A stretch of 64,000 bases of DNA from Micromonospora inaquosa (GTDB taxonomy: Bacteria > Actinomycetota > Actinomycetes > Mycobacteriales > Micromonosporaceae): NCBI RefSeq assembly GCF_003857055.1, contig NZ_QGSZ01000203.1, positions 1-64,000 on the forward strand, given 5' to 3'. The notes beneath the pieces were generated by a model that did no database searches, was not told the origin of the DNA, and was given only the letters and a program-made list of their open reading frames with translations. Numbering within the stretch: the stretch's first letter is position 1; each line of letters opens with the position of its first letter. A program made the position numbers and the translations under genes. Shown piece after piece: positions 1-64,000 of the stretch.

Positions 1-907
1 GGTTGGCCGGGTTGAAGCTGGTGGCCATGTCCAGGTACTCGACACCTCCGCCGTTGCCGCTCCACGACCAACCCAGCCAGCCGATTCCGATGGCCTGGCT
101 GTAGGCGAGGATGCTGTCCTCGTCCGGGTCGCCGTCGGAGTGGTTGAAGCCGAACTCACCGACCACGATGGGCAGCCCGGCGGTGCGGAACCGGCCCAGG
201 TAGTCGCTGATCTCCGCGGCGGTGTCGAACACGCCGTACATGTGGATGGAGAAGACCGTGTTGCGGGCCGGGTCGGCGGCGAAGACCGACGCGGCGTTGT
301 CGCGCATGGTGAACGACCAGTCCTGCCCCCAGTTCGGCGCGTCCACCATGATCGTGTGGGTCAAGCCGCCGGCACGCAGGCGCTTGATCGCATCGGCGTT
401 GTCGGTGGCCCACGAGGCGTAGTTCTGGTTGCCGTACGGCTCGTTGCCGATGTTGACGATGACGAACTTCTCCTGGCCGGCGAGGACGTCGGCGAGGCTG
501 AGCCAGTAGTCGACGGCGCGGGCCAGGGTGATCGCGCCGCTCTGCTCGCCGTACCCGGTGGTGTCGTGCACCTCCAGCACGCAGATCAGCCGGTTGCCCT
601 TGCAGGCCGCGATGACGTTGGCGACGTCGGCACTGGTGTTGCGGGTCCACCGGTCGCCGCTGGAGAGCACCACCCGCACGGTGTTCGCGCCGAGCGCCTT
701 GACGTCGGCGAACGAGCTGGTCTGCTGCGGATACCAGGTGTGGGCGTGGTTGACGCCGCGCATGATGAATTCGCTGCCGTTGGCGTCGTACAACTTGCCG
801 CCAGCGACGGAGAAACCAGCCGCGGCGTGCGCCGGCTGGCCGAACGCCAGCACGGCGACGAGCAACGCGAGCACTGTCGCGCCGGCGGCGGAGAGTCGAG
901 TCTTCAT
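1..907 (-). CDS. Secreted GH5 (subfamily 8-like) beta-mannanase, C-terminus beyond window
   Basis: Secreted endo-acting glycoside hydrolase, most like actinobacterial beta-1,4-mannanases, which cut mannan backbones outside the cell. About 302 codons are read from the ATG at 907 with no stop, so the gene runs off the left edge and a C-terminal carbohydrate-binding module may follow. The first ~32 residues (MKTRLSAAG...AHA) form a signal peptide. The mature part starts GFSVAGGKLYDANG and has MRGVNHAHTW, the acid/base Glu in NIGNEPYGN and the nucleophile Glu in VVGEFG, followed by GWLGWSWSGNGGG, all typical of GH5_8. A GAGGAAGG ribosome site sits just before the start. A perfect 20-bp palindrome lies 237 bases upstream. 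Mannan rather than cellulose as substrate is inferred from the family pattern. Confidence 0.88.
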   Translation of the reverse strand, partial: MKTRLSAAGATVLALLVAVLAFGQPAHAAAGFSVAGGKLYDANGSEFIMRGVNHAHTWYPQQTSSFADVKALGANTVRVVLSSGDRWTRNTSADVANVIAACKGNRLICVLEVHDTTGYGEQSGAITLARAVDYWLSLADVLAGQEKFVIVNIGNEPYGNQNYASWATDNADAIKRLRAGGLTHTIMVDAPNWGQDWSFTMRDNAASVFAADPARNTVFSIHMYGVFDTAAEISDYLGRFRTAGLPIVVGEFGFNHSDGDPDEDSILAYSQAIGIGWLGWSWSGNGGGVEYLDMATSFNPAN

Positions 908-1143
908 GGCCTTCCTCAGGGAGGACCCCCGGTGCCCGACAGGGGTGGGGACGTGACAGGGGAAGGCGGCTGCAGCCCGACAGCCGCGCCCGGCGCCCGG
1001 CGCAGGCATCAGCGTAGGGCGATGGAATGGCCCTCGCAACCGGTTCAGTTGGCGGCCCCGATGCCCGGACAGCCGCAACGGCCCACGCGGACGCAGGCCG
1101 TCACGGGGCGGTCATCCCCACCACAGGATGTGCGCCACACCCG

Positions 1144-1163
1144 GCTCTTAACCGGTTAAGAGC
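1144..1163. promoter_or_regulatory. Perfect 20-bp palindrome, LacI-type operator
   Basis: GCTCTTAACCGGTTAAGAGC is a perfect inverted repeat whose AACCGGTT core resembles LacI-family operators. It lies in the 396-base gap (908-1303) between the minus-strand mannanase and the plus-strand oxidoreductase. It most plausibly controls the mannanase in response to a manno-oligosaccharide. No LacI gene is visible in the window. Nothing else was recognised in this gap. Confidence 0.6.
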
Positions 1164-1303
1164 GACGGTAGGCAGGTGACCGCGATCCGTCAAGCATCGC
1201 GTCAGCCGAAGCGGACGAGCGCGCAGCCGAACCGGACGAGAGGGTTGACCGCCGCGCACCGGGGTATTCCGGGAACGATCCGTCGGTGAGAAGGGATACC
1301 AGG

Positions 1304-2245
1304 ATGGTCAGCGTCGGCTACACCCTGATGAGCGAGCAGGCCGGGCCCAAGCAACTGGTGGACCACGCGGTACGGGCGGAGGCGGCCGGTTTCGACCAAC
1401 TGGTGGTGTCCGACCACTACTACCCGTGGCTCGACTCCCAGGGACACTCCCCGTACGCCTGGTCGGTGCTCGGCGCGGTCGCCCACGCCACCTCCCGCGC
1501 CCAACTGATGTCCTTCGTGACCTGCCCGATCCGCCGCTACCACCCGGCCGTGGTCGCGCAGAAGGCCAGCACGATCGGGGCGCTCTCGGACGGCCGGTTC
1601 ACCCTCGGGCTGGGCGCCGGGGAGAACCTCAACGAACACGTGGTCGGCGGCTGGCCGCACGTCCAGCAGCGGCACGAGATGTTCGAGGAGGCGTTGCAGA
1701 TCATCCGGCCGCTGCTCAACGGGGAGACGCTGACCTTCTCCGGCAACCACTTCGACGTGCCCGACGCCTACGTCTGGGACCGCCCGGAACGGCCGGTGCC
1801 GATGGCCGTCGCCGCGTCCGGTCGACAGTCCGCGACGCTGGCCGCCGAATACGGCAACGGCCTCATCTCCACCGAACCCGACCGGCACATCATCGAGATG
1901 TACGACGATGCCGGGGGCGCCGGCCAGCCCCGCTACGGCCAGGTGGCCATCTGCTACGGCCCCGACGAGGCCGAGTGCCGCAAGCTCGTGCACGACCAGT
2001 TCCGCTGGTTCGGGATGGGTTGGAAGGTCAACGCCGACCTGCCCAACCCGGACTCCTTCGCCGCCGCCACCCAGTTCGTGCGCGAGGAGGACGTCGCCGA
2101 GGGCATCTCCTGCGTCGAGGCGTTCGGCAAGTTCGTCGACGCCGGCTTCACCCACGTGGCGATCATCCAGGTGGGCGGGGAGACCCAGCCGATGTTCCTG
2201 GACTGGGCGCAGGAACAGTTGCTGCCCCGGCTGCGCGAGCTGTGA
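1304..2245 (+). CDS. LLM-class F420-dependent oxidoreductase (FGD-like)
   Basis: A 313-residue TIM-barrel oxidoreductase of the luciferase-like family, in the branch close to F420-dependent glucose-6-phosphate dehydrogenase. It probably uses cofactor F420; the substrate is unknown. Seen: N-terminal VSVGYTLMSEQAGP, the barrel strand FDQLVVSDHYYPWLDSQGH, the cofactor-side TLGLGAGENLNEH, and MAVAASGRQSA in the C-terminal half. Full family length. The ATG at 1304 is preferred over the GTG at 1286 because GAGAAGG lies 9 bases before it. The stop overlaps the GTG of the next gene (GTGA), so the two are probably cotranscribed. Confidence 0.85.
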   Translation: MVSVGYTLMSEQAGPKQLVDHAVRAEAAGFDQLVVSDHYYPWLDSQGHSPYAWSVLGAVAHATSRAQLMSFVTCPIRRYHPAVVAQKASTIGALSDGRFTLGLGAGENLNEHVVGGWPHVQQRHEMFEEALQIIRPLLNGETLTFSGNHFDVPDAYVWDRPERPVPMAVAASGRQSATLAAEYGNGLISTEPDRHIIEMYDDAGGAGQPRYGQVAICYGPDEAECRKLVHDQFRWFGMGWKVNADLPNPDSFAAATQFVREEDVAEGISCVEAFGKFVDAGFTHVAIIQVGGETQPMFLDWAQEQLLPRLREL

Positions 2246-3117
2246 ACCGAGTCGTGGCCCCTCGGCCGCCCGGGTCGTCCCACCGCACCGCGGTCGGCCG
2301 GTTCGGGCTGGCCGACCTGCGGCTCGCCATGGCCGCGCCCCGGCCAGCCGCCGGGCTGACCAGCGAGTGGCGGCTCGTCGACGGGCTGCGTACCCACACC
2401 CGACACGCGGCGGGCCCGACCACCGGGGCGCCGCCCGTGGTGCTCGTGCACGGCCTGGCGGTCTCGCACCGGTATCTCACCCCGCTGGCCGTCGCGCTCT
2501 CCACCACCCATCAGGTGTACCTGCCGGACCTGCCGGGCTTCGGCCTGTCCGAACACCCCCGGGGCGCGTACGACGTCCGCCGGCACGCCGCCCACCTGGC
2601 CGCCTGGCTGGCCGCGTACCAATTGCCGCCGGTCTGCCTGCTGGGGCACTCGTTCGGTGCGGAGGTGGCCGCCGCGGTCGCCGCGACCCACCCCGATGCG
2701 GTACGCGCGCTGGTGTTGGCCGGGCCGACAAGTGACCCGGCGGCCCGGTCCCGACGGGGCCAGTTCGGTCGTTGGCTGGTGGACAACCTGCGCGAGGCGC
2801 CGCTTCAGGCCCCGGTCCTGTTTCGGGACGTCTGGAACGCCCGGCCCTGGCGGGCCCTCGCGACGCTGTCGCACTCGGTGCGCAACGCCATCGAGGCGGA
2901 CCTCGTCCGCGTCAGCGCGCCGACTGTCGTCCTGACCGGCGAGCGCGACCCGGTCGTGCCGCAACGGTGGCGGGAGGAGGCCACGCGGCTGGTGCCGGAG
3001 GCGGCCCTGGTGGTCGTTCCCGGTGCCGCGCACAACGTGGTCACGACCGCCCCGACGGTTGTCGCGGACGCGATCCGGCACCTGCTCGCCCCGCAACCCG
3101 CACCCACGGACAGGTGA
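2242..3117 (+). CDS. Alpha/beta-fold hydrolase
   Basis: Cytoplasmic alpha/beta hydrolase of about 291 residues; the substrate cannot be told. Seen: oxyanion-hole VLVHGLAVSH near residue 70, the nucleophile elbow GHSFGAE, a charge-relay Asp in TGERDPVVP and a His in GAAHNVV near the C-terminus, so the triad is complete. The GTG at 2242 overlaps the upstream oxidoreductase stop by four bases (GTGA), implying translational coupling. An internal ATG at 2329 (MAAPRP) is an alternative start and would still keep the whole catalytic domain. Confidence 0.8.
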   Translation: MNRVVAPRPPGSSHRTAVGRFGLADLRLAMAAPRPAAGLTSEWRLVDGLRTHTRHAAGPTTGAPPVVLVHGLAVSHRYLTPLAVALSTTHQVYLPDLPGFGLSEHPRGAYDVRRHAAHLAAWLAAYQLPPVCLLGHSFGAEVAAAVAATHPDAVRALVLAGPTSDPAARSRRGQFGRWLVDNLREAPLQAPVLFRDVWNARPWRALATLSHSVRNAIEADLVRVSAPTVVLTGERDPVVPQRWREEATRLVPEAALVVVPGAAHNVVTTAPTVVADAIRHLLAPQPAPTDR

Positions 3118-3123
3118 AACATC

Positions 3124-3243
3124 ATGCGCTTCGGCAACACGGAGATCCGTCCGCTCGGCGGTGGCCTCGGCTGCCTACTGATGATCCTCTTCTCGATCGT
3201 GGCGTCGGTGGTGTTGACCGTCCTGCTGAATCTGGTGCTCTGA
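3124..3243 (+). CDS. Small single-pass membrane protein (39 aa)
   Basis: A 39-residue reading frame beginning MRFGNTEIRPLGGGLGCLL, followed by one hydrophobic span (MILFSIVASVVLTVLLNLVL). It starts six bases after the hydrolase stop with AGGTGA upstream, so it may be the last gene of the oxidoreductase-hydrolase operon. Function unknown. The polar head plus a glycine-rich turn and one helix suggests a small inner-membrane peptide. Its support is the ribosome site, the operon-like spacing and its non-random composition. Confidence 0.6.
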   Translation: MRFGNTEIRPLGGGLGCLLMILFSIVASVVLTVLLNLVL

Positions 3244-3256
3244 GGACCCGACGGCC

Positions 3257-4066
3257 TCAGTCGGCGGACAACTCCAGCGCGGCCACCAGCGGGTAGTGGT
3301 CGGAGGCGATGGCCGCCGCACCGCTGCGGATGACCCGACAGTCCTGGACCCGCTGCGCCACCGCGGGGGTGCCGAGCAGATAGTCCAGCCGCATCCCGGC
3401 GAACTCGGCCCCGCCCAGTCGGGTGGGCACGGTGAGGCCGTCGGCCTCCGGTGCGTCGACGTTGGCCGACGGCCAGAGGTCGACGAGGCCGGCGGCGAGC
3501 AGCCGGGCGATCGCACGGGTGTCCACCGCGTCGCCGGAGCGACGCAGGTGCCGCCGCCGGTAGAGGGTGGGCATGCCGGCCAGCCGAGCGGTGTGGTCGA
3601 CGGTCGGGTCGAGCGAGTTGAGGTCACCGGTGACCAGCGCCAGCGGCCCCTCGTCGCGGCGCATCGCCGCGACCAACCAGTCGACCTCCATCCGCCGCCG
3701 GCCCCCCGAGTACGGGTAGAGGTGGGTGCCCAGCACTGTGAACGGGCCGCCGGACGTGGCCACCACGACGCGGGCGGCGGCGTGGTGGAACGGGCGGCGC
3801 ACCGACCCGGCGTCGACGACCCGGTACGGCGGCCGGACCAGCACCGCCACCGGCTGCCCGAAACAGGACCGGGCCAGGTGGGGCGTCATCCCCACCCGGC
3901 CCGCCACGGTGGCCATCAGCCCGTCCCGGTCGAAGCCGCGCAACTCCTGCAACGCCAGCACGTCCGGCGCCTGCTCGTCGATGACCTGAACCACCTGATC
4001 CAGCCGGTCGGGGCCGCCGCGATCCCACCCGCCGGTGCGGATGTTCCAGGTCATCACCCGCAGCAC
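3257..4066 (-). CDS. Endonuclease/exonuclease/phosphatase family protein
   Basis: About 269 residues of the metal-dependent EEP fold (DNase I, exonuclease III and phosphatase relatives). Seen in order: MTWNIRTGG, the metal-binding Glu in LALQEL, GTHLYPYSGG, the catalytic pair in VTGDLNSLD, MRLDYLL and the C-terminal SDHYPLVAAL. The substrate could be DNA, RNA or a phospholipid/inositol phosphate. The GTG at 4066 follows the upstream phosphatase stop by eight bases, making a likely two-gene unit. An ATG at 4054 (MTWN) is an alternative. Upstream in-frame codons lie inside the PAP2 gene and are ignored. Confidence 0.82.
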   Translation of the reverse strand: MLRVMTWNIRTGGWDRGGPDRLDQVVQVIDEQAPDVLALQELRGFDRDGLMATVAGRVGMTPHLARSCFGQPVAVLVRPPYRVVDAGSVRRPFHHAAARVVVATSGGPFTVLGTHLYPYSGGRRRMEVDWLVAAMRRDEGPLALVTGDLNSLDPTVDHTARLAGMPTLYRRRHLRRSGDAVDTRAIARLLAAGLVDLWPSANVDAPEADGLTVPTRLGGAEFAGMRLDYLLGTPAVAQRVQDCRVIRSGAAAIASDHYPLVAALELSAD

Positions 4067-4074
4067 GACGCCGC

Positions 4075-5565
4075 CTAGTCGGCTCGGCCGGCCCGCGCCA
4101 GCTCGTCGTCGAGAGTGTCCACGTCCTCCGACTCGATGGCCGGCTGGTTGCCTTCCCTCAGGTCCTCGTTCGGGCGGATCACCAGGTAGAGCAACCCGAT
4201 CCAGAGTGCGGAGAGCAGGATCGCGCCCATGAAGTCGGTCGGGTGGTGCATCCCCCGGTACATCCGGGAGGTGGCCACCCCGACCGGCATGAGCACGGCC
4301 ACCGCCACGAAGACCCAACGCCACCACCGGTCGGTACGCGGAAAGACGATGAGGGTGATCGCCAGCCAGATGCAGATCGTCGCCGCGATGTGCCCGGACG
4401 GGAACGACGAGGTGGGCATCTGCCCGTCCAGGTTCTCCACCGGGGGACGCGGCCGGTCGACCACGTGAGCCGACGCGAGGAAGAGGGTCAGCTCACCCAC
4501 CATCGCCAGCGCCACGAAGAGCACCGGGCGCCAGCGCCGCCACACCGCCAGCACCAGCGGACAGAACACCAACGAGATCAGCAGGATGGCGTGGGTGTCA
4601 CCGAACTTGCTCCACCACCAGCTGACCTCGGTCAGCACCTCGGTGTGCCGCTCGGCGAACCACTGCGGCACCTCGGTGTCGAGGGTGTCGAAGAAGGTGC
4701 CCTTGGCGTGGTAGCTGACGTACATGCCGAAGGCGTACAACGCCCCGAACACGATCACCCAGCCGACCAGCAGCTCGGCCACCGCCGAGCGCGGATGGGC
4801 CAACACGTGCTCCTCGGCCGGGGCGGGCGCGATGTCGTGCCCCGCCTCCGGCTCCAGGCCCTCGGTCAGCGGCGGCACCGGCCGCCCCCGCTCCCGCCGC
4901 CACAGTCGGAAGGCGTACGCGGTGACGCCCAGCCAGGCGGCCCCGAGCAGCCAGGCGGCCAGCACGTCGGAGACGAAGTGCACGCCCAACGCGATCCGGG
5001 TGAGGCCGACCAGTGCCACCAGCACACCGACGCCGACGATGGCCGGTTTGCGCCAGCGGGGCGCCATCGCCGGCAGGAACACCAGCAGCAGCGCTCCGTA
5101 GGCGACGAACGAGCCGAGCGCGTGCCCGCTCGGGAAGCTGTTACCGGGGGCGCTGGCGATCGGCACGTCCACGATCGGGCGGAGCCGACCGACCAGCGTC
5201 TTCAGCGACGGGTCGAGGATCAGCCCACCGACCCCCGTGATGATCAGGTAGACGGCGAGTCGGGGCTGCCGCCTGATCAGCAACCCGACCACGGCGATGG
5301 TGACCAGCCAGATGAGGATCGGCCGGCCGCCCAGGTCCGTCACCGCCTGGAGCACGGTGACCAGCGGGTGGTGCGGGGCGACGAGCCCGTTGAACCACTC
5401 GGCGAGCGCGTGGTCGGCATCCTGTAGAGGGCTCCACTGCACCCGGACGAGCAACAGCAGCAGCCCGAAGGCCACCCCGGCACCGGTGACGGCCACCAGG
5501 CCGGCAATGCTCCGCTCGGCGAAATGACCGATCGGACGGCGCGCCACCTCTTTGACCGCGGTCAC
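4075..5565 (-). CDS. Double PAP2-domain membrane phosphatase
   Basis: Integral membrane protein of about 496 residues carrying two PAP2 lipid-phosphatase domains in tandem. Domain 1 has KTLVGRLRP, FPSGHA and TRIALGVHFVSD. Domain 2 has VVDRPRPP, FPSGHI and SRMYRGMHHPTD. Both keep the active-site histidines, but the second lacks the leading Lys of the first motif. The domains are joined by a polar linker (PLTEGLEPEAGHD...), so the protein looks like a fused duplication of a single PAP2 enzyme. Likely role: dephosphorylating phosphatidate or undecaprenyl pyrophosphate at the membrane. The GTG at 5565 has an excellent AAAGGAGGTG site. The EEP-family gene follows directly. Confidence 0.88.
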   Translation of the reverse strand: MTAVKEVARRPIGHFAERSIAGLVAVTGAGVAFGLLLLLVRVQWSPLQDADHALAEWFNGLVAPHHPLVTVLQAVTDLGGRPILIWLVTIAVVGLLIRRQPRLAVYLIITGVGGLILDPSLKTLVGRLRPIVDVPIASAPGNSFPSGHALGSFVAYGALLLVFLPAMAPRWRKPAIVGVGVLVALVGLTRIALGVHFVSDVLAAWLLGAAWLGVTAYAFRLWRRERGRPVPPLTEGLEPEAGHDIAPAPAEEHVLAHPRSAVAELLVGWVIVFGALYAFGMYVSYHAKGTFFDTLDTEVPQWFAERHTEVLTEVSWWWSKFGDTHAILLISLVFCPLVLAVWRRWRPVLFVALAMVGELTLFLASAHVVDRPRPPVENLDGQMPTSSFPSGHIAATICIWLAITLIVFPRTDRWWRWVFVAVAVLMPVGVATSRMYRGMHHPTDFMGAILLSALWIGLLYLVIRPNEDLREGNQPAIESEDVDTLDDELARAGRAD

Positions 5566-5643
5566 CCCGCACCTCCTTTGTCGCCTCTGGCGAGGCGCAG
5601 TACCCGATCTGCGGCCGTCGTACACGCCGGGTGCCGCCAGGGC

Positions 5644-6645
5644 CTAGAGGGCGGACATGTCCCCGGTGTCGTACAGCTCGGCGCGGTCCGGGTCGGGCTC
5701 CCACAGGTCCGGTTGGGCGGGCTCCTGCACACCGATGCGCAGCGCCTCCAGTTGGGCGGCGAAGGCCAGCCCGCCGAAGAGCGCCATCCCGGTCAGGTTG
5801 GCCCAGAGCAGCAGCGCCATCATGCCGGTCAGGGCACCGTAGGTCTGCCCGAAACCGTCACTGAACCGCACGTACGCGGCGAGCAGCAGGCTGGCCAGCC
5901 ACCACAGCGCGGTGGCGATGCCGGCGCCGAAGAACAGCCAGGACAGGCCGGGCTGGTTGCGGCGCGGCGCGTGCCGGAACAGCACGGCGACGGCGACGAC
6001 GGTCAGCCCGAGGCTCAGCGGGAAGCGGACCACGTCCCAGATGCCGTTGGCGACCGCGCCCCACTCGTAGTGTCTGCGGACCGAGTCGCCCATCGCGCCG
6101 CCGCCGACCAGGATCAGGAAGCCGGCGAGCGCGGGCAGGCCGGCGGTGACGGCCAGGACGGCTGCTCGCAAATATTTCCGCAGCGCCGGGCGGTCCCGTT
6201 CGACGCCGTAGATGCGGTTGGCACCCCGCTCGATCTGGGCCATCGTGGTGGTGAGCGCGAACAGGCCGGTGAGCAGACCGAGGGTGAGCGCCACCTCCCC
6301 CGCGTCCTCGACGCGTTCGCCCTCCCCGAGCAGTTCGGCGACCATCTGCGCGCTCTGGCCGGGGGTGAGCGCCAGGACGGTGTCGGCGACCACCTGGCCG
6401 CCCTCGTCGACGCCCAGCTCGCTGATCAGGCCGGTGAGGGCGATCAGGAACGGCACCACGGCGAGGCAGAGTTGCAGGGCGAAGGCCCGGGAGTGACTGA
6501 ACCCGTCGCCGTAGCGGAACCGGATGAACGCGTCTCGCAGCAGGTGCCACCCGCCCTGCCGGCGCAGCGTGTGCCAGGCGTCGTCGGCGGAGAGCTCCTC
6601 GTCGGCCATCATCCGGGTCTCCGGCACGATCCGGGTGCTACTCAC
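5644..6645 (-). CDS. YihY/BrkB-family inner membrane protein
   Basis: A 333-residue polytopic membrane protein of the YihY/BrkB family, once misnamed ribonuclease BN; its biochemical role is unsettled. Seen: the N-terminal amphipathic lead FRYGDGFSHSRAFALQL before the first membrane segment, GLISELGVDEGG, LGLLTGLFALTTTMAQIERGANRIYGVER and the late segment LTGMMALLLWANLTGMALF; six spans are estimated. The GTG start overlaps the end of the upstream lipid kinase gene by eight bases, so the two are one transcript. That pairing suggests work on membrane lipids, but this is context only. Confidence 0.85.
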   Translation of the reverse strand: MSSTRIVPETRMMADEELSADDAWHTLRRQGGWHLLRDAFIRFRYGDGFSHSRAFALQLCLAVVPFLIALTGLISELGVDEGGQVVADTVLALTPGQSAQMVAELLGEGERVEDAGEVALTLGLLTGLFALTTTMAQIERGANRIYGVERDRPALRKYLRAAVLAVTAGLPALAGFLILVGGGAMGDSVRRHYEWGAVANGIWDVVRFPLSLGLTVVAVAVLFRHAPRRNQPGLSWLFFGAGIATALWWLASLLLAAYVRFSDGFGQTYGALTGMMALLLWANLTGMALFGGLAFAAQLEALRIGVQEPAQPDLWEPDPDRAELYDTGDMSAL

Positions 6646-7708
6646 GGCGTGCTTCCTCGATCAGCTGCTCGCCCCGCTCCCCGGCGCTCTGCACGTCGAC
6701 GGCCAGGTCGGGGGCGTCCTCGGGCTGGGGGACGCAGAGCCAGAGCGCCTGGGGTCGGACCTCCGCCCGCAGCTGCCGGCCCGGGGAGATCAGGTCGCCG
6801 TCCAACTCGCGAGGCTGCGCCCGGTTGCTGGTGATCACCACGCGCCGGCCCCGGAACACCTCCAGCTGCGGCACCTGGCCGCTGCGGCGGAGCACCGCCC
6901 AGCCGAGCGCGAGCCAGTGCCGCAGGTTACGGGGGGTGAGCACGGCGACGTCGAGCCAGCCGTCGTCCGGCTCGGCCTCGGTCAGCAGGGTCAGGCCGCC
7001 CTGCAGTCGGCCGACGTTGGCGATCAGGACCGACCGGGCCCGGCGGCGCACCGGCGGACGGTCGTCGATGCGGATCTGCACCCGCATCGGCCGGTCCCGT
7101 AGGTGACGGGCGGCGCCCATCACGTACGCCGGCCAGCCGATGCGGGCCTTGGTGGTCTCGGAGGTGGCGGCGAGCATCTGGGCGTCGAAGCCCATGCCGG
7201 CCATCACTGTGAAGTACTGATCCTCGACGGCGCCGACGTCGAGCAGCCGTCGGCCGCGTTCCACGGCGACCTGGAGCCCGGCGGCCAGGTCGGTGGAGAG
7301 CCCCAGGTTGGCGGCGAGCAGGTTGCCGGTGCCCTGCGGCAGCACGGCGAGGGCCACGTCGGTGCCGACCAACCCGCTGACGCAGGACATCACGGTGCCG
7401 TCACCGCCGCAGGCGAAGACCAGGTCGACGCCGGCCTTGACGGCTTGCTCGGTCTGACCGCGCCCCGGGTCGTCGACGGTCGTCTCGTACCACTGCGGGG
7501 CGGGCCAACCGGCCGCGGTCAGGGCGTCGTCGACGGTACGGCGCAGCTCGTCAAGATCGTCGACCTTCACTGGGTTGACCACCACGGCGGAGCGCAACCC
7601 GCCGTCGCCGCCTGCGGGCCGCCTGTCCTGTCCAGCATCCACGGCGCCAGTGTGCAGCACCCGGACCGCTTCAGCGACCCGGCGACCGGCCCGCGTCGGA
7701 AGTGCCAC
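6638..7708 (-). CDS. Diacylglycerol/sphingosine kinase-family protein
   Basis: Cytoplasmic lipid kinase of the DagK/YegS family, about 356 residues at most. Seen: SAVVVNPVKV near residue 40, the nucleotide-binding FACGGDGTVMS, the substrate-side VLPQGTGNLLAANL, and GMGFDAQML, in the expected order. It probably phosphorylates diacylglycerol or a related lipid using ATP. The start is uncertain: the GTG at 7708 has no clear ribosome site, and later GTGs within the first 25 codons would remove only a disordered lead. It overlaps the following YihY gene and begins 27 bases after the Clp N-domain gene. Confidence 0.83.
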   Translation of the reverse strand: MALPTRAGRRVAEAVRVLHTGAVDAGQDRRPAGGDGGLRSAVVVNPVKVDDLDELRRTVDDALTAAGWPAPQWYETTVDDPGRGQTEQAVKAGVDLVFACGGDGTVMSCVSGLVGTDVALAVLPQGTGNLLAANLGLSTDLAAGLQVAVERGRRLLDVGAVEDQYFTVMAGMGFDAQMLAATSETTKARIGWPAYVMGAARHLRDRPMRVQIRIDDRPPVRRRARSVLIANVGRLQGGLTLLTEAEPDDGWLDVAVLTPRNLRHWLALGWAVLRRSGQVPQLEVFRGRRVVITSNRAQPRELDGDLISPGRQLRAEVRPQALWLCVPQPEDAPDLAVDVQSAGERGEQLIEEARRE

Positions 7709-7735
7709 AGACAGGTTTCAAGACGGCTCCACCTG

Positions 7736-8314
7736 TCAGGCCGCCGCCCGCAGCGCGAGCTCCACCCGCCGACGCAGATCGTCGAGGTCGACCCCGGACT
7801 CGGTGAGCACCAACGCGCCCAGCCCGTTGCCCTCCCGCAGCACCCCGAGCAGGATGTGCTCGGTGCCGATGTGACGGTGGCGCAGGCGTAGGGCCTCCCG
7901 CAGGGACAGCTCCAGCGCCTTCTTGGAGCGGGCCGAGAACGGGCCGCCGAGGTAGCGCTTACGCCCCCAGCGGCGGCGCGGTGCCGGCACCGCCTCCCGC
8001 AGTGCGTCCGGGCCGAAGGACTGCTCGATGCGGGCCACGATCGCGGCCAGGTCGATGCCGATCTCCCGCAGGGCCGCCGCGTCCGCGTCGCCGAGGCCGG
8101 CGCCGCCGCTTGAGGTGTGCCGGCGGACGCGTTCGCGCAGGTCGTCGGCGCGCACCCCGGCGTCGGCGAGCACCCGGCTGGCCAGCCCGTTGTCGTCGGC
8201 GAGCAGGGCGAGCAGCAGGTGCTCGGTGCCGACCGGCCGCTGGCCCTCGGCCCGCGCCTCCTCCAGCGCCCGTCGCACCACGTCGCGCGCCCGGTCGGTG
8301 AACCGTTCGAACAT
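7736..8314 (-). CDS. Clp N-domain (ClpC N-like) protein without an ATPase
   Basis: About 192 residues made of two Clp amino-terminal repeat regions: FERFTDRARDVVRRALEEA with GTEHLLLALL near the start, and FSARSKKALELSLREAL with GTEHILLGVLREGNG near the end. There is no Walker motif, so this is a free-standing N-domain, probably an adaptor or substrate trap for the ClpC chaperone or a stress protein. Two repeats are joined by an Arg-rich linker (PAPRRRWGRKRYLG). The ATG at 8314 overlaps the TGA of the upstream HTH gene (TGATG) and uses GGGAGG inside it, so the two are translationally coupled. Confidence 0.85.
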   Translation of the reverse strand: MFERFTDRARDVVRRALEEARAEGQRPVGTEHLLLALLADDNGLASRVLADAGVRADDLRERVRRHTSSGGAGLGDADAAALREIGIDLAAIVARIEQSFGPDALREAVPAPRRRWGRKRYLGGPFSARSKKALELSLREALRLRHRHIGTEHILLGVLREGNGLGALVLTESGVDLDDLRRRVELALRAAA

Positions 8315-8550
8315 CACGCCTCCCAGGATGAGTTGACCGCCGGTCGCCCGGCGTGCTTCTTGTGGACCGCCTGCCGGCTGACCTCGAGCGTGTCGGCGAT
8401 CTCCTGCCAGGACCAGCCCTGTCGTCGGGCGTTGTCCACCTGGACCACCTCGAGCCGCTCGAGCAGCCGGCGTAGCGCGCGGACGGCGCGCAGCCCGACC
8501 CGGGGGTCGGTGCTGCCGGCTGCCGCCGCGAGTTCTGTCGCCTGACTCAT
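8314..8550 (-). CDS. Small helix-turn-helix regulator paired with the Clp N-domain gene
   Basis: A 78-residue protein from the ATG at 8550. Its C-terminal half is a helix-turn-helix, WSWQEIADTLEVSRQAVHKKHAGR, resembling sigma region 4 or MarR-like recognition helices. The N-terminal half (ELAAAAG...LLERLEVVQ) is helical and may dimerise. Likely an autorepressor of itself and the downstream Clp N-domain gene. The ATG sits six bases after TATGTT, a -10-like element spaced 18 from TTGACA, so the transcript is probably leaderless. This places the start at 8550 rather than at the upstream codon at 8586, which lies inside the operators. Confidence 0.8.
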   Translation of the reverse strand: MSQATELAAAAGSTDPRVGLRAVRALRRLLERLEVVQVDNARRQGWSWQEIADTLEVSRQAVHKKHAGRPAVNSSWEA

Positions 8551-8552
8551 GC

Positions 8553-8598
8553 TGTCAACATACGTTGACAACTCCACGCGTGTCAACCTCAGTTGACG
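8553..8598 (-). promoter_or_regulatory. Leaderless promoter with two overlapping TGTCAAC-N4-GTTGACA operators
   Basis: Two inverted repeats of the same form lie 28 bp apart: TGTCAACATACGTTGACA at 8553-8570 (perfect 7-bp arms) and TGTCAACCTCAGTTGACG at 8581-8598 (6-bp arms). Read on the minus strand they supply a perfect TTGACA -35 (8581-8586) and, 18 bases on, a TATGTT -10 (8557-8562), whose +1 would be the A of the HTH start codon. A dimer at either site would block polymerase, the expected layout for autorepression by the small HTH protein. Confidence 0.65.
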
Positions 8599-8643
8599 AG
8601 CCGCTGCCCGCTACGCCCTCGACTTGACAGTGTCATAGCTAAC

Positions 8644-8658
8644 CGTTATCCATTAACG
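8644..8658. promoter_or_regulatory. Inverted repeat upstream of padR gene
   Basis: CGTTA-TCCAT-TAACG, a 5-bp-arm inverted repeat in an AT-rich patch 23 bases before the PadR start codon. A TGACA-G-TGTCA dyad lies just before it. Either may be the autoregulatory PadR operator; the assignment rests on position alone. Confidence 0.4.
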
Positions 8659-8681
8659 ATCTAGACGAGGGGTGCGTTCGG

Positions 8682-9221
8682 GTGCAGGACGTGGTGCTGG
8701 CCATGCTGGCCAAGGAGCCGGCGCACGGGTACGAGCTGCGCAGCCGGCTGCGCGCCGCGCTCGGTTCGCTGGGCGAGGCGATGAACGCCGGACAGATCTA
8801 CGTGACGCTGACCCGCCTGGGCAAGGCCGGGCTGGTGACCTCGCAGCGGGCCGACGGCCTGCCGGACCGGCCCGAACGCCGGGTGTACACGTTGACCCCC
8901 GAGGGGCAGCAGCGAGTCGCCGCCTGGCTGGCCGAAGTGAACTGGCCGAAGCCGGACCTCGCCGAGTTTCATCTCAAGTTGGTGGCTGCCGTGACAGCCC
9001 GGCTGGCCGATCCGGTGGCCCTGGTCGACGCGCAGCGGCGTGAGGTGCTGCGCCGGCTGCGCGACGCCCAACGGGCCGCCTTGGACCGGTCGATGGATCC
9101 GGTTGCCGGGCTGCTGTTGGAGGGTGTCGTGCTGCGGCTGCGGGCCGACCTGGAATGGCTGGAGGCGTGTGAGCGCCTGTGGGCAGAACTTGATCCGACC
9201 AAACGGAAGGCGGGGACGTGA
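8682..9221 (+). CDS. PadR-family transcriptional regulator
   Basis: 179 residues. The N-terminal winged helix is typical PadR: DVVLAMLAKEPAHGYELRSRL, IYVTLTRLGKAGLV and the wing RRVYTLTPEGQQRV. A helical C-terminal dimerisation region follows (DAQRREVLRRLRDAQRAALD). PadR proteins usually repress an adjacent exporter and release on ligand binding. Here the stop overlaps the GTG of the ABC ATPase (GTGA), putting regulator, ATPase and permease in one operon. The GTG at 8682 is chosen because the protein begins directly at the conserved first helix. Confidence 0.85.
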   Translation: MQDVVLAMLAKEPAHGYELRSRLRAALGSLGEAMNAGQIYVTLTRLGKAGLVTSQRADGLPDRPERRVYTLTPEGQQRVAAWLAEVNWPKPDLAEFHLKLVAAVTARLADPVALVDAQRREVLRRLRDAQRAALDRSMDPVAGLLLEGVVLRLRADLEWLEACERLWAELDPTKRKAGT

Positions 9222-9946
9222 CCGGGTCGACGGTGTTGCAGGCGCGTGGGCTGAGCATGCTGTACGGCGACAAACACGCGCTGGTCCGCGCGGTCGACGA
9301 GGTCGATCTGATCGTGCCGGCCGGACAGTCGCTGGCGGTGATGGGGCCCAGCGGCTGCGGCAAATCCAGCCTGCTGTACCTGCTCGGTGGGCTGCAGCGC
9401 CCGACCGACGGGCAGGTGTGGCTGGCCGACCGTCGGATCGACACGATGAGCGAACGGGCCCTGGCCCGGCTGCGGCGCGACAACCTCGGGTTCGTCTTCC
9501 AGTCGTTCCACCTGATGGACGAGCTCACCGCGGTGGAGAATGTGGAGCTGGCCGCGCTGCTGGCCGGGCGGTCACCGGGGCGGGCCCGCAAGCGGGCGAT
9601 GTACCTGCTGGACCGGGTGGGGCTTGCCGACCGCGCCAGGCACCTGCCCTCGGCGCTGTCCGGTGGGCAGCGCCAGCGGGTCGCCATCGCCCGCGCGTTG
9701 AGCAACGAGCCCCTCGTCGTGCTGGCTGACGAACCCACCGGCAACCTGGACAGCGCCGCCACCCTGGACGTGCTGCGGCTGTTCGAGGAACTGCGCACCG
9801 CAGGACAGACCCTCGTGGTGGTTACCCATGACCCCCGCATCGCCGCGGTCGCCGACCGGGTGATCGCCATGCGTGACGGCGCGTTCGTCGACGACAACCG
9901 ACTTGCCAGCACCGTCGCCGGCACCCTCTACGACGGGTGGCGCTGA
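9218..9946 (+). CDS. ABC transporter ATP-binding protein (MacB/LolD type)
   Basis: 242 residues. Walker A GPSGCGKSS, Q-loop FVFQSFHLMDEL, signature LSGGQRQRVA, Walker B VVLADEPTGNLD and the switch His in VVTHDPR are all intact. It belongs to the FtsX-partner group that drives macrolide or antimicrobial-peptide export or lipoprotein release rather than import. It sits between the PadR regulator (4-base overlap) and the FtsX permease, whose ATG follows its TGA directly. A drug- or stress-inducible efflux function is inferred from the PadR context. Confidence 0.9.
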   Translation: MTGSTVLQARGLSMLYGDKHALVRAVDEVDLIVPAGQSLAVMGPSGCGKSSLLYLLGGLQRPTDGQVWLADRRIDTMSERALARLRRDNLGFVFQSFHLMDELTAVENVELAALLAGRSPGRARKRAMYLLDRVGLADRARHLPSALSGGQRQRVAIARALSNEPLVVLADEPTGNLDSAATLDVLRLFEELRTAGQTLVVVTHDPRIAAVADRVIAMRDGAFVDDNRLASTVAGTLYDGWR

Positions 9947-11710
9947 ATGGCCGGCCGCCTCCTGCTCGTCTGCCGGCTGCTGATGCGGGACCTGCGCCGC
10001 CGCCGAACCGAAACCATCCTGCTCCTGACCGCGATCACCGCCGCCACCGCCACACTGACCATCGGTCTCACCCTCAACGAAATCGCCGACCGGCCGTACC
10101 AGCAGACCCGGACCGCCACCGCCGGCCCGGATGTGATCGTGACACCCCAGGCCACCGGCCAGGGCGCCTTGGACGAGCTCGCATCGCTGACCACCGGGGC
10201 GGGCGTCACCGATCACAGCGGCCCCTTTCCGATCGCCTACCTGACGATGACGGCCGGTGGCAAGTCCGCGCACACCGTCGTAGCGGGCCGGGACACCACG
10301 CCCGCATCGATCGACCGGCCCGCCGTGACCGACGGCACCTGGGTACGCCCCGGCGGCGTGGTCGTCGAGCGCGCCTTCGCCGACGCCCTCGGCATCAGCA
10401 TCGGCGACACGGTCACCATCAGTGCCCATCGGCTGCGCGTGATCGGAACCGCGGTCACCGCCGCGAGAGCGACGTACCCCTACGCCGGGTGGCACTACCC
10501 CGGGAGCGTCCTGGTCGAGCGCGGCGGCCTGGTCTGGGTCGACCAGAGCGACATCGCCACGCTCGCGGGCAACCAGCCCCTGTCGTACACCCTCAACCTC
10601 AAACTCGCCGACCCGGCGGCCAGCAGCACGTACCCCATCGGCGACCAACTCACCACCTGGCAGGCGATCAGCTACCTCAACGGTCGGCTGTACAGCGACG
10701 CGCGGATCGCCCTGCTCGTCGGTAGCTGGCTACTCAACGGCCTTGCGCTGGCCGGCGTCGCCGGCATCGTCGCGGGCCGGATCATCGGCCAGCGTCGCCG
10801 GGTGGGCCTGCTCAAAGCCGTCGGCGCCGGACCGGCCATGATCGCCGCCATCCACCTCGCCGAGTACCTCGCGATCGGGCTTGCCGCCGCCGCCACGGGC
10901 CTGGTCACGGGCTGGCTCGCCGCACCCGCGCTGATCCGCCCCAGCGCCGGACTCATCGGCTCCGTCAACGCCCAGCCACCTGCGCTGCGCATGGTGGTCG
11001 CCGTCACGGTCCTCGCCCTCGCGATCGCTGTGGCGGCGACTCTGGTGCCGGTGTTGCGCGCCGCCGCCACCAGTACCGTTCACGCGCTGGCCGACGCCGC
11101 AACGCCACCGCGGCGCCGGTGGTGGCGCATCTGGCTGTCGCGGCGGCTGCCCACCCCCCTGCTGATCGGGATGCGTATCAACGCGCGGCGACCGCGCCGC
11201 GCCCGGCTGGTCACCGTGAACACCCTGATCACCACGACCACGCTCGTCGGCATTCTCATGGTCAACACCCAGGCGGTGCACTTCGACCTCGGCTACACCG
11301 AACTCGCCAATCCCCGGGTGGAACGGGGCGAGCAGGCCACGCTCGTGCTCACCGTCGTGCTGTGCGTTCTCGCGCTCATCAACGCCGTCGTGAGCGCCTG
11401 GACCGCGGTCCTCGACGCCCGGCAGCCACTGGCTGTCGCGCGGACGCTCGGTGCGACGCCCGCGCAGGCCGGCCTGGGCCTGGCGGTGGCGCAACTGCTT
11501 CCAGCCATACCCGGCGTCGCCGTGGGGATCCCGGCCGGCGTCGGGCTTGTTACGTTCGTCAGCACCGGCGAGGTCCAGTACCCACCCGATTCCTCGCTGT
11601 TCGCCACCGCGCTCGGAGTCCTGCTCGCCATCGCCGCGCTCACCGCCATCCCCGCGATGGTTGCCACCCGGCGTCCGGTCGTGGACATACTCAGGTCCGC
11701 ACCGACCTGA
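9947..11710 (+). CDS. FtsX-family ABC transporter permease
   Basis: 587 residues, immediately adjacent to the stop of its ATPase. The N-terminal segment (ETILLLTAITAATATLTIGLTL) is followed by a ~200-residue extracytoplasmic domain (PYQQTRTATAGPDV... to ...TYPIGDQLTTW). Then comes a three-span FtsX core with GRIIGQRRRVGLLKAVGAGP, a second half-repeat, and a last core with AVARTLGATPAQAGLGLAVAQLL. This is a duplicated FtsX architecture. Probable mechanotransmitting or efflux permease working with the ATPase at 9218. Substrate unknown. Confidence 0.87.
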   Translation: MAGRLLLVCRLLMRDLRRRRTETILLLTAITAATATLTIGLTLNEIADRPYQQTRTATAGPDVIVTPQATGQGALDELASLTTGAGVTDHSGPFPIAYLTMTAGGKSAHTVVAGRDTTPASIDRPAVTDGTWVRPGGVVVERAFADALGISIGDTVTISAHRLRVIGTAVTAARATYPYAGWHYPGSVLVERGGLVWVDQSDIATLAGNQPLSYTLNLKLADPAASSTYPIGDQLTTWQAISYLNGRLYSDARIALLVGSWLLNGLALAGVAGIVAGRIIGQRRRVGLLKAVGAGPAMIAAIHLAEYLAIGLAAAATGLVTGWLAAPALIRPSAGLIGSVNAQPPALRMVVAVTVLALAIAVAATLVPVLRAAATSTVHALADAATPPRRRWWRIWLSRRLPTPLLIGMRINARRPRRARLVTVNTLITTTTLVGILMVNTQAVHFDLGYTELANPRVERGEQATLVLTVVLCVLALINAVVSAWTAVLDARQPLAVARTLGATPAQAGLGLAVAQLLPAIPGVAVGIPAGVGLVTFVSTGEVQYPPDSSLFATALGVLLAIAALTAIPAMVATRRPVVDILRSAPT

Positions 11711-11812
11711 CCGCCGAGCCATCCGATCCCGCCCGCCGCCGCGTCCATCCGACTACCCTCGGTCAGGGACAGCTTGGTCGTGCCGGGCGCGACGCCCGGG
11801 AGGTGATATCGG

Positions 11813-12673
11813 ATGGCCGCACCCGCCGACGCAGCGGTGCTGGTCGGCCTCGGGTCGGATCTCGACCTCCCGGTCGTCGAACAGGCCGCGCAGGAGGCCG
11901 CCGGACACGGCCGCCCACTGCACCTGCTGTACACCTTCGACTGGCACGCGGCCTTCGCCGCGGACACCGTCGCCGCACCCCGCGACCAGGCCGAAGAACT
12001 GATCACCCGCGCCGCCCAACTGGCCCACCAGACCGAGCCGGGGCTGACCGTACGCGGCGAGATCGTCGAGAGCGCCATACTGCCCACCCTCATCCGCCGC
12101 TCGGAAGTCAGCTTCCTCCTTGCGGTCGGCGACAGCGGCATGGCGGGCAGCGGTCAGTGCGTTCCGGCCGAGACGACCGCCGTACAGCTGGCCGCACGCG
12201 CCGGCTGCCCCCTGTTGGTGGTCCGGCGTGAGCCGCCGCCGCAGGGCCCGGTGCTGGTGGGCGTGGACGGCTCCCCCAGCTCGCACCTCGCCCTGCAGTG
12301 GGCCGTGGAGTGCGCGGCCCGCCGGGACGCCCGACTGCTGGCGCTGCGGGTGGTCGAGTACGACGAGGACACCGACGCGGTCGCCGAGCAGCTCGGCGAA
12401 GCGGTGGCCCGGCACACCGACCGGCACAGCGCGGTGCCGACCGAGTGCCGGGTGGTACGCGGTGACCCCGCCAAGGTGCTGATCGACACGTCCCGCAACG
12501 CGCAGGTGGCGCTGGTCGCCGCCCGCGGCGACGAACCGGGCCGGGCCATGCTGGGCGCGGTGGCCCAGTCCCTGCTGTACCACTCACCGGCCCCGGTTGT
12601 CGTCGTCCGTGGCCTGGCCGAGGCGCCACTGACCGGGCCTGGTGCCCACCCGACGCGGGACCAACGGCCCTGA
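11813..12673 (+). CDS. Universal stress protein, tandem and degenerate
   Basis: 286 residues in two USP domains. Domain 1 (AAVLVGLGSDLDLPV) and domain 2 (GPVLVGVDGSPSSHLALQWA) keep the fold, but the ATP-binding signature G-2x-G-9x-G-S/T is eroded in both: domain 1 has AVGDSGMAGSGQ and domain 2 ARGDEPGRAMLGAVAQ. It may not bind ATP, unlike the USP at 15146. The ATG at 11813 has a good GGGAGGTGAT site. It begins the dormancy-type cluster, and a DosR-type box in its last codons serves the phosphoketolase gene downstream. A weak box-like sequence (GGGAC, 11766) lies upstream. Confidence 0.82.
   Translation: MAAPADAAVLVGLGSDLDLPVVEQAAQEAAGHGRPLHLLYTFDWHAAFAADTVAAPRDQAEELITRAAQLAHQTEPGLTVRGEIVESAILPTLIRRSEVSFLLAVGDSGMAGSGQCVPAETTAVQLAARAGCPLLVVRREPPPQGPVLVGVDGSPSSHLALQWAVECAARRDARLLALRVVEYDEDTDAVAEQLGEAVARHTDRHSAVPTECRVVRGDPAKVLIDTSRNAQVALVAARGDEPGRAMLGAVAQSLLYHSPAPVVVVRGLAEAPLTGPGAHPTRDQRP
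12657..12670. promoter_or_regulatory. DosR/DevR-type box upstream of phosphoketolase
   Basis: GGGACCAACGGCCC, ending 67 bases before the phosphoketolase start and overlapping the last codons of the USP gene. It matches the GGGAC half of the mycobacterial DosR box and has GGCCC where that box has GTCCC. The same GGGAC-N4-GGCCC form recurs three more times in this cluster. Confidence 0.6.
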
Positions 12674-12737
12674 CCCGGGGCGTCCACAGCGACCAGGCTG
12701 AACCCCGGACGCCCCACACCTACCCGCGAGAGGCAGC

Positions 12738-15134
12738 ATGATGGACACCGCTCTCGACGTGCACCGCGCCCTCACCGACGACGAGCTGCGCCGGCTGGAC
12801 GCCTACTGGCGCGCCGCGAACTACCTCACCGTCGGGCAGATCTACCTGCTGGACAATCCGCTGCTGCGGGCGCCGCTGACCCCCGACGACATCAAACCTC
12901 GCCTGCTCGGGCACTGGGGCACCAGCCCCGGCCTCAACCTGATCTACGCCCACCTCAACCGGGTGATCGTGGCGCGCGACCTCGACGCCATGCTGGTCAC
13001 CGGCCCCGGCCACGGCGGCCCGGCCATCGTGGCCAACACCTGGCTGGAGGGCACCTGGTCGGAGCGCTACCACGACGTGGCACGCGACGAGGCCGGGATG
13101 TCCCGACTCTTCCGCCAGTTCTCCTTTCCCGGCGGCATCCCCAGTCACGTGGCGGCGGACGTGCCGGGTTCGATCCACGAGGGCGGCGAGCTGGGGTACG
13201 CGTTGAGCCACGCCTACGGTGCCGCGTTCGACCACCCGGACCTGCTGGTGGCCTGCATGATCGGCGACGGCGAGGCGGAGACCGGTCCGCTGGCCGGCAG
13301 TTGGCTCTCCGACGTGTTCCTCAACCCGGCGCGCGACGGCGCGGTGCTGCCCATCCTGCACCTCAACGGCTACAAGATCGCCAACCCGACCGTGCTGTCC
13401 CGGATCCCCGAGGCCGACCTGCTCGACCTCATGCGCGGATCGGGCTACCAGCCGTACGTGGTGGCCGGCGACGAGCCCGCCCAGGTGCACCGGACCCTCG
13501 CCGCGACTCTGGACCGCGTGCTGGACGAGATCGCCGAGATCCAACGACGGGCCCGCTCCGGCGGTGTGGTCGAACGCCCCCGCTGGCCGATGATCATTCT
13601 GCGGACGCCGAAGGGCTGGACCGGCCCGCGTGAGGTCGACGACGTCCAGGTCGAAGGCACCTACCGCGCCCACCAGGTGCCGCTGTCGGCCGTCCGCGAC
13701 AACCCGGCGCACCGGGCCGAACTCGAACACTGGTTGCGCAGCTACCGGCCGGAGGAGCTGTTCGACGCGACCGGCGCGCCGGTGGAGGAACTACTGACGC
13801 TGCCGCCGCGCGGTGACCGTCGGATGAGCGCCAACCCGGTCACCAACGGCGGCGTGGTGCTGCGCGACCTGACCCTGCCGGACTTCCGCGACTACGGCCT
13901 TGAGGTTCCCGAACCGGGTACGCCGATCGCCGGCGCGACCGGGGTGCTCGGCCCGTGGATCCGCGACGTCATCAGCGCCAACCCGGAAACGTTCCGGCTG
14001 TTCGGCCCGGACGAGGTCGCCTCCAACCGGCTGGGCGCCGCGTTCGAGGTGACCGACCGGGTCTGGGTGGCCGCCACTGTGCCCGGCGACGACCACCTCT
14101 CCCCCGACGGGCGGGTCATGGAGGTGCTCTCCGAGCACCTGTGCCAGGGCTGGCTGGAGGGCTACCTGCTGACCGGCCGGCACGGCGTGTTCACCAGCTA
14201 CGAGGCGTTCATCCACATCGTCGACTCGATGCTCAACCAGCACGCCAAGTGGCTGAAGGTGACCCGGGCCATCCCCTGGCGTCAGCCGATCGCCTCACTG
14301 AACTACCTGCTGTCCAGCCACGTCTGGCGGCAGGACCACAACGGCTTCTCCCACCAGGACCCGGGCTTCATCGACCACGTCGTCAACAAGAAGGCCGAAG
14401 TGGTGCGGGTCTATCTCCCGCCGGACGCGAACACGCTGCTCGCCACGATGGACCACTGCCTGCGCAGCCGGCACTACATCAACGTGGTGGTGGCCGGTAA
14501 GCAGGCGGCGCCGAACTGGCTGACGATGACCGAGGCGATCCAGCACACCCGGCGGGGCCTGGGCATCTGGGAATGGGCCAGCAACGACAGCGGCACCGAG
14601 CCGGACGTGGTGCTCGCCTGCTGCGGCGACGTGCCCACCCTGGAGACGTTGGCCGCCGCGGAGCTGCTGCGCCAGAACCTCCCGGACTTGAAGGTGCGCC
14701 TGGTCAACGTGGTCGACCTGATGCGACTCCAGCCGGACACCGAGCACCCGCACGGCCTGACCGACAGAGAGTTCGACACCATCTTCACCGAGGACCGGCC
14801 GATCGTCTTCGCGTACCACGGTTATCCGTGGCTGATCCACCGACTCACCTACCGCCGCACCAACCACGAGAACCTGCACGTGCGCGGTTACAAGGAGGAG
14901 GGCACCACCACCACCCCGTTCGACATGGTGATGCTCAACGACCTGGACCGCTTCCACCTGGTCATCGACGTCATCGACCGGGTGCCCGGGCTGGCCGCCA
15001 GCGCCGCGCACCTGCGCCAACGGATGGTCGACGCCCGGCAGGCGGCCCGCGACTACACCCGCCAGTACGGCGAGGACGACCCCGAGGTCGCCGAATGGCG
15101 CTGGATCCGCGAAACCGACCCCACCACCCCCTGA
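12738..15134 (+). CDS. xfp: Phosphoketolase (xylulose-5-P/fructose-6-P)
   Basis: 798 residues, normal family length. TPP-dependent enzyme that phosphorolytically splits xylulose-5-phosphate (and often fructose-6-phosphate) into acetyl phosphate plus a C3 or C4 sugar phosphate. Seen: [25 protein letters not shown], the TPP motif [26 protein letters not shown], and late [11 protein letters not shown] and [11 protein letters not shown]. The ATG at 12738 follows GAGAGG. A USP gene begins 11 bases downstream. With a DosR-type box in front, it is a candidate hypoxic route to acetyl phosphate and ATP without the full pentose cycle. Confidence 0.95.
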
Positions 15135-15145
15135 AGGAGAACGAC

Positions 15146-16003
15146 GTGCGCGACGCGGAGATCCTGGTCGGCTACGACGGCTCGACCGACGCCTCGGTGG
15201 CCCTGAACTGGGCCGTGGAGGAGGCGCGGCGCAGCGGCCAGCCGGTGCGGCTGGCGTACGTCTTCGAATGGCTGACCGTGGCCAGCTGGGTCGGCCCCGG
15301 GGTGGCGCCCGGCGTGTGGCCCGACGACACCGCCCGCCGGCAGGTCGACCAGTTGGTCCGCAAGGCCACGGCCGACGCCGCGGCGGCCAACCCGGGGCTG
15401 CAGATCACCGGCGAGGTGTACGACGGGCCGCCCGCGCTGGTGTTGCAGGAACGCTCGGCCGAGGCCGGATTGTTGGTGCTCGGCAGCCGAGGCCACGGCG
15501 GATTCGGTGGCCTGCTGGCCGGGTCGACGGCGGTGTCGGTCGCCGCGCACGCCCACTGCCCGGTCGTGGTGGTTCGGGACGGGGCCGGCAGCGCCGCTAC
15601 CGACACGTCGAGCCGCCCGGTGGCGATCGGGTTGGACGGTTCGGAACCCTCGTTGGTGGCGCTCGGCTTCGCGGCCGAACGGGCGGCGCAGCGCCAGGTG
15701 CCGCTGCGCGTCCTGCACGCCTGGACACCGGGCCCCGGCGGGGCGGCCGGGGTGCCCGACGAGCGGGCCGCCGTGGAGCAGGCGCTGGACCCGTGGCGAC
15801 GGACGTTCCCCGAGCTGGCGGTGACCGTCGACCTGGTGTCGACCAGCCCGGCGGCGATGCTGATCGAGGCGAGTCGGGACGCGCGGCTGGTGGTGGTCGG
15901 CAGTCGGGGGCGGGGCGGGCTGGCCGGCATGTTGCTCGGCTCGGTCAGCCAACAGCTCATCCAACACGCCCACTGCCCTGTCGCTGTCGTCCGCGAACGC
16001 TGA
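15146..16003 (+). CDS. Universal stress protein (tandem USP domains, ATP motif intact)
   Basis: About 285 residues, two USP domains. Domain 1: ILVGYDGSTDASVALNWAVEEA to SRGHGGFGGLLAGSTAVSVAAHAHCPVVVV. Domain 2: VAIGLDGSEPSLVAL to SRGRGGLAGMLLGSVSQQLIQHAHCPVAVV. Both keep the G-2x-G-9x-G-S/T nucleotide-binding signature, as in the ATP-binding mycobacterial USPs of the DosR regulon. The GTG at 15146 has AAGGAGA seven bases before it and lies 11 bases after the phosphoketolase stop, so the two are an operon under the box at 12657. Confidence 0.9.
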   Translation: MRDAEILVGYDGSTDASVALNWAVEEARRSGQPVRLAYVFEWLTVASWVGPGVAPGVWPDDTARRQVDQLVRKATADAAAANPGLQITGEVYDGPPALVLQERSAEAGLLVLGSRGHGGFGGLLAGSTAVSVAAHAHCPVVVVRDGAGSAATDTSSRPVAIGLDGSEPSLVALGFAAERAAQRQVPLRVLHAWTPGPGGAAGVPDERAAVEQALDPWRRTFPELAVTVDLVSTSPAAMLIEASRDARLVVVGSRGRGGLAGMLLGSVSQQLIQHAHCPVAVVRER

Positions 16004-16033
16004 CCACAGCGGGCGCAACGGCCCGGCGAGGTC

Positions 16034-16047
16034 GGGACCTGTGGCCC
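16034..16047. promoter_or_regulatory. DosR/DevR-type box upstream of Acg-like nitroreductase
   Basis: GGGACCTGTGGCCC, 94 bases before the ATG at 16142. A second imperfect copy, GGGCGCAACGGCCC at 16011-16024, lies 23 bp upstream, about two helical turns, and DosR boxes are often paired this way. Confidence 0.6.
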
Positions 16048-16141
16048 TGCGGTGAGATCACCGACTGTCGGAGGATGAGGTGGCAACCCCGGCACGGCGA
16101 CGCCGTACGACCCGATGAGCAGAGACGGAAAGGTCGTGACC

Positions 16142-18897
<2,756 letters not shown>

Positions 18898-18925
18898 CCT
18901 GCGCGACTGGCCTGCGCGACTCGGG

Positions 18926-19564
18926 TCAGGGAGTCTTGCCGAGCAGCCGGGTGGCCAGGACGGCGGCCTGCGTGCGGCGCTCCAGGCCCAACTTGGCCAG
19001 CACGCTGGAGACGTAGTTCTTCACCGTCTTCTCCGCCAGGAACATCCGCCCGGCGATCTCCCGATTGGTCAGCCCCTCCGCCACGTACTCCAGGATCCGC
19101 CGCTCCTGCTCGGTGAGCGACTTCAGCTCGCGTGGCTGCTCGACGCCGTTGCGGATGCGCTCCAACACCCGGGTGGTGATCGCCGGGTCGAGCAGCGACT
19201 GCCCGGCCGCGACCCGGCGCACCGCGTCAACCAGGTCCGTGCCCCGGATCTGTTTGAGCACGTACCCGGCGGCACCGGCCATGATCGCCGCGAACAGCGC
19301 CTCGTCGTCCTCATAGGAGGTCAGGATCAGCCCCTTGATGGACGAGTCGACGGCGCGGACGTCCCGGCACACGTCGATGCCGTTGCCGTCGGGCAGTCGC
19401 GCGTCGAGGATCGCCACGTCGGGCCGCAACGCCGGGATGCGACGGGCCGCCTCCTGCGCCGAGCCGGACTCGCCGACCACCTCGATGTCGCCGCTGCTCT
19501 GCAACAGGTCGGCCAGGCCACGGCGGACGACCTCGTGGTCGTCGAGGAGGAACACACGGATCAT
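18926..19564 (-). CDS. devR: DevR/DosR-like response regulator
   Basis: 212 residues. Receiver: FLLDDHEVVRRGLADLL, phospho-acceptor Asp54 in ILDARLPDGNG, LTSYEDDEALFAAIMAGAAGYVLK. LuxR/NarL HTH: LTEQERRILEYVAEGLTNREIAGRMFLAEKTVKNYVS, then KLGLERRTQAAV. The match to mycobacterial DosR in both domains is close, including the same Asp number and the AEKTVKNYVS recognition helix. It ends 28 bases from the end of devS, which is convergent. A DosR-type box 36 bases upstream of its start suggests autoregulation. Confidence 0.93.
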   Translation of the reverse strand: MIRVFLLDDHEVVRRGLADLLQSSGDIEVVGESGSAQEAARRIPALRPDVAILDARLPDGNGIDVCRDVRAVDSSIKGLILTSYEDDEALFAAIMAGAAGYVLKQIRGTDLVDAVRRVAAGQSLLDPAITTRVLERIRNGVEQPRELKSLTEQERRILEYVAEGLTNREIAGRMFLAEKTVKNYVSSVLAKLGLERRTQAAVLATRLLGKTP

Positions 19565-19600
19565 CCCTCGTTTCTACCCGCTGCCCGTGGCCCACCACAC

Positions 19601-19669
19601 GGGCCGAAGGTCCCGACCCGGCGCAGCGCGAGCGGGCGCTCCGACCCGACTGGTCGGGACGTCCGGCCC
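19601..19669. promoter_or_regulatory. Two DosR/DevR-type boxes between devR and the second nitroreductase
   Basis: GGGCCGAAGGTCCC at 19601-19614 (complement GGGACCTTCGGCCC) faces devR. GGGACGTCCGGCCC at 19656-19669 lies 91 bases before the nitroreductase ATG at 19761. Both match GGGAC-N4-GGCCC and share flanking GTC on the GGGAC side with the box at 16034. The 196-base divergent gap thus has one box per promoter. Confidence 0.62.
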
Positions 19670-19760
19670 TGCTCGGCGGCGACCGGACGATGGACCGTGG
19701 AGGTACGCCGACCACCGCGGCACCACCCGCCGCCGGCCGCACCGGGAGAGGGGCACCGCC

Positions 19761-20735
19761 ATGGAGATCGGCTACACCGCGACCCAGCTGCGGACCGCTG
19801 CCGTGGACGCGGTTCGCGCACCGTCGCTGCACAACACCCAGCCGTGGCGGCTACGGCTGCGCGACGGCGGCATCGAGGTGCTGGCCGACCCCGGCCGCCG
19901 GCTGCCGGCGACCGACCCGAGCGGGTGGGGGGTCCGGGTGGCCTGCGGCGCGGCGCTGTTCAACCTGCGGATCGCCCTGGCCGTCGCCGGCATCCCCGCC
20001 CAGGTGCGGCTGCGCCCCGATCCGGCCGAGCCGGACCTGCTGGCCCGGCTGGTGCCGGACGTCGCGCGTCGGCCCACCCCCGTCGAACAGAGCCTGTACG
20101 GGGCCATCCCCCGCCGGTTCAGCAACCGTCTGCCGTTCTGGCCCGACCCGGTGCCCGCCGACGCCCGGTGGCGCCTCGGCGAGGCGGCCCGCGCGGAACA
20201 GTGCTGGTTGGAGCTGCTGATCGGGGTGAGCGCGGTCTCCGCGTTCGGCGAGGTCGCGCGCGGCGCGCACCGGGTGTTGGAGCGCGACCCCGCATACCGG
20301 GCCGAACGCGAGCGATGGCTGCGTCGCGAGTACGCCCCGGACGGCGTACCCAGCTCGGCCGCAGGCCCGCAGGGCGAACCGCAGGACGTCCTGCCGGCCC
20401 GCGGCTACGGTGGGCGCGACCGTGCCCCCGGGCGGGACTTCGAACCGGAACCCCTGGTGGGGGTGCTGGGCTCGGTGGGCAACACCGCCGTTGACCAGGT
20501 GATCGCCGGGCAGGCCCTGCAACGCCTGTTGCTCACCGCCACGGATGCCGGGCTCAGCGTGTCGATGCTCTCCCAGCCGATCGAGGTGCCCTCGGCGCGG
20601 GAGCAGCTGCGCCTGGCACTGGGCCGGTTCGGCACGCCGCAGATGGCGCTGCGGATCGGGTACGGCCAACCGGGCCGACCGACCCCTCGACGAGGCGTGG
20701 ACGAGGTGCTGGACCTGCCGGTGGTGCCCGCCTGA
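19761..20735 (+). CDS. Second Acg-family nitroreductase-like protein
   Basis: 324 residues, a clear paralogue of the protein at 16142. Seen: RAPSLHNTQPWRLRLRDGG, VACGAALFNLRIALAVAGIPAQVRL, RFSNRLPFWPDPVP, and the C-terminal SVSMLSQPIEVPSAREQLRLALG. The spacer differs, with more charged residues (ARGYGGRDRAPGRDFEPE). The family binds FMN but often lacks part of the dimer interface needed for turnover. The ATG at 19761 follows GGGAGAGGGG. Divergent from devR with a box 91 bases upstream, so it is a probable DevR target. Confidence 0.87.
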   Translation: MEIGYTATQLRTAAVDAVRAPSLHNTQPWRLRLRDGGIEVLADPGRRLPATDPSGWGVRVACGAALFNLRIALAVAGIPAQVRLRPDPAEPDLLARLVPDVARRPTPVEQSLYGAIPRRFSNRLPFWPDPVPADARWRLGEAARAEQCWLELLIGVSAVSAFGEVARGAHRVLERDPAYRAERERWLRREYAPDGVPSSAAGPQGEPQDVLPARGYGGRDRAPGRDFEPEPLVGVLGSVGNTAVDQVIAGQALQRLLLTATDAGLSVSMLSQPIEVPSAREQLRLALGRFGTPQMALRIGYGQPGRPTPRRGVDEVLDLPVVPA

Positions 20736-20752
20736 ACCGGCCGGGGGCACGG

Positions 20753-21745
20753 TCAGGCAGCGAGGAGGGCGGCCTCCCGCGCCGGGTCCAGCCCGATCGA
20801 GCTGTGGTGTGGTCGCCCGGCGCGCCGCGGAACCGCACCGACCTCGCGCAGCCAGCGCCAGGTGTCCTCGACGGTCTCGGCCACCGGCCGGCAGGTCAAC
20901 CCGGCGGCCAGCGCGCGGGTCACGTCCCGTTCCAGCAACCCCCGGTACGGGTGGCCGCGCGGCAGCCAGATCGGCAGGTCGCTCCACGGCTGCACACCGG
21001 CGGCGAGGATCGACGCCGGCTCGGTCCAGCGCAGCCGGGCGTCGGCACCGGTGGCGGTCACGCACGCGTCGAGCAGCTCGCCCATCGTGGTCTGCCCCGG
21101 CCGACCGACAGCGTTGAACGTGCCGCCCACCCGGCGGGCGCCCGCGTCCAACATCCACCCCGCCAGGTCGCGGGCGTCGACGTACTGCACCGGCAGGTCG
21201 GCCGGCCCGGGGGCGAGCACGTCCCCGCCCCGCTCGATCCGCCGCAGCCACCAGGGCAGCCGGCCGATGTCCTCCCCCGGGCCCAGGATCAGGCCGGCCC
21301 GGGCAATCAGCGCGCGCTGCCCGAACACCTCCCGCACGGCACGCTCGGCACCGGCCTTGAGCTGCGGGTAGTCGCCGTCGACCGAACCCGGGTCGGCGTC
21401 CACCACCGGGGAGTCCTCGTGCAATCCGGAGGTGGCGTGGTCGGCGTAGACCGACCCGCTGGACACGTACACGTAGTGGCCGACCGTTGCGACCAGGGCG
21501 CGGGCGGCGTCGCCGGCAGCCCGTGGGGCACCGTCCCAGGTGTCCACCGCGACGTCCCACTCGCCGTCGGCCAGCGCGGCCAGGCCGTCGGGCGCGGTGC
21601 GGTCACCCCGCAACCGGTGTACGCCGGGCGGCACCGCGCCGTGTAGCCCTCGGTTGAACACCGTCACGGACCAGCCGCGGCGCACCGCCTCGGTGACTGT
21701 CGCCCCGCCCACGAAACCTGTACCACCCAACACCAGCAGTCGCAT
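20753..21745 (-). CDS. NAD-dependent epimerase/dehydratase family protein
   Basis: About 330 residues of the extended SDR type. The Rossmann motif GGTGFVG is at residues 7-13, followed by VTVFNRG. The Ser of YVYVSSGSVYADH and the YPQLK motif (YxxxK) give the catalytic dyad, and NAVGRPGQTTMGELLD lies later. Likely an NAD(P)-dependent sugar-nucleotide epimerase or isoflavone-reductase-like enzyme; the substrate is not evident. The ATG at 21745 (MRLLVLGG) with GGTGGAG before it is chosen over the ATG at 21775. It converges on the nitroreductase at 19761 with a 17-base gap. Confidence 0.83.
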   Translation of the reverse strand: MRLLVLGGTGFVGGATVTEAVRRGWSVTVFNRGLHGAVPPGVHRLRGDRTAPDGLAALADGEWDVAVDTWDGAPRAAGDAARALVATVGHYVYVSSGSVYADHATSGLHEDSPVVDADPGSVDGDYPQLKAGAERAVREVFGQRALIARAGLILGPGEDIGRLPWWLRRIERGGDVLAPGPADLPVQYVDARDLAGWMLDAGARRVGGTFNAVGRPGQTTMGELLDACVTATGADARLRWTEPASILAAGVQPWSDLPIWLPRGHPYRGLLERDVTRALAAGLTCRPVAETVEDTWRWLREVGAVPRRAGRPHHSSIGLDPAREAALLAA

Positions 21746-22123
21746 GCGCTCCACCCTGCCGGCCCGCGTCGGCACAGGACACCCCTGTTCACCGGCAGCG
21801 GATCTGCCCCTGGCAGAACCCCCGAGGCGAGTGCCGGTCAGCCACCGCCCGTCGACATCCCGGCCAGCGCCATCCCTGCGCCGATCGCCCGCCGAGACGT
21901 TCAGTGGTCGACAGTCGTCCAGGATGCAGGAAAGCCGCTCAGGGGCATGGTCAACGAAGTCGCCGATTGCGAAACTGCTTCAATGTGCGTCAGCACGGGC
22001 AATCGAGGCTCTTGACGCATTTGGTGACCAGGCGTGCCGCCCAGGTGACGCCACGTGCCGATCGGTGAGCCTGACCGCTACCCGAGGCTGATCCGACGTC
22101 GGCACAACCCGGACGGAGGGGGA
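21746..22123. other. Intergenic region with an inverted repeat
   Basis: 378 bases without a convincing gene between divergent transcripts. TGCGTCA (21986) and TGACGCA (22013) form a 7-bp inverted repeat with a 20-base spacer, the second arm overlapping TTGACG, which could be a -35 element for the ABC operon starting at 22124. No RNA gene was recognised. Confidence 0.4.
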
Positions 22124-23056
22124 ATGTCCAGCACACCGCTGTCCCTGCCGCGGCCATCCGAGCGGGCGCCCGAGTTCGGCCGGGACGCGCTCATCGTCTG
22201 CGAGAACCTGGTGCGGATCTACCAGACCGGTTCGATCGAGGTCCAGGCACTGCAGGGCCTGGACCTGGCAGTGGAGAGCGGTGAGCTGATCGCCGTCGTC
22301 GGTGCCTCCGGGTCGGGCAAGTCGACGCTGCTCTCCATCCTGGCCGGCATCGACGCCCCCACCGCCGGGCGGGTCCGGGTCGAGGAGTGGAATCTGCTGG
22401 CGATGTCCCGCGCGGACCGGGTCGACTACCGGCGGCGCACCGTCGGGTTCGTACGGCAGCAGACGGCGAGCAACCTGATCCCTTACCTGACCGCACGGGA
22501 GATGGTGGACCTGCCGATGAGAGCGGCCCGCACCGCGAAGGAGGAACGCCGGGAGCGCGCGGTCGAGCTACTGGACAGCCTCGGCGTCGCCGACTGCGCC
22601 GACCGGCGCCCCGGGCAACTCTCCGGAGGGCAGCAGATGCGGGTCGCGATCGCGGTGGCGCTGGCCAACCAGCCGCGGGTCCTGCTCGCCGACGAACCGA
22701 CCGGCGAGCTGGACGCCGCCACGTCCGCGGAGGTCTTCGGCGTGCTGCGCGACGTCAACCGGCGTTACGGCGTCACCGTTGTCGTGGTGACCCACGACCC
22801 GGAGGTCAGCGGGCAGGTCGAACGGACCGTCGCGATCCGGGACGGGCGCACCAGCAGCGAGGTGCTGCGCCGCAGCACCACCGACGCGGCGGGCGACACC
22901 CACATGATCGCCGAGGAGTACGCCGTGATGGACCGCGCCGGGCGGGTCCAGGTGCCCCGCGAGTTCCGCCAGGCGCTGGCGCTGACCCGACGGGTCCGAC
23001 TCGCCCTGGAACCCGACCACATCACGATCCACCCCGATGCGGGAAGCGGCGAATGA
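22124..23056 (+). CDS. ABC transporter ATPase with C-terminal AbrB-like domain
   Basis: 310 residues. ATPase part: Walker A GASGSGKST, signature LSGGQQMRVA, Walker B VLLADEPTGELD, His in VVTHDPE. After the ATPase (about residue 235) there is a linker and, at 264-310, a segment EYAVMDRAGRVQVPREFRQAL...VRLALEPDHITI that reads like one SpoVT-AbrB swapped-hairpin unit. That is unusual on an ABC ATPase and might mediate dimerisation or DNA contact. The ATG at 22124 has GGAGGGGG. It overlaps the second ATPase (ATGA), starting a four-gene operon with two permeases. Confidence 0.87.
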   Translation: MSSTPLSLPRPSERAPEFGRDALIVCENLVRIYQTGSIEVQALQGLDLAVESGELIAVVGASGSGKSTLLSILAGIDAPTAGRVRVEEWNLLAMSRADRVDYRRRTVGFVRQQTASNLIPYLTAREMVDLPMRAARTAKEERRERAVELLDSLGVADCADRRPGQLSGGQQMRVAIAVALANQPRVLLADEPTGELDAATSAEVFGVLRDVNRRYGVTVVVVTHDPEVSGQVERTVAIRDGRTSSEVLRRSTTDAAGDTHMIAEEYAVMDRAGRVQVPREFRQALALTRRVRLALEPDHITIHPDAGSGE

Positions 23057-23775
23057 GTAGCGAGCCGCTGCTCAGCGTGCGCGGCGTACACCGGCGATTC
23101 GGCACCGGGCCGACCCTCGTACACGCCCTGCGCGGGGTGTCGTTCGACGTGGCCGCCGGCTCCATGGTGGCGCTCGTCGGCCGGTCCGGCTCGGGCAAGA
23201 CCACCCTGCTCAACGTCATCGGCGGCCTGGACCGCCCGGACACCGGCACCGTGCACGTCAACGGCACCGACGTCACCGCGCTCGACGAGGATGGCCTGTC
23301 CCTGCTGCGGCGCGAGAAGGTGTCGTACGTCTTCCAGAGCTTCGGGTTGATCCCGGTGCTGTCGGCCGCGGAGAACGTCGCCGCCCCGCTGCGGCTGGCC
23401 CGCGTCGCCCCCGCCCAGCGCGAGCGGCGGGTCGAGTTGCTGCTGGAACTGGTCGGCCTGGCCGACCACGCCCGGCAGCGGCCGACCGAGCTGTCCGGCG
23501 GCCAGCAGCAGCGGGTGGCGATCGCCCGCGCGTTGGCTGCCTCGCCCCGGCTTCTGCTCGCCGACGAGCCCACCGGGCAACTGGACGCCGAGACAGGCCT
23601 GTCGGTGATGGCCCTGCTGCGCGGGGTAGTGGAATCCGAAGGCGTCACCGTACTGGTGTCGACGCACGACGCGGTGATGATGGCCTTGGCCGACCGGGTA
23701 ATCCGCATCCACGACGGGCACCTGCACGAACAGGCGGCCGGGCAGCCGTACGAGTCCACGCCGGACGTCGGGTGA
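23053..23775 (+). CDS. ABC transporter ATP-binding protein (MacB/LolD type)
   Basis: 240 residues with Walker A GRSGSGKTT, Q-loop YVFQSFGLIPVL, signature LSGGQQQRVA, Walker B LLLADEPTGQLD and STHDAVM. It has no C-terminal extension, unlike the ATPase just upstream. The ATG overlaps the previous stop (ATGA), and the first permease starts seven bases after its own stop. Two different ATPases next to two different permeases suggest either a heterodimeric ATPase pair or two transporters in one operon. Confidence 0.9.
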   Translation: MSSEPLLSVRGVHRRFGTGPTLVHALRGVSFDVAAGSMVALVGRSGSGKTTLLNVIGGLDRPDTGTVHVNGTDVTALDEDGLSLLRREKVSYVFQSFGLIPVLSAAENVAAPLRLARVAPAQRERRVELLLELVGLADHARQRPTELSGGQQQRVAIARALAASPRLLLADEPTGQLDAETGLSVMALLRGVVESEGVTVLVSTHDAVMMALADRVIRIHDGHLHEQAAGQPYESTPDVG

Positions 23776-23782
23776 CGCGACG

Positions 23783-26700
23783 ATGCTGAGGCTGGTCAGC
23801 CGGCGCGCCCGCGCGCAGTGGCCGTTGCTGGCAGCCCTGCTCGGGGTCGTCACGATCGGCGCGACACTGCTGGGCACCTGCACCCTGCTGGTCACCCGCA
23901 CCGCCGAGCGGGCGCTGGAGGTCGCCATGGCCCGCGCCGCCCCGGCCGACGTCGACGTGACCGTCTACACCGGCACGGTCGAGGGCCGGGACGCGTCCTC
24001 CGTCACCGCGGACACCCGCACCGCGTTGACCTCCGCGCTCGCGCCGTTCGCGGTGACAACATCCGCGCGGGCGTCGACAGTGCTGCGGGCGCTGCCGCCC
24101 GAACTCGCCCCGGGCACCACCGTCGCGGCCCAGGCGTACCTGTCGGGGCTGGACGACCTGCCGGCCCGAGCCGAGCTGGTCACCGGGCGCTGGCCACAGC
24201 ACCCCGGCGACGCGGTGCTGCTGGAGCCCACCGCTGAACGGCTCGGCCTCACCCCCGGTCGCCGGGTACGCCTCGGCGCCGAGCTGGCCCACCCGCCCGT
24301 CCCGGCCCTCGAGGTGACAGTCGTCGGTGTGGTGCGCCCGCTGTCGGGGCGCGGCTGGGACCGCGACCCGCTGGCCGCGGCCGGCTCCGCCACCGGCTAC
24401 CGCGACGGCCGGTTCCTCCAGCCGGTCAACGCCTACGGCCCGTTCCTCGTCGACCTCGCCGACCTGGTCACCACGGGCGCCACCATCGACCGGATGGAGG
24501 TCACCGCCCATCCGGACCTGTCGCACCCCAACCGCCGGGACCTGGAGGCCGCGGCCGGGGCCGTCCGCCGTGCCGACCGCGCACTGGCCGGCGCCCTCGG
24601 TGACCGCGTCCAGCTCGCACGGGTCTCCTCCGACCTGCCGCTGACCCTGCGGGCCGCCGACGACCAACTGCACGTCACCGCCGCCGTCGTGCTCGCCATC
24701 GCCGTCCTCGGCGGTGTCCTGACCGCGACGGCACTCGTCCTCGCCGGCCGGTTGACCGCGGGCATCCGCGCCGACGAGACCGCCCTGCGGTCCACCCTGG
24801 GCACCAGTCGTCGCCAACTCGCCGCCACCGCGACACTCGAGGCGGGGCTGGTGGCCGTCGTCGCCGCCGCGCTCGCGATACCTGCCTCGTCGGCCCTGCA
24901 CGCCGGCCTGACCCACCTGTCGCCGCTGGACGACGCCGGCCTGACCGTCCGGCCGGCCAGCACCAGCGCCCAGATCCTCGCGGTCGCCGCCGGCGCGCTG
25001 GTGCTCGCCGCTGTGCTCACCGTCCTGGCGATCCGACCCGTTCCGGCAGCCGGCGACCGGCGTACCCGCCGCGAACTGCTGGCGCGATCCGGCGCCGACC
25101 TGATGCTCGCGGTATTCGCCGCCGTCGGATGGTGGCAGCTGTACGCTCAGCCGGCCACCGCCGGCCCACCCGACGCGGTGGTGCTCGCGCCGGCGCTGCT
25201 GCTCACCGCGGGTGCCGCCCTGGCGCTCCGGGTGGTACTGCCCGCCCTGCGCGGCGTCGACCGGCTGGCGTACCGCGCCCGCGGGTTGGCGCTTCCACTG
25301 GCCGTCTCCGAGGCCGCCCGCCGGCCCCAGGCCGTCGCCGCCGGGCTGCTGGTCGGGCTGACCTGCGCAGCCGGAACCTTCGGCCTCGCCTTGGGAACCA
25401 CCTGGCACCAGTCGCAACGCGACCAGGCCGCGCTCTCCGTCGGCACCGACCTGGCCCTCACCCTCAGCACGGCACCCGTGGCCGGAGAGGGCGCGGCGGT
25501 CAGCGCGGCGACCTCGGGGACCGTGAGTCCGGCCCTCGACCGTGGCACCGCCGTCGGTCAGTGGCTCGGCACCGCCGGCGACGCGCCACGCCTGGTCGCC
25601 ATCGACACCACCCGCGCCGACGCGCTGCTGCGCGGGCGGCTGGACAGCGACCGCGACTGGGCGGACGTGGGTGCCACGCTGGCGCCCCGCACCCGGGTCA
25701 CCGGCATCGCCATTCCGACTGCCGCCCCGCTCGTCCTGAGCGGGACCGCGGCCGGCGACACCTCGCTCACCGTGACGCCCCGGCTGCTGCTGCAGGACAC
25801 CACCGGCCTCCGCACGTCCTGCACCGGTCCGGCCGTACCGCTCGACGGCCGGGAGTATCCGCTGCCCGCCTGCGCGACGGCTGACGGGCAGCGCCTCGTC
25901 GCGGTCGTCCTGCCGGTCAGCGCCGACGCGGCCGGCGGACCCGTCGCCGTAACCGTCACCCTCACCGTGCCGCCCGCCTCATCGACGGAGAGGTCCACTG
26001 ACGGATCGGATTGGACCGCCACATCCGCGCCGCCGGTCCCGAGCAAGGTGAGGGACCCGAGCGTCACGCTCTCCAACACGTCGACGGGAACCGCGCTACG
26101 GATGGCCGCGACCGTCGACCTCGGCGGCGCCGACGACGCCGCCCGGACCCTCGTCGCCACCGCCTTCCCGGACCCCGGCCCGGTCCCCGCCGCTGTCTCC
26201 GCCCGCTTTGCCAGCGAGGCGGGTGCCAGCACCGGCAGCCAGCTCAGCGTCACGGTCGGCACCACGCCCGTCCCGATCGTCGTCACCGAGGTCGTGCCGA
26301 CCGTACCGTCCGCCCCCGGCGCCGTCGCCGTCCTGGCCGACCTGGACACGCTGTCCCGGGCACGCGTCGTCACCGGGGACCTGACGTTCCCGGTCGACGC
26401 CTGGTGGGTCGGCCACCCGGCCGGTCCCGGTGCCGCCGAGCGGGCCACCGCCCTGCACCTGGGCACGGTCACGACCCGCGAGGCGGAGACCGCCCGCCTC
26501 GCCGGCGGCCCGCTGCGCGCCGGGCTGCCGGCCGCGCTCCGGCTCATCGTCCCGGCCGCGGCCCTGCTGCTGCTCGCCGGCGTCGTCCTGCACGTCACCT
26601 GCGATGTGCAGGTCCGCGCCGTCGAGGTGGCGCGGCTACGCGGCCTGGGGATGTCCCGACGCGACATCCGGGCCGTGCTGCTCGGTCAGCACGTCGGCGT

Positions 26701-26944
26701 GCTGCTGCCCCTGCTCGCGGCGGGCGCGGCCGTCGGCGCGCTCACCACCCGTGTCGTCGCTCCCCTGCTCGTGCGCTCCGACACCGGCGCCGCGCCCGTC
26801 CCGGCCGCCCAGCCACACTGGCCGTGGCCAGCCGAGGCGACACTGCTCGTCGTACTGCTGACCGGATGCGTACTGGCGGTCGCCGCCGTGGTCACCGTCC
26901 AGGTCCGCCGGGCCGACGCCGCGCACCTGCGGGTGGCGCCGTGA
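23783..26944 (+). CDS. Large FtsX-type ABC permease (1053 aa)
   Basis: 1053 residues. It has an N-terminal membrane anchor (LLAALLGVVTIGATLLGTCTLL) and a large extracytoplasmic region. FtsX-like cores follow at about 290-420 (VVLAIAVLGGVLTATALVLAG and the segments after it), segments near 440-540, a second extracytoplasmic region with many Thr/Ser/Pro, and a final core (LRLIVPAAALLLLAGVVL, RLRGLGMSRRDIRAVLLGQHV). The arrangement is two FtsX halves, each with an outside domain. Cargo unknown; candidates are lipoproteins, glycolipids or peptides. Overlaps the next permease by four bases (GTGA). Confidence 0.85.
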   Translation: MLRLVSRRARAQWPLLAALLGVVTIGATLLGTCTLLVTRTAERALEVAMARAAPADVDVTVYTGTVEGRDASSVTADTRTALTSALAPFAVTTSARASTVLRALPPELAPGTTVAAQAYLSGLDDLPARAELVTGRWPQHPGDAVLLEPTAERLGLTPGRRVRLGAELAHPPVPALEVTVVGVVRPLSGRGWDRDPLAAAGSATGYRDGRFLQPVNAYGPFLVDLADLVTTGATIDRMEVTAHPDLSHPNRRDLEAAAGAVRRADRALAGALGDRVQLARVSSDLPLTLRAADDQLHVTAAVVLAIAVLGGVLTATALVLAGRLTAGIRADETALRSTLGTSRRQLAATATLEAGLVAVVAAALAIPASSALHAGLTHLSPLDDAGLTVRPASTSAQILAVAAGALVLAAVLTVLAIRPVPAAGDRRTRRELLARSGADLMLAVFAAVGWWQLYAQPATAGPPDAVVLAPALLLTAGAALALRVVLPALRGVDRLAYRARGLALPLAVSEAARRPQAVAAGLLVGLTCAAGTFGLALGTTWHQSQRDQAALSVGTDLALTLSTAPVAGEGAAVSAATSGTVSPALDRGTAVGQWLGTAGDAPRLVAIDTTRADALLRGRLDSDRDWADVGATLAPRTRVTGIAIPTAAPLVLSGTAAGDTSLTVTPRLLLQDTTGLRTSCTGPAVPLDGREYPLPACATADGQRLVAVVLPVSADAAGGPVAVTVTLTVPPASSTERSTDGSDWTATSAPPVPSKVRDPSVTLSNTSTGTALRMAATVDLGGADDAARTLVATAFPDPGPVPAAVSARFASEAGASTGSQLSVTVGTTPVPIVVTEVVPTVPSAPGAVAVLADLDTLSRARVVTGDLTFPVDAWWVGHPAGPGAAERATALHLGTVTTREAETARLAGGPLRAGLPAALRLIVPAAALLLLAGVVLHVTCDVQVRAVEVARLRGLGMSRRDIRAVLLGQHVGVLLPLLAAGAAVGALTTRVVAPLLVRSDTGAAPVPAAQPHWPWPAEATLLVVLLTGCVLAVAAVVTVQVRRADAAHLRVAP

Positions 26945-29691
26945 ACCGGTGGCTGACCCGCCGGTGGCCGGCGCCGCACTGGCCCAGCATCCGCGGCCGT
27001 GGCCGTACCGATCTCGGCCCGCTGCTGCTCACCGGCGCCGTCATCGCGATCGTCGCGCTGCTCGCCGGGGCCGTGCCGGCGCTGCTGCGCGCCGCCGCCG
27101 ACAACGCCGTCCAGGACACGGTCCGCCGCGCCGGCCACGACTCGAACGTCCTCGCACACGCGGACTGGGAACGCGACGACGGCCCGAACGGCGGGCGGGT
27201 CCGGACAGCCGGTCTCGCCGACGACATCGAGAACTTCCGCGCCCGGGCGACCTACGCGCTCGGGCCCGACCTGGACGCCGCGCTGCTCCCGCCCGTCGCA
27301 GTTGTCAACGGCCCGATCCTCAGCGTCAGCGAGGGCAACGTGCCGCGTACCTTCCAGTTCACCTACCTGGCCGGTGACCTCGACGGCCCGGACGTGACCT
27401 GGGTCGCCGGCAACGCACCCGGCCCCGCCGTCCCCGACGAATACATCGAGGTCCCCTACGACGGACCGCCCTGGCCGGTGCAGGTCGGCCTCTCCGAGGC
27501 GGACGCCGCCGCACTCGGCCTCGGCCCCGGCGATCGAATCCCGGTCAAGGACGGCCAGGGTCACGACAAAAACGTCCGGATCAGCGGAATCTACCGACCC
27601 GCGGACAGCGCCGACCCCGCCTGGCAACTCGCTCCGGCGCTGCTGGAACCCGTGCCGGGCGCCGACGGCGTGGGGACCACCCGGTTCGGCGGCCTGCTGT
27701 CGCGCGAGTCGCTACCGGACGCCCGGCTCGCCATCGACGAGGACCAACTGCGGCGCACCGTCCACTTCGTCGCCGAACCCGACGCGCTCACCTGGGACGC
27801 CACAGCGGCGCTCGCCAGCCAGGTGGTCAAGCTCAAGGCGGTCTCCGGCTCAAGCGTCCGCGAAGAGCCCCTGCGCTGGGAATCGCAGCTCGACACCACC
27901 CTGCGTGCGGCCCGTGCCCGAAACAGCGCCGCTTCCGCGCAGGCCGCCGTCCTGCTCGTCGGGGTGCTGACCGCCACGGTACTGGTCCTGCTGCTCGCCG
28001 CCGACCTGCTGGTACGCCGCCGTACGCCGGCGTTGAGCGCCGCCCGGCAGCGTGGGGCGGCGCTGCCCGACCTGGGTACGGAACTGGTCATCGAGTCCAC
28101 GGTGGTGGCCGTGTCGGCCGCCGCCGTCGGGCTCGCGCTCGCCCGCGCGGCCGCGCCGGGCGTCCACTGGGCCTGGGCCGTTCCCGTGGTCCTCGCCGGT
28201 GCCGCCGCCGGGCCGGCGTTCGGCACCCTCGCCGCCGCCCGCGCCAGCCGGGACCGGCGCCAACCCGCCAACCCGACCGCTCGGCGCTGGATCCGGGCCA
28301 CCGGTCAGCTGCGTCGCACCGCCGTGGAGGTCGCTGTCCTGATCGCCGCGGTCGCCGCCTTCGGCATACTGCACCAGCGCGGGATCGTGCCCGCCGCCGA
28401 CGACGGCGGCACGGGTGAGCTGACCGGCGACCTGATCCTGCCGATCAGCGCCCTCGCCCTGGGCGCGCTCGTCGGCGCGCTCGTCCTGCGCCGGCTGGTG
28501 CCCCTCGGTGCCCGGTTCGCGCTCCGACAGGCCCTTCGCTCGCGCCGCCCGCTGGCCGTGTTCGGTGCCGCCCGGGCGGCCACAACGGCCGGGCGCGCGC
28601 TGCCGCTGCTGGTTCTGGTCAGCAGCACGGCGCTCGCGTCGTTCGCGCTGATCCTCGGCAGCACCGTCACCCGGGGTCTGGCCGACGGCGCGTGGGACAC
28701 CGTCGGCGCGGACGCCCGCGTCGACGTCGGTGCTGACGCCGAGGCCGCCACACCCGCACTGGCGGAGCGCATCACCGCCGCACCCGGGGTGGATCAGGTC
28801 GTCGTCGCGCAGGTGACCGACTCGGCGCGCGTCTTCAGCGAATCGACACTGCTCGCCCCACGCCTGGTCATCGTGGACACCGCCGCGTTCCAGCGCCTGC
28901 TGGCCACCACCCCGCTGCCCGACGCGTCGGCGCTGGCCCGGCTCACGGCACCCGGCCCCGGGGACGTCCCCGCGCTGGTCCGATCGAGTCGCGGCGAGCT
29001 GCGGGCCGGCACCCCGCTGCAACTGTCCCGGGATGACGCCCCGGCGATCCGTCTCACCGCGGTCGGTACCGCTCCCTCCGTCGGCGGCGCCGGCGACGTC
29101 GTCATCGTGGACGTCGCGGCCCTCGCCGACGCCGGGCTGCCCGCCGTTCCGAACACCGTCTGGGTGACCGGCCCCGGCGCGGCGCGGGCCGTGTCGAACA
29201 TCGACGTCGCCGCCGACGTCGTGCTGCGCGCGGACGTCCTGCGGACGCAGCGGGTGGCTCCGCTGACCGCGGGGCTCCTACGGCTGGCGTGGACGGCCGC
29301 CGCCGTGCTGCTGGCGCTGGGGCTGCTCGGCCTCATGCTCGCCGCCGCCGCCGGTGCGTCGGAGCGGTGGCAGACCCTGACCCGGCTGCGGACCCTCGGC
29401 CTTCGGCCACGCGACGCCCGTTGGGTCGCCGCCGGAGAGGTGCTGCCGCCGGTCGTGGTCGCCGCGGTGTGCGGCCCGCTGCTCGGGGCCCTGCTCGCAC
29501 GCCTGACGCTCGGCCCGCTCGACCTGCGGCTGCTCACCGGCCAAGCCGCCGACCCGGCGGCGGTCCTGCCGTGGTGGCTGCTCGGCCTGCTGAGCGTGGC
29601 GGTGCTGGCGGCGGCCACTGCGGTCGTACCCGTCGAGTCGGCGCTGCGGCGACGCGACCGGCTGAGTGAGGTGCTCCGCGCCGGCGAGTGA
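26941..29691 (+). CDS. Large FtsX-type ABC permease (916 aa)
   Basis: 916 residues from the GTG at 26941, which overlaps the upstream stop. The N-terminal anchor DLGPLLLTGAVIAIVALLAGAVPALL is followed by an outside domain (ADNAVQDTVRRAGHDSN... to ...WESQLDTTLRAAR). A core begins AQAAVLLVGVLTATVLVLLLAADLLVRRRTPALSAARQRGAALPDL, followed by more spans, a second outside domain and the last core ending RLRTLGLRPRDARWVAAGEVLPP. It is related in layout to the 1053-residue permease before it. Last gene of the four-gene ABC operon, ending ten bases before the left repeat of the genomic island. Confidence 0.85.
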   Translation: MNRWLTRRWPAPHWPSIRGRGRTDLGPLLLTGAVIAIVALLAGAVPALLRAAADNAVQDTVRRAGHDSNVLAHADWERDDGPNGGRVRTAGLADDIENFRARATYALGPDLDAALLPPVAVVNGPILSVSEGNVPRTFQFTYLAGDLDGPDVTWVAGNAPGPAVPDEYIEVPYDGPPWPVQVGLSEADAAALGLGPGDRIPVKDGQGHDKNVRISGIYRPADSADPAWQLAPALLEPVPGADGVGTTRFGGLLSRESLPDARLAIDEDQLRRTVHFVAEPDALTWDATAALASQVVKLKAVSGSSVREEPLRWESQLDTTLRAARARNSAASAQAAVLLVGVLTATVLVLLLAADLLVRRRTPALSAARQRGAALPDLGTELVIESTVVAVSAAAVGLALARAAAPGVHWAWAVPVVLAGAAAGPAFGTLAAARASRDRRQPANPTARRWIRATGQLRRTAVEVAVLIAAVAAFGILHQRGIVPAADDGGTGELTGDLILPISALALGALVGALVLRRLVPLGARFALRQALRSRRPLAVFGAARAATTAGRALPLLVLVSSTALASFALILGSTVTRGLADGAWDTVGADARVDVGADAEAATPALAERITAAPGVDQVVVAQVTDSARVFSESTLLAPRLVIVDTAAFQRLLATTPLPDASALARLTAPGPGDVPALVRSSRGELRAGTPLQLSRDDAPAIRLTAVGTAPSVGGAGDVVIVDVAALADAGLPAVPNTVWVTGPGAARAVSNIDVAADVVLRADVLRTQRVAPLTAGLLRLAWTAAAVLLALGLLGLMLAAAAGASERWQTLTRLRTLGLRPRDARWVAAGEVLPPVVVAAVCGPLLGALLARLTLGPLDLRLLTGQAADPAAVLPWWLLGLLSVAVLAAATAVVPVESALRRRDRLSEVLRAGE

Positions 29692-29700
29692 CCGGCTACA

Positions 29701-29764
29701 AAAAAACACACCAGATCGGACGTTGATCGTGTCCAACCTGGTGTGCATCGGTAATACCTGGTGG
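29701..29764. repeat. Left direct repeat (attachment-like, distal copy)
   Basis: 64 bp identical to 37770-37833 except A at 29756 against G at 37825. It contains the CACACCAG...CTGGTGTG hairpin with an A-tract at its left side, so it can act as a terminator for minus-strand transcripts leaving the island, and ends with CCTGGTGG, the complement of a tRNA CCACCA end. It starts ten bases after the ABC permease stop. Confidence 0.8.
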
Positions 29765-29876
29765 AACTCGTGGAGGCCCTTGCACACCCCTGTTGGGAGG
29801 CAAAGAGCCTGCTTGGCATGGCCAGGAAGTGCGCATTAAAACACAAAGGCTCCCAATAGAAACCGGCGAAACGACC

Positions 29877-30656
29877 TCATGCGGCGGGAACCAACTGCTC
29901 CAGGTTCCGCCAGTCCTTGGCCGCCCAGTCCATCAACTGACGCACGCGCTCCTTGCCCTCCTCGACCACGACATCGATGAAGCACTCGCACTTCGTCAGC
30001 TTCCGGCCGTTGATCATGCACACTGCGATGCCCGCGATCTGCATACCTCTCGACACCGCTACGAGCTGCTGATCCCAGGGCAGCGGTATCCGCTTGGCGA
30101 CCTCCTTGCCGAAGACCCTGACCACGCGGGGCGTGCTGAGCCACTCCAACAGAAAGCTCACCAGATCGCCGATCCGGTCATGGAGCCAGTCCTTGCCGTC
30201 CAGGGCGGCACGGGCAAGCCGAGCGAGTCCCTTGCAGTTCCGCCCTGACGAGTCGACCGTCAGCCGGTTCCAGGCCCTGTCGCCCGCGTACCTGGCCGCT
30301 TGAGCTACAGCGGCGTCGACCGCTCCGACCGCCAACGTCGCCTCGAAGTAGTCGACCGCTTCTGCAACCAGCGCGTCCCGCGCTGCGGGTGAGAGCCTAC
30401 GGCGTGGCCGAGCCGAAACCCTGGCTGGACGCGGTGGGCTTGCCGCTCGTCGAGTTCGCGCCGGTGATTTCGGCGTGGCCTTCTTGGGAGACTGCTTGGC
30501 GTACTCGGACAGGCGCTTGCCCGGCGGCACTTCCGGTCGACCGACGTGCTGCGGACACCGCTGGCCGACGCGGCCGACCCGCCGTTGACAGGCACGCCCG
30601 TCCTCGTCACGCGGACCCCGACATTTGATCTTCTGCTTTCGCGGCTTCTGAGCCAT
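29877..30656 (-). CDS. Island protein of unknown function with N-terminal C-C-C-H motif
   Basis: 259 residues from the ATG at 30656. Residues 10-40 carry a Cys-rich motif (KCRG...GRACQRRV...RCPQH), resembling the zinc-binding knuckle of DUF5763-type phage and island proteins. A basic Arg/Pro/Lys-rich linker follows, then a helical C-terminal domain (RNCKGLARLARAALDGKDWLHDRIGDL, QIAGIAVCMINGRKLTKCECFIDVVVEEGKERVRQLM). No catalytic motif was recognised. It is encoded 89 bases downstream of gajB on the same strand and could be an accessory of that defence pair or an unrelated passenger. Confidence 0.65.
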   Translation of the reverse strand: MAQKPRKQKIKCRGPRDEDGRACQRRVGRVGQRCPQHVGRPEVPPGKRLSEYAKQSPKKATPKSPARTRRAASPPRPARVSARPRRRLSPAARDALVAEAVDYFEATLAVGAVDAAVAQAARYAGDRAWNRLTVDSSGRNCKGLARLARAALDGKDWLHDRIGDLVSFLLEWLSTPRVVRVFGKEVAKRIPLPWDQQLVAVSRGMQIAGIAVCMINGRKLTKCECFIDVVVEEGKERVRQLMDWAAKDWRNLEQLVPAA

Positions 30657-30745
30657 AGCCGAACGTAAACAAGCCAACACGCGGCATGACAGTCGCCGGT
30701 CATGTCGGATCTAGGACACGACGCCAGCAGCGACCCCGGAAGTCC

Positions 30746-32743
30746 CTACTCCAATTCAACGACCTTCCAGCCCCGAGACACCAGCTTTTCCTTAGCGGTG
30801 GCTCGCTCACTACTCCCGCCTAGGGACGAGTCCGGAAGAGCAAGACACAACAGATGGCTGGGGCGGGTCATCGCGACGTAAGCGAGGCGCAGACGCTCAC
30901 TGTTGCGAACTCCGATTTTTTGGTCACCACCTGACTTGTCGCCTACGATCCAAGGCATGATAGAACCGAAAAAATGGTCGTGCTTAAATGTCTCAAGTAG
31001 AAGAGTCGCAACGTGGGTTTGACCCTTTACCGCATGTATCGAACTTAGATGGACGTCCACGGTGCGACTAGAGTCCTCGAACTGGTAGATGTTTAAGCGT
31101 GCGTGCGATCCGGGCGCATCGATCGTACTGCCAAAATATTCTTTCCAGTCTAGGTACGCGGATGAATCTCTACTCAAGGGACTGCCGGTAACGGCAAACC
31201 CGAGCTGCATCAAGGATGGCAGCAACACTTTCCATGCTTGTTCAGTCAACGGCTGTCCGTCAAGTACAAATCTGACCAGCACTTCCCGATACAGCTTCCG
31301 AGCGTCAGGGTGAGGCTCAAGCAGTCTTTCAAGTGAGCGATGGGGCCGCAACCCTAGCCTAACGAGAGGTACACTGGCGGCTTGATTGAGGAAGCGAGCA
31401 AACCCCGACGCTACCGCGTCAACGGCTTCGCCGACTGGCAAATTGCTAACCACCATCATTCGAGCCTTCTGGAAACACTCAACTAAATGAGCAGGTGGTG
31501 CTGAGCGCCTAGCCGCCGTCGCTCTGTAGCCATCCCAGTAGTGCGAGACTGTCGCAGGATAATGCGCGTGCCCCGGCTCGACGCCCTCCTTCGCCTTGTG
31601 AACCCAGCCAATCGCACTAACAGTCCCTGCAGCCAGATCCTCATCATCCAAGCAGTGCAACACGTGCGCCGCATAGGCGGGCAAGACGCGACCAACGTCG
31701 TCCTTGGGAAAAATGAATACTGTATGCTGTGGCTCGGGCGGGGATGGGCTGCGTTCCACCCCTTGCAAGCCATTCGGCTCGACTGGCGTAAGGGCCAGAT
31801 TTGATGCCAATGCGGCGATTGAGCCGTCAAACCGGAAACTATTCGGCAGCGCAAGAATGGTTGATTGACGGTCCGGGAAGACGCCTGCGCCAGATTCTCC
31901 ATCGTCCTCAAAGATCGCCTGATTACTGTCGCCCACTCGCTGGACGGTAACTCTCTCGGTATCGCCTCGAAAGAGAGCGTTCAGAAGCTCATACTGCCGA
32001 AGCGAAGTGTCCTGCATCTCATCGATCAATACGAACGGAAAACGACGCGAGAGGATAGCGGAGATCTCTGGATGATCGCGAAGCAGGGCTTCCGCAAAAA
32101 TGAACATCTCATCGTGACAGAAGTAACCCTGCGCGGCCGTCAATCGCATCGCGGCTGCCGTTAGCTGATGAGTGGGTGCTGACGGGGAAGCAGGAAAGTC
32201 CGCGCCAACTAGGGGATTCTCCAGGTCGCTCGAACCGATCCGCAATGATTCAAACTTGCGGCCGCTCTTACTGAGAAAGAACTCCACCTTGGAACACGCG
32301 CCCCCGAGAAGACGCCTTCTAATCGAAGTAGTAATCTCATTATCTACCGCCGTCACCTTGTACCCATTGGACGCCAGCCACGGAACCGCCAAGAACCGGT
32401 TCACGAATCCGTGAATTGTATCAATGTAATGAGGATAGCCTAGGAGGTCATGGCCAACGGCAGCATTTGATAGCCTCCGCTGGATCTCCTCGTGGGCGAC
32501 ATTAGTGTGGGACAGGACACAAACTCCGCGCGTCTGGCTTGCCCACTTTTTGGCGAGAATCGCTAGCTTCGCAACCACGAGTGTCGTCTTGCCGCTCCCC
32601 GGGCATGCAGCAACATCGAGGGTGTCGAGCCGCTGGAGGAATGTACGACGCGGCTCATCCAGGCGATCGAGGCCAAGCAAGTCAACCACCCAAGCAATAT
32701 CGCTATCGCTTACCGAACCCGTAACCGGAGTTTGCTCAGGCAT
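30746..32743 (-). CDS. gajB: Gabija-type helicase GajB (UvrD/PcrA-like SF1)
   Basis: 665 residues. SF1A helicase motifs in order: I CPGSGKTTLV, Ia CVLSHTNVA, II FVLIDEMQDTSLRQYELL, III GDSNQAIFEDDGE, V SSIHAVKGQTHVATLLLE, VI LRLAYVAMTRPSHLL. The ATG overlaps the end of the OLD-family gene by eight bases, so the pair is translated together. An OLD/TOPRIM nuclease with a UvrD-like helicase is the definition of the Gabija system, in which GajB senses or processes DNA ends and works with the GajA complex against phage. GC is much lower than the neighbours, indicating transfer. Confidence 0.88.
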   Translation of the reverse strand: MPEQTPVTGSVSDSDIAWVVDLLGLDRLDEPRRTFLQRLDTLDVAACPGSGKTTLVVAKLAILAKKWASQTRGVCVLSHTNVAHEEIQRRLSNAAVGHDLLGYPHYIDTIHGFVNRFLAVPWLASNGYKVTAVDNEITTSIRRRLLGGACSKVEFFLSKSGRKFESLRIGSSDLENPLVGADFPASPSAPTHQLTAAAMRLTAAQGYFCHDEMFIFAEALLRDHPEISAILSRRFPFVLIDEMQDTSLRQYELLNALFRGDTERVTVQRVGDSNQAIFEDDGESGAGVFPDRQSTILALPNSFRFDGSIAALASNLALTPVEPNGLQGVERSPSPPEPQHTVFIFPKDDVGRVLPAYAAHVLHCLDDEDLAAGTVSAIGWVHKAKEGVEPGHAHYPATVSHYWDGYRATAARRSAPPAHLVECFQKARMMVVSNLPVGEAVDAVASGFARFLNQAASVPLVRLGLRPHRSLERLLEPHPDARKLYREVLVRFVLDGQPLTEQAWKVLLPSLMQLGFAVTGSPLSRDSSAYLDWKEYFGSTIDAPGSHARLNIYQFEDSSRTVDVHLSSIHAVKGQTHVATLLLETFKHDHFFGSIMPWIVGDKSGGDQKIGVRNSERLRLAYVAMTRPSHLLCLALPDSSLGGSSERATAKEKLVSRGWKVVELE

Positions 32744-34748
32744 TCTCTACCTCGCCGGAAGAAGGGCCGCTGTTGCGGGATACATAAGCAATAGCATCAG
32801 CAATGTAGCGAGGCAACCTCGACTTCAGGGCATCCTTGTACCCCGAATCGCGCTCAGCCTCGCCCTCGATGACTTCCACAAGATACTGTGCCGTGACAGC
32901 CTTCGAGACCTGGTCAACCTTGAACAGTCGGTAAATATGTATGCATAGAAGCTCCTGGTCATCGATGCATTGGTTGGTGAGGGCTTTGAACGCGATCTCG
33001 GCGCCAGCGATAACCTCTTCTCGGCTCTTCCGCTCCTCATTGAGTGAATCGTCGTTTTTGGCAAGTAGCGCAGCCGTGTAAACCTCTTCGGCTAGGCCCG
33101 ATTTAGCGAGGTCATACTCCAATGTCCAGTTGTCCGCGACGAAGGTCTTGACGGGCGGGGAATCACCACCGCGAAGCTTTGCTCGTCGAAGCTCGACACC
33201 GTCGCTTTCCGAGACACCTTTAGTGGCGAGGTCCCGCCTGGCCCGCCACCTACGGTAGCGAAGGTCATCCCACTTTGAGTCTGAATCTCCCTCTACCATT
33301 CCGAAAATCTCAGGGGCGCGGTTTGGCATTACATCCAGGTCGGCGAGGCACGCCACCGGGATGGAGGGTTGGGCCTCGGAGGAGTTCTTGCGCTGAAAAA
33401 TCCGCGCGTATCGACGAAGCCCTGTACCGCCAACGTTTAAGATCGAGACCCCGTGTGTGGTCAGATCACAACCAAGCATTCGCGCGAGCGCCGGGATAAC
33501 GATTGCCTCTGCGTCACCTTCTACAACAATCAGCCCACGAGCAAAGAAGAGGTTGGCCCTGGTTGAATCAAGGAATCGCTGAAGAAACCTGTAGTCGCCC
33601 TTTTCAAGCATTGTCTGACCCTCGGCCATTGCGAAGGCTCTTTGCCCTTGCAGAAGGACCAGGTTGTTCAGGGGTATTTTGGATGCGAGGTTGGGGCTAT
33701 GCGTTGTAAGCACAACCTGTACGCTGCGGGAGCCCGGGATGCTTGCCGCTGTCTCCAAGAACTCCATGAGACGAAGTTGACGCTGCGGCTGCAGGTGTGC
33801 TTCAGGTTCCTCGATCAATAGAAGAGGCAACCCTTCGCTCTCGGTACCAAGCAGGAGAAGCTCGCATGCCATGTACAGCAGATTGTTAGACCCCAGCCCA
33901 TATCTTCCCTTGGAGCCTCCGTCTGGTCCCGCCAAAAGGTTGAGCTGGAGCCGTTCGAGAATCTGGCGTAGCCGTGCCTTGTCGGATCCGCTGTCAATGT
34001 AGGAGACGCGCCCATGCAGGTTTTCACCTCCCAGAGCAAGTTTGGAAAGGTAGCGCTCATTGATCGCCGACTGCGCCCCTTGCACCCCTTCGTGTTCATT
34101 GACAAGATGCCGAAAGTACTCCGCCAGACCCGAAAGACTTAAGGCGGATGCTGCCTCGGAGTCGATGGCAGCACCTGGCTCGAAGCTCCGGCCGGAATCA
34201 ATCCCGGGAAATCTGAGTAACACCTGAGACAGTCTCGATCTATTTCCTGGCGCCATTTCCCGCTCGGCATCTCGGAGCGGCTTCAGGTAGGCCGCCGCTA
34301 GTAACTGCCGGGCTTGAAGTTCGATATTCGCCCCTGCGCCGTCCTTGCCACTGCGGACAGACACGTCGGCAAATCGACGGCCGGATTCGGCCAGGGTAAG
34401 ATTCCGGGCACGCCAGTAGACATACAGAGAGAGTTCGCCGTCCTCGTATGTGAGGTGTTCGGCGAAAGCGCCCTTGTCGTCGTCAGAGAGGTCGGAAAGC
34501 CTGCATCGGATGACGCTTTCTGATGCTGGCACTCCGCTTGGATCCACGTGGAAGTCGTCAGGCTGGACCCGCACATGGTCTGTATCGCGCGTAAGGAGGG
34601 CGTAGCGGATCGCGTCGATGATCGCTGTTTTGCCAGAGTCGTTTTCGCCAACGATGGCGGTGACGCCCGGCTTGAAGCTCAGCGTGAACGCAGGGTTAGT
34701 CTTGACGAACTGCCTGAAGTTCTCGATCACAATTTCTGACAAATACAT
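32736..34748 (-). CDS. gajA: Gabija-type nuclease GajA (OLD-family ATPase/TOPRIM)
   Basis: 670 residues. SMC/OLD-type ATPase: IENFRQF, Walker A GENDSGKTA at about 34-42, the ABC-like LLLIEEPEAHLQPQRQL, and VVLTTHSPNLASK. TOPRIM domain: IVVEGDAEAIVIPALA with the metal-binding Glu and ACLADLDVMPN with the D-x-D pair. A helical tail follows. In Gabija, GajA is a sequence-specific nicking endonuclease held inactive by NTPs and released when phage replication depletes them. The ATG at 34748 is the first possible, because a TAG lies just upstream; an AAAGGAG is present but about 13 bases away. Confidence 0.9.
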   Translation of the reverse strand: MYLSEIVIENFRQFVKTNPAFTLSFKPGVTAIVGENDSGKTAIIDAIRYALLTRDTDHVRVQPDDFHVDPSGVPASESVIRCRLSDLSDDDKGAFAEHLTYEDGELSLYVYWRARNLTLAESGRRFADVSVRSGKDGAGANIELQARQLLAAAYLKPLRDAEREMAPGNRSRLSQVLLRFPGIDSGRSFEPGAAIDSEAASALSLSGLAEYFRHLVNEHEGVQGAQSAINERYLSKLALGGENLHGRVSYIDSGSDKARLRQILERLQLNLLAGPDGGSKGRYGLGSNNLLYMACELLLLGTESEGLPLLLIEEPEAHLQPQRQLRLMEFLETAASIPGSRSVQVVLTTHSPNLASKIPLNNLVLLQGQRAFAMAEGQTMLEKGDYRFLQRFLDSTRANLFFARGLIVVEGDAEAIVIPALARMLGCDLTTHGVSILNVGGTGLRRYARIFQRKNSSEAQPSIPVACLADLDVMPNRAPEIFGMVEGDSDSKWDDLRYRRWRARRDLATKGVSESDGVELRRAKLRGGDSPPVKTFVADNWTLEYDLAKSGLAEEVYTAALLAKNDDSLNEERKSREEVIAGAEIAFKALTNQCIDDQELLCIHIYRLFKVDQVSKAVTAQYLVEVIEGEAERDSGYKDALKSRLPRYIADAIAYVSRNSGPSSGEVENA

Positions 34749-35210
34749 GGTCTAGATGAATCTCCTTTGGGATGGCGTTGCGGCACTGACCCGCAGCCGA
34801 CAGGCAACACGGACAGCAGGGAGTGCCCGTGCGCCCCAGCGGAGGGCGGTGCTCGGTTAGTTGATCTTCGTAAGTTGATATTGAAATGCTTGCCGCGCCA
34901 GTCAAGATCGATAAGGCGCATTCATTTCTGCGTCTGGGGTGAGGCGCGACGGTAATCAGCCAGGCGAGTCAGATCAAGTTACTCACTGGTTCGGCGTGGC
35001 GGACGTTTCTCACGGCGGGCCGCGACGGTATTGGCGCACCCGCACCTCTTGATCAACGAGAAGTCACGACGCCAGGGGCGATGCCCGGGGCTCCGGCTTG
35101 CCAGACCTTCACCATATGCAATCGGACGTCTACTCCTTGACGCCATCCATGCCTGCCCTCAGGATGGCCACGTCGCAACATCCCGCAACCGTCAGGACAG
35201 GGAGTGGACC
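34749..35210. other. Intergenic region between divergent gajA and the DUF6879/XRE set
   Basis: 462 bases without a supported gene. It must hold the minus-strand promoter of gajA and the plus-strand promoter of the regulator trio. Short frames here lack ribosome sites and coding bias. No clear operator or RNA gene was seen. Confidence 0.5.
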
Positions 35211-35429
35211 ATGCGCCTAACGTTGATCGGTAAGGATCCGGAGTCGAACCCGACCGGCTCGCCCACGGTGTACCGCACTGACCGGGAGAGCTGGGTGGTG
35301 CAGGGTTGGGTGGTGTCGGATCCGACGGTGTTGGCCCAGATGAGCATCCCGGAAGGTGAGTCCTGCGTGGAGATCCCGGACCGGATGCTCCAGTTCTTCA
35401 GGCAGGGGGATCGTGACCTCGATCAGTGA
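35211..35429 (+). CDS. Small conserved protein preceding a DUF6879 gene (72 aa)
   Basis: 72 residues, beginning MRLTLIGKDPESNPTGSPT and ending in FFRQGDRDLDQ. The ATG at 35211 follows GGGAGTGG. This type of ~70-residue acidic protein commonly precedes a DUF6879 gene and an XRE-DUF5753 regulator in actinomycete genomes; the function is unknown. Its stop lies 14 bases inside the next gene. The charge and length suggest a partner protein for one of the two downstream products. Confidence 0.72.
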   Translation: MRLTLIGKDPESNPTGSPTVYRTDRESWVVQGWVVSDPTVLAQMSIPEGESCVEIPDRMLQFFRQGDRDLDQ

Positions 35430-35931
35430 GGCTCAGTTCGAGCGGCTGTTGGTGACCTTCGAGCGCAATGCCATCCACCTGGAGACGCGCGACGCCTACG
35501 GCACAGGGGTCGAATTGCCGCACATGGCCAAATGGGCCGCTGGTGAGCCGGACGACCTGGCATGGCTGGAAAGCTGGTGCGAGAGTTTGCGCGAGCACGT
35601 CAAAGCAGGGCGGTCGGTTCGCCGGGCACGCATCGTCTCTGAGCCACTGAGCGACTATCAGCGCTGGTCGTACAGCATCGCGCAGCCCATGGTGGACGCC
35701 GGCGAGGACATCCGCTGGGTGCCGCGTCGGCTGGCGTCATCGCTGGCGCTGCCCGGCAATGACTACTACCTGTTCGACGACCGCCTGGCGGTCTTCCTGA
35801 TCTACGCGGGGAACGGTTTGGCTATGGATCGGGTGGCGTCCACCGACCCTGCTGACCTCAAGTTGTGCCGCTCCGCGTTCGAGGCCGTCTGGCAGTTGGC
35901 TGTCCCGCACCGTGACTACCAACCCGTCTAG
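35413..35931 (+). CDS. DUF6879-like protein
   Basis: 172 residues from the GTG at 35413 (GGGGA just before it), matching the DUF6879 type: FERNAIHLETRDAYGT near the N-terminus, SLREHVKAGRSVRRARIVSEPLSDYQRWSY, and late DYYLFDDRLAVFLIYAGNG. Overlaps the 72-residue gene and the following XRE gene. The family has no established biochemical role but is regularly found beside XRE-DUF5753 regulators, often in mobile regions and developmental loci. Confidence 0.8.
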   Translation: MTSISEAQFERLLVTFERNAIHLETRDAYGTGVELPHMAKWAAGEPDDLAWLESWCESLREHVKAGRSVRRARIVSEPLSDYQRWSYSIAQPMVDAGEDIRWVPRRLASSLALPGNDYYLFDDRLAVFLIYAGNGLAMDRVASTDPADLKLCRSAFEAVWQLAVPHRDYQPV

Positions 35932-36766
35932 CGCTGACCGCCAAGGCCAAGAGGCGCTCGGCGTCCGCCTCCGTGAGCTGCGTAAGGAAGCAGGGCTCAC
36001 GGGGCGGGCGCTGGCGGCCTTGACCGGCCAGCATTTCACCCGCGTGAGCAAGATCGAGCATGGCGTGCAGCCGCCGACTGACCATGACATCCGGGTCTGG
36101 TGTCGGGTGTGCAACGCCGAAGACCAGGCCCCGGACCTGACCGCTACGCTGCGGGCGGTCGAATCGGCGTACATAGAGTTCCGGCGCCAAAGCCGAGCGG
36201 GCATGAAGCGAGTGCTCGGCGCGCACACCCTTGGCCTGTACGAGCAGACCTCGGTGTTCCGGATCTATGAACACAACGCCATCCCCGGACTGTTCCAGAC
36301 CGCCGACTATACGGCGGCGATGCTGTCGTTCTGGATCGACTTTCTGGAGACGCCGAACGACCTGGACGAGGCCGTGGCGGTGCGGATGGAGCGTCAGCGG
36401 GTGCTCTACCAGCGGGGCAAGCGGTTCGTGGTGGTGCTGGAGGAGCAGGCGCTGCGTACCTGGTTCGGGGACGCCGCCACCCAGGCCGGGCAACTGGACC
36501 GGCTGCTCGCGGTGATGTCCCTGCCCACCGTCTCGGTGGGCGTCATCCCCCTGATGACCGAACGCCCGGCAGTCGCGTCCACCGGCTTTTGGATCTTCGA
36601 CAACCTGCTGGTCGCCTTAGAGACGCCCACAGCGAGCATCGAGGTCACCCGACCGCACGAGATCGAGCTGTACGCCCGGATGTTCGACCGCCTCCAGGTC
36701 TCGGCTGTGTACGGCCCGGAGGCGCGGGCGTTAATCGGCCGCACGATCGATCAACTCGACCAGTAG
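35912..36766 (+). CDS. XRE-family regulator with DUF5753 domain
   Basis: 284 residues. HTH_3 at about 15-75 (LGVRLRELRKEAGLTGRALAALTGQHFTRVSKIEHGVQPPT), then DUF5753 from about 105 (YEHNAIPGLFQTADYTAAML, RMERQRVLYQRGKRFVVVLEEQALR, ARMFDRLQ). The GTG at 35912 lies within the end of the DUF6879 gene. Members such as BldB-linked regulators in Streptomyces control neighbouring small genes. Here it could regulate the trio or the divergent gajA. Its G+C is higher than that of gajAB, so it may have a separate origin. Confidence 0.85.
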   Translation: MTTNPSSADRQGQEALGVRLRELRKEAGLTGRALAALTGQHFTRVSKIEHGVQPPTDHDIRVWCRVCNAEDQAPDLTATLRAVESAYIEFRRQSRAGMKRVLGAHTLGLYEQTSVFRIYEHNAIPGLFQTADYTAAMLSFWIDFLETPNDLDEAVAVRMERQRVLYQRGKRFVVVLEEQALRTWFGDAATQAGQLDRLLAVMSLPTVSVGVIPLMTERPAVASTGFWIFDNLLVALETPTASIEVTRPHEIELYARMFDRLQVSAVYGPEARALIGRTIDQLDQ

Positions 36767-37057
36767 CTTCGCAACACTTCGCAACATCGTGGACGCCGTT
36801 GCTGGCTCGCTCATACCGTCATCGCGGAACTTCGGTAAGACGGATGCCGGGTACGAACGGCGGCCGTTGCAGTGGATCCGACGACAGCACCAAGCCGGAT
36901 GCCCATTGGTAACGGACGAACGGCCGACCACTCGCCCAGCCATGACGCATCAACGTCTGCCCGTTCGATGACGAGGTTCCCTTGAGGCTGCCGGACGGCC
37001 CCGCGGCAACGGTGTCCGTCTGGCAGCCACCCTCAAGCAGGCGAAGGGTGACCCGTG
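36767..37057. other. Gene-free stretch inside the island
   Basis: 291 bases between the XRE gene and two small genes. Short frames occur on both strands but none has a ribosome site or recognisable product. No repeat or hairpin stands out. Confidence 0.4.
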
Positions 37058-37258
37058 ATGACGTTTGGTGCACTGATCAGCGCCGTACTTCTGGGATTCA
37101 TAACAGGATTGCTCAGCTTCAAGGTCAAGCAGCGATGGTGCCCGGAGTGCGGAGCATCCACTCTGCGAGAGGTGCCAGCCGACGTTCGTAGACCGCGGAA
37201 TTCAACTCCCAGCGCGGCGGGTGCGTTCGCTCGTCAGCACGATGACCGCGAGCGGTAG
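37058..37258 (+). CDS. Small membrane protein with CxxC (66 aa)
   Basis: 66 residues: one hydrophobic helix (FGALISAVLLGFITGLLSF) then VKQRWCPECGAS, a zinc-ribbon-like CxxC just inside the membrane, and a polar tail. AAGGGTGA lies upstream, and a GTG directly before the ATG is an alternative start. Small proteins of this pattern are frequent in actinomycete phages and integrative elements; the function is unknown. Overlaps the next reading frame. Confidence 0.6.
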   Translation: MTFGALISAVLLGFITGLLSFKVKQRWCPECGASTLREVPADVRRPRNSTPSAAGAFARQHDDRER

Positions 37259-37514
37259 GCCGAGCAAACGCCACGAACACCTGCCTGCCTCGCTGGAGCC
37301 GCCGACTCCCAAGCCGGGCGATGTCCTGCAGATCGGCGGGGCCGCGAGCGTCCAGTTTGCGGGCGACCGGGGGTTCCGGTTCAAAGTCATCCAGGCCTGC
37401 CCGAAGCCGACCTACTGGGGATGGCTGTGGCTCACGGGGTACGTGCTCGATGGAAAGGGGCAGGCCACTGAGCGGCGAGAGATTTTTGTGCAGCGGGAAG
37501 GGTTAAGGCGGTAG
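37221..37514 (+). CDS. Small island protein of unknown function (about 90-97 aa)
   Basis: Starts at the GTG at 37221 or the ATG at 37242; neither has a convincing ribosome site. The conserved-looking part is PKPGDVLQIGGAASVQFAGDRGFRFKVIQ...WGWLWLTGYVLDGKGQATERREIFVQ, a small all-beta fold by eye. It overlaps the CxxC membrane protein by up to 38 bases, so the two are probably one transcript. Similar pairs occur near actinomycete integrative elements by recollection only. Confidence 0.55.
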   Translation: MRSLVSTMTASGRPSKRHEHLPASLEPPTPKPGDVLQIGGAASVQFAGDRGFRFKVIQACPKPTYWGWLWLTGYVLDGKGQATERREIFVQREGLRR

Positions 37515-37769
37515 ATCGGGTCAGATTCTGGAGGGTGCCCTGGTGGTCGTTGGCTCCTGTCGGCGTCATGAGGCCGCAGTTCGCGCTACCGCTCCGACAT
37601 CAGATCAAGCAGGGGCTTTCAAGAAGCTCTACTGACCAAACAGGAGCATCGAACGGTGCGATCTGAGAGGACCGCTCCGGCAGCTTCTCGAAACGGCTGC
37701 CCGCAGGTCCTCAGCTCGACGCAGAGACGTCGCTCCGATGGTCGAATCGCCAGAGGGCGAACTTGATCC

Positions 37770-37833
37770 AAAAAACACACCAGATCGGACGTTGATCGTG
37801 TCCAACCTGGTGTGCATCGGTAATGCCTGGTGG
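37770..37833. repeat. Right direct repeat (attachment-like, tRNA-proximal copy)
   Basis: 64 bp matching 29701-29764 with one mismatch. Its right end (37828-37833) is the CCA end and last three bases of the tRNA-Val gene on the minus strand, so insertion preserved an intact tRNA. The rest is the tRNA terminator. Confidence 0.82.
37776..37814 (-). terminator. Terminator of the tRNA-Val transcript
   Basis: On the minus strand CACACCAG pairs with CTGGTGTG (8 bp, loop with an inner GGAC/GTCC pairing), followed by six T (37770-37775). It serves the Gly-Val tRNA unit. The same hairpin is present in the left repeat at 29707-29745. Confidence 0.7.
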
Positions 37834-37902
37834 GCGATACTGGGTTTGAACCAGTGACCTCTTCCGTGTCAGGGAAGCGCGCTCCCACTGCGCCAATCGC
37901 CC
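37831..37902 (-). tRNA. tRNA-Val (anticodon GAC)
   Basis: Cloverleaf read on minus: acceptor GGGCGAT/ATCGCCC, D-arm GGCGCAGTGGGAGC, anticodon stem CTTCC/GGAAG with loop CTGACAC (anticodon GAC), T-arm GGTTCAAACC. CCA is encoded (37828-37830). It is the target of the island insertion. A near-identical copy lies at 40592. Confidence 0.95.
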
Positions 37903-37950
37903 GTGGCGACCGCCGAACCCGGCAGCCAAGCCCCAAGGGGGCGGATCGCG

Positions 37951-38023
37951 AGCGGACGACGGGATTCGAACCCGCGACCCTCACCTTGGCAAGGTGATGC
38001 GCTACCAGCTGCGCTACGTCCGC
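37951..38023 (-). tRNA. tRNA-Gly (anticodon GCC)
   Basis: Minus-strand cloverleaf: acceptor GCGGACG/CGTCCGC, anticodon stem CACCTT/AAGGTG around GCC, T-loop GGTTCGAATCC. It precedes tRNA-Val with a 48-base gap in the same transcript. A TAGGGT -10-like hexamer (complement at 38054-38059) lies about 31 bases upstream of the 5' end. The same tRNA is repeated at 40782. Confidence 0.95.
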
Positions 38024-38169
38024 ACGTCCCCGACTCGCGTCGGCGACAGGTGAACCCTACCCGATGCCAAGATCGCTTGGCACGGCACCCCGACGGTCGC
38101 GGTTGCGCCGCTCCCTCCCGGGGTAATGAGGGGCTCGACAGCGCACCACACCCCCTTAAGGAGGCTGTC

Positions 38170-38412
38170 GTGGGTATCGGCACCAGCATCTTCCTGATCG
38201 CGCTCGGCGCGATCCTCACCTTCGCGATGGACGCGAGCGTCGGCGGCATCAACCTCGACGTGGTCGGCTGGATCCTGATGGGCGCCGGCGTGCTCGGCCT
38301 GATCATGACCACGCTGATCTGGGGTCGCCGCCGCCAGGTCGTCACCACCACCGAGCAGCCGGTGGAGTACCGCCAGGTCGAGGAGCGGCGGGACATCGCG
38401 CCACCGCTGTGA
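38170..38412 (+). CDS. DUF6458-like small membrane protein
   Basis: 80 residues with two membrane helices: GIGTSIFLIALGAILTFAMDA, then VGGINLDVVGWILMGAGVLGLIMTTLIWG, followed by RRRQVVTTTEQPVEYRQ and a charged tail. This is the DUF6458 type found widely in actinobacteria, of unknown role. The GTG at 38170 has an excellent AAGGAGG (38158-38164). Monocistronic between the tRNA-Gly promoter region and a convergent TetR gene. Confidence 0.8.
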   Translation: MGIGTSIFLIALGAILTFAMDASVGGINLDVVGWILMGAGVLGLIMTTLIWGRRRQVVTTTEQPVEYRQVEERRDIAPPL

Positions 38413-38495
38413 CCCGACCTGTTCCAACGCCGGCGGAGCCGGCGATCACCGCGATTCCGGGCCGGCCGCCTTCCTGAGGGCGGCCGGCTCGTCAA

Positions 38496-39077
38496 TCAGT
38501 CCAGGCAGGTGAGCGCGACCTCGGCGTACCGGGTCAGCGCCGCCCGGTCCGGGTTGATGGCCCCCATCACCCGCAGGCCCTGGAGGCTGGTCACGAGGAA
38601 GCCGGCCAGGTCGGTGGCGCTGCGGTCGGTGGTGATCTGACCTCGCAACTGCGCCTCGGCGAGCAGGTCGTAGAGCGCCAACTCCAGGGACTGGGTGGTC
38701 GAGCGAAGCCGCTCGGCGACCCGCACGTCCTGGTGCGCCCGTTCCATCGACGCGCCGACGATGAGGCAGGAGAGGTGCCGGCCGTCGCCGGTGATGTCGT
38801 CCACCGTGCCGATGAAGACCTCCCGGATGACCGCTCGCGGGTCGTTGCCGGAACGCAGCAGATCGACCATCGGGGTGGCGTAGCGCTGCCGGTACAGGTC
38901 GAGCACCGCCAGGTAGAGGCCGTCCTTACTGCCGAACGCGGCGTAGATCGAGCCGCTGCCCAGGCCTGTCGCCTCGGAGAGGTCACGCATGGAGGTGCCC
39001 TCGTAACCCTTGCTCCGGAACACGTCCATGGCCGCGCTGACCGCGGCGTCGAGGTCGAACTCACGGGTACGGGCCAT
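38496..39077 (-). CDS. TetR-family regulator
   Basis: 193 residues. N-terminal TetR helix-turn-helix: FDLDAAVSAAMDVFRSKGYEGTSMRDLSEATGLGSGSIYAAFGSKDGLYLAVLD. C-terminal ligand/dimer domain of the group with LSCLIVGASMERAHQDVRVAE. The ATG at 39077 is six bases after TAGGGT (complement at 39084-39089), with TTGTCG 18 bases further up, so the mRNA is probably leaderless. Divergent from the GNAT gene at 39194, a likely target along with itself. Confidence 0.88.
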   Translation of the reverse strand: MARTREFDLDAAVSAAMDVFRSKGYEGTSMRDLSEATGLGSGSIYAAFGSKDGLYLAVLDLYRQRYATPMVDLLRSGNDPRAVIREVFIGTVDDITGDGRHLSCLIVGASMERAHQDVRVAERLRSTTQSLELALYDLLAEAQLRGQITTDRSATDLAGFLVTSLQGLRVMGAINPDRAALTRYAEVALTCLD

Positions 39078-39193
39078 GACCGAACCCTACCCACTATCTG
39101 GAACGATCGACAAAGTACCGCTGGTCACAGCCTGTCGAAACGAGCCGTTTCCGCTGGCCGGGAGGGTGCCGGCCGCGCGTTACCATCCAGATC

Positions 39194-39928
39194 ATGGAGC
39201 CTCTCGACACGGTGCTGGCCGCGCACCGGGCGTACCTGCTCGGTTGGAACATCGGAGTCGCCGGGGGCCCCGACCTCCCGACCTACCGCAGTGACGTGCC
39301 GCACGCGCCCCTCAACGGCGTGCTGCGGGTGGCCGGGCGCACCCCCCAGGACGCGCTCGCCGAGGCCCGGCAGCGCCTGCACGGCGTACCCCGGATCTGG
39401 TGGGTTGGCCCGGACAGCGACGCCGGCACCGCTGACGGTCTGGTCGCCCTCGGCGCCGCGCAGGTCGCCCGCATGCCGATCATGACTGTGGAGATCGGCG
39501 CGGTGGCCGAGGTGCCGACTCCGGCCGGCGTGCAGATCGCCGAGAGCACCGACCTCGCCACGTTCGTCCCGGCCTATGCCCGGGTGTCTGGAATTCCGAC
39601 GGACGGTGTGGCGGCGACGATCGAACGGGAGAAGGCGTTCAGCGGTGACGGCACAGTGCTCCGGCTGGCCGGCCGCCTCGATGACGGTCGGGTCGTCGCC
39701 ACTGCCGTCGCCTGGATCAGCCACGGTCTGGTCACGCTCTATTTCGTCGGCACCCAGCCGGAGCAGCGCCGCCGGGGCATCGGCGCGGCGATGACCAGGG
39801 CCGCGCTCGATCTGGCCGGCGAACGGGGCGTCCGCACCGCCGCGCTCACCTCGTCGGCGGTCGGCGAGTCGGTCTACCGCAGCCTCGGCTTCCGGCAGGT
39901 GGGCGAGTTCCGCCTGTTGAAATTCTGA
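39194..39928 (+). CDS. GNAT-family N-acetyltransferase
   Basis: 244 residues. The C-terminal GNAT domain has the acetyl-CoA loop VGTQPEQRRRGIGAAMTRAAL and ESVYRSLGFRQVGEFRLL. The N-terminal ~100 residues (LAAHRAYLLGWNIGVAGGP...) form a degenerate extra domain seen in two-domain GNATs. Substrate unknown. TACCAT lies seven bases before the ATG, which would make a leaderless message. Divergent from the TetR gene with a 116-base gap. Confidence 0.82.
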   Translation: MEPLDTVLAAHRAYLLGWNIGVAGGPDLPTYRSDVPHAPLNGVLRVAGRTPQDALAEARQRLHGVPRIWWVGPDSDAGTADGLVALGAAQVARMPIMTVEIGAVAEVPTPAGVQIAESTDLATFVPAYARVSGIPTDGVAATIEREKAFSGDGTVLRLAGRLDDGRVVATAVAWISHGLVTLYFVGTQPEQRRRGIGAAMTRAALDLAGERGVRTAALTSSAVGESVYRSLGFRQVGEFRLLKF

Positions 39929-40013
39929 AGGCGACTGCCCACGGTGCGCCGGAAACCATTGACTACGCGGTTCAGACAGCGTTGTCTTTACTGGCACCTG
40001 GGGAGGTACGACA

Positions 40014-40526
40014 GTGATCGACGATGTGTCCCTCGTGTTCTGTGTGACCGCCGACGTGTCGGTGCGCGAACGGATGGTCCGGCGGCTGAACGGCCTCGGC
40101 ACCCTGGTGATCTGCACCGACCTCGCGGAGTTGCAGGCGATGATCGCCGGACCGGTCATCGGCGGGCCGGCCCGGCCCCCCACCGCCGCGTCCACACCGA
40201 TCCCCGCCACACCCGTCGGCGCGGCTGGCCGGATCAGCCTCGGTGACCTCACCATCGACCCGCTTGAGCACCTGGTGATGTGGCGTGGAGAACCACTGGC
40301 CCTGACCCGACTCGAGCGCAACCTGCTCACCCAACTCGCCACCGCGCCGGTCGGGGTCTGGACGTACGAGCGGCTCTTCGAATCGGTTTGGGGCTGCGCA
40401 TTCCTCGGCGACACGTCGATCCTGCACTCGGCCGTGAAGCGGTTACGTCGCAAGCTGGAGGCCGTCGACGACGCCCTGCGCGTGCACACGGTGCGGGGCA
40501 TCGGCTATCGGCTCAGCGTCGGCTGA
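40014..40526 (+). CDS. OmpR-type winged-helix protein lacking a full receiver domain
   Basis: 170 residues. The C-terminal half is a clear Trans_reg_C winged helix: ISLGDLTIDPLEHLVMWRGEPLALTRLERNLLTQLA, VWTYERLFESVWG and LHSAVKRLRRKLEAV...VRGIGYRLSVG. The N-terminal ~45 residues (VSLVFCVTADVSVRERMVRRLNGLGTLVICTDLAELQAMIAG) look like a shortened receiver without the acidic pocket or phospho-Asp. A Pro/Ala-rich linker joins them. It may be a constitutive or ligand-gated regulator, with no kinase nearby. GGGGAGG precedes the GTG. Confidence 0.82.
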   Translation: MIDDVSLVFCVTADVSVRERMVRRLNGLGTLVICTDLAELQAMIAGPVIGGPARPPTAASTPIPATPVGAAGRISLGDLTIDPLEHLVMWRGEPLALTRLERNLLTQLATAPVGVWTYERLFESVWGCAFLGDTSILHSAVKRLRRKLEAVDDALRVHTVRGIGYRLSVG

Positions 40527-40547
40527 CGACAGTGGCACCACAAGCGA

Positions 40548-40584
40548 AACGGCTCGTCACCGGGTCTTCCGATGACGAGCCGTT
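40548..40584 (-). terminator. Terminator hairpin of the Gly-Cys-Val tRNA transcript
   Basis: AACGGCTCGTCA and TGACGAGCCGTT form a perfect 12-bp stem with a 13-base loop. It lies between the 3' ends of the winged-helix gene and tRNA-Val and can serve both directions. No long T-tract follows. Confidence 0.65.
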
Positions 40585-40591
40585 CTCCTGG

Positions 40592-40663
40592 TGGGCGATA
40601 CTGGGTTTGAACCAGTGACCTCTTCCGTGTCAAGGAAGCGCGCTCCCACTGCGCCAATCGCCC
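40592..40663 (-). tRNA. tRNA-Val (anticodon GAC), second copy
   Basis: Same cloverleaf as the gene at 37831 with one difference seen, loop TTGACAC instead of CTGACAC (position 32). CCA is encoded. Last gene of the minus-strand Gly-Cys-Val cluster. Confidence 0.95.
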
Positions 40664-40676
40664 GTGCTTGTTGCCG

Positions 40677-40747
40677 AGGTGGGGACGGGATTTGAACCCG
40701 CGTACACGGCTTTGCAGGCCGTTGCCTCGCCTCTCGGCCACCCCACC
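40677..40747 (-). tRNA. tRNA-Cys (anticodon GCA)
   Basis: Minus-strand cloverleaf: acceptor GGTGGGG/CCCCACC, anticodon region CGGCCTGCAAAGCCG giving GCA, T-arm GGGTTCAAATCCC. CCA is not encoded. Thirteen bases upstream of tRNA-Val in the transcript. Confidence 0.95.
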
Positions 40748-40781
40748 GAGGTTGCCCCCGTCATGCGTGGCGGCAGCTCCG

Positions 40782-40854
40782 AGCGGACGACGGGATTCGA
40801 ACCCGCGACCCTCACCTTGGCAAGGTGATGCGCTACCAGCTGCGCTACGTCCGC
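40782..40854 (-). tRNA. tRNA-Gly (anticodon GCC), second copy
   Basis: Appears identical through the cloverleaf to the gene at 37951. First gene of the Gly-Cys-Val cluster, with a promoter-like pair of hexamers just upstream. Confidence 0.95.
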
Positions 40855-40887
40855 ACGCCCCCGGACGTTCCCGGGTGACGGATGAGA

Positions 40888-40917
40888 ACTTTAGCCGAGT
40901 AGGTGTTTGACTGCCAA
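40888..40917 (-). promoter_or_regulatory. Candidate promoter of the tRNA Gly-Cys-Val cluster
   Basis: Read on minus: TTGGCA (40912-40917), an 18-base spacer, then TAAAGT (40888-40893), about 33 bases before the tRNA-Gly 5' end. The hexamers fit a housekeeping-sigma promoter. The rest of the 389-base gap 40855-41243 shows no gene. Confidence 0.5.
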
Positions 40918-41243
40918 ATCGGGGTCGCCTCGGCGCGTCCCGGGGTGGTCGGGGCTGGATCGGAGCCCACCTTCGGCAGGCTTCCTAGGGGGCTGACCTG
41001 ATGCCCCGATCCCACACCGACCGTCACCCTCCGACATCAATAGGCAATGATCGTCATCGTCGCGTCGCAGTCCCGACCGTCGATGCCTGTGCGCCCCGGA
41101 GCTGGGCAGTAGACCTCGACGAACACCCCCAATGAAACGACCGAGGACGCCCGGAGGAAGTGTCCGGCTTCCGACTGTCACCGCGCGGATCAGCGCGTGG
41201 TGGTAACTGTTCGTGTTCGGTCGGATGGGCTACGGTAACGGTC

Positions 41244-41846
41244 GTGACGAGACGTGCGGCCGAGATCCGCCTGGATGCCCTGCTGCGCACCGCCTGCGAC
41301 GTGATCGTCGAGCGCGGTCTGGCCAACACCCGAACGGCGGACGTGGCGAACGCCGCGGGCGTGAGTCAGGCGTTGGTTTTCTACCACTTCGCCACGAAGG
41401 AACGGCTGCTCGCGCAGGCCTTCGCGTACGCGGTCGAACAGGACCTGGCCCGGCTGGACGCGGTGACCCGTTCCTCGGCCCCACCGCTGACCAAGCTCCG
41501 CCGGATCCTCAAGCTCTACACCCCGGCCGGGCGTGCGACCTCCTGGTCGATGTGGATCGACGGCTGGTCCGAATCCCTGCGTACACCCGAGTTGGAGAAG
41601 GTCTCCCGCCGGCTCGACCTGCGCTGGCGGCAGGACCTGGCTGCGGTGATCACCGCCGGGGTGGCCGACGGCACCTTCCAGTGCGCCGACCCCGACGGGG
41701 CCGCCTGGCGGATCAGCGCGGTGATGGACGGCCTCGCCGTCCAACTCGCCGTGCACGACCGGGTGATCTCCCGCCGGCAGTTCGGCGAATGGGTCCGGCT
41801 GGTCACCGCCCGGGAGCTCGGCCTGGACCCGACCGATCTGGACTGA
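41244..41846 (+). CDS. TetR-family regulator
   Basis: 200 residues. HTH: RLDALLRTACDVIVERGLANTRTADVANAAGVSQALVFYHFATKERLLAQAF. The C-terminal domain, with SWSMWIDGWSESLRTPELEKVSRRLD and DGLAVQLAVHD, resembles BetI-type TetRs that bind small organic ligands. The GTG at 41244 is preceded by TACGGT with a seven-base spacer and no ribosome site, so it may be leaderless; the codon at 41160 would add an unlikely low-complexity lead. The DinB-like gene follows after 82 bases. Confidence 0.82.
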   Translation: MTRRAAEIRLDALLRTACDVIVERGLANTRTADVANAAGVSQALVFYHFATKERLLAQAFAYAVEQDLARLDAVTRSSAPPLTKLRRILKLYTPAGRATSWSMWIDGWSESLRTPELEKVSRRLDLRWRQDLAAVITAGVADGTFQCADPDGAAWRISAVMDGLAVQLAVHDRVISRRQFGEWVRLVTARELGLDPTDLD

Positions 41847-41928
41847 GCTACGCAACCGGCACCGAACCCAGGCACCAGGCCGGGCAAAACAGGCTCGAAC
41901 CGCCCCGCCGACCGGAACAATCGGCAGC

Positions 41929-42510
41929 ATGGATCTCCTGGAGGCGTACCGCCGGAGCCTGGCCGAATTCATCGACCGGGTGGAGCAGATCACGCCCGGC
42001 CAGTGGTCCGACCCGACGCCCTGCTCGGACTGGGACGTCCGCACCCTGGTCAACCACGTGGTGACCGAGGACCGGTGGAGCGTTCCGCTGCTCGCCGGCC
42101 GGACCATCAACGAGGTCGGCGACCGGCTCGACGGTGACCAGCTCGGCGCCGACCCGATCGCGGCCGCGCGGGAGGCCGCCGCGCAGGCCGAGATCGCCGC
42201 CACCCACCCCGGCACGATCGACCGCACAGTGCAGCTCTCCGGCGGCGACACCCCGGCCGCCGAGTACCTCCAGCAACTCCTCGCCGAGCACCTCGTGCAC
42301 GGCTGGGACGTGGCGGTGGCGATCGGCGCGCAGCCGCGGCTCGACCCGGACGCGGTGCACGCCGCCGCCCAGTGGTTCGCCGGCCAGATCGACGCCTACC
42401 GGAGCAACAACCTGGTGCACACCGGGGTACGGGTGCCCGACGACGCCGACGAACAGGACCACCTGCTGGCCGCGTTCGGCCGCGACCCCGACTGGGCGCC
42501 GGGCGCCTGA
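41929..42510 (+). CDS. DinB-like / TIGR03086 maleylpyruvate isomerase-N family protein
   Basis: 193 residues, four-helix-bundle metal-binding family found in actinobacteria, with many members predicted to be mycothiol-dependent. Seen: TPCSDWDVRTLVNHVVTEDRW, AEYLQQLLAEHLVHGWDVAVAIG and the C-terminal DEQDHLLAAFGRDPDW. The His residues of NHV and EHLVHGWD fit the metal site. No substrate can be assigned. Probably monocistronic, ahead of the protease gene. Confidence 0.82.
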   Translation: MDLLEAYRRSLAEFIDRVEQITPGQWSDPTPCSDWDVRTLVNHVVTEDRWSVPLLAGRTINEVGDRLDGDQLGADPIAAAREAAAQAEIAATHPGTIDRTVQLSGGDTPAAEYLQQLLAEHLVHGWDVAVAIGAQPRLDPDAVHAAAQWFAGQIDAYRSNNLVHTGVRVPDDADEQDHLLAAFGRDPDWAPGA

Positions 42511-42574
42511 CCAATCTCGATCTGGTGGTGCGACAGCGGCTCGGGACCTTGCCGTGACCTCGGGAGACTGATAT

Positions 42575-42608
42575 CCACAGATGCGCATGCGTCACCGCGC
42601 ATCTGTGG
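42575..42608. promoter_or_regulatory. 12-bp perfect inverted repeat upstream of the protease gene
   Basis: CCACAGATGCGC and GCGCATCTGTGG flank a 10-base loop (42587-42596), ending 41 bases before the protease start. No T-tract follows. It could be an operator, a 5'-UTR hairpin or a weak terminator of the DinB-like gene. Confidence 0.5.
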
Positions 42609-42649
42609 CCGGCGACTCGCCGGCCATCCCGCTCCCACGAGGAGGTCCC

Positions 42650-45580
42650 GTGCCACGACCGGAGTGGTCACCCCCGATGAGCCGGCGTCGACGCCGGCTC
42701 ATCGCCATCCTGGCGACGACGGCGACGGCCGCCGCGCTGCTCCCCAGCGGCGTGAGCACCGCGGCTCCCACCGGCGGCGCGGCGTCCGCCGAGCGCCGGT
42801 CCGGGCCGTTCGCCGAAGGGCACGCGCCCGCCGACGCCGACAACCGCACCGGTACGGCGGCACCTGACGCCCGCCAACGCGGCCTGGCCCGCGCCGTCGA
42901 CCCCGACGTCCGGTGGAACCGGCTCGGCACCCCGCAGGCGCTCGGCCCCGGTCGCACCCCGCTCGCCACCGGGCTGCCCGCCGACCCGGAGGCCGCCGCC
43001 CGCGCCTACCTGGCCGCCAACCGCGACCTGTTCGGCATGGACGCCGCCACGGTGGCCAGCATGGAACGAGTGCTGGTCCGGCCGATCGGCAGCGGCACCG
43101 TCGTCACCCTCCGGCAACGCTTCGGCGACCTGCCCGCCGGGCCGGACGGCCTGGTCACCCTCGCGGTCGCCGACGGCAAGGTGCTCTCGGTCAGCTCATC
43201 GCTGGCCCGGAACACCGGCACGCCGGCACCGGCCACCCGCACCCCCGAGCAGGCGTACGCCGCCGCGCTCGCCGACGCCAAGCTGACCGCCGACGCGGTG
43301 GCCAGCCACACCATCCGTGCGGTAGCCGTGCCCACCCCACTGGACGGGCCCCGGGCCGGCTACGAGGTGACCATGATCGGCGCGGACACCGAGCAGCCGG
43401 CCGCGTTCACCAGCTACGTGGACGGCAGCACCGGGCAGGTGCTGGTCCGCGAGGATCTTGTCGACTTCGACTCGGACAACCCGAGCTGGGCGGTCTTCCC
43501 GGCCACCCCGCCGCGCGACCTCGGCCCCGGGCAGGACCCCCGGGTGCGCTGGTGCGGCGACCCCACCCCCGGCTGCCAGGCGGCCTTCCGCGACCCGGCC
43601 ACCGGCCAACAGTGGGACGTCGACGCGGCCACCGGCACGCCGACCTTCACCTCACGCGGCAACTCGGCCAACACGGTGCTGTCCTGGGGTGCCAACACCC
43701 CTGTCGTTCCGGCCCCCACCAGCCCGGAACGCCGCTACGAGTACCCCTTCACCGACCAGTGGCACCAGGCTCGCTGCAACCCGGCGGTGTTCACCTCCGC
43801 CCAGCGCAACGACGCGGACGCGTCGATCGCCAACCTCTTCGCCATGCACAACCGGATGCACGACTGGTCGTACCAGCTGGGCTTCACCGAGTCGGCGTGG
43901 AACCTCCAGGCGGTCAACCTCACCCCGTCCGGGCTGGGCGGTGACGCCGAGCAGGGCCGCGCCCAGCAGGGCGCGCTGAGCGGCAACCGGAACAACGCCA
44001 ACCAGGGCACCCCGCGCGACGGGCTGCCGCCGACCACCAACATGTACCTGTGGCAGCCGCAGGCCGGCGGGCCGTACCCACCGTGCGTGGACGGCGACTA
44101 CGACATGACGGTGATCGGCCACGAGTACACCCACGCGATCACCAACCGGATGATCGCCGGCCCGGACAGCGGGATCAGCGGCCACCAGGGCGGGTCGATG
44201 GGTGAGTCGTGGGGCGACCTGCTCGCCGCCGAGTACCTCTTCCAGCACGGGCTGCGCGCACCCGGCGAGTCTCCCTTCGTCACCGGCGGCTACGTCACCG
44301 GCAACCTGGTCAGCGGCATCCGCAACTACGACCTGAGCCGCAGCCCGCTCAACTACTCCGACATCGGTTACAACACCGCCGGCCCCGCCGTGCACGCCGA
44401 CGGGGAGATCTGGGGCGCCACCAACTTCCGGGTCCGCTCCGCCCTGGTCAAGCGGTACGGCCTCGGCACCCCCCAGCGGCAGCTCGACTGCGCGCAGGGC
44501 AAGGTCGCGGCCGACCAGTGCCCGGGCAACCGGCGCTGGTCGCAGCTGGTCTTCGACTCGTTCCTGTTGCAGGCCGCCAGCCAGGTCAGCATGCTCGACA
44601 TGCGGGACAACATGCTCACCGCCGACCTGCTCCGCTTCGGCGGCGCGAACCAGGATCTGATCTGGACCGAGTTCGCCCGCTCCGGGATGGGCCGCGACGC
44701 CGCCACCAACGGTGCCGGCGACACCGACCCGACGCCCAGTTTCGCCTCGCCGCGCGGCGGCAACGCGACGCTCACCCTGCGTCCGCGCGGGGACAGCGCC
44801 GACGCGCCGATCCGGGTGTACGTCGGGGCGTACGAGGCGCGGGCCGTGCCGGTGGCCGACACCGACCCGGCGACGCCCATCCCGGACACTGTGGAGTTGG
44901 TGGCCGGCACGTACGACCTGCTCGCCGTGGCCCCCGGCTTCGGGCACCAGCGGCTCAGCGTGGTCGCCAAGGCAGGTCAGGAGGGCTACGTCGACCTGCG
45001 GATGAGCCGCAACCTCGCCTCCGCCGCGTCCGGCGCCACCATCAGCGGCGACGGGGTCAACCTCGACCGGGTCGTCGACGACACCGAGGCGACGAACTGG
45101 GCCTCCCTGGACGGGGTCGCCGGTCGGCAGCTCACCGTGGCGCTGCCCGGGGACGCCCCGCAGACGGTCAAGCGGGTGAACGTCAGCGCGATGCTGCGCC
45201 CGGCGATCACCGGCGACGCCGACACCGGCGCGCAGAACGCGCTCACCGCGCTGCGCTCGTTCGCGGTGTCCGCCTGCAACGCGAAGACCACCGACTGCGC
45301 GGACCCGGCGCGCTGGCAGCGCATCTACACCAGCGCGGCGGACGCGTTCCCCGGCGGGGCGTACCGGGCGTACAACCGGGACATCAACCTGCGGACGTTC
45401 GCGGTACCCACCACCCTCGCCACCCACCTGCGACTCGAGGTGCTGGCGAGCCAGTGCACCGGCGGCCCGCACTACGCGGGCGAGCAGGACGACGACCCGG
45501 CCACGACGACGGACTGCGCGACCGCCAGCCCGGCCCGGAGTCAGGTCAGGATCGCCGAGTTCCAGGCGTTCTCGAAGTGA
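42650..45580 (+). CDS. Secreted M36 (fungalysin-type) metalloprotease
   Basis: 976 residues. Signal peptide: SRRRRRLIAILATTATAAALLPSGVSTAAP. A propeptide of FTP/PepSY type runs to about 290 (ARAYLAANRDLFGMD, VTLRQRFGDLPAGPDGLV, YEVTMIGADTEQPAAFTSYVDGSTGQVL). The M36 catalytic domain has HEYTH at about 491-495 and the third zinc ligand Glu in GGSMGESWGDLLAAEY (about 518). A C-terminal extension includes a discoidin-like module (NLASAASG...NLDRVVDDTEATNWASLDG). The GTG at 42650 with GAGGAGG is preferred over the ATG at 42581, which lies inside the inverted repeat. It probably digests extracellular protein. Confidence 0.9.
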   Translation: MPRPEWSPPMSRRRRRLIAILATTATAAALLPSGVSTAAPTGGAASAERRSGPFAEGHAPADADNRTGTAAPDARQRGLARAVDPDVRWNRLGTPQALGPGRTPLATGLPADPEAAARAYLAANRDLFGMDAATVASMERVLVRPIGSGTVVTLRQRFGDLPAGPDGLVTLAVADGKVLSVSSSLARNTGTPAPATRTPEQAYAAALADAKLTADAVASHTIRAVAVPTPLDGPRAGYEVTMIGADTEQPAAFTSYVDGSTGQVLVREDLVDFDSDNPSWAVFPATPPRDLGPGQDPRVRWCGDPTPGCQAAFRDPATGQQWDVDAATGTPTFTSRGNSANTVLSWGANTPVVPAPTSPERRYEYPFTDQWHQARCNPAVFTSAQRNDADASIANLFAMHNRMHDWSYQLGFTESAWNLQAVNLTPSGLGGDAEQGRAQQGALSGNRNNANQGTPRDGLPPTTNMYLWQPQAGGPYPPCVDGDYDMTVIGHEYTHAITNRMIAGPDSGISGHQGGSMGESWGDLLAAEYLFQHGLRAPGESPFVTGGYVTGNLVSGIRNYDLSRSPLNYSDIGYNTAGPAVHADGEIWGATNFRVRSALVKRYGLGTPQRQLDCAQGKVAADQCPGNRRWSQLVFDSFLLQAASQVSMLDMRDNMLTADLLRFGGANQDLIWTEFARSGMGRDAATNGAGDTDPTPSFASPRGGNATLTLRPRGDSADAPIRVYVGAYEARAVPVADTDPATPIPDTVELVAGTYDLLAVAPGFGHQRLSVVAKAGQEGYVDLRMSRNLASAASGATISGDGVNLDRVVDDTEATNWASLDGVAGRQLTVALPGDAPQTVKRVNVSAMLRPAITGDADTGAQNALTALRSFAVSACNAKTTDCADPARWQRIYTSAADAFPGGAYRAYNRDINLRTFAVPTTLATHLRLEVLASQCTGGPHYAGEQDDDPATTTDCATASPARSQVRIAEFQAFSK

Positions 45581-45621
45581 CACCGTGGGGCCGGCGGCAC
45601 CCCGCCGGCCCCACGGCCAGA

Positions 45622-46485
45622 TCAGCGGTGCGCCCGGCGCCAGGGGTCGGCCACGGCCGGGCGCTCCCAGCGCCGGTCCACCGGGGGCTCGTCGGCCTCG
45701 TCGGTGTCCCCGGCGGCGGCCCGGGTCAGCTGCCGCAGCCGCAGCAGCAGCCCCATGCCGAGGAAGAGCAGCAGCCCGCCGAGCAGGAACGCGACCTGCA
45801 CCACGCCGAACGCGCCGGACTGCGAGACCGGACGGTTGGCCGCCGGTGGTGCGGCGTCCGCCGGATACTCGGCGACCGGCTCCTCCGTCGCCGCGCTCTC
45901 GTCCTCGGTCGGCGCACTCGCGGCTTCGGTGGGCTCCGGTGGGGTCCTCGTCGGCTTCGGCTTGCTGGTCGGGGCACCGCCCACCCCCACCACCGAACGG
46001 GTGGCGGTCTGCCGGGCCAGCAGACGCAGGTTGGCGTCGTACGCCTCAGCGGCGAGGGTGACCCGCCCCTGGGTGACGTCCTCGGCGAAGGCCACCCGGT
46101 AGCGGGCGGTGACCGTGCGGCCTGGGCAGAGCGTGCCCGGGTCGAGCTGCCGGTCGGTCAGCCGGGCCACGTCACCCTCGGTACGGATCTCCAGCGGGAA
46201 GTCGCCGTTCTCCTCCACCCGGTCCATCTTCACCTGGTCGAGCCGGAGGCCCTGCACGCTGAGCACCATCGACCAGCGCACCTTGGCGCACCCGCCGCGC
46301 CGATCCGTCTGGGAGACCACCGCGGAGATCGTCCGCACCTGCTCGCCGGCGGTGAACCGTCCCGGCAGGCCGCTCATCTCGGTGGTGAAGGCCGCCTGTG
46401 CCGGGGCGGCCGCCGCCAGCTCCACCCCGCTCAGACAGGCCAGCACCACCCCTGCCCTCAGCGCATACCGCCACACCGTCACCAC
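45622..46485 (-). CDS. Secreted, membrane-anchored protein of unknown function
   Basis: About 287 residues. It has an N-terminal signal segment (VWRYALRAGVVLACLSGVELAAAAPAQA) and an all-beta-like extracellular part with two Cys (GGCAKVRWSM, GTLCPGRTV) that could form a disulfide. A Pro/Thr/Glu-rich stalk follows (TSKPKPTRTPPEPTEAASAPTEDES), then one transmembrane helix (FGVVQVAFLLGGLLLFLGMGLLLRL) and a basic cytoplasmic tail. The layout is that of a cell-surface anchored protein. The GTG at 46485 is chosen because CGGAGG lies before it. Convergent with the M36 protease gene. Confidence 0.75.
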   Translation of the reverse strand: MVTVWRYALRAGVVLACLSGVELAAAAPAQAAFTTEMSGLPGRFTAGEQVRTISAVVSQTDRRGGCAKVRWSMVLSVQGLRLDQVKMDRVEENGDFPLEIRTEGDVARLTDRQLDPGTLCPGRTVTARYRVAFAEDVTQGRVTLAAEAYDANLRLLARQTATRSVVGVGGAPTSKPKPTRTPPEPTEAASAPTEDESAATEEPVAEYPADAAPPAANRPVSQSGAFGVVQVAFLLGGLLLFLGMGLLLRLRQLTRAAAGDTDEADEPPVDRRWERPAVADPWRRAHR

Positions 46486-46662
46486 CGCCGTCCTCCGTTC
46501 GGTCGCCTCCACTGGGCAACGCTAGAAGCGGGGCACCGGCCCGACCAGACGGGTGTGTTCGCACCGGACGGCAAGGCTGGTGTGGGTTTTCACCGACCGT
46601 GGTGAACCGGTCACCGCTCCCCCGCGACACGCCGGCAGTCGGGCCGCTGGGAGAATCACGCC

Positions 46663-47331
46663 GTGTCCGAGCTCTCCAGCACGTTCGTCCGGCTGCACGC
46701 CCGGCTGGCCCCGGTCGCCTTCGTTCCCGAGGTGCGGCTGCACCAGGCCGACGAGCCGATCGGGCTGTGGGAGCTGACCGAGGGCGAGTTCTCCAGCGAC
46801 CGGCCGCCGCCGTTCTGGGCGTTCGCCTGGGCCGGGGGCCAGGCCCTCGCCCGCTACGTGACCGACCACCCGGAGCTGGTCGCCGGCCGGCGGGTGCTCG
46901 ACCTCGCCTCCGGCTCCGGTTTGGTGGCCATCGCCGCCGCCCGCGCCGGCGCGGCGTCGGTGCGGGCCGTGGAGGTGGACGAGTTGGCGGTGGCGGCGGT
47001 CGCGCTCAACGCCGAGGCCAACGGGGTACGCGTCGACGCCGAGTTCGGCGACATCCTCGACGGCGACGCCGGGGACGCCGAGGTGGTGCTCGCCGGGGAC
47101 GTCTTCTACAGCGAGGCGATGGCCCGCCGGGTTCTGCGGTTCCTGCTGCGCGCCGCGCGGGCCGGCGCGCCGGCGCTGGTCGGTGATCCCGGCCGGGCGT
47201 TCCTGCCCCGGGACCGCTTCGACGAGGTGGCGGCGTACGACGTGCCGGTGCCGGAGGCGCTGGAGAGCGTGCGGGTGAAGCGCACCACCGTCTGGCGGCT
47301 GCGGGCCGGGCTGCCGGGGGCCGCCAGCTAG
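46663..47331 (+). CDS. Class I SAM-dependent methyltransferase (ETFB-lysine MT-like)
   Basis: 222 residues. SAM-binding VLDLASGSGLVAIAAARAGAASVRAVEVDELA, then LNAEANGVRVDAEFGDIL and the substrate-side VLAGDVFYSEAMARRVLRFL. Order and length match the electron-transfer-flavoprotein lysine methyltransferase group. The protein substrate is not proven. The GTG at 46663 begins SELSSTFVRLHARLAPV. Nine bases separate its stop from the P450 gene. Confidence 0.8.
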   Translation: MSELSSTFVRLHARLAPVAFVPEVRLHQADEPIGLWELTEGEFSSDRPPPFWAFAWAGGQALARYVTDHPELVAGRRVLDLASGSGLVAIAAARAGAASVRAVEVDELAVAAVALNAEANGVRVDAEFGDILDGDAGDAEVVLAGDVFYSEAMARRVLRFLLRAARAGAPALVGDPGRAFLPRDRFDEVAAYDVPVPEALESVRVKRTTVWRLRAGLPGAAS

Positions 47332-47340
47332 CGTGTCCGG

Positions 47341-48519
47341 GTGCTGTTCCGCAGCTGGGCGCAGGTGGCCGACCCCGCATGGCCGGACGTGGCCCGGGTG
47401 CCGGACCACGTCGGCGGCACCCACCTGGTCGTGACCCGGCACGCGCTGGTCCGCCAGGTCCTCGCCGACCCGGTCACCTACCGGCCGGACAACGCGCTGG
47501 ACGCGGTGACGCCGATGCCGGTGACCGCGCTGCGGGTGCTCGCCGGGCACCGGTTCCGGCTGCCGCCGACCCTGGCGAACAACTCGGGCGCGAGCCATCC
47601 GCAGATCCGGGCGATTGTCGCCGACGCGCTGCACCCCGCCCGGGTCGCCGCGCAGCGGCAGTGGCTCACCGCGCTGGTCCGGGACCGGGTGGCCCGGCTC
47701 AGCGCCGCGCTCGACACCGGTGCGCCGGTCGACCTGTACGCCGACCTCGCCGCGGACCTGCCGCTGCTGGTGCTGGCCCGGCTGGTCGAGTTGCCGGACG
47801 CGCCGGTCGGCGCGGTCAAGGAGTTCGCCCGCGCCGCGCTGGAGTTGTTCTGGGCACCACTGGACGCCGACCGGCAACTGGCGCTCGCCGCCGAGGTGGG
47901 CCGGTTCCACCACGTACTGCGGGACTTCGCGGCCGTCGGTGGCGGGTTGGCCGCGGAGCTGCGCGCGGCCGGGCACCCGCCGGACGTGGTGGTTGGCGCG
48001 CTCTTCTTCCTGTTGGTCGCCGGGCAGGAGACCACTTCGCAGTTCCTCACCCTGCTGCTGCACCGGCTGGCCGGCGAGCCGTTGGTACGGGCCGGGTTGC
48101 GCACCGGCGAGGTCGCGGTGGCCGACGTGGTGGAGGAGGGCTTGCGGCTGGAACCACCGATCGTCACGTGGCGTCGGGTGGCCGCGACGGATAGCACGCT
48201 GGGCGGGACTGTGGTGCCGGCGGGCAGCAGCCTCGTGCTGTGGCTGGGCCGCGCCGGTCGGGACCCGGCGGTCGTGGAGTCGCCCGACGAGTTCCGACCG
48301 GGTCAGCGTGGGTCACGCCGGCACCTGGCGTTCGGGGCGGGCGCGCACCGCTGCGTCGGGGACGTGCTGGCCCGGATGGAGGCGGCCGTGGTGGTGGCCG
48401 AGGCCGCGCCGCTGCTGGACGGGGTGACAGTGCTCCGCCCGCCGTGGTGCCCGGACAATCTGACCTTCCGGATGCCGGACGCGTTCGTGGTCCGCCGATC
48501 CCCAGGGTCACCGGGCTGA
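47341..48519 (+). CDS. Cytochrome P450
   Basis: 392 residues. Heme loop FGAGAHRCVGDVLAR with the ligand Cys at about 338, I-helix oxygen-activating LLVAGQETTSQ, and ExxR in VVEEGLRLEPPIV. All core elements are present, but the protein lacks an N-terminal anchor, so it is soluble and bacterial-type, needing separate ferredoxin partners. Substrate unknown; no biosynthetic cluster surrounds it. TAGCGT six bases before the GTG suggests a leaderless transcript, although the methyltransferase gene ends just upstream. Confidence 0.9.
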   Translation: MLFRSWAQVADPAWPDVARVPDHVGGTHLVVTRHALVRQVLADPVTYRPDNALDAVTPMPVTALRVLAGHRFRLPPTLANNSGASHPQIRAIVADALHPARVAAQRQWLTALVRDRVARLSAALDTGAPVDLYADLAADLPLLVLARLVELPDAPVGAVKEFARAALELFWAPLDADRQLALAAEVGRFHHVLRDFAAVGGGLAAELRAAGHPPDVVVGALFFLLVAGQETTSQFLTLLLHRLAGEPLVRAGLRTGEVAVADVVEEGLRLEPPIVTWRRVAATDSTLGGTVVPAGSSLVLWLGRAGRDPAVVESPDEFRPGQRGSRRHLAFGAGAHRCVGDVLARMEAAVVVAEAAPLLDGVTVLRPPWCPDNLTFRMPDAFVVRRSPGSPG

Positions 48520-48554
48520 CCGGATCCTGATCTCAGGTCGGTATGTTTCCGGGC

Positions 48555-49403
48555 GTGTCAGCCATCCCCACCCGCCGGATCCCTGTCGTCGTAACGCTTC
48601 TGGCCCTGCTGGCGTTGACCGCCTGCACAGTCGGCCCGGGCCACCCGGCCCACGCCCGGCAGGTCACCGGGGCCGAGGCGACCGCGTCCGCGTCGGCTCC
48701 GACCCCTTCGGCGTCGCCGTCGGCGACCACGAAACCGGCGTTCAAGAGCCTGGCCTGGTACGTGTCCCAGGTGCCGACGTTTCCCGAGGCGCCGCTGCCG
48801 CAGCCGGTGCAGCTGCCGACGACCGGTTCGGCCCCGTTCTGGCACCGTCTGCCGACCGACCAGAAGGTCGCCTTCATCACCATCGACGACGGTGGGCTGG
48901 CCCGCCCACCGGGCGTGATCGACTTCGTCTGGGAGGCGCGTATCCCGGTCACCATGTTCCTCAACTCGCCGGCGGCGGCGGAGCACACCGACTACTTCCG
49001 GCAGATCGAGGCGGTGGGCGGGGTCGTGGAGAACCACACCATCGCGCACAATTCGCTGGCCGGCCGGTCGTACGACTATCAGAAGCAGCAGATCTGCGGC
49101 GGCGCCGACCGGCTGGAGGGGCTGTTCGGCAAGCGGCCCACCCTGTTCCGGCCACCGTTCGGTGAGCATGACAGCACCACGCTGAAGGCCGCATACGACT
49201 GCGGCGCGAAGGCGGTCTTCCACTGGACCGAGACGGTCCACGAGGGGAAGGTGCGCTACCAGACCCCGGAGAAGGTGGTCCAACCTGGCGACGTGCTGCT
49301 GATGCACTTCCGGCCGGCGCTGATGGACGACCTCCTCGCGGCGTTGAAGGCGATCCACCGGGCCGGGCTCACCCCGGCACTCCTGGAGCAGTACGTACGG
49401 TGA
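48555..49403 (+). CDS. Polysaccharide deacetylase (NodB domain) lipoprotein
   Basis: About 282 residues. Lipoprotein signal: RRIPVVVTLLALLALTAC with the lipobox LTAC. A Ser/Ala/Pro-rich spacer follows, then the NodB domain: motif 1 FITIDDG (metal-binding Asp), motif 2 ENHTIAHNS (HxxxH), motif 3 FRPPFGEHDS, and a late DVLLMHFRP. Probably deacetylates peptidoglycan or another surface glycan from outside the membrane. The GTG at 48555 is preferred over the ATG at 48543 because TATGTT lies seven bases upstream, a leaderless promoter layout, and it gives a compact signal peptide. Confidence 0.85.
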   Translation: MSAIPTRRIPVVVTLLALLALTACTVGPGHPAHARQVTGAEATASASAPTPSASPSATTKPAFKSLAWYVSQVPTFPEAPLPQPVQLPTTGSAPFWHRLPTDQKVAFITIDDGGLARPPGVIDFVWEARIPVTMFLNSPAAAEHTDYFRQIEAVGGVVENHTIAHNSLAGRSYDYQKQQICGGADRLEGLFGKRPTLFRPPFGEHDSTTLKAAYDCGAKAVFHWTETVHEGKVRYQTPEKVVQPGDVLLMHFRPALMDDLLAALKAIHRAGLTPALLEQYVR

Positions 49404-49492
49404 TCAGCCCGCCACCGACCTGACGAAAGTGAGGGGTGGGTGGTGCCGTTCGGGCGCGGTGGGGCAACCTGCCGTTCGCCTAGCGTCAGCGC

Positions 49493-50425
49493 ATGATCAC
49501 ATTACGTGGGTTGACGAAGCGGTTCGGGTCGACCGTCGCGGTCGACGCGTTGACAGTCGACGTCGCGCCCGGCCGGGTCACCGGCTTTCTCGGCCCCAAC
49601 GGCGCCGGCAAGTCCACCACCATGCGGATGATCCTTGGGCTGGACCGTCCCACCGCCGGGCAGGCCCTGGTCGGCGGGCGCGCGTACCGGGAGTTGCGCC
49701 GGCCGCTGCACGAGGTGGGCGCGCTGCTCGACGCCCGGGCCATCCATCCGGCCCGGTCCGGCCGGGCGCACCTGCGGGCCATGGCGCACAGCAACGGCAT
49801 CCCGACCCGCCGGGTCGACGAGGTGCTGGACACCGTCGGGCTGGACGGACGGGCCGCCGGCAAGCCGGGGCGGACGCTCTCCCTCGGCATGGGCCAACGG
49901 CTCGGCATCGCCGGCGCGCTGCTCGGCGACCCGCCGGTGCTGATGTTCGACGAGCCGGTGAACGGCCTCGACCCGGACGGGGTGCGCTGGGTGCGGCAGC
50001 TGATGCGTTCACTGGCCGACGAGGGGCGGACGGTCTTCGTCTCCAGTCACCTGATGAGCGAGATGCAGCTCACCGCCGACCAACTCGTGGTGATCGGCCG
50101 GGGACGGCTGCTCATCGACGCGCCGATCGGCGAGGTCATCGCCCGCAGCACCGTCGCGGTCCGGGTCCGCAGCCCGCACCCGGACGGGCTGGCCGCCCTC
50201 GCCGCGCGCCTCACCACCGCCGGGGCGAGCGTCGAGGCGGCCGACCGCAACGAGCTGACCGTCACCGGCGTCACCGCGGACCAGGTCGGCGACCTGGCCC
50301 ACGAGCTGGGGGTACGACTGCACGAGTTGAGCGCGCACGCCGCGTCGTTGGAGCAGGCGTTCATGGAACTGACCGCCGACAGCGTCGAGTACGCCGGCGG
50401 CCCGACCGGAGGTGGGGCGCGATGA
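49493..50425 (+). CDS. ABC-2 type transporter ATP-binding protein
   Basis: 310 residues of the drug/lipid exporter (DrrA/BcrA-like) group. Walker A GPNGAGKST, Q-loop substitute VGALLDARAIHP, signature LSLGMGQRLGIA, Walker B VLMFDEPVNGLD, VSSHLMSEM. A ~90-residue C-terminal domain follows (VRSPHPDGLAALAARL... LEQAFMELT). TAGCGT six bases before the ATG suggests a leaderless message. Overlaps the permease gene (ATGA). The two-component system at 51229-53474 lies just downstream on the opposite strand and is the likely controller. Confidence 0.9.
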   Translation: MITLRGLTKRFGSTVAVDALTVDVAPGRVTGFLGPNGAGKSTTMRMILGLDRPTAGQALVGGRAYRELRRPLHEVGALLDARAIHPARSGRAHLRAMAHSNGIPTRRVDEVLDTVGLDGRAAGKPGRTLSLGMGQRLGIAGALLGDPPVLMFDEPVNGLDPDGVRWVRQLMRSLADEGRTVFVSSHLMSEMQLTADQLVVIGRGRLLIDAPIGEVIARSTVAVRVRSPHPDGLAALAARLTTAGASVEAADRNELTVTGVTADQVGDLAHELGVRLHELSAHAASLEQAFMELTADSVEYAGGPTGGGAR

Positions 50426-51192
50426 GCACCAACACCCGTCACGGCGTCGTGGCCGCCGAGTGGACCAAGCTCTCCTCGGTGCGGAGCACCTGGTGGACGG
50501 CGCTGGCCGGGTTGCTGGTGATGGCCGCGAGCGCCGGACAACTGGCCATCTACGCGGCGAACGACAACACCAACGACGACCCGACCGACGATCGGGGGAT
50601 CGTCACCGTCGGCAGCGTGCTGATCGACTCGGTCGAGCTAACCCAGTACGTGGTGCTGGCGCTGGGTCTGCTCGCGATCACCGCCGAGTTCACCAGTGGC
50701 ACCATTCGGACGACGTTGCAGTGCACCCCGTCCCGGGGTCGCGTACTGCTGGCCAAGGCCGCGGTCACGGGCGCGGTCACCTTCGCGCTCGGGCTGCTGC
50801 TCGGCGGCGTCGGCGCCCTGGTCGCCCGCCCGGTGCTCGGCGAGTGGGGCAGCGCCCCGACCGCCGGCACGATCGGCGACATCGTGGCGGTGGCGGCCTA
50901 CCTGGCGCTGATCGGCGTCCTCGCCCTGGGCCTCGGCGCCGCGCTACGCAGCGCGGTGCTCACCCTCACCGTGCTCCTCGCCACCCTGATGATCGTGCCG
51001 CTGTCGCTTCAGGAGCCGGACATCGACGTGCTGAACCGGATCGCCGACGTGTTCCCCGGCGTGGCCGGCGGGCACTTCCTGGCCGGCGACACCGAGCCGT
51101 ATCCGCGCCCGGTCGGGCTGCTCCTGCTCGCCGGGTGGGCCGCCGCCGCGCTGCTGCTGGGCCGGGCCGCACTGCGCCGCCGCGACGCGTAG
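50422..51192 (+). CDS. ABC-2 type transporter permease
   Basis: 256 residues, about six membrane segments: TWWTALAGLLVMAASAGQLAIYA, the pair ELTQYVVLALGLLAITAEF and TGAVTFALGLLLGGVGALVA, then IGDIVAVAAYLALIGVLALGLGAAL and SAVLTLTVLLATLMIVPLSL, and a last helix PVGLLLLAGWAAAALLLGRA. The motif AEFTSGTIRTTLQCTPSRG is characteristic of this permease class. Partner of the ATPase at 49493, forming a dimeric exporter. Confidence 0.87.
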   Translation: MSTNTRHGVVAAEWTKLSSVRSTWWTALAGLLVMAASAGQLAIYAANDNTNDDPTDDRGIVTVGSVLIDSVELTQYVVLALGLLAITAEFTSGTIRTTLQCTPSRGRVLLAKAAVTGAVTFALGLLLGGVGALVARPVLGEWGSAPTAGTIGDIVAVAAYLALIGVLALGLGAALRSAVLTLTVLLATLMIVPLSLQEPDIDVLNRIADVFPGVAGGHFLAGDTEPYPRPVGLLLLAGWAAAALLLGRAALRRRDA

Positions 51193-51228
51193 GAACGGCG
51201 CGCTGAGCGGGGGCCGGCCGGTCCCCGC

Positions 51229-51918
51229 TCAGCCGTCGACCAACCCCGCCTCGTACGCGAGGATCGCCGCCTGCACCCGGTTGCGCACATCCAGCCGGGT
51301 GAAGATGCTGGTCAGGTAGCTCTTCACGGTGCCCTCCACGAGGTGCAGCCGGCGGGCGATCTCGGCGTTGGAGAGGCCTGCCCCGACCAGGGCCAGCACC
51401 TCCCGTTCCCGCTCGGTCAGCCCGGCGGCGCGGTCCCGTGCCGCGGGTCGGCGGGCCAACCGGCCGGCCCCCAGCTCGATCACCCGGCGGGCCACCCTGG
51501 GTGACAGGTACGCCCCGCCGTCGGCGACGGCGTGCACACCGGCGATCAGCTCACGCGGGTCGCCGGCCTTGAGCAGGAATCCGCTGGCACCATGCCCGAG
51601 CGCCCGGGCCACGTGGTCGTCCTCGCCGAACGTGGTCAGCATGATCGTCGCGGTGTCCGGCACGACCCGGCGGATCTCGGCGGCGGCGGCCAACCCGTCC
51701 AGTCGCGGCATCCGGATGTCCAGTAGCGCTACCCGGGGTCGGTGCGCCCGGACCAACTCCACTGCCGCGTGCCCGTCGCCGGCCTCGGCGACCACTTCGA
51801 TGCCGGGATCGCTGGCGAGGATGGCCCGGACACCGGCCCGGATCATCGCCTCGTCGTCGGCCAGCACGACCCGGATCGGCGACGCCCCCGTCGTGTCGGT
51901 GTCCACTAGGCGATCCAC
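51229..51918 (-). CDS. NarL/LuxR-family response regulator
   Basis: 229 residues. Receiver with RVVLADDEAMIRAGVRAIL, phospho-acceptor Asp67 in VALLDIRMPRLDG, and LTTFGEDDHVARALGHGASGFLLKA. LuxR HTH: LTEREREVLALVGAGLSNAEIARRLHLVEGTVKSYLTSIFTRLDVRNRVQAAI. It overlaps the end of its kinase by 13 bases. Convergent with the ABC exporter at 49493-51192, which it may control, as in LiaR/VraR-like bacitracin-type modules. Confidence 0.9.
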   Translation of the reverse strand: MDRLVDTDTTGASPIRVVLADDEAMIRAGVRAILASDPGIEVVAEAGDGHAAVELVRAHRPRVALLDIRMPRLDGLAAAAEIRRVVPDTATIMLTTFGEDDHVARALGHGASGFLLKAGDPRELIAGVHAVADGGAYLSPRVARRVIELGAGRLARRPAARDRAAGLTEREREVLALVGAGLSNAEIARRLHLVEGTVKSYLTSIFTRLDVRNRVQAAILAYEAGLVDG

Positions 51919-53474
51919 TCCTTGCTGACCAGCCGGCCATCGGTGAAGCAGAGTCGCCAGGTCGGCTCCGCGAGAGGAAAGTTACCGTCGGTGTAGTACT
52001 CGCAGCCGGCCCGACCAACCGTCGTGGGGGCCTCCAACTGCCGCCGGGGCAGCCCGGTCAGCTCCGAGCGGGCGGTGCCGACGCGCATCTGATCGAAGGT
52101 GGCCTGGTCCAGCACCGTTCCGGCGGTCGCCACCGGGTAGTAGACGAGCGAGAGCACCAGGGCGAAGCCGACCGGTGCCACCAGCGCCACCAGCAGACTG
52201 CGCCGAACCCGCCGCCGGGCGTCGTGCAGCCGCCGCTCGGCATCGGTCGGCCGCTGCGCCGAACCGGACGGTTCCGGCCACGGCGCCAACTCGGCCTCCG
52301 CCGCCGACCCGATCGCCTCAGGCGGCGGCGCGGTTGCCGGCAACACCGCGCGTAGCGCGAAACCGCCGTCGGGGCGGTGGTCGGCGTCAAGCGTCCCGCC
52401 GGCGAGACGGACCCGCTCGGCGAGGGCGAGCAGCCCACTGCCCTGCGACGGCGGGGCGGGCAGCGGCCCGGCCGGTGGGGGGTCGTTCACCACTGTCACC
52501 TCGACCCGGTCACCGTCGCGGGTGAGGCGCACGTCGACCGGGGCGCCGGGCGCGTACCGGGCCGCGTTCGTCAACGCCTCGCGAACGATCCGGTGCGCCG
52601 CGTGACCGGTCATCGCCGGCAGCTCCGCGACCGCCGGGGCGGCGTCCAGCCGTACCGCCATGCCGGCCTCCCGGGCACCCATGACCAGGTCGGCGACGGT
52701 CTCCCCGCTCGGGCGCAGCGACGCGCCACCCTCCTCGCGGAGCACGCCGATGATCTCGTGCAGTCGCTCGGTGGCGGCGGAGACGCTGGCCCGCAGCTCC
52801 GCCGCCGCGGCCCGGTGCCGCTCGTCGAGGTCGGCGGCGACCTCCAGGGCACCAGCGCGCAACGCGATAAGGCTGAGGTCGTGACCGAGCGAGTCGTGCA
52901 TCTCGCGGGCGATCCGAGCCCGCTCCCGGAGCCGGATCCGCTCGGCGGCACCGCGCTGCTCCCGGGTCAAGGCGTCGACGTGCCGGCGACCCGCCTCCGC
53001 GAGTTCCTGCTGCTGACGCCGATACCGGCCGACCAGCCAGGGGAACACTGCGGCGAAGAGCAACACCGAGGCAAGCAGGAACCAGGTGGCCGCGCCGGTG
53101 CCGAGCAGCAGCAGGTTGAGCGCCGTGCCGCCGGCCGCGATCAGGACGAAGACCGCGACCACCGGGCCCGCCGTGGGGCTGCGCCGTCCGGCGAGATAGC
53201 TGAAGACCGGAATGGCGAACACGAAGTTGCCATCGACCAGCGACCCGAGCACCACCAGCACCAGGGCGACCAACGGCTGCCGTCGGCTCGCCGCCACCGC
53301 CACACCCAGGAGCAGCAGCTTGCCGACCAGCAGCGGCAACGCGTACGGCGGGTAGGGCGGGCTGGCCCCGGCATAACCGACCGGAGCGGCTACCACCGCC
53401 CAGAGCAGCACGTCCAGCAGCAGGCGACGCCGCCGGTGCGACCACGCCGGCGGCGCGGAGTCGAGGATCCGCAC
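51906..53474 (-). CDS. Sensor histidine kinase with C-terminal extracytoplasmic domain
   Basis: 522 residues from the GTG at 53474. N-terminal membrane region of five to six helices (RLLLDVLLWAVVAAPVGY through WFLLASVLLFAAVFPWLVG). HisKA_3 with the phospho-acceptor His in ARIAREMHDSLGHDL; HATPase_c with HRIVREALTNAARYA and GSGLLALAERV. Unusually, after the ATPase a linker leads to another membrane helix (SLLVALVAPVGFALVLSLVYY) and a ~70-residue outside domain (FDQMRVGTARSELTGLPRRQ...CEYYTDGNFPLAEPTWRLCFTDG) resembling the SmpA/BamE fold. TAGCCT seven bases before the GTG suggests leaderless expression. Confidence 0.87.
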   Translation of the reverse strand: MRILDSAPPAWSHRRRRLLLDVLLWAVVAAPVGYAGASPPYPPYALPLLVGKLLLLGVAVAASRRQPLVALVLVVLGSLVDGNFVFAIPVFSYLAGRRSPTAGPVVAVFVLIAAGGTALNLLLLGTGAATWFLLASVLLFAAVFPWLVGRYRRQQQELAEAGRRHVDALTREQRGAAERIRLRERARIAREMHDSLGHDLSLIALRAGALEVAADLDERHRAAAAELRASVSAATERLHEIIGVLREEGGASLRPSGETVADLVMGAREAGMAVRLDAAPAVAELPAMTGHAAHRIVREALTNAARYAPGAPVDVRLTRDGDRVEVTVVNDPPPAGPLPAPPSQGSGLLALAERVRLAGGTLDADHRPDGGFALRAVLPATAPPPEAIGSAAEAELAPWPEPSGSAQRPTDAERRLHDARRRVRRSLLVALVAPVGFALVLSLVYYPVATAGTVLDQATFDQMRVGTARSELTGLPRRQLEAPTTVGRAGCEYYTDGNFPLAEPTWRLCFTDGRLVSKEWIA

Positions 53475-53577
53475 GGCGGCCAGGCTACCCACGCGCGACC
53501 TGCCCGGACACCGACGAAAGTCAGGTGTTCGGCCGCTCTCTCCGGGGCCCGGACCCGCCAGTGGCCCACCGCCTTTG

Positions 53578-53593
53578 GATTAGAGAGCTAATC
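53578..53593. promoter_or_regulatory. TetR-type operator upstream of the regulator at 53642
   Basis: GATTAG-AGAG-CTAATC, a perfect 6-bp-arm inverted repeat in an AT-rich island 48 bases before the start, continuing into TAAAC. The TTAGA/TCTAA words recur before the hydrolase gene at 54354. Confidence 0.55.
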
Positions 53594-53641
53594 TAAACGA
53601 CGCGGGTTCGCCCAATGGACAGCGCGGAAGGAGACGGCTCG

Positions 53642-54229
53642 ATGGGTAGATCGTCACGGGCTGACGCGGCGAGGCATCGCGAAGAGGTGGTGGCCGCGAC
53701 GTCACGGCTGTTGCGCGAACGCGGCGCCGCCGACGTGAGCGTGCAGGACCTCATGGCGGCGGCAGGGCTCACCCACGGCGGGTTCTACAAGCACTTCAGC
53801 TCGAAGGACGAGCTGATGGGCATCGCCACCGGGACGGCCCACCACGAGATCCAGAGCTTGCTGGACAAGCTTCTCGGCGAGATCCCGGACCGGGCGGAGG
53901 CTCGCGCCGAACTCCTCGCGCAGTACCTCGCCGCCACGCACCGCGACTCGCCGGGCGACGGGTGCTCCATCACGGCGCTGGCCTCCGACGCCGCCCGGGG
54001 CCCGGTCGAAGGCCCGCTGAGGAAGGCGTACGTGGCCGGGCTGGAGTCCATTCTCGGCCAGGTTGCCGAGTATCAGGACGCGGAGGGCGGGGAGGCCCGT
54101 CGCCGCGCGATTGTCGATCTGACGTCGATGGTCGGGGCGCTCACCCTGGCGCGGGCGACGAGTGGAACACCGCTGTCGGACGAGATCCTCGACGTCGTCA
54201 GGGAGGCCCTCACCGCACCAGAGCGGTAG
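53642..54229 (+). CDS. TetR-family regulator (AcrR-like)
   Basis: 195 residues. HTH: RHREEVVAATSRLLRERGAADVSVQDLMAAAGLTHGGFYKHFSSKDELMGIA, characteristic of the TetR group with GGFYKHF. The ligand domain has GDGCSITALASDAARGPVEGPLRKAYVAGLE. The ATG at 53642 with AAGGAGA is preferred over the one at 53615. It is followed by an alpha/beta hydrolase gene with similar operator words in front, the usual TetR plus detoxification-enzyme layout. It probably represses both. Confidence 0.87.
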   Translation: MGRSSRADAARHREEVVAATSRLLRERGAADVSVQDLMAAAGLTHGGFYKHFSSKDELMGIATGTAHHEIQSLLDKLLGEIPDRAEARAELLAQYLAATHRDSPGDGCSITALASDAARGPVEGPLRKAYVAGLESILGQVAEYQDAEGGEARRRAIVDLTSMVGALTLARATSGTPLSDEILDVVREALTAPER

Positions 54230-54297
54230 CCCACCCCGTTCCGCGAAGACCCCTCGCAGCTGAGATTTAGATTACGCGGCCAATCTTTCTGCCAGTG

Positions 54298-54319
54298 TTA
54301 GATTATGGTCGTCATCTAA
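54298..54319. promoter_or_regulatory. Candidate TetR operator upstream of the hydrolase gene
   Basis: TTAGAT...ATCTAA with a 10-base spacer, ending 34 bases before the hydrolase ATG. A second dyad, AGATT-N8-AATCT, lies about 30 bases further upstream. It shares ATCTAAAC with the site at 53578. Confidence 0.5.
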
Positions 54320-54353
54320 ACAACCTACGACAGCTCCGAACGGGAGAAAGACC

Positions 54354-55196
54354 ATGTCACTGCTCACCGCGCCCAATCAGACAGTGCAGGCCAACGGCGG
54401 GACGACCTACACGTACCGGAGATTCGGCAAGACAGGCGGCACGCCTGTGGTGTTCCTGCAGTGCTTCCGGGGCAACATCGACATCTGGGACCCGGCACTG
54501 GTGGACGACATCGCCGCCGAGCGCGAGGTCATCCTCTTCGACGCCAGCGGGGTCGGCGGATCGACCGGACAGGTGCCCAACACCGTACGGGAGTTCGCCC
54601 GCGACGCGATCGCGTTCATCGACGCGCTCGCGCTGACCAACGTCGACCTGTTCGGCTTCTCGATGGGCGGCTTCGTCGCGCAGAGCATCGTCCTGCAGCG
54701 TCCCTACCTGGTGCGTCGGCTCATCCTCGCCGGCACCGGGCCGGAGGGCGGACGAGACTTCCACGCCTGGTCCGAAGAGACCCGCGGACACGCCTACCGA
54801 GAGGCACAGGACGCCGAGGACCTGCTCTACCTCTTCTTCGCCCCGAGCGAGGAGAGCCGGGCCAAGGGCATGGAGTACGTCGGCCGAATCTTCAGCCGCC
54901 AGGAGGACCGCGACGCGCCCACGACGCTCGCCGTACGGGACGCGCAGGCCGAGGCCATCGCCGACTGGGGCATCCCCAGCACCACCAAGTTCGACAGGTT
55001 GGCCGCGATCCAGCAGCCCACGCTGGTGGCAAACGGCAACCGCGACATCCTGGTGCCCACCTCGAACTCGTACCTGCTCGCCGGGCACCTGCCGAACGCC
55101 GAGCTGATCATCTACCCGGACGCGAACCACGGGTTCCTCTTCCAGTACCCGCACCAGTTCGCTGGCGAGGTCAACCGGTTCCTGTCCGCCGCCTGA
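54354..55196 (+). CDS. Alpha/beta hydrolase (haloperoxidase/esterase-like)
   Basis: 280 residues. Oxyanion region VVFLQCFRGNIDIWDPALVDDIA, nucleophile elbow FGFSMGGFVAQ, charge-relay Asp in NGNRDILVPT and His in YPDANHGFLFQYP. The QCFRGNIDIWD sequence in place of the usual HG motif is typical of one TetR-linked hydrolase group in actinobacteria. Substrate unknown, perhaps an electrophilic or ester compound sensed by the adjacent TetR. GGGAGAAAG precedes the ATG. Confidence 0.85.
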   Translation: MSLLTAPNQTVQANGGTTYTYRRFGKTGGTPVVFLQCFRGNIDIWDPALVDDIAAEREVILFDASGVGGSTGQVPNTVREFARDAIAFIDALALTNVDLFGFSMGGFVAQSIVLQRPYLVRRLILAGTGPEGGRDFHAWSEETRGHAYREAQDAEDLLYLFFAPSEESRAKGMEYVGRIFSRQEDRDAPTTLAVRDAQAEAIADWGIPSTTKFDRLAAIQQPTLVANGNRDILVPTSNSYLLAGHLPNAELIIYPDANHGFLFQYPHQFAGEVNRFLSAA

Positions 55197-55303
55197 CCGG
55201 GCCCGCCGCGCTCCGACGTTCGACATCCCCGGTTGCCGGCCGATGACGGCCCGCAACCGGGGAGGAGCCCGACCCGCGTGGACACTCGACAAAGGTCAGG
55301 TGT

Positions 55304-56029
55304 TCAGCTGCTCTCCTCGGCCCACACCCGCCAGTCGTCGAGCACGCCGTGCAGGGACGGGGTGAGCCAACCCGGCGCGGAACGCCGGAACACACCGGGG
55401 TCCATCGCGCCCGCGCCGCCGGGCAGCGCGCCGAGCAGGTTCGGCACCAGGTCGGTGAGATTCGTCCAGTGCACCAGCTCCGGCCGGGCCGGCCAGGCAC
55501 CGATCACCACGCCGGCCGGCACCGCCCTACGGTCCAGCGCCTCCATGGTCAACGCGATGTGGTTGAGCGTGCCCAACCCGGCGCGGGCCACCACCACCGC
55601 GGGCGCGCCCAGCGACACCGCCAGGTCGGCCATCGTCCACGGCTCACCCGACGGCCGCAGCCCCATCGGAACCAGCAACCCACCCGCGCCCTCGATCAAC
55701 ACGAGGTCGTGCTTGTCGGCCTCCGCACGGACAGCGTCCACCGCCGTGTACAACTCCAGCGGCGGCAGGTCGGCCACCCGCGCGGCGGCCAACGGGGCCA
55801 GCGGATCCGGGTAGCTGGCCAAGGTCCGACCGGTCAGCGGCGCAGCCAGCCGGTTGACCACGTCCACGTCACCAGGTTCACCACCGGCCGTACCGGTCTG
55901 GCCCGGTTTCACCACCGCCACCCGCAGGCCGGAGGCCTGCGCGGCGGCCGCGATCGCCGCGGTCACCACCGTCTTGCCGATCTCGGTGTCCGTCCCGGTA
56001 ACCAACACCGGCCCCACCCACCCGGTCAT
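55304..56029 (-). CDS. bioD: Dethiobiotin synthetase
   Basis: 241 residues. ATP-dependent carboxylation and ring closure of diaminopelargonic acid to dethiobiotin. Seen: the P-loop GTDTEIGKTVVTAAI at about residues 12-26, VVKPGQTG, LIEGAGGLLVPMG and TLNHIALTMEAL, all standard. Length is normal. The ATG at 56029 is reached directly after the tandem repeat that fills the gap from bioF, so bioF and bioD are likely cotranscribed. No bioA (diaminopelargonate aminotransferase) is present in this window. Confidence 0.93.
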   Translation of the reverse strand: MTGWVGPVLVTGTDTEIGKTVVTAAIAAAAQASGLRVAVVKPGQTGTAGGEPGDVDVVNRLAAPLTGRTLASYPDPLAPLAAARVADLPPLELYTAVDAVRAEADKHDLVLIEGAGGLLVPMGLRPSGEPWTMADLAVSLGAPAVVVARAGLGTLNHIALTMEALDRRAVPAGVVIGAWPARPELVHWTNLTDLVPNLLGALPGGAGAMDPGVFRRSAPGWLTPSLHGVLDDWRVWAEESS

Positions 56030-56039
56030 GGGGCCACCC

Positions 56040-56150
56040 CTGTTCGCGACTGCGGGGCTCGCAAACCCGGCTCACTCCTCGCGCTCACGGCGACACCATC
56101 TGTTCGCGACTGCGGGGCTCGCAAACCCGGCTCACTCCTCGCGCTCACGG
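56040..56150. repeat. Two-copy 60-bp-period tandem repeat in the bioF-bioD gap
   Basis: A 51-base unit is present at 56040-56090 and again at 56100-56150, exactly 60 bp apart. It begins CTGTTCGCGACTGCGGGGCT and ends CTCGCGCTCACGG; the nine-base connector is CGACACCAT. The unit is GC-rich with an internal GGGGCTCGCAAACCC hairpin. Read on the minus strand it supplies the TGA of bioF and ends about ten bases before the bioD ATG. It looks like a dispersed intergenic (REP-like) element. Confidence 0.75.
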
Positions 56151-57287
56151 GGCAGAGTCCACGATGACGTCCAACGCCCGCTCGAACGCTGCCCGGGGCA
56201 CCCCCGCGCTGACCGTGAGCCGCAGGCGGGAGCGGCTGTCCGGGGTGGATGGCGGCCGGAAACAACCCACCGCGACGCCCCGGTCCCGGCAGTCCGCGGC
56301 CCAGGCGGTCGCCGCCTCCGGCCCGGGGGCGGTCACCGAGATCACCGCCGCGTCGGGGGCGGAAACGGTCAACCCGGCCGCCCGCAGTCGACCGACCGCC
56401 AGCGCCACCCGGTCGGACAGTTCGGCGCGCAGGTCGTCGCCGACCTGGGCGAGCCGCAACGCGGCGTGCACACCGGCGGCGACCGCCGGTGGCAGTGCCG
56501 TGTCGAAGATGAACGTGCGCCCGGTCTCCACCAGGTGCCGGACGAACTCGGCCGGTCCGGCCACCACGCCACCCGCGCCACCGAGCGCCTTGGACAGGGT
56601 CGCGGTGACCACCACGTCCGGCTCGCCGGCCAGCCCGGTGGCCGCCACCGCGCCCGCGCCGGCCGGGCCGGTCAGGCCGAGCGCGTGCGCGTCGTCGACC
56701 AGCAACAGCGCGCCGTGGCGGCGGGCCACGGCGTGCAGCCGAGCCAGTGGGGCAAGGTCACCGTCGACCGAGAAGACCGACTCGGTCACCACCACCGCCG
56801 GGCGACCGGGAGCGGCCGCGAGAGCGGCGGCGACCGCGTCGACGTCGGCGTGCGGGGTGACCACCGTCTCCGCGCCGGAGAGGCGGCAGCCGTCGATCAG
56901 CGACGCGTGGTTGTGCGCGTCGGAGACGAGCAGCGTCCGAGGTTGGACGAGCGCCCGCAGCGCGCCGAGATTGGCCAGGTAGCCGGAGGAGAAGACCAGG
57001 GCGCCGTCGGTGCCCAGCCATCGGGCCAGGTCCTCCTCCAGTGCCCGGTGCGCGTCGGTGGAGCCCCGCACCAGGCGCGACCCGGTCGCCCCCAGCCCGT
57101 ACGCCGAGAGGGCCGCCACAGCCGCGGCGGCGACCTCCGGGTGGGTGGCCAGGCCGAGGTAGTCGTTGCCGGCCAGATCGGTCATCCCGTCCTCGGCCGG
57201 ACGCGGATGCAGTCGCCGGGTGAGCCCGGCCTTCGCCCGCAGCTCGGCGCGGCGGTCGAGCGCCGCCAGCCAGTCCGCCACCGTCAC
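56145..57287 (-). CDS. bioF: 8-amino-7-oxononanoate synthase
   Basis: 380 residues. PLP enzyme joining pimeloyl-thioester and alanine in biotin synthesis. Seen: NDYLGLATHPEV, GSTDAHRALEEDLARWLG, VVVTESVFSVDGDLAPL, LLVDDAHALGLTGPAG and the PLP Lys in TATLSKALGGAGG. The C-terminus ends DVIVDSAP, and its stop codon lies inside the first minus-strand repeat unit, so the last codons may have been rewritten by the repeat. It starts 195 bases from bioB, divergently. Confidence 0.92.
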   Translation of the reverse strand: MTVADWLAALDRRAELRAKAGLTRRLHPRPAEDGMTDLAGNDYLGLATHPEVAAAAVAALSAYGLGATGSRLVRGSTDAHRALEEDLARWLGTDGALVFSSGYLANLGALRALVQPRTLLVSDAHNHASLIDGCRLSGAETVVTPHADVDAVAAALAAAPGRPAVVVTESVFSVDGDLAPLARLHAVARRHGALLLVDDAHALGLTGPAGAGAVAATGLAGEPDVVVTATLSKALGGAGGVVAGPAEFVRHLVETGRTFIFDTALPPAVAAGVHAALRLAQVGDDLRAELSDRVALAVGRLRAAGLTVSAPDAAVISVTAPGPEAATAWAADCRDRGVAVGCFRPPSTPDSRSRLRLTVSAGVPRAAFERALDVIVDSAP

Positions 57288-57482
57288 CCTCCCCGCTTGC
57301 GTGCCGGTCAGCCCGACACCCGCCGGGCGAAATTACCACCCGCCACCACCGGCCCGACGAATCCACTCGGTGCGGGGGCCGACGGGCCGCCAGGCCGTCG
57401 CGGCTGATGGGGCGGCCCGAGGCTGGTTTCGACGCGCCTGGCCGGCCTGGGACTTCAACGCAGGCCTAGTAGGGTACGAGCC

Positions 57483-58478
57483 ATGCCAGAGATCCTCGAC
57501 CAGGCCCGGACCCAGGTCCTGGGTGACGGTGTCGGCCTCGATCAGGCCGGCGTCCTCGCCGTGTTGAACCTGCCCGACGAGCACCTGCCCGCCGCCCTCC
57601 AGCTCGCTCACGACGTGCGGATGCGCTGGTGCGGCCCGGAGGTCGAGGTCGAGGGCATCGTCTCGCTCAAGACCGGCGGCTGCCCGGAAGACTGCCACTT
57701 CTGCTCGCAGTCGGGCCTGTTCACCTCGCCGGTGCGCTCGGTCTGGCTGGACATCCCGTCGCTGGTCGAGGCCGCGAAGCAGACCGCCGCGACCGGTGCG
57801 ACCGAGTTCTGCATCGTCGCCGCGGTACGCGGTCCGGACGCCCGGCTGATGAAGCAGATGCGCGAGGGTGTGGCCGCCATCAAGGCGGCGGTCGACATCC
57901 AGGTCGCCGCGTCGCTGGGCATGCTCACCAAGGAGCAGGTCGACGACCTGGTCGACATGGGTGTGCACCGTTACAACCACAATCTGGAGACCTGCCGGTC
58001 GTACTTCCCCAACGTGGTCACCACGCACTCGTGGGAGGAGCGCTGGGAGACGCTGCGGATGGTTCGCGACTCCGGCATGGAGGTGTGCTGCGGTGGCATC
58101 CTCGGCCTCGGCGAGACCGTCGAGCAGCGGGCCGAGTTCGCCGCGCAGCTCGCCGAGTTGAACCCGCACGAGGTGCCGCTCAACTTCCTCAACCCGCGCC
58201 CCGGCACCCCACTGGGTGACCGTCCGGTGGTGGAGGGCAAGGACGCGCTGCGGGCCATCGCCGCGTTCCGGCTGGCCATGCCGCGCACCATCCTGCGGTA
58301 CGCCGGCGGTCGCGAGATCACCCTCGGCGACCTCGGCACCCGCGATGGTCTGCTCGGCGGCATCAACGCGGTGATCGTCGGCAACTACCTGACCACGCTG
58401 GGTCGACCGGCCAACGCCGACCTGGAGCTGCTGAACGAGTTGAAGATGCCGGTCAAGGCTCTCTCCGCCACGCTGTGA
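57483..58478 (+). CDS. bioB: Biotin synthase (radical SAM)
   Basis: 331 residues. Converts dethiobiotin to biotin by inserting sulfur. Radical-SAM cluster CxxxCxxC in [15 protein letters not shown], then [40 protein letters not shown] and [11 protein letters not shown], with the usual order and length. TAGGGT (57470-57475) lies seven bases before the ATG with no ribosome site, so the gene is probably leaderless. The stop overlaps the GTG of the small BsaP-like gene, which suggests joint function. Confidence 0.94.
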
Positions 58479-58675
58479 CGACCATGACGACGACCCCGCT
58501 GTGGTGTGACCGGTGTGGTGAGGCGGCGACGGCCGCCGCCCACCCGGCCTGCGCCTCGGCCCGCCAGTTGGAGCCGCCCCGGTTCTGCCCCGACTGCCGA
58601 CGCCGGATGAAGGTGCAGGTGTTGCCGGTGGGCTGGTCGGCGGTCTGCGTCGAGCACGGCGAGATCCGGGGCTGA
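58475..58675 (+). CDS. bsaP: Biotin synthase auxiliary protein, BsaP-like
   Basis: 66 residues (57 or so if the ATG at 58484 is used). Cys-rich: [37 protein letters not shown]. Small proteins of this type follow bioB in mycobacteria and other actinobacteria and are reported to be needed by their BioB, probably for handling its iron-sulfur cluster. The GTG overlaps the bioB stop by four bases, supporting coupled synthesis. The name rests on position and Cys pattern. Confidence 0.78.
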
Positions 58676-58679
58676 GCCG

Positions 58680-59186
58680 GTGCTGCGAGGGCGGGCGGTG
58701 ACCCTACGACCGGCGACGGTCGCTGACGTGCCGGCCCTCGCGGCGATCCGGGCCAACCCGGAGGTACGCCGGTGGTGGCGGGGCGGCGACGACCTGACCG
58801 AATCCGTCCGCGCCGACCTCGCCGACGACGACCTGCACGTGTACGCGATCGAACACGACGGCCGGGTGATCGGTGCGATCCAGTGGTACGCCGAGTCGGA
58901 CCCGGACTACCGGCACGCCAGCCTGGACGTCTTCCTCGATCCAGCGGATCGCGGCGCCGGCCTCGGCGGTGACGCCATCCGCACCCTGGCCCGGCACCTG
59001 ATCGACGAGTACGGTCACCACCGCTTCACCATCGACCCGGCGGCGGCGAACAGCGCCGCGATCCGGGCGTACGCGAAGGTTGGTTTTCGGCCGGTGGGGG
59101 TGCTGCGCCGATACGAGCGCGGCGCGGACGGCCGCTGGCACGACGGCCTGTTGATGGACCTGCTCGCCGACGACCTCGTGGAGTGA
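58680..59186 (+). CDS. GNAT-family acetyltransferase (AAC(6')/RimJ-like)
   Basis: 168 residues. Begins RGRAVTLRPATVADVPALAAIRANPEVRRWW. The acetyl-CoA loop is FLDPADRGAGLGGDAIRTLARHL, followed by FTIDPAAANSAAIRAYAKVGFRPVGVLRRY. The layout fits the aminoglycoside 6'-acetyltransferase/RimJ group, but the substrate is unproven and resistance should not be assumed. Only four bases separate it from the BsaP-like gene, so it may be the last gene of the bioB operon. Confidence 0.82.
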   Translation: MLRGRAVTLRPATVADVPALAAIRANPEVRRWWRGGDDLTESVRADLADDDLHVYAIEHDGRVIGAIQWYAESDPDYRHASLDVFLDPADRGAGLGGDAIRTLARHLIDEYGHHRFTIDPAAANSAAIRAYAKVGFRPVGVLRRYERGADGRWHDGLLMDLLADDLVE

Positions 59187-59195
59187 GCGGAAGCC

Positions 59196-59723
59196 TCAAC
59201 CGTCCCAGCACAGGTGCCCGTCGGGAAGTTTCCGGGCGCCCTCGGCGGGTGAGTGGGGGCTGAGCCGCCCGTCAGGCAGAAGATGCGCCACCGTCGTCCC
59301 GCGACCGAGCGCCGCGACGTCGGCGATCAGCCGGCGGTGACAACGCCACCAGACGCTCTCGCTGCACATCACCGCGGTGATCCGTTGGGCCGCGTCAGCC
59401 AGCACCTCGGTCAGCGCCGCGTCGAACTCGGGCGTGCGGGTGTACGCGGCGTACGCCCGGAACGCGGGGACCCTCCACCAGCTGTCCGGTTCGGGCTCGC
59501 CGGCCGGGATGTGTCGGCGTCCGCCCAGGCGCGGCTCCCAGCGGTAGTCGATCCCGTACTCGGGCAGCCACCGCTCAAGCTCCTCCCGCCAGACGTCGGG
59601 GTTGGCGCGGCTGGCGGGATAGCGCCGCACGTCCACCACCAGTGCCACCCCGGCCCCGGCCAGCAACTCCCCCAGCCGCACCCGGTCGGCTGCGCCGTGC
59701 CCGACGGTCAGCAACTGAGCCAC
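59196..59723 (-). CDS. DUF488 family protein
   Basis: 175 residues. DUF488 signature: LLTVGHGAADRVRLGELLAGAGVALVVDVRRYPASRANP, LGGRRH, and the Cys/Trp motif MCSESVWWRCHRRLIADVAA. A widespread small family of unknown function, sometimes near nitrite or DNA-modification genes. Convergent with the GNAT gene, nine bases apart. The start codon is GTG with CAAGGTGG before it. Confidence 0.85.
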   Translation of the reverse strand: MAQLLTVGHGAADRVRLGELLAGAGVALVVDVRRYPASRANPDVWREELERWLPEYGIDYRWEPRLGGRRHIPAGEPEPDSWWRVPAFRAYAAYTRTPEFDAALTEVLADAAQRITAVMCSESVWWRCHRRLIADVAALGRGTTVAHLLPDGRLSPHSPAEGARKLPDGHLCWDG

Positions 59724-59842
59724 CAGGCCACCTTGCCCCGAATCACGGCAAGTTATCCCCGGTCGTGGGACGAGATCTTGCCGGGACGCCGGGACGCCAG
59801 GGTGGCGCGGCGGGCCGAACCGGGGTCGTGGCGACGGGAGCG

Positions 59843-59896
59843 GATCTTGGACAGTCGCCGTTCCGCGGCGAGCGAGAACGGCAACTGTCCAAGATC
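59843..59896. terminator. Long inverted repeat after the GH9 cellulase gene
   Basis: 21-bp arms with one mismatch (GATCTTGGACAGT.. at 59843 and ..ACTGTCCAAGATC ending 59896) around a 12-base loop, 12 bases past the cellulase stop on the minus strand. Good terminator position though no T-tract follows. The word ACGAGATCTTG recurs at about 59767, hinting at a degenerate repeat family. Confidence 0.55.
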
Positions 59897-59908
59897 TCGT
59901 GATCCGGG

Positions 59909-63040
<3,132 letters not shown>

Positions 63041-63046
63041 TCACAC

Positions 63047-63068
63047 CATCGATATGCATCAATCGATG
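63047..63068. promoter_or_regulatory. CATCGAT-N8-ATCGATG inverted repeat
   Basis: Perfect 7-bp arms with an ATGCAT core in the spacer, 22 bp in all, 178 bases before the dehydrogenase start. It looks like a TetR- or GntR-type operator. The rest of the gap contains no gene. Confidence 0.45.
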
Positions 63069-63246
63069 TCAGAGGTTTCCGCAGCTCACAGCATGCGTTC
63101 CTGGAAAGATCCTCGCGCCGTTCGGACGCGTCCACGGCCAGCCAGACAAACGTACTGTTGCTGACCCGCTACCGGGCGCGAGACAGTACCGCTCATCAGC
63201 GGTGCCGTCGACGCCGCCGCTCCCCGGTCAACCCTGAGGAGAAGCG

Positions 63247-64000
63247 ATGGCACTACGACTCGCCGACGGCACCGCCTGGACCGACATCCTGGCCCGCGCG
63301 GTCGCCGCCACCCCGGAGGCGTTCGGCCCCGAGGACGACGGGATCACCACCCTGCACAACCTGGTCGAGGGCGAATGGCGGGCGGTCGGCCAGCCCGCCC
63401 CGGTCCGCACCCCGGTGGACAACACCGTCCTCATCAACCTGCCCCGCCTCGACGCCGACACCGCCCGCGCCGCGGTCGCACACGCCGCCACCGCACACCG
63501 GGCCTGGGCGCAGACCCCGCTGGCCGACCGCAAAGCACGGGTCGCCGACGCCCTCGACTCACTCACCGCCCACCGCGACCTGCTCGCCCTGCTACTCGTC
63601 TGGGAGATCGGCAAGCCGTGGCGGCTGGCCTGCGCCGACGTGGACCGGGCACTCGACGGCGTCCGCTGGTACGCGGGCGAGATCGACCGGATGCTCGCCG
63701 ACGGCCGCGATCCGCTGCCCGGCCCGGTCAGCAACATCGCCTCGTGGAACTACCCGATGAGCGTCCTGGTGCACGCCGAGCTGGTGCAGCTCCTGGCCGG
63801 CAACGCGGTCATCGCCAAGACCCCGTCCCAGGGTGGCGCGGTGTGCCTGACCGTCGCGCACGCGCTGATGCGCCGGGCCGGGCTACCCGCCACCCTCGTC
63901 TCCGGCAGCGGCGCCGAGCTGTCCGAGGTGCTGGTGCGGGCACCCGAGATCGGCGCGGTGGCGTTCGTCGGCGGCCGGTCCAACGGTGGCAAGGTGGCCG
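63247..64000 (+). CDS. Aldehyde dehydrogenase family protein, C-terminus beyond window
   Basis: 251 codons seen from the ATG at 63247 (GAGGAGAAG before it); no stop, so it continues past the right edge. NAD(P)-dependent aldehyde dehydrogenase fold: LVEGEWRAVGQPAPVRTPVDN, AHRAWAQTPLADRKARVADAL, SNIASWNYPMSVLVHAELVQLLAGNAVIAKTPSQGG (cofactor-binding region), VAFVGGRSNGG. The catalytic Cys and Glu lie beyond the window, so activity cannot be judged. The sequence near SWNYPMSV is unlike the common WNFP of most family members, suggesting a specialised substrate. Confidence 0.82.
   Translation, partial: MALRLADGTAWTDILARAVAATPEAFGPEDDGITTLHNLVEGEWRAVGQPAPVRTPVDNTVLINLPRLDADTARAAVAHAATAHRAWAQTPLADRKARVADALDSLTAHRDLLALLLVWEIGKPWRLACADVDRALDGVRWYAGEIDRMLADGRDPLPGPVSNIASWNYPMSVLVHAELVQLLAGNAVIAKTPSQGGAVCLTVAHALMRRAGLPATLVSGSGAELSEVLVRAPEIGAVAFVGGRSNGGKVA

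What the first reader, a model, noticed from the sequence alone, without database searches (positions are those of the whole stretch)
29701..37833. Gabija-type defence island inserted at tRNA-Val with 64-bp direct repeats and no recombinase
A GajA-like OLD/TOPRIM nuclease and GajB-like SF1 helicase, overlapping by eight bases and visibly lower in GC than the flanks, lie in an 8,069-bp unit bounded by 64-bp repeats differing at one base. The right repeat joins the tRNA-Val 3' end. No integrase or excisionase was found, so the unit may move with a recombinase supplied in trans, like a satellite, or may have lost its own.
Basis: partly seen in the sequence, partly recalled or inferred. Interest (0 to 1): 0.82.

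Follow-up and report, generated by a model that had tools for sequence, protein, structure and literature searches.

The report
Stranded Gabija island beside tRNA-Val
An anti-phage gene pair sits in the shrunken remains of a mobile DNA element that once inserted itself at the end of a tRNA gene, and its surviving ends suggest how such elements can use many different tRNA genes as landing sites.

Summary
In detail: Gabija genes (gajA, gajB) lie in an 8-kb, low-GC unit between 64-bp repeats, the right one touching tRNA-Val(GAC). The interpretation needs changing. 37522-37769 is the decayed 3' end of a large serine recombinase (LSR) gene. In Micromonospora wenchangensis (G180) the same tRNA carries a fuller element: same end genes, an intact LSR, relaxase-like and coupling-protein-like genes, other cargo. 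The island equals that element minus about 10.5 kb, with Gabija in the cargo slot. The recombination core is about TGGTGG; the other repeated bases are an element-borne terminator hairpin plus an LSR half-site. In three related insertions the left end carries host sequence; only here does it carry a second element end, giving an attP-like left and attR-like right junction. That points to two insertions followed by deletion, and argues against excision by an LSR in trans.

Wider: of 30 LSR loci read (G180 and G143 included), 25 face a tRNA 3' end and 3 a tmRNA 3' end. Their element-side half-site carries GGTTYGAA, like the tRNA T-arm, at a fixed distance. Reading the T-arm would explain how this group adopts many tRNA genes; this step is inferred.

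The parts
29692..29700 (.). last host bases after the FtsX-like permease stop; CCGGCTAC is shared with the empty site of G002, then the match breaks
   Evidence: sequence
29701..29764 (-). left 64-bp copy: terminator-like hairpin, LSR P half-site (19 nt), core TGGTGG (29759-29764)
29765..29788 (.). P' half-site, the true left end of the element; conserved in G119, G143, G180
29877..30680 (-). 267-aa element backbone protein without Pfam, PADLOC or NCBIfam match (83-94% aa identity in G180, G143, G119)
30746..32743 (-). GajB, UvrD/Rep-type helicase of Gabija
32736..34748 (-). GajA, OLD-type ATPase with TOPRIM nuclease domain
30719..35105 (.). cargo slot: no blastn match to G180, which has a different cargo between the same neighbours
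35356..35931 (+). DUF6879 protein, element backbone (89.5% aa identity in G180)
35912..36766 (+). XRE-type regulator with DUF5753, element backbone (93.6% in G180)
37221..37514 (+). 97-aa backbone protein (72% in G180; part kept in G119)
37503..37521 (.). deletion joint: about 10.5 kb of backbone present in G180 is missing here
37522..37769 (+). vestige of the 3' end of a large serine recombinase gene, with an in-frame TGA
37770..37833 (-). right 64-bp copy (attR side): element-borne terminator-like hairpin, P half-site, core TGGTGG (37828-37833)
37834..37852 (.). B' half-site inside tRNA-Val; its outer end is the T-arm (GGTTTGAACC on the plus strand)
37828..37902 (-). tRNA-Val(GAC), the insertion target

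Best explanation
The unit is an immobilised deletion derivative of an integrative, probably mobilisable, element. That element's large serine recombinase (LSR) inserted it at the CCA end of tRNA-Val(GAC). Shown by comparison: G180 carries a fuller version at the same tRNA with the same end genes, an intact LSR, a Replic_Relax gene and a coupling-protein-like gene, but other cargo. The island lacks about 10.5 kb of it, leaving only the 3' end of the LSR gene. Shown by alignment: the shared core in three other insertions is TGGTGG. The element's right end carries a hairpin that would serve as the tRNA's new terminator, plus a conserved 19-nt half-site. Inferred: the left 64-bp copy is the right end of a second, lost copy of the same element (tandem insertion, or entry into an older scar, then deletion of host spacer and first copy). 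This leaves attP-like and attR-like ends that an LSR should not be able to excise. Inferred: GajA and GajB act as a Gabija anti-phage system (nucleotide-gated nuclease plus helicase). Inferred: the LSR group finds tRNA genes by reading the T-arm, whose GGTTCGAA-like sequence is copied in its own attP half.
For: GajA and GajB full-length matches and motifs. LSR vestige: protein E = 6e-8 in the 64-kb window, and a 330-bp DNA match to G143 at 71% that includes the repeat. Four collinear blocks with G180 at 71.5-88.7% identity, with breaks at the cargo slot and at the deletion joint. G180 LSR has Resolvase, Recombinase and zinc-ribbon domains; Replic_Relax 6.6e-44; two coupling-protein profiles over cut-off. 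Long matches to the element left end in 4 of 160 genus genomes (G000, G119, G143, G180), the other listed matches being 87 bases or shorter. G180 and G119 have both ends at the same tRNA on one contig; G143's two ends are on two contigs. Left flanks of G180, G119 and G143 match DNA beside tRNA-Val in relatives. Identity of the 57 nt left of the core, left versus right junction: 56 in G000, 17 in G119, 14 in G143, 14 in G180. Empty sites in 4 relatives. Left junction 40 of 50 identical to the attP rebuilt from G180. LSR loci: 25 of 30 face a tRNA 3' end and 3 a tmRNA 3' end. GGTTYGAA at -19 in 22 of 25 anchored sites; match to own T-arm 138 of 184, shuffle maximum 76.
Against: The vestige itself is short (59 aligned residues) and has a stop. 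G000 is a draft in 408 contigs, and a 64-bp repeat could in principle be a joining error. The two-insertion history was not observed in any strain. The 19-nt half-site separates imperfectly: the window copies match other element-type sites at 6-16 of 19 and native sites at 2-8 of 19, so the ranges overlap. GGTTT in the half-site also forms the base of the hairpin stem, so part of its conservation may serve the terminator; the fixed spacing argues for a protein site but was not tested biochemically. No GGTTYGAA stands at -14 in 8 native left halves, where a B motif shifted by 5 would lie (4-7 mismatches). The rebuilt attP is not more mirror-symmetric than shuffles. The LSR sites are related by descent and not independent. 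No phage test of this Gabija pair exists.
Confidence: 0.85

Rival explanations
1. Classical tRNA island: a tyrosine recombinase inserted the unit at a 64-bp core, and the integrase is supplied in trans or lost.
For: Near-identical direct repeats ending at a tRNA 3' end. G000 has 20 tyrosine-integrase matches on other contigs.
Against: Only 6 bases of the repeat lie in the tRNA. The related insertions share only TGGTGG at the junction. The gene remnant next to the right repeat is an LSR, not a tyrosine recombinase.
Confidence: 0.07
2. The 64-bp repeat arose by homologous recombination: a circular or linear copy of the element recombined with an older terminator scar beside tRNA-Val, as perhaps seen alone in G160 and G162. 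This is a variant of the best explanation that differs only in how the second copy came in.
For: G160 and G162 hold one copy of this hairpin type at the same tRNA, and none of the island proteins searched there except flanking genes. The product would be identical to what is seen.
Against: The G160 and G162 copies are 78-87% alike to the window's in different alignments, while the two copies here differ at 1 of 64, so the scar must have come from a near-identical element. Not distinguishable from a tandem insertion with present data.
Confidence: 0.4
3. Phage satellite mobilised by a helper phage.
For: Defence cargo, small size, no own recombinase. Satellites with an LSR exist (PLE, PMC6002521, abstract seen).
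Against: The intact relative carries conjugation-type genes. No DNA match in 50,697 phage records in near mode, and no relative of orf267 or of the LSR in viral contigs by a close-relative search. PHROGs was not run.
Confidence: 0.04
4. Conservation of GGTTYGAA in the attP half reflects only the terminator stem, and the group's preference for tRNA genes has another cause.
For: GGTTT can pair with AAACC at the base of the hairpin in several sites (sequences). Native left halves lack the motif at -14.
Against: The motif sits at exactly -19 in 22 of 25 anchored sites and matches the T-arm at one offset far above shuffles.
Confidence: 0.3

Closest known systems
Gabija anti-phage system (GajA/GajB)
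   Same: Both genes, full-length profile matches, key motifs, adjacent and overlapping
   Different: Carried in the cargo slot of an LSR element remnant; activity untested
Integrative and mobilisable elements / cis-mobilisable remnants (IME, CIME; definitions recalled)
   Same: Deletion derivative that keeps ends and cargo and lost its recombination genes; the intact relative has integrase, relaxase-like and coupling-protein-like genes
   Different: Left end is attP-like, not attL, so the usual att pair of a CIME is not met
Serine-recombinase elements in tRNA genes (Mycobacterium AICEs in tRNA-Leu, phage phiRSM1 in tRNA-Ser; PMC3218068 passages)
   Same: LSR-type insertion at a tRNA gene
   Different: There described as rare; here a group found at Val, Leu, Pro, Glu, Arg, Lys, Ala, Ser tRNAs and at tmRNA
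A118-type serine integrase attachment sites (PMC3783163, passages)
   Same: 25-bp attP half-site there; recognition motif 5 bp nearer the centre in attB. Here the P' motif ends 30 and the B' motif 25 bases from the start of TGGTGG
   Different: The attB motif is the tRNA T-arm; the left B half shows no such motif

Membership tests
Gabija | GajA: OLD-type ATPase with TOPRIM domain | tested here: met
   PADLOC 631.9 bits, Pfam AAA_15 and OLD-like_TOPRIM, Walker A and TOPRIM motifs
Gabija | GajB: UvrD-type helicase next to gajA | tested here: met
   PADLOC 559.4 bits, UvrD-helicase, 8-base overlap
Gabija | protects against phage | not testable with these tools
   needs a plaque assay
Large serine recombinase element | intact LSR gene in the element | tested here: not met
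   only a 3' vestige in the window; intact in G180
Large serine recombinase element | short core | tested here: met
   TGGTGG shared by both junctions in G119, G143, G180
Large serine recombinase element | attP motif 5 bp further out than attB motif | tested here: inconclusive
   right halves fit, P' 30 and B' 25 bases; no matching motif in native left halves
IME | relaxase-like gene plus integrase | tested here: not met
   no such Pfam or NCBIfam match among the island frames scanned; present in the G180 element
CIME | attL and attR flank a unit without recombination genes | tested here: not met
   right end is attR-like, left end is attP-like
AICE | FtsK/TraB-type translocase and Rep protein | tested here: inconclusive
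   the G180 ATPase matches coupling-protein profiles over cut-off, FtsK below cut-off
Phage satellite | packaging or phage-derived genes and helper response | not tested
   PHROGs was not run; only phage records and viral contigs were searched

The most novel reading that the evidence does not exclude
There is a group of actinobacterial large serine recombinases that are tRNA generalists. Their attP half-site copies the universal T-arm sequence (GGTTCGAA) and their core lies in the CCA end, so one recognition mode fits almost any tRNA or tmRNA gene. The elements bring a replacement terminator for the tRNA and, in Micromonospora, carry changing defence cargo (Gabija, CBASS, a STAND-type protein). 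In at least two lineages (the window and G143) the recombinase decayed while the defence genes stayed.
Probability: 0.55. Interest if true: 0.8.

Novelty: new variant of a known kind. Interest (0 to 1): 0.66.

Why it matters
Serine recombinases have been described as rarely using tRNA genes (PMC3218068, passages), and short cores make their islands hard to delimit. A defined group that uses tRNA and tmRNA 3' ends with a readable half-site code would let hidden islands be mapped. It would explain how these enzymes change target while keeping one recognition rule, and could give new integration tools with widely shared landing sites. The island also shows one way a defence system becomes a fixed part of a genome: by losing the mobility genes around it.

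Tried and rejected
Tyrosine-recombinase origin: disfavoured by core length and the LSR vestige. Trans-acting cognate LSR in the same genome: none found with the LSR C-terminal query, and of the 5 PF07508 loci of G000 four show no and one 22.7% similarity to the G180 LSR. Phage origin: no DNA match in phage records, no relatives of orf267 or of the LSR in viral contigs. Plasmid origin: 31 plasmid records match, none over 80% of the query; 30 at 60-80% and 1 at 80-90% identity, those listed being Gabija, DUF6879 or unannotated stretches; no orf267. Mirror symmetry of the 50-bp attP was not above shuffles (235 and 238 of 2000 shuffles reached it). One search's count of genomes holding the repeat is a lower bound: it missed G119, which has the hairpin. 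In one search, 23 of the 25 distinct sites were used; L134 and L135 were dropped because the CCA anchor was wrong. The deletion joint was only read by eye. The two G000 LSRs with a tRNA at their 3' side (L073, L076) do not show GGTTYGAA at -19 (read by eye). G160's half-site fits only after a 1-nt shift (by eye). Literature: the listings shown by searches (some capped) held no title or abstract start describing T-arm reading by serine recombinases. Passages of four papers and the abstract of one were read; most subscription papers are not held.

Full report
WHAT IS THERE. The repeats, the Gabija pair and the low GC are as described. gajB and gajA are open over their whole length, with helicase, Walker and TOPRIM motifs. 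To their right lie a DUF6879 gene, an XRE/DUF5753 regulator and a 97-aa frame; to their left a 267-aa frame without Pfam, PADLOC or NCBIfam match.

THE SITE IN RELATIVES. The tRNA-Val/tRNA-Gly region was searched in 61 genomes, all with some match. Of the 29 relative loci returned and read, five have the FtsX-like gene within the 1.5 kb held. In four (G002, G024, G028, G029) roughly 85-120 bp separate it from the tRNA, which is the empty site; G033 has about 1 kb. None of the four has the 64-bp sequence; each has another hairpin-forming stretch. A search of 160 genus genomes with the repeat found it in G000 and, at 83-85% identity, in G143, G160 and G162, each time next to this tRNA. This is a lower bound, as G119 was missed. 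G160 and G162 have an AfsR-like and an NlpC/P60-like frame (names by eye) between FtsX and the tRNA; the island proteins searched there gave no match beyond flanking genes.

THE LOST RECOMBINASE. In G143 the sequence left of the repeat encodes the C-terminal part of a large serine recombinase (LSR). Window 37522-37689 aligns to it as protein: 28 of 59 residues identical, E = 6e-8, one in-frame stop; window 37522-37833 aligns as DNA, 71% over 330 columns. Among 160 genus genomes, 6 had a match to this C-terminus, G000 only by the vestige. G180 (Micromonospora wenchangensis by the record title of an identical match on a contig of the same length) has a complete LSR at the same tRNA-Val, with Resolvase, Recombinase and zinc-ribbon domains.

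THE INTACT RELATIVE. The G180 element (about 20.7 kb) carries, from the tRNA inwards: the LSR, a 227-aa frame, a DNA methylase, a Replic_Relax protein and a coupling-protein-like ATPase. Further in are a 609-aa frame without family and homologues of the window's 97-aa frame (72%), XRE (94%) and DUF6879 (90%). Next is another cargo: a 304-aa protein weakly like Mrr (below cut-off), and a 1,484-aa protein with weak NACHT/STAND and HEAT-like matches and a partial PADLOC PDC-M54A match. Last is the 267-aa frame (83%) at the left end. Aligned to the window, the blocks are 29758-30718, 35106-36756, 36735-37502 and 37522-38076. Two breaks remain: the cargo slot, and a joint where about 10.5 kb of G180 backbone is absent. 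The slot has 56.8% GC in the window and 56.7% in G180. The left end was searched in 160 genus genomes. G000, G143, G119 and G180 have long matches; 60 genomes match at E <= 0.001, but the other listed matches are 87 bases or shorter and were taken as chance. In G119 only 1,487 bp remain from core to core, without cargo. In G143 the two ends lie on two contigs, with a CBASS cyclase and a 2TM effector near the right end.

THE ENDS. In G119, G143 and G180 the left and right junctions share the core TGGTGG. The 57 bases before it agree at only 17, 14 and 14 positions. In the window they agree at 56. The left flanks of these three match DNA beside the same tRNA-Val in relatives: G031 for G180, G001 for G119, G007 and G035 for G143. 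So the shared core is about six bases, and the other repeated bases in the window are the element's right end. That right end is a hairpin (-30.6 and -28.2 kcal/mol in the two window copies, none of 200 shuffles as stable) followed by a 19-nt stretch. The stretch recurs in LSR relatives: the two window copies match other element-type sites at 6-16 of 19, and nine native sites at 2-8 of 19; the ranges overlap through G160 (6-7) and G157 (8). At the window's left end this stretch is followed by the element's own left half-site. The junction thus has the make-up of attP (40 of 50 identical to the attP rebuilt from G180), not attL.

HOW IT PROBABLY AROSE. Shown: same site, same end genes, different cargo, internal deletion relative to G180, attP-like left end. 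Inferred: two copies of the same element stood in tandem, or one entered next to a scar left by an earlier copy; the outer part was then deleted from just behind the FtsX gene up to the hairpin. These two routes give the same product and cannot be told apart here. Consequence, from published LSR rules (PMC3783163, passages): attP with attR is not a working pair, so an LSR in trans should not excise the unit; homologous recombination between the 64-bp copies could.

THE WIDER PATTERN. The G180 LSR was searched in 397 genomes of the order; 44 had a match at E <= 1e-60. The 30 loci returned (the cap; identity 32-100%, G180 itself and G143 included) were read. In 25 a tRNA gene lies downstream of the LSR on the opposite strand, so that its 3' end faces the LSR; none has a tRNA in the up to 1.5 kb held upstream. 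In 3 more it is a tmRNA. Of the last two, L137 is cut by the contig end and L122 has neither. The tRNA targets are Val, Leu, Pro, Glu, Arg, Lys, Ala and Ser. With ten other loci added, 30 of 40 gave a tRNA site and 25 could be anchored on the CCA, two of them (L134, L135) wrongly. GGTTYGAA with at most two mismatches starts exactly 19 nt before the CCA in 22 of the 25; L093 and L139 lack it. Two tmRNA sites (L140, L141) also carry GGTTCGAG at -19, and L136 has GGTTCGAA at the equivalent place, though it lacks the TGG (by eye). L071 (G157) has the half-site but no tRNA. Compared with each site's own tRNA (23 sites), this 8-mer matches the T-arm at 138 of 184 positions at one offset; the next offset gives 89, and the best of 2000 shuffles 76. 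On the right side, the P' motif ends 30 and the tRNA motif 25 bases from the start of TGGTGG. This equals the 5-bp shift between attP and attB described for a serine integrase (PMC3783163, passages). On the left side, eight native halves show no such motif at -14 (4-7 mismatches of 8), so the fit is one-sided. My reading is that the zinc-ribbon domain reads the T-arm, which tRNA genes share. The domain assignment is inference. The motif overlaps the hairpin stem, and the loci are related, so the count is not a count of independent events. No unbiased sample of other LSRs was taken as control.

NOVELTY. Gabija, integrative elements and their decay are known. Serine-recombinase insertion into tRNA genes was called rare in 2011 (PMC3218068, passages). 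For Mycobacterium abscessus one study counts 16 of 23 tyrosine-integrase attB sites in tRNA or tmRNA genes, and the passages seen name none for its six serine sites (PMC10654092, passages). A group that uses many tRNAs with a T-arm-like half-site did not appear in the listings I saw; the searches are named in Tried and rejected and cover open papers only.

This added host-flank support for G119 and G143 and the one-sided fit of the 5-bp shift, which moved that membership row from met to inconclusive.

Noticed in passing
L047 640-3986 (G143:C16): CBASS cyclase and 2TM effector, plus a 581-aa protein without PADLOC match, beside the LSR remnant at the same tRNA-Val: a second stranded defence island
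   Followed up: partly
L078 1272-5726 and L068 18129-19043 (G180:C69): 1,484-aa NACHT/STAND-like protein (partial PDC-M54A match) with a weakly Mrr-like 304-aa neighbour in the same cargo slot; possible defence pair
   Followed up: partly
L116 1953-3444 (G119:C53): 1.49-kb relic of the same element with both junctions kept and cargo, regulators and nearly all of the LSR lost
   Followed up: yes
L046 492-4946 and L048 12654-16870 (G162, G160): AfsR-like 1,108-aa and NlpC/P60-like 297-aa frames (named by eye) between FtsX and tRNA-Val, beside an element-type hairpin; perhaps an old scar or cargo
   Followed up: no
L073 and L076 (G000 contigs C154 and C81): two of five other LSR-domain loci of this genome also have a tRNA (Leu, Arg) at the 3' side of the recombinase though not clearly related to the G180 LSR
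   Followed up: partly
L006-L034, 3' of tRNA-Val: the sequence behind the same tRNA-Val, hairpins included, differs widely between genus members, as if replaced repeatedly by incoming elements
   Followed up: no
L071 4509-7616 (G157): a related LSR locus holding a CBASS-like trio (33% and 29% to the G143 cyclase and effector, 54% to the 581-aa protein) with no tRNA found in 19.9 kb
   Followed up: no
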